Positions 1-23,984 of a stretch of DNA of 23,984 bases are shown piece by piece (within the stretch, counting starts at the first letter, position 1; the number at the start of each line of letters is the position of its first letter). Source of the DNA: a virus; IMG/VR virus record IMGVR_UViG_3300043571_000470, positions 1 to 23,984 of that record. One strand, written 5' to 3'. Made by a program: the position numbers and the translations under genes. The notes beneath the pieces are model-generated. The model saw only the letters and a program-made list of their open reading frames with translations, did not search any database and had not been told where the DNA came from.

Positions 1-137
1 TATTTTTTGGCTTAAAATAAATGTTTTTTGTTTTCTATTGAGTAAATGTCTATAATTCTATTGAGTATATAAAGAATATTTAACCCATCTTTTTATACCA
101 AATTTAGTAATAAATTTATTTTCTTCTACTTAAAATT

Positions 138-464
138 TTAGTTTTTGTCAAGGTAATTTATACAATCTATTTTAATTTTTATTAGGTAAGGTTCTCCTTC
201 GTATAATTTTGATTTATATATATCTTTTCCTACTTTGTAGAAATCTAAAATATTATTTATAACTTCTTGAGGTGGTAAATTTTCAAATTCTAAAAATATT
301 ACTTCGTTGTCTAGTTTTTTGACTCTACTTAAATCTACTTTTGCCCAGTTAAAGTTACTGCAAAAATGAGTAGTAATTATTTCACCAGTTTCAGCTTTAA
401 CAGCCACATATTGTTGACCAATACCGCTATTAGAAATAGCAAAAACATATATTTTTTCTAGCAT
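138..464 (-). CDS. Hypothetical protein, 108 aa
   Basis: I do not recognise a family. The protein is soluble in appearance, with a beta-rich N-terminal half (MLEKIYVFAIS, then alternating hydrophobic residues) and a helical middle around PPQEVINNILDFYK. No signal peptide or membrane segment is seen. It is the last gene of the leftward block and starts only a few bases after the stop of its upstream neighbour, so it is probably co-transcribed with the ERF, HU and wall-hydrolase genes. The ATG is preceded by an A/T-only spacer without a Shine-Dalgarno sequence. Confidence 0.75.
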   Translation of the reverse strand: MLEKIYVFAISNSGIGQQYVAVKAETGEIITTHFCSNFNWAKVDLSRVKKLDNEVIFLEFENLPPQEVINNILDFYKVGKDIYKSKLYEGEPYLIKIKIDCINYLDKN

Positions 465-469
465 AATAA

Positions 470-730
470 TTATTTTAATAAATTTTTGATAATTTTAAAT
501 TCTTCTACTTTGGGTGTTGAGTGATAATGCCCGTCAGGGGTGGAAACTCCGCCAATTATTTTGATGTGTCTTTTTGCAGATGTTAAATTAAAAAATAACT
601 TAGTGCCATATAAAATATCTTCGTAAGTTGATCTTCTTTTATCATTTATGAACTTTTGAATGATTTTATTATCCCAGTCAATCTTCCACAAAAATTTAGC
701 TTTTTTCCATTTTTCATCAAGGTTTTTCAT
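470..730 (-). CDS. Hypothetical basic protein, 86 aa
   Basis: Unrecognised. The protein is lysine-rich, with tryptophans near the N-terminus (KWKKAKFLWKIDW) and a C-terminal part containing GGVSTPDGHYHSTP. The charge would suit nucleic-acid binding, but no defined motif supports that. It lies between a two-helix membrane protein upstream and another unknown gene downstream in the leftward block, with a 46-bp gap from the upstream gene. Function cannot be assigned. Confidence 0.75.
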   Translation of the reverse strand: MKNLDEKWKKAKFLWKIDWDNKIIQKFINDKRRSTYEDILYGTKLFFNLTSAKRHIKIIGGVSTPDGHYHSTPKVEEFKIIKNLLK

Positions 731-776
731 AAAATTATTTTAATAAATTTTCTGTTAAAAAAGACATAAATTTTAC

Positions 777-962
777 TTATTGTTGTTTTATGTCTAGAGA
801 TTCTATCAACATTGCAATTGTATAAGCTACCGTCACATTCATTATAAGCAATCCAGCCATAAAATTATCTTTTGTTGCTATTGTGTAGCCCATCCCAAAT
901 AAGATAGAGCTAGGGAATATTATTAGGAGTATTGTTAAGAAATTTATCAATAAATTTATCAT
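777..962 (-). CDS. Small two-helix membrane protein, 61 aa
   Basis: The protein has two hydrophobic segments, roughly residues 3-25 (LLINFLTILLIIFPSSILFG) and 34-55 (FMAGLLIMNVTVAYTIAMLI), joined by a short polar loop, and a polar tail. Size and topology resemble small phage holins, and a wall hydrolase is encoded about 0.8 kb upstream in the same operon. Holins have no reliable sequence signature, so this is a suggestion only. Its ATG lies just upstream in sequence of an A/T-rich spacer and no ribosome-binding site is seen. Confidence 0.7.
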   Translation of the reverse strand: MINLLINFLTILLIIFPSSILFGMGYTIATKDNFMAGLLIMNVTVAYTIAMLIESLDIKQQ

Positions 963-970
963 ACAAAATT

Positions 971-1405
971 TTACTTATTATTATTTAAAATAGTCATAAT
1001 ATTGTTTTTATACCAGCTAGCTATTAAATTGTCAGCTTTCCAATTTGGGTCGTAACAGCTTAATACAGTTTTTATAGGACTTTCTGGGCTGTAATCTTTG
1101 TATTTTTCAGATAATTCTTTGTATTCTTTTTCGTCAAGATTGTTTGTATCTAACAACCTAAAGAATAGTTTTTTTGTCTTTTTAGCTTCTTGATCAATTT
1201 CTAATATTCTACCAGTATAAGGGACATTGATTTTGTGCGGGTTGGTTTTTCTTATCTCTTCTTGTTTTTTGTAATCTACTACCCAATTTCTTAGTGAGTG
1301 CCTTGATATAGGTAGGTTTTTTGCAAATTGATATTCACTTACTCCACTTTTTAAAAAGTCTTTTGCTGTTTGGTTTCTTAGCTCTAATGGTGTGTGTTTG
1401 GTCAT
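971..1405 (-). CDS. Probable helix-turn-helix DNA-binding protein, 144 aa
   Basis: The N-terminal 45 residues resemble a transposase-like or homeodomain-like helix-turn-helix: a helix near LELRNQTAKDFLKSG, a turn, then EYQFAKNLPISRHSLRNWVVDY as candidate recognition helix. The rest is charged and mostly helical, ending in a tryptophan-containing tail. A longer frame begins at 1447, but the ATG at 1405 sits directly behind the HU stop codon and matches the tight spacing of the operon, so I chose it. There is no transposase catalytic domain; a regulatory or structural DNA-binding role is inferred. A protein of similar design is encoded at 15451-15915. Confidence 0.7.
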   Translation of the reverse strand: MTKHTPLELRNQTAKDFLKSGVSEYQFAKNLPISRHSLRNWVVDYKKQEEIRKTNPHKINVPYTGRILEIDQEAKKTKKLFFRLLDTNNLDEKEYKELSEKYKDYSPESPIKTVLSCYDPNWKADNLIASWYKNNIMTILNNNK

Positions 1406-1406
1406 A

Positions 1407-1751
1407 TTATTTAGTATTTTTAAGTTTATCTTTAAATTGTTTTCCAAGTGTAAAGTGTGCTGATTGTTTGGCTGGGATTGTCATTTTTTTACGAGTTCTG
1501 GGATTAACTCCTTTCCTTGATTTTCTTAAGATTGGAGCAAACTGTCCAAAACCTGTGATGCTGACAGTATTTCCCTCTGCGACTAATTCCATTATTAAAT
1601 CTGTGAATCTTCCACAGACTGCTTCTGATTCTATGTTTGTTATTCCTAGCTCTACAGCTAATAATTGAATAAATTCAGGCTTTGAAATTTTAGACTTGGG
1701 TTGGTTTGTGTTGTTAAAAGCGACTATTGGTAGTTTTTTAAGTTTTGACAT
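1407..1751 (-). CDS. HU/IHF-family DNA-bending protein
   Basis: The 114-residue protein aligns by eye with the bacterial DNABII family: an N-terminal helical part (SKPEFIQLLAVELGITNIESEAVCGRFTDLI), then the family hallmark ITGFGQFAPILRKSRKGVNPRTRKK around residues 65-88, and a C-terminal helix ending FKDKLKNTK. The GFGxF and RxGxNPRT features form the strand-turn and arm that insert into the DNA minor groove. The extra ~20 N-terminal residues precede the usual HU start. A phage HU would bend and compact DNA, assisting replication, recombination or packaging. It sits between the wall hydrolase and a helix-turn-helix gene with gaps of only a few bases. Confidence 0.92.
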   Translation of the reverse strand: MSKLKKLPIVAFNNTNQPKSKISKPEFIQLLAVELGITNIESEAVCGRFTDLIMELVAEGNTVSITGFGQFAPILRKSRKGVNPRTRKKMTIPAKQSAHFTLGKQFKDKLKNTK

Positions 1752-1757
1752 ATATTT

Positions 1758-2453
1758 TTAGATTAAAATTGAAAATTCTCTGCTAAAAGCTGAGTTCATA
1801 AGCCAGCTCATCGCATAGTTGCTATTGTTGTCCCAGTTTGTAATAGAACTAGCATAAAATTTGCCGTTGTTTATTGTTTTACCTTCGGGGCAAAACTGCC
1901 AACCTCCCCTTGATAGGTGGCAAAGTTTGCTTGCCTTTCCTAAATATTGATTAGTCAAGGTTTGGTAAATTGCCTCTATTCCTTCGTTCCAGCTAGTAAA
2001 GGCTTGACAAGTCGGACAGCTGTCAGTATTGCCTACATTTCCTAAGTTATAAGGAGTTGTAAGATTCCGACCAAGAGAACTATCAGCAAAGGCTACAGCT
2101 ACAGCAGAATAAGGATGTCTTTTGTATTTTACCCCCAAATCAAAAAAAGTTTCTGCTTCTTTTTCTGTTAATGGACTATTTTTTTCTTTGAAAAAGTATG
2201 TGATTCTGGTGATGATTTCTTGTTTGTCTATTGTTGTTGATTGTTTGATTATTTCAGTTTGTTTTGGTGGTTCGCTAGCTTGACTTGAGAAGCTAGATTT
2301 TTCATCTACTATTCCGCTTGCAAGGGCTGGAGGGTTGGTCTCTGTTTGGTTTGTATTAGTATTTGGAGTAGCTATAGAATAACCAAAGCCGATTAAAATT
2401 ATTCCAGCTAATAAAATTACTGGTAACGGATATTTATTATTTGTTTTTGACAT
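1758..2453 (-). CDS. Membrane-anchored cell-wall hydrolase (glucosaminidase/lysozyme-like)
   Basis: The 231-residue protein has one N-terminal hydrophobic segment (about residues 9-28, PLPVILLAGIILIGFGYSIA) acting as signal peptide or anchor, then a low-complexity T/N/Q/S linker to about residue 75, then a globular domain. That domain contains AVAVAFADSSLGRNLTTPYN, LGNVGNTDSCPTCQAFTSW, and a late block with SSITNWDNN. This pattern resembles the glucosaminidase/lysozyme-superfamily muramidases (PF01832-like), where an early acidic residue acts in catalysis; the expected Glu is not obvious and an Asp (FADSS) stands in its place. Four cysteines (a CxxC plus two more) may form disulfides outside the cytoplasm. 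Likely role: peptidoglycan cleavage at entry or lysis. Start is preceded by the recurring TTAATTAAACTTTT element. Confidence 0.75.
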   Translation of the reverse strand: MSKTNNKYPLPVILLAGIILIGFGYSIATPNTNTNQTETNPPALASGIVDEKSSFSSQASEPPKQTEIIKQSTTIDKQEIITRITYFFKEKNSPLTEKEAETFFDLGVKYKRHPYSAVAVAFADSSLGRNLTTPYNLGNVGNTDSCPTCQAFTSWNEGIEAIYQTLTNQYLGKASKLCHLSRGGWQFCPEGKTINNGKFYASSITNWDNNSNYAMSWLMNSAFSREFSILI

Positions 2454-2463
2454 AAAAGTTTAA

Positions 2464-2733
2464 TTAATTTTTAGAGTTTTCTGATTTCTGTAAAAAATCT
2501 ATTGATCCAATTATTACAAATTTAAAAAGCAAACTGAAAAATATTATAAAAAAAAGATTTTTAAAAATATCAGATATTAAAATTAGTTTTATGTATTCTG
2601 GGAAATATCTTGACAATATTTTAGTAGTAGCCATACTCAACAAGAACGGAGCATAAAAAAAGTTGAGAGAATTAAGAATTTTTGTTAATTTTTGTGTAGT
2701 TTGAGACATTATATATTTGTTATTTTCTGACAT
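2464..2733 (-). CDS. Small membrane protein with two probable helices, 89 aa
   Basis: Two hydrophobic stretches are visible: one around residues 24-36 (SLNFFYAPFLLSMATT) and a stronger one around residues 58-78 (FKNLFFIIFFSLLFKFVII). Its place directly upstream of the wall hydrolase makes it a holin candidate, which is inference from topology and neighbourhood. An alternative in-frame ATG at 2709 would give MSQTTQ and an 81-residue protein; both starts have A/T-rich leaders, and the upstream one at 2733 carries the recurring ACTTTTTATG context, so I prefer it. Confidence 0.7.
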   Translation of the reverse strand: MSENNKYIMSQTTQKLTKILNSLNFFYAPFLLSMATTKILSRYFPEYIKLILISDIFKNLFFIIFFSLLFKFVIIGSIDFLQKSENSKN

Positions 2734-2744
2734 AAAAAGTTAAT

Positions 2745-2987
2745 TTAATTTTTAGGAATTTCTTTACTTTGCATTCTTACAGGGTCGTAACATTCAGTAC
2801 CTCTAACTTCTGTATAATCTTGACCATAAATAGATTTGCAAATTTCTAATCGTTGATTTGAAATGTTTATTTCTTTATTAAATACTATAATTAGCATTAT
2901 TAAAAGAAAAGTTACTAACGATAAAAGAAAAATAAAAGTTGCTGTATCTTGTGTTTTTTGTATTTTTAAAATGGTTTCTACGGACAT
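2745..2987 (-). CDS. Single-span membrane protein, 80 aa
   Basis: A single strong transmembrane segment spans about residues 17-36 (TFIFLLSLVTFLLIMLIIVF) and is followed by a polar tail of some 40 residues with two cysteines (ICKSIYG, TECYDP). If the tail is outside, the cysteines could pair. Membership in a lysis cassette with the neighbouring membrane protein and wall hydrolase is possible; one-span proteins with a soluble outer tail include spanins, but those belong to diderm hosts and no spanin signature is seen. Function unknown. Confidence 0.7.
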   Translation of the reverse strand: MSVETILKIQKTQDTATFIFLLSLVTFLLIMLIIVFNKEINISNQRLEICKSIYGQDYTEVRGTECYDPVRMQSKEIPKN

Positions 2988-2995
2988 ATATTTTG

Positions 2996-3145
2996 TTATT
3001 TGTTTATTAAAAATTTAAATAAAGTTATTAGATATTTAAATAAATTTGGGTTCATTTCGTCTTCCAATTTTTCTGTTCTTATATAGCTTGTGCCAGAAAA
3101 GCCGTTGTTAATTATTTCATTTTTATAAAGTTTTGTTTTTGGCAT
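2996..3145 (-). CDS. Small hypothetical protein, 49 aa
   Basis: A 50-codon frame (MPKTKLYKNEIINNGFSG at the start) fills the space between two accepted genes exactly, with 8 bp to the next start and 5 bp from the previous stop. The tight fit and the same base composition as its neighbours make it a real gene more likely than not. The sequence has a polar N-terminal half and a hydrophobic/aromatic C-terminal helix (NLFKYLITLFKFLINK). No family recognised. Confidence 0.6.
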   Translation of the reverse strand: MPKTKLYKNEIINNGFSGTSYIRTEKLEDEMNPNLFKYLITLFKFLINK

Positions 3146-3150
3146 AAGGT

Positions 3151-3456
3151 TTATTTTAAAGTTTTAAAATTATTATCAATCACATAAATATTAGATCTAA
3201 AGTTATAAATTAGTTCTTGGATTATTTCGGTAAAATATTCAGCATATCTTTTAGGATTTTCGGTTAAAAAGTAGTTGCTATAGTTTGTGTCTGTGTTATT
3301 TGTAACAGTAATCATAATGTCATCTTTATTTTCTATTCTTTTAATTGTGATTTCATAAATTAAAAAGTTGTTATAAGTGTAATTTTCCATATTAACTGAT
3401 ACAAAATCAGCTACAGAATAAATTATGTTATTTATTTGAAGATGTGTTTTAGTCAT
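3151..3456 (-). CDS. Hypothetical protein, 101 aa
   Basis: Unrecognised soluble protein. The sequence alternates hydrophobic and polar residues (THLQINNIIYSVADFVSVNM, then YEITIKRIENKDDIMITVTN), suggesting a beta-sheet domain, followed by a helix (YAEYFTEIIQELIYNF) and a short C-terminal strand. The overall arrangement resembles the small unknown genes at 22893-23813, but no direct homology can be claimed by eye. It lies inside the leftward operon with an A/T-rich leader. Confidence 0.7.
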   Translation of the reverse strand: MTKTHLQINNIIYSVADFVSVNMENYTYNNFLIYEITIKRIENKDDIMITVTNNTDTNYSNYFLTENPKRYAEYFTEIIQELIYNFRSNIYVIDNNFKTLK

Positions 3457-3464
3457 ATTTTTGT

Positions 3465-3566
3465 TTAAAAGTTTAAGTTTATATAAATTGTAAAAAATTC
3501 TATTATAAAAAAGAGTATTGCTAGCAAAGTTCCGAAAAAAATGATTTGTAGATTTTCTTTAATCAT
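3465..3566 (-). CDS. 33-residue membrane peptide
   Basis: The frame starts MIKENLQIIFFG and continues through one hydrophobic span (TLLAILFFIIEFFTIYI) to a short polar end. Its ATG overlaps the TGA of the upstream gene as ATGA, a typical translational coupling, which is the best support for it being translated. Peptides of this design are common in phage operons, but the function is unknown. It may act at the membrane, for example in lysis or host takeover; this is speculation. Confidence 0.6.
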   Translation of the reverse strand: MIKENLQIIFFGTLLAILFFIIEFFTIYINLNF

Positions 3567-3844
3567 ACTATTAATTCATTAAAAGGCACTCTGATTTTTA
3601 CATAAGGTTTTTTCTTTAGATTATTAGAAATTTTGCTATTCCTTATCTGTTTAGCTTTTTCAAACTGGCTAATTAAATCTTTGGCTTTTTCTGAGTCTAA
3701 AATAAGGCTTATATTCATATCAAAGTCTTCTAAAGTGCCAGTGTATAAATTGCTATCAAGAGTAATCGGCATATACTTGATTAGTTCTTCGCAGTTAATA
3801 ATTGCAATTGTTTCTTTTGATTTTGGTGTTTGTTTTTGGAGCAT
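3563..3844 (-). CDS. Hypothetical protein, 93 aa
   Basis: Unrecognised. It begins with MLQKQTPKSKETIAIINCEE and has a hydrophilic helical middle (DSEKAKDLISQFEKAKQIRNSK) and a basic C-terminal strand (KKKPYVKIRVPFNELIV). No membrane segment. It lies three genes downstream of the ERF annealing gene and is coupled by an ATGA overlap to the following membrane peptide. An auxiliary DNA-metabolism role is possible from position only. Confidence 0.7.
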   Translation of the reverse strand: MLQKQTPKSKETIAIINCEELIKYMPITLDSNLYTGTLEDFDMNISLILDSEKAKDLISQFEKAKQIRNSKISNNLKKKPYVKIRVPFNELIV

Positions 3845-3854
3845 AAAAGTGTGG

Positions 3855-3998
3855 TTATAATTTAAAAGTTATTTCTGTGTTTTTTGGTGTTTTAAGTTTT
3901 TCTAATTTTGCTAGTTGTCTTTTTAGAATTGTTAGCTCGGGATTTTCACCGAATTTTTTTTTGATATTTATTATTAGATATTTTAAGGCTGTGGGCAT
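3855..3998 (-). CDS. Small hypothetical protein, 47 aa
   Basis: The 48-codon frame (MPTALKYLIINIKKKFGE at its start) fits exactly between neighbouring genes, with 3 bp to the upstream stop and 10 bp to the downstream start. The sequence is lysine-rich and predicted helical (ELTILKRQLAKLEKLKTP), compatible with a short coiled coil. No family recognised; the case rests on fit and composition. Confidence 0.6.
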   Translation of the reverse strand: MPTALKYLIINIKKKFGENPELTILKRQLAKLEKLKTPKNTEITFKL

Positions 3999-4001
3999 AG
4001 G

Positions 4002-4358
4002 TTATTTTTTGATTTCTGATATTAAAGTTTTTCTAGTTTGTAATTTTTCAAAATCTTCTAAAACAAAATCTAAATCCTTTAAAGTTTTTTTAGCTTTTTC
4101 ATTGTCAAAGGTTTTTGCTACTGTTGTTTTATAAAAATAAATCCTATTTTCAAATTCTACTTTTTCATTAAATTTTAAAGTTTCTTTGATTGGTTTTTCA
4201 AAGTTATTTATAATCTTGTTTGTTACTAAGCTAATTCTTTTTAAAGTGTCTATAATATCTAAATAGTCTTTATCAGTGAGTTTTTGCTCTTCTGATAGTC
4301 TAAACACGACAGACAAAATATCATCTGCCCGCCGTGTGTTGGTTTCTAATTCAGTCAT
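4002..4358 (-). CDS. Hypothetical helical protein, 118 aa
   Basis: A charged, helix-rich protein with heptad-like spacing (RRADDILSVVFRLSEEQKLTD, DYLDIIDTLKRISLVTNKII, then NEKAKKTLKDLDFVLEDFEKL). It lies just downstream of the ERF gene with a 10-bp gap. Genes in that place often encode recombination accessories such as single-strand-binding or nuclease partners, but nothing in this sequence identifies an OB fold or a nuclease motif. Function unknown; coiled-coil interaction is the only visible property. Confidence 0.7.
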   Translation of the reverse strand: MTELETNTRRADDILSVVFRLSEEQKLTDKDYLDIIDTLKRISLVTNKIINNFEKPIKETLKFNEKVEFENRIYFYKTTVAKTFDNEKAKKTLKDLDFVLEDFEKLQTRKTLISEIKK

Positions 4359-4368
4359 AAAAATAAGA

Positions 4369-5133
4369 TTAAAAAGGAGTTGCTACAAATGTGTCTGGGT
4401 GTTCTGATTCTTCTTCAAAGTATTTGTCGGTTTCGTTAATATCAATTTCGTCTTCTTTTATTTCTGCTGTATTAATTTTGACAAGTTTTGAAAGTTGAAA
4501 ACCTCCGTGTGGTTTCATAGTTGCAGGATCAATAATACTAGGTAAGTTCTTAGCAGTTCCAGAGTATACCCATTTTTTACCGTCTTTGTCGTATTTGTCG
4601 TTGTAAATAAAGCCGTGTTTTTCAGCTTCTTCTTTAGTAATTTGGATGTTTTTAAATCCACTACTTTTTAAAGTTTCGCCTTTTTCTTTACCAAAAGCTA
4701 CGACTAAAATAGCATTTTTATCAGTTGTAGTTTGAGTTTGTGGTTTTTTATATTCTTGTTTTTGTGAGTTTTGGGCAGTATTGCCGTCGTCATCTTCACC
4801 TTCAATAATTAACCCTAAACAAGCAGTCAAAGCATATCTTTTAGCATAAGTCATAGTAGAACCTATTTCTTGTGGTTTGCCTTGAAAAACTGCTGGGTAA
4901 TTAAACTCTTTGGTATTACCATCAACATCAAACAGAACAGTTTTTAAACCTTCGTTTGTTGCTTCTTGTATATATCCAAGCCCTGCATTAGCTAATGGCT
5001 CTTGTATAGCTTTTTGTATGCTATCAAGTGGTGCATACTTGGACTTGTAGAAAGGATTTGTCTCATCCTTTTTAATTGTTGGCATCGACTTTTGAAAATC
5101 AATAATCCTTGAATATATTGTTTTTTCTATCAT
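4369..5133 (-). CDS. erf: ERF-family single-strand annealing protein
   Basis: The first ~125 residues match the ERF superfamily: a helical start (IYSRIIDFQKSMPTIKKDE), then NPFYKSKYAPLDSIQKAI (the NPFxKSKYAxLD signature), a central strand region with GLKTVLFDVDG, and MTYAKRYALTACLGLIIEGE followed by DDDGNTA. These are the hallmark blocks of proteins such as P22 Erf that anneal complementary single strands during phage recombination and genome circularisation. After a Q/T-rich linker, a C-terminal region (about 140-200) with GFKNIQITKEEAEKHGFIY and KWVYSGTAKNL may be a small substrate-binding or partner-binding domain. The acidic tail resembles those that bind accessory proteins. Confidence 0.92.
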   Translation of the reverse strand: MIEKTIYSRIIDFQKSMPTIKKDETNPFYKSKYAPLDSIQKAIQEPLANAGLGYIQEATNEGLKTVLFDVDGNTKEFNYPAVFQGKPQEIGSTMTYAKRYALTACLGLIIEGEDDDGNTAQNSQKQEYKKPQTQTTTDKNAILVVAFGKEKGETLKSSGFKNIQITKEEAEKHGFIYNDKYDKDGKKWVYSGTAKNLPSIIDPATMKPHGGFQLSKLVKINTAEIKEDEIDINETDKYFEEESEHPDTFVATPF

Positions 5134-5151
5134 AAAATATATAATAATTGT

Positions 5152-5376
5152 TTAATTTAATTTAATTGGTTGAGATTGTGCTATTTCTAGCTGTTGTCTT
5201 GTTTCCTTTAATACATCACAAAAAAGAGTATAAGAGAAGGGATAATTTACTTGTTTTGATTGCTCTAACTTGTAAATCAAAGTCAAAATTTCTTTGATAA
5301 TAGACTCTTCTTTTAGTAATTTTGCTACTTCTGGGTTTTTTTTGAGAATATTAGCGATTAATTGGTTTGAGGTCAT
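5152..5376 (-). CDS. Hypothetical helical protein, 74 aa
   Basis: Unrecognised. Mostly helical (SNQLIANILKKNPEVAKLLK, EESIIKEILTLIYKLEQS), with a short aromatic stretch YPFSYTLF and a polar C-terminus. It precedes the ERF gene in the operon and its ATG overlaps the TGA of an upstream 29-residue membrane peptide as ATGA, so the two are probably translationally coupled. No catalytic or binding motif is visible. Confidence 0.7.
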   Translation of the reverse strand: MTSNQLIANILKKNPEVAKLLKEESIIKEILTLIYKLEQSKQVNYPFSYTLFCDVLKETRQQLEIAQSQPIKLN

Positions 5377-5462
5377 AAAAATTTTATTAAAAATAGTATA
5401 AAAATTATTATAAAAGCTAGTATAATCACTAAACTTAATATAAAAGTTAAAAGTTTGAACAT
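5373..5462 (-). CDS. 29-residue membrane peptide
   Basis: Almost the whole peptide is one hydrophobic helix (MFKLLTFILSLVIILAFIII, then a second lipophilic stretch ending KFL). Its stop overlaps the next start as ATGA and it begins 2 bp after the stop of the preceding gene. A peptide so lipophilic could be a small holin-like, antiholin or membrane-regulating peptide; no evidence separates these. It could also be a spurious frame in AT-rich DNA, though the ATGA coupling argues against that. Confidence 0.55.
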   Translation of the reverse strand: MFKLLTFILSLVIILAFIIIFILFLIKFL

Positions 5463-5464
5463 AC

Positions 5465-5611
5465 TTAATTTAAAATTTCGTTAATTTTTGTATTTGTTTG
5501 TTTTAGTTTTGCTAAAAATTGAGATGTTTCCATTTCCGATAAATTAGCTTGAGAAAGTGTAAAAATGACTTGCTCTAATAAACTGTTTAGATTTTGTAAT
5601 TGCTTAGACAT
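5465..5611 (-). CDS. Small coiled-coil-type protein, 48 aa
   Basis: The frame starts MSKQLQNLNSLLEQVIFTLS and ends with LAKLKQTNTKINEILN. Leucine and isoleucine spacing suggests an amphipathic helix or coiled coil. It is the first gene after the structured region at 5640-5950 and so would be the promoter-proximal gene of the leftward operon if the RNA reads through. The leader (TTTTTTTACTATT before the ATG) has no Shine-Dalgarno sequence. Function unknown. Confidence 0.6.
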   Translation of the reverse strand: MSKQLQNLNSLLEQVIFTLSQANLSEMETSQFLAKLKQTNTKINEILN

Positions 5612-5639
5612 AATAGTAAAAAAAGTGTTTTTGAAAATT

Positions 5640-5950
5640 AGCCAAAATGTTGAGTGTAGGAGGGAAGGATGACTTCCGTGCTTGCTTTGATATTTATGTG
5701 CCGTACGAACATCGCTTTGAGTAATTATTAGTTACCAATTAGCTAAAATCCACTCACTTTCTCTACAATTAATTAGATTGTAATAGCTCACAGTCTATAA
5801 ACTCCTACACTCAACATTCCAGCTGTAAAATTCTAATTACTTAAAACCATTTCCAGCATTAAGATTAGAATTAAGTAGTCAATTCAGAAGCAAGTTTTGG
5901 ATTTATTGCCTATGCCAGAAAACTTTTAAAACTTCTGAATTAACTGACTG
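5640..5950 (-). ncRNA. Candidate structured non-coding RNA (or long structured leader)
   Basis: This ~310-nt stretch has no credible gene and begins just downstream of a perfect minus-strand promoter. Read on the minus strand it folds into nested stems seen directly in the bases. (a) 5932-5945 pairs with 5877-5890 over 14 bp with one G-U, enclosing a 7-bp stem (5919-5925 with 5892-5898). (b) 5864-5872 pairs with 5829-5837, continued by 5859-5863 with 5840-5844. (c) 5802-5818 (minus-strand AATGTTGAGTGTAGGAG) pairs perfectly over 17 bp with 5646-5662, enclosing hairpins 5764-5782 and 5663-5677 (GGAAG/CTTCC). GC content is locally higher than nearby. I see no tmRNA, RNase P, 6S or riboswitch signature. 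A T-run follows near 5615-5621, so it may end there or read into the gene at 5611. Confidence 0.6.
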
Positions 5951-5955
5951 AATTA

Positions 5956-5984
5956 ATTATATACAACTTTTTTATAATTGTCAA
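5956..5984 (-). promoter_or_regulatory. Consensus sigma-70 promoter, leftward
   Basis: On the minus strand, TTGACA (5979-5984) is followed by exactly 17 bp and TATAAT (5956-5961): a perfect match to both hexamers. The predicted start is near 5949-5950, immediately before the structured RNA region. It would drive that RNA and, by read-through, the leftward operon to 138. Strength this close to consensus suggests early or constitutive expression. Confidence 0.85.
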
Positions 5985-5997
5985 GAGATAAATATAT

Positions 5998-6237
5998 TTA
6001 TAGTGGTTTTATCCTTATTTTACTTGGTTTTTTAGCTTTTCTATTTTTTAAATTTATTAGTTTTTTTTCACCAAAAAGTCTTTTTATATCAATTATATCT
6101 AAATTTGTTTTAAAACGAACTTGATTTTTTTTAGTAGTTATTTTAAAATTTTTATCTGATTTAAGATATTTTGAAATTGAAATTCTACAGTGATTTGTCA
6201 AATTTGATAATTCTGTGATTGTATATATTTTAGTCAT
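5998..6237 (-). CDS. Small DNA-binding regulator (helix-turn-helix), 79 aa
   Basis: The N-terminus reads KIYTITELSNLTNHCRISISKYL, a helix-turn-helix of the excisionase/AlpA or resolvase-like type, followed by a strand (NFKITTKKNQVRFKT) and a strongly basic tail (KNRKAKKPSKIRIKPL). It lies in the control region between the leftward and rightward transcription units, directly upstream of the consensus leftward promoter, as phage repressors or Cro-like regulators often do. Regulation of the flanking promoters is inferred from position. No clear promoter for it was found, although a TTGACA (6269-6274, minus) lies upstream with a poor -10. Confidence 0.7.
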   Translation of the reverse strand: MTKIYTITELSNLTNHCRISISKYLKSDKNFKITTKKNQVRFKTNLDIIDIKRLFGEKKLINLKNRKAKKPSKIRIKPL

Positions 6238-6286
6238 AATAAACAGTAGTCAACTATATATATTTTATTGTCAAGGGTTTTTTTGG

Positions 6287-6315
6287 TTGACAAAATTTCA
6301 AAAAGTTTTTAATAT
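6287..6315 (+). promoter_or_regulatory. Sigma-70-type promoter of the replication operon
   Basis: TTGACA at 6287-6292, a 17-bp spacer and TAATAT at 6310-6315 (consensus -35, four of six matches at -10). Start is predicted near 6322, leaving a leader of about 155 nt before the initiator gene. A divergent TTGACA on the other strand (6269-6274) makes the arrangement back-to-back, with the two -35 hexamers forming an inverted repeat that a regulator could occupy. Confidence 0.7.
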
Positions 6316-6321
6316 TTAAAT

Positions 6322-6477
6322 GTAGATTAACTAAGGGTTTGTCTTTATACCCAGTTATCTAATCTTGCATTTGCAAGCTCTTAGCTAATCTATACATAAC
6401 TAAAATAAAGACCTAGTTTATATATAGAGAAGACCCAAAAGACAGGGTTTTTTGTCTGTTATATAAAAAAATGGAAT
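6322..6477 (+). promoter_or_regulatory. Structured 5' leader of the replication operon
   Basis: Several complementary segments are visible: TAGATTAACTAAG (6323-6335) with CTTAGCTAATCTA (6380-6392), 12 of 13 paired; hairpin CTTGCATTTGCAAG (6364-6377); and GTCTTTAT (6341-6348) with ATAAAGAC (6405-6412), continued inward by AGTTAT (6353-6358) with ATAACT (6396-6401). The last helix crosses the first, so they form either a pseudoknot or two exclusive folds. Further down, AGACA/TGTCT and TTATATA/TATATAA pairs flank ACCC...GGGTTTTTT, a weak terminator-like element just before the start codon. This suggests RNA-level control. A seven-codon frame (MEYVKFK, 6471-6494) overlaps the initiator start. Confidence 0.5.
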
Positions 6478-7365
6478 ATGTTAAATTTAAATGAAAAATT
6501 ATTAGATTTACAATCTGAAATTGGCACAGAGGCTTTTTGTGTCTTATTACAAATTGCTAGATACTCAAACAACAGTTTTAGTGCAAGACCCGGAGTTTTT
6601 AAACTTTCTAAATTGACTGGGTTAAGCCAAAGAAAAGTAACTATAGCTACTAACCAACTCCAAAAATTAGAGTTAATTAGCAAAAAACAACTTTTTGTAA
6701 CTGAAAAGCTAAAAGAAAAATACCCTAAATTAAAAGAAAAAAGATTAGGTGCTTTTTTCACTAACGAATATACAATAACTACTGATTTTATTAGTAAGTT
6801 TGTAAATGTTAGAGGTTCTACAGGTTATGATTTTTCAGAAGAAGAAACCAACGATAGTCAATTTGACGACATCGTAACTGACGACATCGTAACTGACGAC
6901 ATCGTCAAATCAACCAACAAAGTATTGAAAGATTTTAGAAGTATTGAAAGTTTAGAAGTATTGAAAGAAGAGAAGGAGGCAACCGCCGATTTGAAAAATC
7001 AAAAACCACAAAATGAAATAAAGATATTAACTCAATCCTTAGATAATTATTGTGTGAAAATAGGACTGAACCCAAACCAAGAACTAGCTTGGAAAATCAA
7101 ACGAACAATTAATAACAAACAAAATCCACAAGGATTTTTAGATTATTTAAACAATTACCGATCAAACCAAGATGATTTTGACGAAAAAAAACTCAAATTT
7201 ATATTTTATCAAGATTATTGGTATAATGATTTTTTGGCTTGGGAAGTAGAAAATAGAGAATACTTGCAAACAATCAAGGACTACATACCACAAACGGAGG
7301 AAGACTATGTCAACAATCTTAAAGAATTATTAAATAACCCATTTTTAAACAAATACACAACCTAA
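6478..7365 (+). CDS. Phage replication initiator, winged-helix type
   Basis: The 295-residue protein has an N-terminal winged-helix domain, about residues 1-110: EIGTEAFCVLLQIARYSNNS, a recognition segment LSKLTGLSQRKVTIATNQLQ, and a wing leading to FTNEYTITT. This design is shared by DnaD-like and replisome-organiser proteins that bind origin DNA. A repetitive acidic linker (DDIVTDDIVTDDIV, about 131-144) follows, then an S/E/K-rich hinge and a helical C-terminal domain (about 175-295) that may contact the helicase. The helicase gene starts 3 bp after the stop, which supports the initiator/loader role. Two sets of direct repeats lie within the coding sequence (6865-6905, 6921-6967). The ATG at 6478 is preferred; the ATG at 6471 is in another frame. 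Confidence 0.72.
   Translation: MLNLNEKLLDLQSEIGTEAFCVLLQIARYSNNSFSARPGVFKLSKLTGLSQRKVTIATNQLQKLELISKKQLFVTEKLKEKYPKLKEKRLGAFFTNEYTITTDFISKFVNVRGSTGYDFSEEETNDSQFDDIVTDDIVTDDIVKSTNKVLKDFRSIESLEVLKEEKEATADLKNQKPQNEIKILTQSLDNYCVKIGLNPNQELAWKIKRTINNKQNPQGFLDYLNNYRSNQDDFDEKKLKFIFYQDYWYNDFLAWEVENREYLQTIKDYIPQTEEDYVNNLKELLNNPFLNKYTT
6865..6905 (+). repeat. 15-bp tandem repeats, candidate iterons
   Basis: Two perfect copies of GACGACATCGTAACT (6865-6879, 6880-6894) are followed by a partial third (GACGACATCGT, 6895-6905). They encode the DDIVT repeats of the initiator linker. Because 15 is a multiple of three, protein-level repetition alone could explain them, but synonymous positions are also identical, which points to recent duplication or DNA-level function. 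Replication origins lying inside the initiator gene are known, for example in phage lambda. Confidence 0.8.
6921..6967 (+). repeat. Three spaced copies of AGTATTGAAAG, candidate iterons
   Basis: The 11-mer AGTATTGAAAG occurs at 6921-6931, 6940-6950 and 6957-6967. Spacings are 19 and 17 bp, so the middle copy is read in a different frame (SIES) from the outer two (VLK). Conservation of the DNA word while the encoded residues differ points to selection on DNA, as expected for initiator binding sites. They lie 16 bp downstream of the 15-bp tandem repeats. Confidence 0.75.
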
Positions 7366-7368
7366 AAT

Positions 7369-8274
7369 ATGTCTGAAATTAGTCTTGAAATCAATACTGA
7401 ACCACAAACTTTATTCCAAGCATACAAATCTTGGATGTCCAGTAAAGCAGGAGATAAACTAACTTTTGACGGGCTGGATTTGCTTAACAAATCAATCGGA
7501 GACGGATTTTCGGAGGAAACTTTGAATTTAATCGTAGCCGAGTCTGGTTTTGGTAAAACTAACTTTATGATTTTTCAAATGCTACAATTTGCATTATTTG
7601 GAGCAAAAACAATTTTTGTAAGTTGTGAGCTAACAAGAAACAAACTAATCCCTAGAATAGTCGCAAGCATAGCAAAAATACCAGTTTGGCAAATTATGAA
7701 ATGGAAGGAGGAAGGCAAATATGCTGAAACTATGCAATCAGTAGAAAAAATACTTGAGACAATACCACTACGAATTTTATTTACTCAAAGTATAGAAGAA
7801 ATTTATCACGATTCTTTAAAATTACGACTTGAAAATTATAAATATTTATTTATTGACCATTTTAGCGAATTAACAACTAGCAGTAAAGAAATTAGAAACG
7901 ATTACGACAAAGAGTTATTTTTTATCAGAGTTTTAGAACAGATGTATAAACAGGACGGCTTTACAATCTTTATGGCTTGTCAGTTTAAGAAAGGTGGGGA
8001 GAGGGGAGTTGAACACGGGCTACGAAATCAAGACGATGTGAGAGGAGCTAGTGAGCTTGTAAAAAAGGCAAATACCTTACTTTACCTTTATGAAACTAAG
8101 AAAATGAAAGAACAGCGAGAGATGAATTTCATAAACAAAATATCGGATGCACCGAGCGGATGTGTTTTGAAACTTTTGAAAGCCAGAGAAGGACACGAAG
8201 GGCAAAAAATCAAACTAGATTATTTTAGATCCGCTATGCAATTCAAATTATCATCAACCCAAATAATAGAATAA
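7369..8274 (+). CDS. DnaB-like replicative helicase (RecA-fold ATPase), short form
   Basis: The 301-residue protein corresponds to the C-terminal motor domain of DnaB-family (SF4) helicases without the usual N-terminal domain. Walker A is IVAESGFGKTNF (about residues 59-70), H1a follows with TIFVSCELTRNK, Walker B is YKYLFIDHFSEL (about 158-169), then a sensor-like segment FTIFMACQFKKG, and QDDVRGASELVKKANTLLYLY matches the late DnaB block. A hexameric ATPase unwinding the fork ahead of the host polymerase is the expected role. A related annotation would be a RepA/GP4-like or RadA-like ATPase. It begins 3 bp after the initiator stop, so they form a replication pair. Confidence 0.85.
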   Translation: MSEISLEINTEPQTLFQAYKSWMSSKAGDKLTFDGLDLLNKSIGDGFSEETLNLIVAESGFGKTNFMIFQMLQFALFGAKTIFVSCELTRNKLIPRIVASIAKIPVWQIMKWKEEGKYAETMQSVEKILETIPLRILFTQSIEEIYHDSLKLRLENYKYLFIDHFSELTTSSKEIRNDYDKELFFIRVLEQMYKQDGFTIFMACQFKKGGERGVEHGLRNQDDVRGASELVKKANTLLYLYETKKMKEQREMNFINKISDAPSGCVLKLLKAREGHEGQKIKLDYFRSAMQFKLSSTQIIE

Positions 8275-8275
8275 T

Positions 8276-8566
8276 ATGTCTGATATAAAAAATCTAATAT
8301 TAGAAAAAAATTACATTAAAAAATCAATTGTTTGTTATCAAAATGTTTTAGCTGGTTTAGAAAAATTATGGTTTAATAGTGAGGAAATAAGGAAACCAAA
8401 TATAGAAAAGCAAATACAAAAAACTAAAGAAACCTTAGTTTGGTTGAATCAACAAGACAAAGAACTGTCCGAAACAAAAATCACTTCCGATATGATATTT
8501 ACACCAAAAAATAACTTTAAAATAACTTTTGCAACAAATTCAACTAAACAAATCAAATTTAATTAA
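8276..8566 (+). CDS. Hypothetical helical protein, 96 aa
   Basis: Unrecognised. The protein is lysine-rich and helical (MSDIKNLILEKNYIKKSIVC, then IEKQIQKTKETLVWLNQQDK), with a beta-like C-terminus (NNFKITFATNSTKQIKFN). It starts one base after the helicase stop and is probably translated with it. A helicase accessory role is possible from position but no motif shows it. Confidence 0.72.
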   Translation: MSDIKNLILEKNYIKKSIVCYQNVLAGLEKLWFNSEEIRKPNIEKQIQKTKETLVWLNQQDKELSETKITSDMIFTPKNNFKITFATNSTKQIKFN

Positions 8567-8583
8567 ACTTTTATAACTAATCT

Positions 8584-8865
8584 ATGCCCTTAAATTTACA
8601 CCCAGAATACAAAGCAAAAGAGGAATACTACAAACCAATAGAAGATTTAATTGACAAAACAGTCAACTATTGCGATATGATTTGTAAAGTTGTCCAAATC
8701 TCAAAATATGTAGAACCTAAAGATTTCTATATAGTTGGTTTTAGATGTATTTATATTTTAAAAATACTAGAGCCAACAAAAGAACAACTGGAACATTTTA
8801 ACGAAGGTTTTTTATATACTAATAGCTGGGCATTAATAGAAAGAGCGGAATTAATTAATAACTAA
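8584..8865 (+). CDS. Hypothetical protein, 93 aa
   Basis: Unrecognised soluble protein with alternating helical and strand-like segments (YKPIEDLIDKTVNYCDMICK, DFYIVGFRCIYILKIL) and two to three cysteines that do not form a zinc-like pattern. Its leader contains TTAATTAAACTTTT, the recurring pre-start sequence of this genome, in place of a Shine-Dalgarno. It belongs to the replication operon. Confidence 0.72.
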   Translation: MPLNLHPEYKAKEEYYKPIEDLIDKTVNYCDMICKVVQISKYVEPKDFYIVGFRCIYILKILEPTKEQLEHFNEGFLYTNSWALIERAELINN

Positions 8866-8871
8866 CTTTTT

Positions 8872-9306
8872 ATGCACTACAATCAATTTCACGAACAATT
8901 TAATAGGATTTTTAAGCTAATCCACCCAGACGACGAAGAGCTAATTAGCTATTCACTAGATACTAGAGATAGACACGGCAACGACAACTCTACTGATTAT
9001 GTTTTTGAGGCTAAAGACTTTTGCTGTTTTTCAGATTTTCTACAAAGGGAATTTTTAATTTTAGAATTTACTGACAAAGACGAAAACGGAGAGTGGGTTT
9101 TGGAGCAGGGAAGTGGTGTGAGTTTAAAAATAACTTCTTTACTTGAACAGAATAAGAACGGCAATATTAGTTTTGAAAAGATGAGGAAAGAAATAGATAA
9201 ACAACTTTCAGAAATAAGAGATTTATTTTTAGCAAACTGCATACCCTCAAACGATTCCGAGTTAGATAAAATCAAAATTGAAAATTTAAAATCAATAAAT
9301 TGGTAA
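8872..9306 (+). CDS. Hypothetical acidic protein, 144 aa
   Basis: Unrecognised. An acidic protein with a histidine-rich start (MHYNQFHEQFNRIFKLIHPD) and segments DTRDRHGNDNSTDYVFEAKD and DENGEWVLEQGSG that look like strands and turns, ending in a helical tail. No catalytic motif is recognised. It starts 6 bp after the previous stop in the rightward operon. Strong charge could point to DNA mimicry or protein interaction, but this is speculation. Confidence 0.72.
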   Translation: MHYNQFHEQFNRIFKLIHPDDEELISYSLDTRDRHGNDNSTDYVFEAKDFCCFSDFLQREFLILEFTDKDENGEWVLEQGSGVSLKITSLLEQNKNGNISFEKMRKEIDKQLSEIRDLFLANCIPSNDSELDKIKIENLKSINW

Positions 9307-9342
9307 AAACTTTTCTTAACTCTAAAAATTTAATTAAACTTT

Positions 9343-9531
9343 ATGTATTTAGGACTCAAACAAACAGCCTACGACTATTTGAAATCTCAAGGAAAGTTGA
9401 TACCAACAATCAAAGAAGATGTAAAGGAAAGGTTAAAAAACAAGAAACTAAACAAAAAGAAAAGGAGCGGTAAAAAACTAGAATTAACTCCAATTGAAAA
9501 AGAAATTTTAAGTTTTTTAAAAAAAAAGTAA
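9343..9531 (+). CDS. Small very basic protein, 62 aa
   Basis: The second half is dense in lysine and arginine (KERLKNKKLNKKKRSGKKLE), and the C-terminus (LTPIEKEILSFLKKK) resembles the first helix of a winged-helix or sigma-like domain. Nucleic-acid binding is plausible from charge. No family is recognised. The leader again carries TTAATTAAACTTT right before the ATG. Confidence 0.65.
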   Translation: MYLGLKQTAYDYLKSQGKLIPTIKEDVKERLKNKKLNKKKRSGKKLELTPIEKEILSFLKKK

Positions 9532-9541
9532 TTAAAAAAGT

Positions 9542-9712
9542 ATGCTCAAACTAATCAAAAAAATATTCCAAGCAATAACTCAAGATCAATCATATCAAAT
9601 TTTAATCGCAGAAGAAGAAAGGTTATCTAGACTTTCTAAGCAAAGGATAGAAACACATTTAAAATTATTAAAATTATTTAAACCAAAACCAACTAAAAAA
9701 ATTCAATTATGA
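9542..9712 (+). CDS. Small basic helical protein, 56 aa
   Basis: The 57-codon frame begins MLKLIKKIFQAITQDQSYQI and ends LFKPKPTKKIQL. Its TGA overlaps the ATG of the RuvC-like gene as ATGA, so translation is probably coupled. The predicted amphipathic helix and basic tail suit a partner protein or nucleic-acid binder; nothing identifies it. It begins 10 bp after the preceding gene. Confidence 0.65.
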   Translation: MLKLIKKIFQAITQDQSYQILIAEEERLSRLSKQRIETHLKLLKLFKPKPTKKIQL

Positions 9713-10179
9713 AATATATACTAGGAATTGATCCGGGAATTAACGGAGGCTTTGCACTTTTAAATCCAGCTTTAGAATTGGAGGATTTTGGAGCTTTGCC
9801 AAACAAAACCAAAGACTTATTTGCAATAATTAAAAGCTGTTATTCTTTAGCTGACGAGCAGATAGAAGTCAACATAGAGCGACCTTTTTTGGCTCAAGCT
9901 AGTAATGATACTATTTACATAAATTACGGGCGGATTTTGGCAGTTTTGGACTTGCTAGAAATTCCATACACAGAGATTAGAAGCCAACAGTGGCTCAAAC
10001 AACTAAATCTTAAAAAACTAACCAAAAAAGACAAACCAAGCACACGATACATACCCGAACTTTACCCAAACCTAGATTTTTCTAAACCTAGAAAGGTAAA
10101 ATCAAAAAGACCTTTAGTAATTCACGACGGAATAACCGACTCCGTTTGCATTGCACTTTATCAATCACAAAAAAATTAA
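9709..10179 (+). CDS. RuvC-like Holliday-junction resolvase
   Basis: The 156-residue protein shows the RNase H-fold RuvC pattern. Strand 1 reads YILGIDPGINGGFALL with the first catalytic Asp at residue 7. A second acidic residue lies in QIEVNIERPFL (Glu about residue 63), and the C-terminal pair lies in VIHDGITDSVCIALY (Asp about 140-144). Length is close to that of RuvC and phage RuvC-like nucleases. The expected role is metal-dependent cutting of branched DNA left by replication and recombination before packaging. Translation is coupled to the preceding 56-residue protein through ATGA. A lysine-rich insertion (LKKLTKKDKPSTRY) probably contacts DNA. Confidence 0.85.
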   Translation: MKYILGIDPGINGGFALLNPALELEDFGALPNKTKDLFAIIKSCYSLADEQIEVNIERPFLAQASNDTIYINYGRILAVLDLLEIPYTEIRSQQWLKQLNLKKLTKKDKPSTRYIPELYPNLDFSKPRKVKSKRPLVIHDGITDSVCIALYQSQKN

Positions 10180-10191
10180 AAATTTATAATT

Positions 10192-10428
10192 ATGTTCAAT
10201 AACTCAGCAACAGACTACGAAAATATATTTTCTGATTCAAACTCACTAATACCATCAGAAAACACAAACACTAATTCACTTTTTAGCACACAGCCTATAG
10301 AAAAAGAAAACAAAGGTTTTTTTGACTGGTTGGTTGGTAATTTCATAGAAAAAGATTATTGTAATTGTCTTTTAAAAGATGACTGTGGGGAATTCTGTTT
10401 AAACTGTCAAAAAGAAATAGAAAAATAA
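10192..10428 (+). CDS. Hypothetical protein with C-terminal cysteine cluster, 78 aa
   Basis: The N-terminal half is low-complexity and N/S/T-rich, including NSLIPSENT. The C-terminal half has FFDWLVGNF and then five cysteines in YCNCLLKDDCGEFCLNC, which could bind zinc. Its start region and the NSLIP(P/S)ENT peptide are shared with the next gene, so the two arose by duplication at least at their 5' ends. Function unknown; the Cys cluster suggests a small zinc protein, perhaps an adaptor. Confidence 0.68.
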   Translation: MFNNSATDYENIFSDSNSLIPSENTNTNSLFSTQPIEKENKGFFDWLVGNFIEKDYCNCLLKDDCGEFCLNCQKEIEK

Positions 10429-10531
10429 TTTTAATAAATAATCAATAATTTATAATTATGTTTAACTCACTAATACCACCAGAAAACACAAAAATGTCTA
10501 ATAACTCACTAATACCACCAGAAAACACAAA
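10240..10531 (+). repeat. Three copies of a 29-bp coding repeat (SLIPPENT peptide)
   Basis: A 29-bp sequence starting AACTCACTAATACCA occurs at 10240-10268, 10464-10492 and 10503-10531. The latter two are identical; the first differs at one base (PSENT instead of PPENT). It encodes the peptide NSLIP(P/S)ENT in two adjacent genes, and the DNA just before each ATG is also similar (TTTATAATTATGTT). This shows local duplication of a short motif. Confidence 0.85.
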
Positions 10532-10691
10532 TATCAATACACTTACTCCTGACATATTAAAAGAATTTTTAAATAATTTCTCTAATCTTTTTGGTGAGCA
10601 AAAATTCAAACAAATGACTGGACATAAAAACACAAAAAAAATTAAAAAAGCTAAACAAAAGCTAGATAAAACATTTAAAAAAATAATGTAA
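10458..10691 (+). CDS. Hypothetical protein with tandem SLIPPENT motif, 77 aa
   Basis: The first 27 residues carry two copies of NSLIPPENT separated by 4 residues, a short linear motif also present once in the preceding gene. The rest is helical and basic (TPDILKEFLNNFSNLFGEQK, then KKIKKAKQKLDKTFKKI). One reading is a disordered motif-bearing tail recruiting the same partner as the preceding protein, with a basic helix for DNA. This is inference from repetition; no family is recognised. Confidence 0.65.
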   Translation: MFNSLIPPENTKMSNNSLIPPENTNINTLTPDILKEFLNNFSNLFGEQKFKQMTGHKNTKKIKKAKQKLDKTFKKIM

Positions 10692-10694
10692 TAT

Positions 10695-10907
10695 ATGTCA
10701 GAACTACCACCACAAAAACCACAACTAACCGACCTTACCGCAGAATTTGAAGCGGAATTAAAAGAATTATCTTTAATAGATATTTATAAATTTCTTAACA
10801 ATGAAATAGCATATTTAAACTATTTAAATGATAAAGTAGAAGCTACAAAAGAAAATATTTCAAAATATACAGCAATGTTGATAGAAAAAAAATCTGAAAA
10901 TAAGTAA
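10695..10907 (+). CDS. Small coiled-coil protein, 70 aa
   Basis: The sequence opens with a proline-rich MSELPPQKPQLTDL and continues as an acidic amphipathic helix (TAEFEAELKELSLIDIYKFL, then NYLNDKVEATKENISKYTAM). The heptad pattern suits an oligomeric coiled coil. No family recognised. It lies 3 bp after one gene and 3 bp before the endonuclease gene, so it is co-translated with them. Confidence 0.68.
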   Translation: MSELPPQKPQLTDLTAEFEAELKELSLIDIYKFLNNEIAYLNYLNDKVEATKENISKYTAMLIEKKSENK

Positions 10908-10910
10908 AAT

Positions 10911-11324
10911 ATGGAAAATTACAATCTAATCCGAGAAAAACCTGATTTAGAAAAACTTTTTAGAATTCATTCAGTATCTAAAACAGAAAAAGCATATTTA
11001 GACGGATTGGAGTATAAACTTGGTCAACAAATAATAAGACAGGTTAGATTTGGTAGGTGGCTTTTAGATGGACTACTAACAACAAATAATATTATTATAG
11101 AATTTGACGGACAACAGAATCATCAAAGTCCAGAAAAGCAAGCCAAAGACGAAAAAAGAGATGATGAGTTTTTAAAAATAGGTTTTTCAATTTACCGATT
11201 ACAATGGTTTGAATTTGAAAGAGACTATAGACTTTATCAATTAGCACTCAAAAAAGTAGTGGAAACATCTGCAAATCATATCAAAACCTTAATCAAATTG
11301 CAAAATCTAAAAAATAGTTTATGA
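10911..11324 (+). CDS. DUF559/Vsr-like PD-(D/E)XK endonuclease
   Basis: The 137-residue protein matches the DUF559/very-short-patch-repair-like fold. RQVRFGRWLLDGLLTTNNII contains the first catalytic Asp, IIIEFDGQQNHQSPEKQAKD supplies the E-x-DG-x-x-H core, and EKRDDEFLKIGFSIYRLQWFE matches the conserved RDxxLxxxGFxIYRL block. Such proteins act as nickases or endonucleases in repair, restriction or mobile DNA. In a phage it could process branched DNA, degrade host DNA or act with the methyltransferases downstream as a restriction partner; context does not decide. The C-terminus QNLKNSL is identical to that of the next gene, and the stop overlaps its ATG as ATGA. Confidence 0.8.
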   Translation: MENYNLIREKPDLEKLFRIHSVSKTEKAYLDGLEYKLGQQIIRQVRFGRWLLDGLLTTNNIIIEFDGQQNHQSPEKQAKDEKRDDEFLKIGFSIYRLQWFEFERDYRLYQLALKKVVETSANHIKTLIKLQNLKNSL

Positions 11325-11482
11325 TTGAAAAACTTAAAAAACAAATAGAATTTTCAAGGGCTGTAGGTTTTGCTATAGGTGTTTTGAATGGAATATTGTT
11401 TGTTGATAGATTGACAGAAAGTCAAATAAAAGCTATAAAAGAGGCTATTGAAGGATTACAAAATCTTAAAAATAGTTTATGA
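11321..11482 (+). CDS. Methyltransferase-coupled small protein, copy 1 (53 aa)
   Basis: A 53-residue protein (MIEKLKKQIEFSRAVGFAIG at its start) with a hydrophobic amphipathic core (GFAIGVLNGILFVD), then TESQIKAIKEAIEGLQNLKN as a second helix. A near-identical copy lies at 12935-13093, and both overlap a methyltransferase start by ATGA. Conservation of the pair in two cassettes argues it is translated and works with the enzyme, perhaps as subunit, specificity or expression factor. No family is recognised. A sigma-70-type promoter is embedded in its sequence (11411-11439). Confidence 0.75.
   Translation: MIEKLKKQIEFSRAVGFAIGVLNGILFVDRLTESQIKAIKEAIEGLQNLKNSL
11411..11439 (+). promoter_or_regulatory. 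Promoter embedded in small partner gene, copy 1
   Basis: TTGACA (11411-11416), a 17-bp spacer and TATAAA (11434-11439) give a near-consensus promoter inside the 53-codon gene. The start would be near 11446, about 33 nt before the methyltransferase ATG, giving it a private promoter. The same element is present in the second cassette, but since the two copies are duplicates this is not independent evidence. Confidence 0.6.
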
Positions 11483-12906
11483 TTGATATAAAACAAGGCG
11501 ATTGCCTAGAATTGATGAAAAACATTCCTGACGAGAGTGTGGATTTGATATTTTGCGACCCGCCTTATGCTTTGGGAAGTGAAGTTATTATAAAACCAGA
11601 TGGGAAGCCAGATTATAAAAAAGCCGTGGACTTTATGAATAAATGGGATCAGCCAGACGGCACTTTTTGGGAAGAGTGGTTTTATGAGGCTAAAAGAGTT
11701 TTAAAACATGGTGGACACTGTTTGATGTTTGGAATGGACAGACAACTTTGGTTTAATTGCTATTATGCTAATTTATCAGGCTTTACCCAAAAACAGTCTT
11801 TGTACTGGTATTTTATAAGTAATTTTCCAAAGGCGAGTGATTTGAGTAAGAATTTAGATAAGTATTTTGGAGCGGAGAGGGAGGTTGTGGATATTGTTAG
11901 TGCGAATATAGCAAGACCAAATTCAAAAAATTATGATGTTTCAAAATATGAAGCAAACAGAGATGGCGAAACTTTCGGCAGTATTGGTAAAGCTTCAGCT
12001 TGTATTAAAGAAATCACAGCCCCCAACACTCCCCTAGCCAAGAAATACGAGGGAATAAAATATTCTGTTGCACCTTTAAAACAAACAAATGAAACTATAA
12101 TGGTATTTCAAAAACCATACAAAACAGGCTCTTGTTTGCACGATGTTTTGGCAATGGAGGGTGGAGATGATACGATTACTTGTGGTGGGGTAGATATTGA
12201 GGGGAATCGGGTTGGAGTTAGTGGTGGAGGTAACAATGGAAGAAATGTTGATAGTAATATTTATGGCAAGCTAGGGAAAACAGAAAAGTCAGATGAAGTT
12301 ATTGGCAGATTCCCAGCCCAAACATACATTGATTCAGGAGCGAGTGAAATCATTGATTTGCAAAGTGGGGTATTGAAAAGTGGAGGTAAAAAAGCTAACC
12401 AAGAACAATACAACAATAAGAATAGAGATGTAACAGGATTTGTTAATACACTAGGAGCAACGAAAAACGAATATACAGCCAACTCAGGCGGAGCTTCCAG
12501 AATACTCCACCGTTGCGACTTTGAAGCTGGAGACTATGATTTGTATCATTATTGTCCTAAAGTGTCCAAAAGTGAAAGGAATGAAGGACTGGAGGGGTTT
12601 GAGGAAAAGCAAAAACGAACACTGGGGAATGGAATAGGTGGGGTTTCACAGGAAAATACAGCAAAAGTATTTAACGACCACCCAACAGTCAAACCAAAAG
12701 CCCTTTTATCCAAAATACTAAAACTATTTAAAACACCAAACAATCAAGTTTTACTTGACCCTTTTATGGGTTCTGGAAGTATGGGAATTTCAGCGGTAGA
12801 AACTGGTTTTGATTACATCGGTTACGAACTAGACCCTGAATATTTTCAAATTGCCAAAACTAGAATTGAAAATGCAGAAAAAAAACATTATGAAAAATTA
12901 TTTTAA
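11479..12906 (+). CDS. DNA methyltransferase 1 (beta-class, N6-adenine or N4-cytosine)
   Basis: The 475-residue enzyme has the beta-class order: motif IV near the N-terminus (LIFCDPPYALGS, about residues 23-34) and the AdoMet-binding motif I near the C-terminus (LLDPFMGSGSMGISAVETG, then YIGYELDPEYFQIAKTRI, about 430-465). The DPPY form suits N6-adenine methylation. A long central region (about 60-400) with glycine-rich stretches (GVSGGGNNGRNV) is probably the target-recognition domain and is unlike that of the neighbouring enzyme. HPTVKPKALLSKIL is the usual segment preceding motif I. Protection of phage DNA from restriction, or regulation, is the likely role. The first ~25 residues and the last ~30 are nearly the same as in the second enzyme. 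Confidence 0.9.
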   Translation: MIDIKQGDCLELMKNIPDESVDLIFCDPPYALGSEVIIKPDGKPDYKKAVDFMNKWDQPDGTFWEEWFYEAKRVLKHGGHCLMFGMDRQLWFNCYYANLSGFTQKQSLYWYFISNFPKASDLSKNLDKYFGAEREVVDIVSANIARPNSKNYDVSKYEANRDGETFGSIGKASACIKEITAPNTPLAKKYEGIKYSVAPLKQTNETIMVFQKPYKTGSCLHDVLAMEGGDDTITCGGVDIEGNRVGVSGGGNNGRNVDSNIYGKLGKTEKSDEVIGRFPAQTYIDSGASEIIDLQSGVLKSGGKKANQEQYNNKNRDVTGFVNTLGATKNEYTANSGGASRILHRCDFEAGDYDLYHYCPKVSKSERNEGLEGFEEKQKRTLGNGIGGVSQENTAKVFNDHPTVKPKALLSKILKLFKTPNNQVLLDPFMGSGSMGISAVETGFDYIGYELDPEYFQIAKTRIENAEKKHYEKLF

Positions 12907-12934
12907 TTCAATTACAAAATTTAAAAAATAATAT

Positions 12935-13093
12935 ATGATTGAAAATCTTAAAAAACAAATAGAAATTTCTGAAGCTGTAGGTTTTGCTATAGGTGTTTTG
13001 AATGGAATATTGTTTGTTGATGGATTGACAGAAAGTCAAATAAAAGCTATAAAAGAGGCTATTGAAAAATTAGAAAAATTAAAAAGTTTATGA
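12935..13093 (+). CDS. Methyltransferase-coupled small protein, copy 2 (52 aa)
   Basis: A near-duplicate of the protein at 11321-11482: the central stretch from AVGFAIG to IKEAIE differs only at one residue (VDGLTE against VDRLTE), and the ends diverge more (KLEKLKSL). Its TGA overlaps the second methyltransferase ATG as ATGA. Retention of an intact frame in both copies suggests it is functional. It begins 28 bp after the first methyltransferase stop. Confidence 0.75.
   Translation: MIENLKKQIEISEAVGFAIGVLNGILFVDGLTESQIKAIKEAIEKLEKLKSL
13025..13053 (+). promoter_or_regulatory. Promoter embedded in small partner gene, copy 2
   Basis: TTGACA (13025-13030), a 17-bp spacer identical to that of copy 1, and TATAAA (13048-13053). 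Transcription would start about 30 nt before the second methyltransferase ATG. The full hexamers are kept although flanking codons vary. Confidence 0.58.
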
Positions 13094-13959
13094 TTGATAT
13101 AAAACAAGGCGATTGCCTAGAATTGATGAAAAATATACCTGACGGGAGTGTGGATTGTATAATTAGTGATGTGCCTTATGGTATTGGTATTGATACTTGG
13201 GATAAGCCGATTGATATTTCTTTGTTTATGGATGAATGTAAAAGATTATTAAAAAAAGAAGGTTTTTTGTGTTGGTTTGGGCAAATGCCAACAATGATTG
13301 ACTGGATAAACGAAAGCCAGAAAAGATTTAAATATGCCGAACATATTTCTTGGATAAAAAGATTTTGCACACCATCAAGAAGACTTAAAAGAGGACACGA
13401 AAGCATTTTTATTTATAGAATAGACAAAACAAATTTTTATCAAAATAAAGGACGGTATGAAGATATTGTTGTGCCAAAATTAGATGTAGCAGGGATAAGT
13501 TTAGATGGTATTAAAAGGCATATTTCAAATTTACATTCTTTAATCAATACGGGACAACCAAATTCCAGAGTAAAAAACAAAGGGAAGTCAAACAAAATTT
13601 ATAGTTATCTTGCTGAATTAGGACAAAAAAAAAGCAAACACGATATTTATGCAAGTAGTGGAGATGCTAATTTTACTAATGTTTGGAGCTTTATGCCAGC
13701 AAATTTAGCAAAAAGAAATAAAACAGAACAAGGACACCCCACACAAAAACCTATTAAACTTATTGAAAGGCTTGTAGAAATGTTAAGTTTAGAAAAGATG
13801 ACAATTTTAGACCCCTTCATGGGCAGTGGCACGACTGGAGTTGCCTGTGCTAATTTAGACAGAAATTTTATCGGATATGAATTAGACCCTGAATATTTTG
13901 AGATTGCCAAAGCTAGAATAGAAAATGCAGAAAATAAATTTAAAGAAATGTTAATGTAA
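13090..13959 (+). CDS. DNA methyltransferase 2 (beta-class, probable N6-adenine)
   Basis: The 289-residue protein shares its start (MIDIKQGDCLELMKNIPDGS) with methyltransferase 1, but motif IV reads IISDVPYGIG, a DVPY variant of DPPY seen in some phage and bacterial adenine methyltransferases. The C-terminal block contains HPTQKPIKLIERLVEML, then motif I ILDPFMGSGTTGVACANLD and GYELDPEYFEIAKARIEN. The middle (WFGQMPTMIDWINESQ, ISWIKRFCTPSRRLKRGHES) differs from the first enzyme and presumably reads a different target. Length is typical of small solitary methyltransferases. No cognate restriction gene is obvious, although a DUF559-type nuclease lies upstream. Confidence 0.9.
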   Translation: MIDIKQGDCLELMKNIPDGSVDCIISDVPYGIGIDTWDKPIDISLFMDECKRLLKKEGFLCWFGQMPTMIDWINESQKRFKYAEHISWIKRFCTPSRRLKRGHESIFIYRIDKTNFYQNKGRYEDIVVPKLDVAGISLDGIKRHISNLHSLINTGQPNSRVKNKGKSNKIYSYLAELGQKKSKHDIYASSGDANFTNVWSFMPANLAKRNKTEQGHPTQKPIKLIERLVEMLSLEKMTILDPFMGSGTTGVACANLDRNFIGYELDPEYFEIAKARIENAENKFKEMLM

Positions 13960-13963
13960 AAAT

Positions 13964-14008
13964 ATGCAAAAAGATTGGAAAGGAAATACAGTAATTAGGT
14001 GGATTTAG
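13964..14008 (+). pseudogene. Possible 5' stub of a lost methylase gene
   Basis: Directly after the second methyltransferase comes a 14-codon frame starting MQKDWKGNTV. From memory, an N-terminal (K)DWKGN followed by a longer body is typical of another phage adenine-methylase family (proteins continuing with LGASNH and a DYYAT motif). Here the frame stops after IRWI, so it may be the remnant of a deleted third methylase. Fourteen codons are very little evidence, and a chance match is possible. Confidence 0.35.
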
Positions 14009-14018
14009 TAACTTTTTC

Positions 14019-14047
14019 TTGACAAAAAATAAATAATATTTAATAAT
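14019..14047 (+). promoter_or_regulatory. Sigma-70-type promoter of the accessory gene block
   Basis: TTGACA at 14019-14024 followed by TAATAA at 14041-14046 (16-bp spacer) or AATAAT at 14042-14047 (17-bp spacer). The start would be near 14053, about 25 nt before the ATG at 14079. It lies in the only intergenic gap over 100 bp on this strand after the leader and probably separates replication/modification from the accessory genes. Confidence 0.65.
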
Positions 14048-14078
14048 AGTTTTAGATTAAATAACTAATTTATTTTAT

Positions 14079-14537
14079 ATGGACTATACACCTTTTACAG
14101 ACCTAGAAAAACTTCTTTTAAAAAGATTTACTAGCGGTTGGCAATTTGAAACCGAAAACTCAAATATACAAGAAGATATTAAAAATTATACTTGGGAAAA
14201 AGAAACCTTAGAAAATTATAATGGTTTTAAATTTAAAAAATTATTTAAATCTGCAGAAAACAAAGTTTCTAAAAATGAGAGAGAAGAAAAAGAATGGCTT
14301 TATTTTTGTTTAAGAACTGATAAATGGTTGGATGTATATCGTGCTGATGATTTGCCAACTAATAGCGATAATCAACCACAATCATACCCAGCCGAACAAA
14401 TTTTTTATGTTTATATGAGTTGGTGGGTAGCAAAAGAATTATTACGATATACTGACTCTAAATTTATTAAATCTGTAGATAACACTGAAGTTATTATAAA
14501 TTATCTTAAAACATTAAAAGCAAATATAACTTTATAA
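14079..14537 (+). CDS. Hypothetical protein, 152 aa
   Basis: Unrecognised. Aromatic-rich and charged (FTSGWQFETE, NYTWEKETLENYNGFKFKKL), with EEKEWLYFCLRTDKWLDVYR and a helical C-terminal part (AEQIFYVYMSWWVAKELLRY). No membrane span or catalytic motif is evident. As the first gene after a recognisable promoter it may be expressed well. It precedes a probable ribbon-helix-helix gene by 2 bp. Confidence 0.72.
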   Translation: MDYTPFTDLEKLLLKRFTSGWQFETENSNIQEDIKNYTWEKETLENYNGFKFKKLFKSAENKVSKNEREEKEWLYFCLRTDKWLDVYRADDLPTNSDNQPQSYPAEQIFYVYMSWWVAKELLRYTDSKFIKSVDNTEVIINYLKTLKANITL

Positions 14538-14539
14538 TT

Positions 14540-14842
14540 ATGGCTAGACCAAAAACAATTTTAACTCAAGGAGATATTGAAAAAAAATATCAAAAAATTG
14601 AAACTTATCAAGAAAAAATTAGGCAACTTCAATATAAAACCATTTTAGAACAAAAAAGCCTTGTTAGATTTGGATACCCTAGTGTTATTAAAAAACTTAA
14701 AAAACCAAAACAAGAGACAAACAAAGTCGTTTTGTATCTTAATAAAGATGAGTTTGAATCCTTAAACAATATAGCTAAGGAGAGAGAACAAAGTATAACA
14801 GCCCTTATCAAATCTCAACTAATTAAAAAAGTGTATGTCTAA
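14540..14842 (+). CDS. Probable ribbon-helix-helix DNA-binding protein, 100 aa
   Basis: The C-terminal third reads NKVVLYLNKDEFESLNNIAK, then EREQSITALIKSQLIKKV: one strand followed by two helices, the layout of CopG/Arc-type ribbon-helix-helix repressors. The N-terminal two-thirds is basic and helical (DIEKKYQKIETYQEKIRQLQ), perhaps a second DNA or dimer contact. A transcription regulator of the accessory or late genes is plausible. The stop overlaps the next start by 8 nt (ATGTCTAA). Confidence 0.6.
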   Translation: MARPKTILTQGDIEKKYQKIETYQEKIRQLQYKTILEQKSLVRFGYPSVIKKLKKPKQETNKVVLYLNKDEFESLNNIAKEREQSITALIKSQLIKKVYV

Positions 14843-15446
14843 AGAAATTAAATCAATCAAATTCAAACAGGTAAGAATAATAGAGACAGAGCCGAATGCG
14901 AAAATAAGCGATCACGGAAAGTTCTTTGCAGTTCAAAAAGAAGGTTCAGAAATACCCGACTACTGGGTAGGTAAAGAATATGTGGACAGTATAAAATACA
15001 AAACTCCAAAAATCCTAAAAAGAGCTGATGGGAGTGTGATTAGTGAGCCAGAGGAGGGAACTACAGTAGTTTTAATTACTGAGCCTGAACATTTTGAAGA
15101 TAAATATAGAATTCAGCTTTTAACTTTTTATAAAGAGCATAAACTTTTATTAAAATATGGGTATGTTTTTTTGAAAGAAGACGAACATCTAGCCGAAAAA
15201 AAAGCCAAAATGCTAACCAAACAGCTAGAAATTCAGTATGAGATTGATAGGTTGAATGCTGAAGAAGGAGAGAATTTTGGGCAAATCTTTTACTTTAGAT
15301 TATCTAAAAATAAAGAAATAGTAGAGGTTGAATCAACTAATGAAAATGCTTTGAATGTTTTACTTTTTAGCAATAGAACAGCAGAAACAATCTTAGCTAA
15401 ATACAGCCAAGAAGAGCTGAAACAATACTTAGGAATAATAATTTAA
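14835..15446 (+). CDS. Hypothetical protein, 203 aa
   Basis: Unrecognised. The N-terminal ~100 residues look beta-rich (IKSIKFKQVRIIETEPNAKI, SEIPDYWVGKEYVDS), the middle is a charged helix (EHLAEKKAKMLTKQLEIQYE), and the end alternates strand and helix (IFYFRLSKNKEIVEVEST, SQEELKQYLGIII). It overlaps the preceding regulator gene by 8 nt and is followed 4 bp later by a helix-turn-helix gene. No motif allows a function. Confidence 0.75.
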   Translation: MSKEIKSIKFKQVRIIETEPNAKISDHGKFFAVQKEGSEIPDYWVGKEYVDSIKYKTPKILKRADGSVISEPEEGTTVVLITEPEHFEDKYRIQLLTFYKEHKLLLKYGYVFLKEDEHLAEKKAKMLTKQLEIQYEIDRLNAEEGENFGQIFYFRLSKNKEIVEVESTNENALNVLLFSNRTAETILAKYSQEELKQYLGIII

Positions 15447-15450
15447 AACT

Positions 15451-15915
15451 ATGTCTAAAAAAAGAAGGTCAGAAGAAGAAAAAAGGCAATTAATTGATGA
15501 GTTTTTGACAGCTGAGTTAAGTTTTACAAACTTTGCCAGATATAAAGAAATTTGCCCTAAAAACCTAGAAAAAATGTTTAGACTTAGTTATTACAAAAAA
15601 GAGGAAAGAGATAGAATAATAAAACATTACAACGGGCAAAAAGTTTTTAGAAAAGTTAATTTTACTGGGATAAAAGAAACCAAAGAAGAAAATTATACAA
15701 GGAGGATGGTTGATAATATAGAGGTTGGAAAAAAAATTGAACTTGGTTTTATGAGAAATGTAAAACAAGTAAGCAAAAAAAACTATAGAATCCTTTATAG
15801 AAAGTTTTGTAAAAATCCAAAAAATGAACTTTTAGCAACTTATATAAAAACACTAAATCCTGACTTGCAGGTAAAAAACAAGGAAATCTTGAAATTATTA
15901 AAGGATTATGATTAA
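15451..15915 (+). CDS. Probable helix-turn-helix protein, 154 aa
   Basis: The first 45 residues (RRSEEEKRQLIDEFLTAELS, then FTNFARYKEICPKNLEKMF) have the spacing of a transposase-type helix-turn-helix; the rest is strongly basic and helical. The design recalls the protein at 971-1405, but no residue-level homology is evident. No recombinase active site is seen, so a DNA-binding regulator or structural protein is likelier than a transposase. The end overlaps the next gene start by 8 nt. Confidence 0.65.
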   Translation: MSKKRRSEEEKRQLIDEFLTAELSFTNFARYKEICPKNLEKMFRLSYYKKEERDRIIKHYNGQKVFRKVNFTGIKETKEENYTRRMVDNIEVGKKIELGFMRNVKQVSKKNYRILYRKFCKNPKNELLATYIKTLNPDLQVKNKEILKLLKDYD

Positions 15916-16147
15916 TAAAAGAATAAAACAAGCCTTTGAATTTAATATTGAGGATTTAGGCTGTAGTATAAGTAAATATACAAACTTTTCTTGTTTTCAA
16001 CCTTCTTTATCTTTTTCACATTATGATTTATATCTTTTTAACAGGTATTTTTTAAATAAAGTAAATATATTAATTACTAGCTGTGAAAACATTTGTTTAT
16101 TTCCAATTTCTAAAATTTATATTAAATATTATGTTACAAAAAGTTAA
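15908..16147 (+). CDS. Hypothetical protein, 79 aa
   Basis: Unrecognised. Rich in aromatic and hydroxyl residues (NFSCFQPSLSFSHYDLYLFN) with three cysteines and a beta-like C-terminus (FPISKIYIKYYVTKS). It starts inside the end of the preceding gene (8-nt overlap) and its own end overlaps the next by 17 nt. Weak coding signs mean it could be spurious, but the coupled layout and absence of another frame here support it. Confidence 0.55.
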   Translation: MINKRIKQAFEFNIEDLGCSISKYTNFSCFQPSLSFSHYDLYLFNRYFLNKVNILITSCENICLFPISKIYIKYYVTKS

Positions 16148-16391
16148 AAACAATATCAGACAATTTTTACTAAAAAAACTTTTACTAAAAGATGAGTTTA
16201 TTTCTCATAGAGGTAATTTTGTCTCTTTTATTCATATTGCAACCTTTATAGAAACTATAAAAAGTATAAAACATAAAAAAGATGAGTGGCAAAAACTCAC
16301 AGTATTTTTCAAACCTAATCAAGATGAAAGTATTAATATACACGAAATAATAATTGGAGATTATCAAGAACCAAAAAAAACTTTTAACTAA
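16131..16391 (+). CDS. Hypothetical basic protein, 86 aa
   Basis: Unrecognised. Start chosen at 16131 (MLQKVKNNIRQFLLKKLLLK), which limits overlap with the preceding gene to 17 nt; an upstream in-frame ATG at 16083 would overlap it by 65 nt. The N-terminal half is a basic helix, followed by a strand segment (FISHRGNFVSFIHIATFIET) and a hydrophilic end. Function unknown. Confidence 0.62.
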   Translation: MLQKVKNNIRQFLLKKLLLKDEFISHRGNFVSFIHIATFIETIKSIKHKKDEWQKLTVFFKPNQDESINIHEIIIGDYQEPKKTFN

Positions 16392-16397
16392 ATATTT

Positions 16398-16754
16398 ATG
16401 TCATCTTTACAAAATTTTCCACATAAAATTAAAAAAAAACCTTTTTCTGGCAAAGTAAATATCTATTTTCAAGTAGAAAAGGATGGAGAAATAAAATATT
16501 TTGCTACTAATACAAAAGGAGATATTTTTGGTGCTTTAGTAGTTGGAGAGAATGAAATAGCTTTTGATTTTTACAATAAAGAAAAATATATATTTGCAAA
16601 ATATACTTTTGATACTGTAGAAAAATTAAAAAAAGAATTATTTATATATAGAAATAAAGAAAAGATTAAACAACAACAAGAAGAAGAAAAAGAAGGAAAA
16701 CCTGTGCTTAATAGGTTATTAATTGTTGATAAAATAGAAACTATAGAAATTTAA
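16398..16754 (+). CDS. Hypothetical protein, 118 aa
   Basis: Unrecognised. A beta-rich first part (GKVNIYFQVEKDGEIKYFAT, ALVVGENEIAFDFYNKEKYI) is followed by a long lysine/glutamine/glutamate helix (KLKKELFIYRNKEKIKQQQE) and a hydrophobic C-terminal strand (LLIVDKIETIEI). No membrane span. It lies 6 bp after its neighbour and 14 bp before a small membrane protein. Confidence 0.7.
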   Translation: MSSLQNFPHKIKKKPFSGKVNIYFQVEKDGEIKYFATNTKGDIFGALVVGENEIAFDFYNKEKYIFAKYTFDTVEKLKKELFIYRNKEKIKQQQEEEKEGKPVLNRLLIVDKIETIEI

Positions 16755-16768
16755 TTAAACTTATTTTT

Positions 16769-16936
16769 ATGTCAGAAAAACCAAAACTTGAAAAACTTAT
16801 GTTATTATTTTTAATGTCAATAGTAATATTTACAGCATTGGGACTACTTTTAATTAAAGTTTATTTACCAATTCCTATTTTTTTATTTTTATTTTATTTA
16901 CTTATAAAAACGTTTATTGAGTTCTCTGACCTTTAG
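16769..16936 (+). CDS. Small two-helix membrane protein, 55 aa
   Basis: Two hydrophobic segments: about residues 10-29 (LMLLFLMSIVIFTALGLLLI) and 32-49 (YLPIPIFLFLFYLLIKTF), with a charged N-terminus. Its last codons (EFSDL, stop) fall within the first copy of a 28-bp direct repeat, so the C-terminus was probably shaped by that recombination. The start is preceded by TTAATTAAACTTATTTTT. A holin-like role is possible; nothing proves it. Confidence 0.6.
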   Translation: MSEKPKLEKLMLLFLMSIVIFTALGLLLIKVYLPIPIFLFLFYLLIKTFIEFSDL

Positions 16937-16948
16937 CAATCTCTTTTT
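16921..16948. repeat. 28-bp direct repeat, left copy
   Basis: This 28-bp sequence (begins GTTCTCTGACCTTTAG) is repeated exactly at 17548-17575. The left copy covers the end of the small membrane protein gene and the gap after it. Together the copies bracket a 599-bp segment that holds nearly all of one gene. Confidence 0.9.
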
Positions 16949-16966
16949 TACTTAATCATTAATCTT

Positions 16967-17563
16967 ATGTTAGAACTTTTAATAACAATAACTTTACAAA
17001 TTCTCTTTGTAATTTTAATCGCTACAATATGTTTCTGTTTATTAATCGTAATACCACTTGTTTTAATAATATGGTTTGGAGATTACTTTTGTCCTTTTAT
17101 AGACCCTTTATTTGCTAAATTTAAACATAAAAAAGAGGAAGTGTTGCAAAACAGAGAGGACGAAGAAGACAATATCAAAAAAATAGAATTTAAAAAGTCA
17201 TCACTTGAAAGAAGAAAAACAGTGATTAAAAGACATTTTAAAAAAGAACAGCTGGATTTTCATTACAGATATGTTTTTTTTGTTAGTCGTTTGAGAGAAG
17301 ATATTGAGAATATTTATATTCTTAAATATGATAATGAAACTGGATTAAAAGAAATAGATTCATTACGAAAATATAATAGAAAATATAAGAGTTTAGAAAG
17401 TCTTTGCGAAACTTATGAAAAACCATACTTTGATATTCCTTTTTCTTCAATAATTTATGTTGATAGTGAAAGATTAGAAAAATTATTTATAGATAATAAT
17501 TTTATATTTACACAAAAAAGAATTTTTGCAGAAAGCATTAAAAAGATGTTCTCTGACCTTTAG
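16967..17563 (+). CDS. Membrane-anchored hypothetical protein between 28-bp repeats, 198 aa
   Basis: The N-terminal ~45 residues are strongly hydrophobic (LLITITLQILFVILIATICF, then LLIVIPLVLIIWFGDYF), forming one or two membrane spans, followed by an acidic-basic hinge (KHKKEEVLQNREDEEDNIKK) and a soluble domain with FHYRYVFFVSRLREDIENIY and PFSSIIYVDSERLEKLF. No family is recognised. It overlaps the head gene tail-to-tail by 26 bp; its last residues (MFSDL) lie in the right copy of the repeat. Position between repeats suggests a recently gained accessory gene, perhaps acting at the host envelope (for example exclusion); this is inference. Confidence 0.72.
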   Translation: MLELLITITLQILFVILIATICFCLLIVIPLVLIIWFGDYFCPFIDPLFAKFKHKKEEVLQNREDEEDNIKKIEFKKSSLERRKTVIKRHFKKEQLDFHYRYVFFVSRLREDIENIYILKYDNETGLKEIDSLRKYNRKYKSLESLCETYEKPYFDIPFSSIIYVDSERLEKLFIDNNFIFTQKRIFAESIKKMFSDL

Positions 17564-18686
17564 CAATCTCTTTTTCCTTTTCCAAGTCAAAAACTGGGTA
17601 ATAATACTCTTGGCTATTGTGGTGTATTCCCATACCATTTACAACATTTAAGTTATTCAAACCACCAACCACAGCCCATTCATCCTTAGTTTTTATCTGA
17701 TAAAGATATTTTCTAGTCTGTCCACTCGGATCTAAACTATCAATTATCACACTTGGCACAACCATTTTATAATATTTTACCTTATTGTTGAAAGCTATAA
17801 TTGACCTAAACAAAGCTCTAGGATGTGTCAAAACAGACAATTTAAAATCGTTTTTATTAAAGCTCAAACCTTTTAATTGCTCGCTCTTTAAATCTCTTTT
17901 GTAGTGTAAATTATCAAAAAACAATTCCTTAGTCTGCCGAAAAGACTTTGAAAAAAAACCTTTGACATTTGATAAATACATATCAGCTAAATGTTTCCTT
18001 TCCCTTTCAATTTCATTTTTAGTCAACTTTTCTAAATCAAAAATTCCCAAAGCGATTAATGCAAGTTTTATAGCTTCATTATTTAAGTTATCCTGTAGTT
18101 TTTCATTAAATAATTTTATAGCTTCTTCCTCCGCTTTTAATAAATATTCGTCCGCTAAATTTCTTTTCTCCTCCTCCGAAATATCCAAAGCATAAATTCT
18201 ATCCAGCTCATCTTTTATATCATTTTCAATTTTAATTAAAGCAGGTAATAAAACCTTTGCGAATTCTCCTTGCAAAAAAGTTTCCAACTCATCAATCAAA
18301 TCAGTGTATTTTTTCTCCTCCTCCGAAATTTCCACAGTTTCGCCAGCTCTAATAAAATATTTTTCAGCAGTTTGCAATTTTTCTAAAACCCAATTTGAAA
18401 AGTCCTTATAGCTTCTATTTACAGCCTCGTTTTCAATCATTTTGTTTAATCCTTCGTAATCAGGGCTAAAGTTGCTATAAATTGAAGTTTTAAGCCTTGT
18501 GTTTAATTCTCCTAATTCTCCTACCCCAAATAATAAAACTTTACTATTCAAAACCGAAAATTCGCTTAATTCTTTCAGTTCGCCGTCATCAATTTGTCTA
18601 GTTAATAAAACTTGTCCTAAAATATCTTGATGTATTTTTATCAAGACATCTTTGTTTAATCCAAAAGTTTGAATTTTTTTAAACAT
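17538..18686 (-). CDS. Probable minor head / head-morphogenesis protein
   Basis: The 382-residue protein follows the portal gene by 2 bp, the standard place of Mu gpF-like or SPP1 gp7-like minor head proteins. The N-terminal part is helical, the middle (about 120-220) is a charged coiled coil (EEKKYTDLIDELETFLQGEF, KRNLADEYLLKAEEEAIKLF), and the C-terminal ~120 residues are mixed, with LSVLTHPRALFRSIIAFNNK, KYLYQIKTKDEWAVVGGLNN and GMGIHHNSQEYYYPVF. The late G-x-HHNSQEYYYPV resembles the closing block of the MuF fold, where a His/Cys-rich end is usual. Assignment is by order and general form, not by a diagnostic motif. No capsid gene follows. Confidence 0.6.
   Translation of the reverse strand: MFKKIQTFGLNKDVLIKIHQDILGQVLLTRQIDDGELKELSEFSVLNSKVLLFGVGELGELNTRLKTSIYSNFSPDYEGLNKMIENEAVNRSYKDFSNWVLEKLQTAEKYFIRAGETVEISEEEKKYTDLIDELETFLQGEFAKVLLPALIKIENDIKDELDRIYALDISEEEKRNLADEYLLKAEEEAIKLFNEKLQDNLNNEAIKLALIALGIFDLEKLTKNEIERERKHLADMYLSNVKGFFSKSFRQTKELFFDNLHYKRDLKSEQLKGLSFNKNDFKLSVLTHPRALFRSIIAFNNKVKYYKMVVPSVIIDSLDPSGQTRKYLYQIKTKDEWAVVGGLNNLNVVNGMGIHHNSQEYYYPVFDLEKEKEIAKGQRTSF
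17548..17575. repeat. 28-bp direct repeat, right copy
   Basis: Exact match to 16921-16948. This copy is native coding sequence of the head gene on the minus strand (its C-terminal codons) and also supplies the last codons of the plus-strand gene. The left copy therefore looks like the derived one. Confidence 0.9.
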
Positions 18687-18688
18687 AC

Positions 18689-20152
18689 TTATTTTTCTAA
18701 AACTGCTTTAAAAGATTTGTCTAGTCTAATTTGAATATTTTCCCAAATATTATTTTGTTGTCTTTTATTTATATTTTCTGAATAGCTAACACCAGTAAAA
18801 CTATCAGATATCTGTTCGTTAGTTGACGGTGCCAAATCAATCTCCTTTTCTGTTGGTTTTATAAATTCAAACCCGCCAGTTTGTAACATTGCAAATTTAT
18901 CAGCAGTTGGAACTACAACAACCCCACTTGCAGAAAAAGTTTCGTTTGCTACTTTTAAATTCGCAAAGTAGTTGCTATTTTGTTTGTCAACTAATTCTTT
19001 GATTCTTGCCTCCTCGCTGGTGAATTGTCTTGAAATTGTAAATCTATATTCTGTCTCGTCAAAGTTTGGGTCAATCAGTGGTAAAATACACTTATTAACT
19101 ATATTTTCAAACTCTTGTGCCACTGGACGGATTGATTGGTAGAGTTGGTCTATTGATTTTTCATAATTGTCATATTTACTTAAAGAATTATCAAGCAAAG
19201 ACGGGTCAAAACCCATAGCTTTACAAATATTATCACTATTCATTTTTGAAGTCTCGGTCGTTCTCATTTGACTTGCATTCATCTGAATAGGTTGGAAATT
19301 TAAAACTCCATCTAAATAATGGAAAGCTCCAGAATTTTCAATTGTATTCATTTCGTGAAATTTTTGCTCTATCATTTTGTCTTGCATTTCAATAGCTTGT
19401 TCATCCATTCCAGCTTGTCTCAAAGAGTTTTTATCAAGTGAAACCATTGTAGATGCTTTCATTCCTTTATTATAAATTCCGTCAATAGCTCTCATCATAT
19501 TATATTCAACCACAGCATACTTGTAAGCTACAACAACACCATTACTAGCGAAAGCATAATTTCCGTTTGGATTTGACACTTTAAAATGATAAATTCTCTT
19601 GTCGTCTCCTTTAAATTCATAACCTAATTTAGCTTGCCCATTTTTGTCTAAAATACGATATTTTGCTACTTTAAGATCTGTGCTATCTTCCCCTAACAAA
19701 ACTTGCACTCTTGGTCTTCCGTTCATTACAAAAGGATCACAGTTTAAAATCATTTTGCCGTTTTTCTTTGTAGGATAAATTAAAGCATTTCCCAAACCTA
19801 AACCCCACTGTGCAATCATTAAACTTTTAAAAATATTATCAAGTCCGTGTTCGTTTAATAATCTCATATATTCCCTCCCAACCTTGTTTTGTTTATATTC
19901 TCCGTTTTTTTCAATCTTATTTACTCTAAAACTACTTGACATCATTAAATCAGAATTTTTTGTAAATATTGCAAACCAAGTCGGACAAGACATAAAAACC
20001 TCTGTCAACTGTAGCAAATTTAGTCTGCGATCTTCTATTGGTGCATAATTATATTCACTCAAAATATGGTTGGTAGAATTAGCAAAATTGTTGCTTTTGT
20101 AATGGCTAAGGTTGATAATATCCTCAAGACTTCTTGTTGCATATTTAGACAT
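18689..20152 (-). CDS. Portal protein (HK97/SPP1-like fold)
   Basis: The 487-residue protein lies between the large terminase and the minor head gene. The N-terminal third has the clip and wing-type mix (LLQLTEVFMSCPTWFAIFTK, LMIAQWGLGLGNALIYPTKK). The diagnostic part is the stem region at about 330-390: SDNICKAMGFDPSLLDNSLS, then YDNYEKSIDQLYQSIRPVAQ and EFENIVNKCILPLID, matching the 'I-C-x-x-G-P, asparagine, then long helix' pattern of phage portals. Twelve copies would form the ring at the capsid vertex through which DNA is pumped. Its start overlaps the terminase end by 8 nt (ATGTCTAA). Confidence 0.88.
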   Translation of the reverse strand: MSKYATRSLEDIINLSHYKSNNFANSTNHILSEYNYAPIEDRRLNLLQLTEVFMSCPTWFAIFTKNSDLMMSSSFRVNKIEKNGEYKQNKVGREYMRLLNEHGLDNIFKSLMIAQWGLGLGNALIYPTKKNGKMILNCDPFVMNGRPRVQVLLGEDSTDLKVAKYRILDKNGQAKLGYEFKGDDKRIYHFKVSNPNGNYAFASNGVVVAYKYAVVEYNMMRAIDGIYNKGMKASTMVSLDKNSLRQAGMDEQAIEMQDKMIEQKFHEMNTIENSGAFHYLDGVLNFQPIQMNASQMRTTETSKMNSDNICKAMGFDPSLLDNSLSKYDNYEKSIDQLYQSIRPVAQEFENIVNKCILPLIDPNFDETEYRFTISRQFTSEEARIKELVDKQNSNYFANLKVANETFSASGVVVVPTADKFAMLQTGGFEFIKPTEKEIDLAPSTNEQISDSFTGVSYSENINKRQQNNIWENIQIRLDKSFKAVLEK

Positions 20153-21617
20153 AATTTTTGATTAATTTATTATAGGCTTCTAACCCAAGTTTTTCTTTAA
20201 ATTGCTTTTCAATTACATTACTGTAGGCTTGAATACTAGCATTTTGGTTGAATAGCCATTTACCGCAGACCGCATAACGAATTCCGTCACAACAATGGTC
20301 ATTGCCGTCGCTTGGTTCGTTTGAAAGATTTGAGCCGTCGCCACTTGGTAGCCAGTGATAAGTTGTAATTTCCTGAGCTATCATCGTGCTTTCCTCCGTA
20401 TAAACGAATTTATAACCTAACATAAAATTAACCCCTTCAACCCTACTTCCTGCCTTTTTGTCTATGATTTCAGCTCTTAACCCCCAATTTCTTAAATCGG
20501 CTACCGTGCTTGGTGCATTATCACAATAGAATTTATATCTTTGAAAATTTGGAATAAGATTTTTAATATTTTGAAATATCATACCATTTGTCAAGCCTTT
20601 TTTATACAAAAAACAATGCACATAAAAAGTATCATTTACTTTCTTTACTCCCACAATTGCTGTCGGATCTTGACTAAAACCAAAGTCAACTCCAAAGGTT
20701 GGCACGGCATCAATTTCAGTCCACCGCTTATAATTTATACTTGCTTCCCAATTTTGGAAAACCAAACCAGCCTGTCCAGAACCAACTAAAGCTAATATTT
20801 CGGTTTTATATCTATGCTGTGAGATTGGGTTGTTAGACTGTTTAAGATGTTCATAATTTCTATAAATTTCTTGTTTATAAAAGTCTAAACCTTCCTCCAA
20901 TAAACCTTCTAACCACAAACCATTATCAGTATATTTTGAAAAAATAGGATAAACCATTTTACTTTCCTCCAACTTCAAAGTAATATTAAAATAGTCTTCG
21001 TGTTCGCTTGGTGATAAATTAAACCACTTTTTAATTCTCCAATCATTTTTACCATTTTCAGGAATATTAAAGGCACAAATAGTCTTTGGTTTAGTTCGTA
21101 ATTTAAGCGGGTTTGTCTTTTTGTCAACTGGTAAATCAATGTTAAATTTTGGATTATCTAATTCAACCGACCTAAAACTTGCCATTAAATCGTCAAAGGG
21201 TTTTTCATCTGGTAATTCTTGGAATTCGTCAATTACAACATGAGTTACATTAGAATAACCTTTCATCTTAGCTTTCATATCTTTATTACCAAAAAAACCG
21301 CTAGTAATAATTGTATGCCCTTTATATTCAATTTTCATTATTTGTTCATTTATCACCAAAAAATCTTGTTCAATTCCATTAAAAGGACTTTTAAGCATAC
21401 TTACCAACTCCGCCCAGATAGTCTCCCGCAAACTTCCTTTAATATATCTCATCAAAAGTATTTTATTCTTGTAAGGTGTCAGTTCACCAAGTAATAAATT
21501 TAGAATATATTGACAAACAAAAACAGAACGACCAGCCCCGCGACCACCATATAAAAAAATCATAGGTAAATCCGTTGTCAATGCAGGTTGATAAATTTTA
21601 TTTACTTTAATTGCCAT
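20145..21617 (-). CDS. terL: Terminase large subunit
   Basis: The 490-residue protein has the two-domain TerL layout. ATPase: a P-loop IFLYGGRGAGRSVFVCQYIL (about residues 21-40), with arginine where Walker A usually has lysine; Walker B VTHVVIDEFQELPDE (about 124-138); then motif III-like TICAFNIPEN. Nuclease (RNase H fold): TFGVDFGFSQDPTAIVGV (first Asp), KFYCDNAPSTVADLRNWGLR (second Asp), and EPSDGNDHCCDGIRYAV (third Asp). It is of the phage PBSX/SPP1-type terminase_3 group. It translocates DNA into the procapsid and cuts the concatemer. Preceded by two small genes, one of which may be TerS. Confidence 0.95.
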   Translation of the reverse strand: MAIKVNKIYQPALTTDLPMIFLYGGRGAGRSVFVCQYILNLLLGELTPYKNKILLMRYIKGSLRETIWAELVSMLKSPFNGIEQDFLVINEQIMKIEYKGHTIITSGFFGNKDMKAKMKGYSNVTHVVIDEFQELPDEKPFDDLMASFRSVELDNPKFNIDLPVDKKTNPLKLRTKPKTICAFNIPENGKNDWRIKKWFNLSPSEHEDYFNITLKLEESKMVYPIFSKYTDNGLWLEGLLEEGLDFYKQEIYRNYEHLKQSNNPISQHRYKTEILALVGSGQAGLVFQNWEASINYKRWTEIDAVPTFGVDFGFSQDPTAIVGVKKVNDTFYVHCFLYKKGLTNGMIFQNIKNLIPNFQRYKFYCDNAPSTVADLRNWGLRAEIIDKKAGSRVEGVNFMLGYKFVYTEESTMIAQEITTYHWLPSGDGSNLSNEPSDGNDHCCDGIRYAVCGKWLFNQNASIQAYSNVIEKQFKEKLGLEAYNKLIKNYV

Positions 21618-21629
21618 TAATTCTTATGT

Positions 21630-21929
21630 TTAATTTACTAAATTTGATATTATTTTAATTTCATTTCTGTCAAATAATCCTGCACTATTCTTTTTCTGCT
21701 CTTTGGTAATAAAACCTTTTTCAGCTAGACTTGACAAGGCTTGAGTGGTTTTATCTCTACCGATTCCCAGTCCACCGCTTCCTTTCATCAACTTTTCTAA
21801 ATCTTCGTCAGTAGTTTTTATTATATCTGTTTTATTTTCTAGCTGTGATAATAATTTACTAAAAACTGCAAACTCATCTACAGTGAGGATTTCAAAAGGA
21901 AGTTTAAAAAATGATTGTTTAATTTTCAT
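21630..21929 (-). CDS. Small winged-helix protein, possible terminase small subunit or regulator, 99 aa
   Basis: The protein has a winged-helix outline: FEILTVDEFAVFSKLLSQLE, then DEDLEKLMKGSGGLGIGRDK, a recognition helix KTTQALSSLAEKGFITKEQK, and a wing-like NSAGLFDRNEIKIISNL. It is just upstream of TerL with a 12-bp gap, where the DNA-recognising small subunit usually lies, but winged helices of this sort also occur in regulators. I cannot choose between these. It overlaps the gene before it by 4 nt. Confidence 0.65.
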   Translation of the reverse strand: MKIKQSFFKLPFEILTVDEFAVFSKLLSQLENKTDIIKTTDEDLEKLMKGSGGLGIGRDKTTQALSSLAEKGFITKEQKKNSAGLFDRNEIKIISNLVN

Positions 21930-22516
21930 ACAATTTTACTATTAATTTCTTGTTTAAGTTTTTCCAACTCGTCAAATTCAGTCTGCGGATTTTCTGTCAA
22001 GGCTTCTTCAATCTGCTTTGCTAGCTCTAATCTTTCCAACCGCCGTTTTTCTTTTCTTAATTTTTTTTGTCTTGCATCTTCAATTTCTTCAATACTTTTT
22101 TTTCTTTCAGTGCTTAAAAAAGAATTAGTCAAAGCTGGTTTTTTATTAATAACTTTTGCTACATTAAAGCCTGCTGATGTCAAAGTATGTATATAGTTAC
22201 CCGTCCATTTTCCTTTTTCGTCAAGTTCATTTGTAGTGATTATACAAGACAAAATACAATTTTCTACTATTTCGGTATGTCTCCATTTACCTTTTGTTGA
22301 CATCACGATTAGCTCTTTTAGGTCTTTGTTTATTAGAATTTTCAGAAGTTTCCTGTCTTTTAGAGGGATGTATCTCGTCTTATCTTTTTTACGGCCTACT
22401 TTTGATTTTTTTTTATTTTCGTTATAAATTTTTGCCCATTTTGGCAAGGCTTTTTTTATCAAGGCTCGGTCGTCAAGACTAACAAATTTACTATCTCCGA
22501 TAATTTTTTCAGCCAT
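21926..22516 (-). CDS. First gene of the packaging operon; possible terminase small subunit, 196 aa
   Basis: The first ~70 residues are basic (WAKIYNENKKKSKVGRKKDK, YIPLKDRKLLKILINKDLKE). The middle contains KGKWRHTEIVENCILSCIIT and GFNVAKVINKKPALTNSFLS. The C-terminal ~60 residues are a highly charged helix (KSIEEIEDARQKKLRKEKRR) and an acidic coiled coil. Small terminase subunits often combine a DNA-binding N-terminus with a coiled-coil oligomerisation part, which this resembles in outline only. It is the first gene after the promoter at 22535-22563. Confidence 0.68.
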   Translation of the reverse strand: MAEKIIGDSKFVSLDDRALIKKALPKWAKIYNENKKKSKVGRKKDKTRYIPLKDRKLLKILINKDLKELIVMSTKGKWRHTEIVENCILSCIITTNELDEKGKWTGNYIHTLTSAGFNVAKVINKKPALTNSFLSTERKKSIEEIEDARQKKLRKEKRRLERLELAKQIEEALTENPQTEFDELEKLKQEINSKIV

Positions 22517-22534
22517 AAATTATTTTTTGAGGTA

Positions 22535-22563
22535 ATTTAAAATAATTAATTTAAACTTGTCAA
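22535..22563 (-). promoter_or_regulatory. Promoter of the packaging operon
   Basis: Minus-strand TTGACA (22558-22563), a 17-bp spacer and TTAAAT (22535-22540, four of six). Start near 22528, so the leader is only about 12 nt before the ATG at 22516. It begins immediately after the terminator of the upstream unit, separating the two transcripts. Confidence 0.6.
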
Positions 22564-22572
22564 ATATACACG

Positions 22573-22598
22573 AAAAAACCGCCTGTTTTAGAAGCGGT
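22573..22598 (-). terminator. Intrinsic terminator of the four-gene right unit
   Basis: On the minus strand ACCGC (22594-22598) pairs with GCGGT (22578-22582) across an 11-nt loop, and is followed by a run of T (TTTTTT). It is among the GC-richest stretches in this AT-rich window. It lies after the last gene of the 22621-23813 block and 10 bp before the packaging promoter. Confidence 0.75.
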
Positions 22599-22620
22599 AT
22601 GTGTTGGGTTGGGGTGTTTG

Positions 22621-22872
22621 TTAAGATTTATTGTATTCATTGTAAAACTCTTTAAAATAAACAGAGTTTTCAAATTCATCAAATAAAGTTGCAGTTTCGG
22701 GGTCGTTTGTTAAAATTCTTTCAAATTTCCCTAAAAGTTTAAAATTAGTAATTTTAGTTAAACTTGATGCTTTTTCTTTTGTCATTTTTTTAACTTCAAT
22801 TAAAAAGGTGTAAAATGGTGCTAGTTCGTATGTGTGTGTTTCGTAAGAAAGGCAAGTAAAAGTTTGAGACAT
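22621..22872 (-). CDS. Hypothetical protein, 83 aa
   Basis: Unrecognised. I start at 22872 (MSQTFTCLSYETHTYELAPF), because the longer frame from 22893 adds only a hydrophobic MIYYLLF and would abut the previous gene; MS-starts are also the rule in this block. The middle is basic and helical (VKKMTKEKASSLTKITNFKL), the C-terminal part acidic (NDPETATLFDEFENSVYFKE). It is the last gene before the terminator. An early-expressed host-takeover gene is possible, from promoter strength and size only. Confidence 0.65.
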   Translation of the reverse strand: MSQTFTCLSYETHTYELAPFYTFLIEVKKMTKEKASSLTKITNFKLLGKFERILTNDPETATLFDEFENSVYFKEFYNEYNKS

Positions 22873-22892
22873 AAATAATAAATAATAAATCA

Positions 22893-23237
22893 CTATAAAT
22901 ATTTATTTGGGTATAAAATTACATTGTTTTCGGTGAGTATTTCAATTAGTTGGTTTAGTAGTTCTTGATCAGTTAAATTGTAAAATCCTCCGAAATATTT
23001 ATCATTTTTTATAATACATACATATTTAAAAATAGAAGATTCTACCTCGCCTTTTATGTGTGCTTGTCTGTAAAGTGTACCACTGATATTATCTTTTTCA
23101 ATAATGTAGACTTCCTTGTCTCTTTCTAAACAGTTTTCGGTGGGAGATATTTCAATCATCATTTCTTTTCTAATTTTAAAACCTAAATTTTTGAGAGTGC
23201 TGGTTAATTTAGTTTGTGTTTTTTTAGTATGAGACAT
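22893..23237 (-). CDS. Hypothetical protein, 114 aa
   Basis: Unrecognised. A basic helical start (MSHTKKTQTKLTSTLKNLGF) followed by a beta-rich middle (EMMIEISPTENCLERDKEVY, SIFKYVCIIKNDKYFGGFYN) and a helix (TDQELLNQLIEILTENN). This strand/helix alternation resembles 3151-3456 in general form. It belongs to the four-gene unit downstream of the strong promoter at 23844-23872. Confidence 0.72.
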   Translation of the reverse strand: MSHTKKTQTKLTSTLKNLGFKIRKEMMIEISPTENCLERDKEVYIIEKDNISGTLYRQAHIKGEVESSIFKYVCIIKNDKYFGGFYNLTDQELLNQLIEILTENNVILYPNKYL

Positions 23238-23262
23238 AATAAATATTTTTATAGTTTAATTT

Positions 23263-23529
23263 TTAAATTTTTTGAACATAAGAGTCTAAATAGTAAATAT
23301 AAGAGTATTCACCATTTTTTACTACCCATCTATACTGGTCTGTAGTTCCGCCAATATATTGCTCTGTAGTTATTACCTGACAAGTATCTGATTTAGTCAA
23401 AAGACTTTTTATACGATTTTCTATGTATTCTTTAGCTTCTTTTTTGCTTTCTGCAAAGCCGAGATTAACTAAATTGTCAAAATTTCCGTTGATTGTTTCT
23501 ATTAATGAAATTATAAAAATATAAGACAT
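23263..23529 (-). CDS. Hypothetical protein, 88 aa
   Basis: Unrecognised. The first 12 residues are hydrophobic (MSYIFIISLIET), then NLGFAESKKEAKEYIENRIK suggests a helix and CQVITTEQYIGGTTDQYRWV a strand-turn-strand segment. The short hydrophobic start is more likely a buried strand than a signal. It is the second gene of the unit, following its neighbour by 5 bp. Confidence 0.7.
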   Translation of the reverse strand: MSYIFIISLIETINGNFDNLVNLGFAESKKEAKEYIENRIKSLLTKSDTCQVITTEQYIGGTTDQYRWVVKNGEYSYIYYLDSYVQKI

Positions 23530-23534
23530 AAAAT

Positions 23535-23813
23535 TTATTCAGTTTCTAATTTAAAATAAGATTTTGAAATATTTTGTAAAAAGTTTAATTTTTCTAAAAA
23601 AGTATCTGTAATTTTTTGGTTTGAGTATGTAGTTTCTAAAGTCAAGGTTTCTGTTTTTTTGTTATAATTTAGAATAAAATTCTCGTCTTGGAATAATGTT
23701 ATTTCTGTGCTGTAAAATGATAAATCACCTTCACTTTGTATAGGACATAAAAAAGATTTATATTTTTTTGAAATATTGTTTTGTAGCTCTTGTATTTTTG
23801 AAAAATTAGACAT
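23535..23813 (-). CDS. Hypothetical protein, 92 aa; first gene of right unit
   Basis: Unrecognised. A helical start (SNFSKIQELQNNISKKYKSF), a beta-rich middle (GDLSFYSTEITLFQDENFIL, TETLTLETTYSNQKIT) and a C-terminal helix (TFLEKLNFLQNISKSYFKLE). It follows a near-consensus promoter by about 30 bp, which suggests strong, perhaps early, expression. No family or catalytic motif is apparent. Confidence 0.7.
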   Translation of the reverse strand: MSNFSKIQELQNNISKKYKSFLCPIQSEGDLSFYSTEITLFQDENFILNYNKKTETLTLETTYSNQKITDTFLEKLNFLQNISKSYFKLETE

Positions 23814-23843
23814 AAGTAAATAGTAATAAGTTGATGTAAGTAA

Positions 23844-23872
23844 AGTATAATATAAAATTTATAAATTGTCAA
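23844..23872 (-). promoter_or_regulatory. Near-consensus promoter of the right unit
   Basis: Minus-strand TTGACA (23867-23872), a 17-bp spacer and TATACT (23844-23849, five of six). The start is predicted near 23837, 24 nt upstream of the ATG at 23813. It drives the four genes ending at 22621, where the intrinsic terminator stops transcription. Confidence 0.8.
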
Positions 23873-23984
23873 ATAATAGTATATAAAAGAGTTAGTTTGC
23901 GGCTATTAAAAGCTAAATATAAATTATTTGAGTTTCAAAATTCGGTCAAGATAAAAAAGTATTTAAATAAAAGCTGGTTCTGGT

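What the first reader, a model, noticed from the sequence alone, without database searches (positions are those of the whole stretch)
5640..5950. A ~310-nt region with multiple perfect stems behind a perfect promoter: candidate new structured RNA
Seen directly: no gene, a TTGACA-17-TATAAT promoter, then stems of 14, 9+5, 7 and 17 bp, with small hairpins inside the last. Long exact complementarities (AATGTTGAGTGTAGGAG with its reverse complement about 140 nt apart) are unlikely by chance and enclose further hairpins, so they behave like a multi-branched RNA, not a simple operator. The region is GC-richer than its surroundings. I see no resemblance to tmRNA, RNase P, 6S, or the much longer phage-associated ROOL/GOLLD RNAs. 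Being the strongest promoter's first product, it may be an abundant phage RNA or a leader controlling the whole leftward operon.
Basis: partly seen in the sequence, partly recalled or inferred. Interest (0 to 1): 0.82.

Follow-up and report, generated by a model that had tools for sequence, protein, structure and literature searches.

The report
Structured leader RNA of orphan phage
A roughly 310-nt non-coding stretch of an uncharacterised AT-rich phage really does fold far better than chance directly behind the genome's only perfect promoter, and is most likely the structured 5' leader of the phage's leftward early gene operon; with no relatives found, whether it is a new RNA class cannot be settled.

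Summary
On the minus strand, a 12/12 TTGACA-17-TATAAT promoter (5984-5956; the only one in the window) is followed, from its predicted +1 (A5949), by three compact domains: P1 (14-bp stem), P2 (9+5 bp), and P3, a multibranch domain closed by a 17-bp perfect helix that extends to about 23 bp with three G·U pairs. MFE is -91.7 kcal/mol, z -5.6. A perfect 17-bp repeat occurred in 9 of 800 whole-window shuffles and 0 of 5000 region shuffles. No Rfam family matches.

The best reading is a structured, non-coding 5' leader (about 338 nt) of the leftward early operon (48-aa ORF, 74-aa ORF, Erf recombinase and further genes). No minus-strand terminator and no comparable promoter separates it from these genes. 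Three other TTGACA promoters sit 11-25 nt from their genes, and the rightward early leader also starts with a long stem at +1. Stabilisation, RNase III processing or put-like antitermination are plausible; none is shown.

No homologue was found: the phage is an orphan (best terminase identity about 30%), so covariation could not be tested. Thermodynamics do not prefer the minus strand. A free-standing ncRNA is not excluded. Iterons inside the O-like gene make an origin role less likely.

The parts
5956..5984 (-). consensus sigma-70-type promoter TTGACA-17-TATAAT; predicted +1 at A5949
   Evidence: 12/12 match, only one in the window; +1 inferred as 7th base after the -10 box
5877..5949 (-). 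P1: first hairpin, 14-bp stem with one G·U, in register with the predicted +1
   Evidence: mean pairing probability of arms 0.97 and 1.0
5829..5872 (-). P2: hairpin of 9+5 bp with a GAAA loop closed by weak G·U pairs
   Evidence: pairing probability of arms 0.73 and 0.66
5802..5824 (-). P3 closing helix, 5' arm (17 perfect pairs plus G·U-containing extension to about 23 bp)
   Evidence: pairing probability 0.99
5664..5801 (-). interior of P3: small hairpins in a multibranch loop, individually weakly determined
   Evidence: mean pairing probability 0.5
5641..5663 (-). P3 closing helix, 3' arm
5465..5611 (-). first ORF downstream of the leader, 48 aa
5152..5376 (-). 74-aa ORF of the leftward operon, no PHROG match
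4369..5133 (-). Erf-like ssDNA annealing protein of the leftward operon
   Evidence: PHROG phrog_2324 E 1.6e-34
6322..6477 (+). leader of the rightward early operon: about 21-bp stem from the predicted +1, then a terminator-like hairpin (6428-6453) before the O-like gene
   Evidence: z -2.77
6864..6905 (+). 2.8 perfect copies of a 15-bp repeat inside the O-like initiator gene, probable iterons of the replication origin
   Evidence: O-like assignment is weak

Best explanation
The region is the structured, non-coding 5' leader (about 338 nt from +1 at A5949 to the ATG at 5611) of the phage's leftward early operon. Transcription starts at the consensus promoter, the nascent RNA folds into P1, P2 and P3, and RNA polymerase continues into the 48-aa, 74-aa and erf genes. 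The likely jobs of the folds are to protect the 5' end of an abundant early mRNA, to offer the long P3 closing helix (about 23 bp) as a processing site for an RNase III-like enzyme, and possibly to act on RNA polymerase as antitermination leaders do. Shown: promoter match, stems, significance of the fold, absence of a substantial ORF and of a recognisable minus-strand terminator. Inferred: transcription start, read-through, early timing, and every function.
For: Only 12/12 promoter of the window, and the first stem begins at or within 5 nt of the predicted +1. Fold z -5.6; the 17-bp helix is not expected by chance. No terminator-like site on the minus strand in 1-6300 and no better promoter between the RNA and erf. 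Gene layout resembles the early region of HK022/P22: O-like then DnaB-like rightward, with Erf leftward (Erf in the P22 PL operon is from memory). The divergent rightward leader also begins with a long stem at its +1, whereas three other TTGACA promoters placed just before genes give leaders of only 11-25 nt. The three domains run almost without gaps from +1 to 30 nt before the first ORF. RNase III cuts RNAs of lambda, T7 and T3, including the lambda N leader (PMC5371410).
Against: No transcript data. No homologues, so no covariation. Thermodynamic excess is equal on both strands. No gene examined in the window has a clear Shine-Dalgarno sequence, so control by masking such a site is unlikely. 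U-rich stretches after 5640 could let transcription stop without a recognised terminator; the terminator scan is a simple consensus scan.
Confidence: 0.5

Rival explanations
1. A free-standing, abundant phage non-coding RNA of about 310 nt, ended or processed near 5640, acting in trans or as a structural RNA; the perfect helix P3 could be the processing stalk from which the inner RNA is cut.
For: Compact fold bounded by +1 and about 5640, consensus promoter, no substantial ORF.
Against: No intrinsic terminator at 5640; erf genes would then lack a good promoter; no long complementarity to other phage transcripts, longest exact match 12-13 nt in AT-rich sequence.
Confidence: 0.25
2. A DNA-level or replication element: an origin or origin transcript acting as primer, or a palindromic protein-binding site.
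For: Lies between divergent early operons near the replication genes; the folds are equally strong on both strands.
Against: Probable iterons lie inside the O-like gene at 6864-6905, as in lambda ori (lambda arrangement from memory); arms 139 nt apart are not an ordinary operator; stems are in register with +1.
Confidence: 0.12
3. A small inserted element such as a MITE, 173 bp with 17-bp terminal inverted repeats (P3), unrelated to P1 and P2.
For: Perfect 17-bp inverted repeats 173 bp apart end to end.
Against: No target-site duplication visible at the flanks; single copy; the arm has only one other exact match in the viral collection, a lone arm within apparent coding sequence; on the minus strand the helix extends past the repeat ends by G·U pairs.
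Confidence: 0.05

Closest known systems
HK022 putL/putR antitermination RNAs
   Same: Structured RNA at the start of early transcripts of a phage with a similar replication gene order; putL is just downstream of PL and consists of two stem-loops, first base pair at A3 (PMC9378689)
   Different: put is about 70 nt; here P1+P2 take about 120 nt and a large P3 follows; no significant sequence or profile similarity to the HK022 early region fetched; the left and right leaders share only a 9-nt match
Lambda/T7 early RNAs with RNase III sites
   Same: Long helix in a phage leader upstream of the first genes (PMC5371410)
   Different: P3 encloses about 138 nt with branches instead of a simple hairpin; processing not shown and host unknown
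ROOL and GOLLD RNAs
   Same: Phage-encoded structured RNAs
   Different: ROOL example 659 nt and GOLLD often over 800 nt, often near tRNA islands (PMC12286853); here about 310 nt, no tRNA, no Rfam match
Lactococcal phage c2 origin transcript (from memory)
   Same: Strong early promoter driving an untranslated structured RNA
   Different: Not tested; the probable origin of this phage is elsewhere

Membership tests
Any Rfam 15 family (tmRNA, RNase P, 6S, ROOL, GOLLD, introns, riboswitches) | covariance-model match at gathering score | tested here: not met
   no match in the window; only two eukaryotic chance-level matches at E up to 10
HK022 put RNA | position at start of an early phage operon | tested here: met
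   P1 starts at the predicted +1 of the leftward promoter; early timing inferred from gene content
HK022 put RNA | about 70 nt, two stem-loops | tested here: not met
   two hairpins span about 120 nt and are followed by a third large domain
HK022 put RNA | shared sequence with putL/putR | tested here: inconclusive
   no significant blastn match of the left leader and no significant single-sequence profile match in HK022 27500-34500; put coordinates are not annotated there, so that the fetched stretch holds both put sites is presumed
HK022 put RNA | binds RNA polymerase beta' zinc-binding domain and suppresses termination | not testable with these tools
   needs transcription assay
ROOL/GOLLD | length well above 600 nt, profile match | tested here: not met
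RNase III-processed phage leader | long, nearly perfect double-stranded helix in an early leader | tested here: met
   17 perfect pairs extending to about 23 with G·U pairs; transcription inferred
RNase III-processed phage leader | cleavage | not testable with these tools
   needs in vitro cleavage or RNA-seq
MITE | terminal inverted repeats with target-site duplication, several copies | tested here: not met
   inverted repeats present, but no duplication seen in flanks and single copy
Conserved structured RNA in general | compensatory base changes in homologues | tested here: inconclusive
   no homologue by DNA, protein neighbours or single-sequence covariance models

The most novel reading that the evidence does not exclude
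P1-P2-P3 is a new class of phage regulatory RNA, for example a protein-free antiterminator or RNase III-excised RNA that works like HK022 put but without sequence or architectural kinship, in a phage whose genes lack Shine-Dalgarno sites and whose host is unknown.
Probability: 0.2. Interest if true: 0.65.

Novelty: new member of a known kind. Interest (0 to 1): 0.4.

Why it matters
Structured RNAs at the head of phage early operons can reprogram host RNA polymerase or protect early mRNA. This one lies in a phage with no close relative in the collections searched, so if confirmed it would extend such leaders to a new phage lineage. As it stands it is a well-supported structure with an undetermined function.

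Tried and rejected
Homologue searches led nowhere: the exact 17-nt arm in viral contigs gave one chance match; DNA similarity to phages and plasmids gave only promoter-like or AT-rich matches, including Lactococcus 936-type phages at the promoter alone; relatives through Erf, DnaB-like, terminase, portal, O-like and the 382-aa protein gave only distant proteins or nothing; a terminase alignment found phages at about 30% identity with records of 26-30 kb, but none shares the RNA. Single-sequence covariance models matched only the window itself; the plus-strand self-match (E 1.8e-07) is the inverted-repeat symmetry. G·U strand preference was tested and is not significant. Trans targets were looked for and nothing stood out. 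Retron: no reverse transcriptase among the window proteins scanned; many of the remaining ORFs were not scanned.

Full report
What the window is. The window is a whole IMG/VR virus record of 23,984 bases, classed linear and so possibly a fragment. It encodes a tailed phage: terminase large subunit, portal, an Erf-like annealing protein, an O-like initiator (weak match), a DnaB-like helicase, a Holliday junction resolvase and two DNA methylase-like proteins (the first resembles phage methylases; the second was not scanned, but it starts like the first). GC is 28.7%. Stop codon use fits the standard code. Of 38 starts examined none has a clear Shine-Dalgarno sequence.

Observation. On the minus strand the only 12/12 promoter, TTGACA-17-TATAAT, lies at 5984-5956. 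The seventh base after the -10 box is A5949. From there the RNA folds into P1 (5949-5877), P2 (5872-5829) and P3 (5824-5641), leaving about 30 nt before the first ORF. P1 is a 14-bp stem with one G·U; in the fold of the longer transcript three further pairs start exactly at A5949. P3 is closed by 17 perfect pairs extended by three G·U and three Watson-Crick pairs to about 23 bp. P1 and P3 closing arms have pairing probabilities near 1; P2 about 0.7; the interior of P3 about 0.5, so its small hairpins are uncertain.

Chance. The minus strand folds at -91.7 kcal/mol against -63.5 in shuffles, z -5.6. A perfect inverted repeat this long appears in 9 of 800 shuffles of the whole window and in none of 5000 shuffles of the region. 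The excess stability is the same on both strands once composition is allowed for, so orientation rests on the promoter and its register with P1, not on energy. The region is GC-richer than its flanks but ordinary for the genome.

Surroundings. Leftward downstream lie a 48-aa ORF, a 74-aa ORF and erf. No minus-strand terminator-like site was found in 1-6300, and the next promoter-like site downstream is weak and overlaps the start of the 48-aa ORF. Rightward, a TTGACA-17-TAATAT promoter at 6287 leads to a 156-nt leader that also begins with a long stem at its predicted +1 and ends with a terminator-like hairpin before the O-like gene. Three other promoters with a full TTGACA box just before genes have leaders of 11-25 nt. 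Nearly three perfect copies of a 15-bp repeat inside the O-like gene suggest a lambda-like origin there. HK022 has O followed by a DnaB-like gene in the same order.

Interpretation. The simplest account is a structured 5' leader of the leftward early operon. Known precedents are putL of HK022, which sits just downstream of PL, folds as two stem-loops and suppresses pausing and termination without proteins (PMC9378689), and the RNase III-cut RNAs of lambda, T7 and T3 (PMC5371410). The present RNA works plausibly like either, but it is not a put RNA by length and architecture, and no similarity to the HK022 early region was seen. It is not ROOL or GOLLD.

Limits. No homologous region was found in the phage, plasmid, viral-contig or genome-contig collections through DNA, neighbouring proteins or covariance models. 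Protein-based scans rely on exact short peptides and can miss relatives of moderate identity. Covariation, the decisive test, therefore could not be made, and transcription is inferred.

Verdict. Real feature; leader reading favoured at about 0.5, free ncRNA 0.25, DNA or replication element 0.12, inserted element 0.05. Interest 0.4.

Noticed in passing
6322-6477 +: Leader of the O-like gene has an about 21-bp stem from +1 and a terminator-like hairpin at 6428-6453 with possible competing pairing (GGGTTTGTCTT against AAGACCC), resembling an attenuator of replication gene expression.
   Followed up: partly
6864-6905: 2.8 perfect copies of TGACGACATCGTAAC in the O-like gene, probable origin iterons; the 6601-6900 minus strand also folds strongly.
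   Followed up: partly
whole window: 38 gene starts without clear Shine-Dalgarno sequences despite TTGACA/TATAAT-type promoters; host lineage unknown.
   Followed up: partly
10911-14000: DUF559/REase-like protein (10911-11324) near two DNA methylase-like genes whose first residues are nearly identical (MIDIKQGDCLELMKNIPD), each preceded by a similar 52-53-aa ORF: a local duplication.
   Followed up: no
5998-6237 -: 79-aa gene between the two early promoters with no family match; its sequence looks like a small helix-turn-helix regulator.
   Followed up: no
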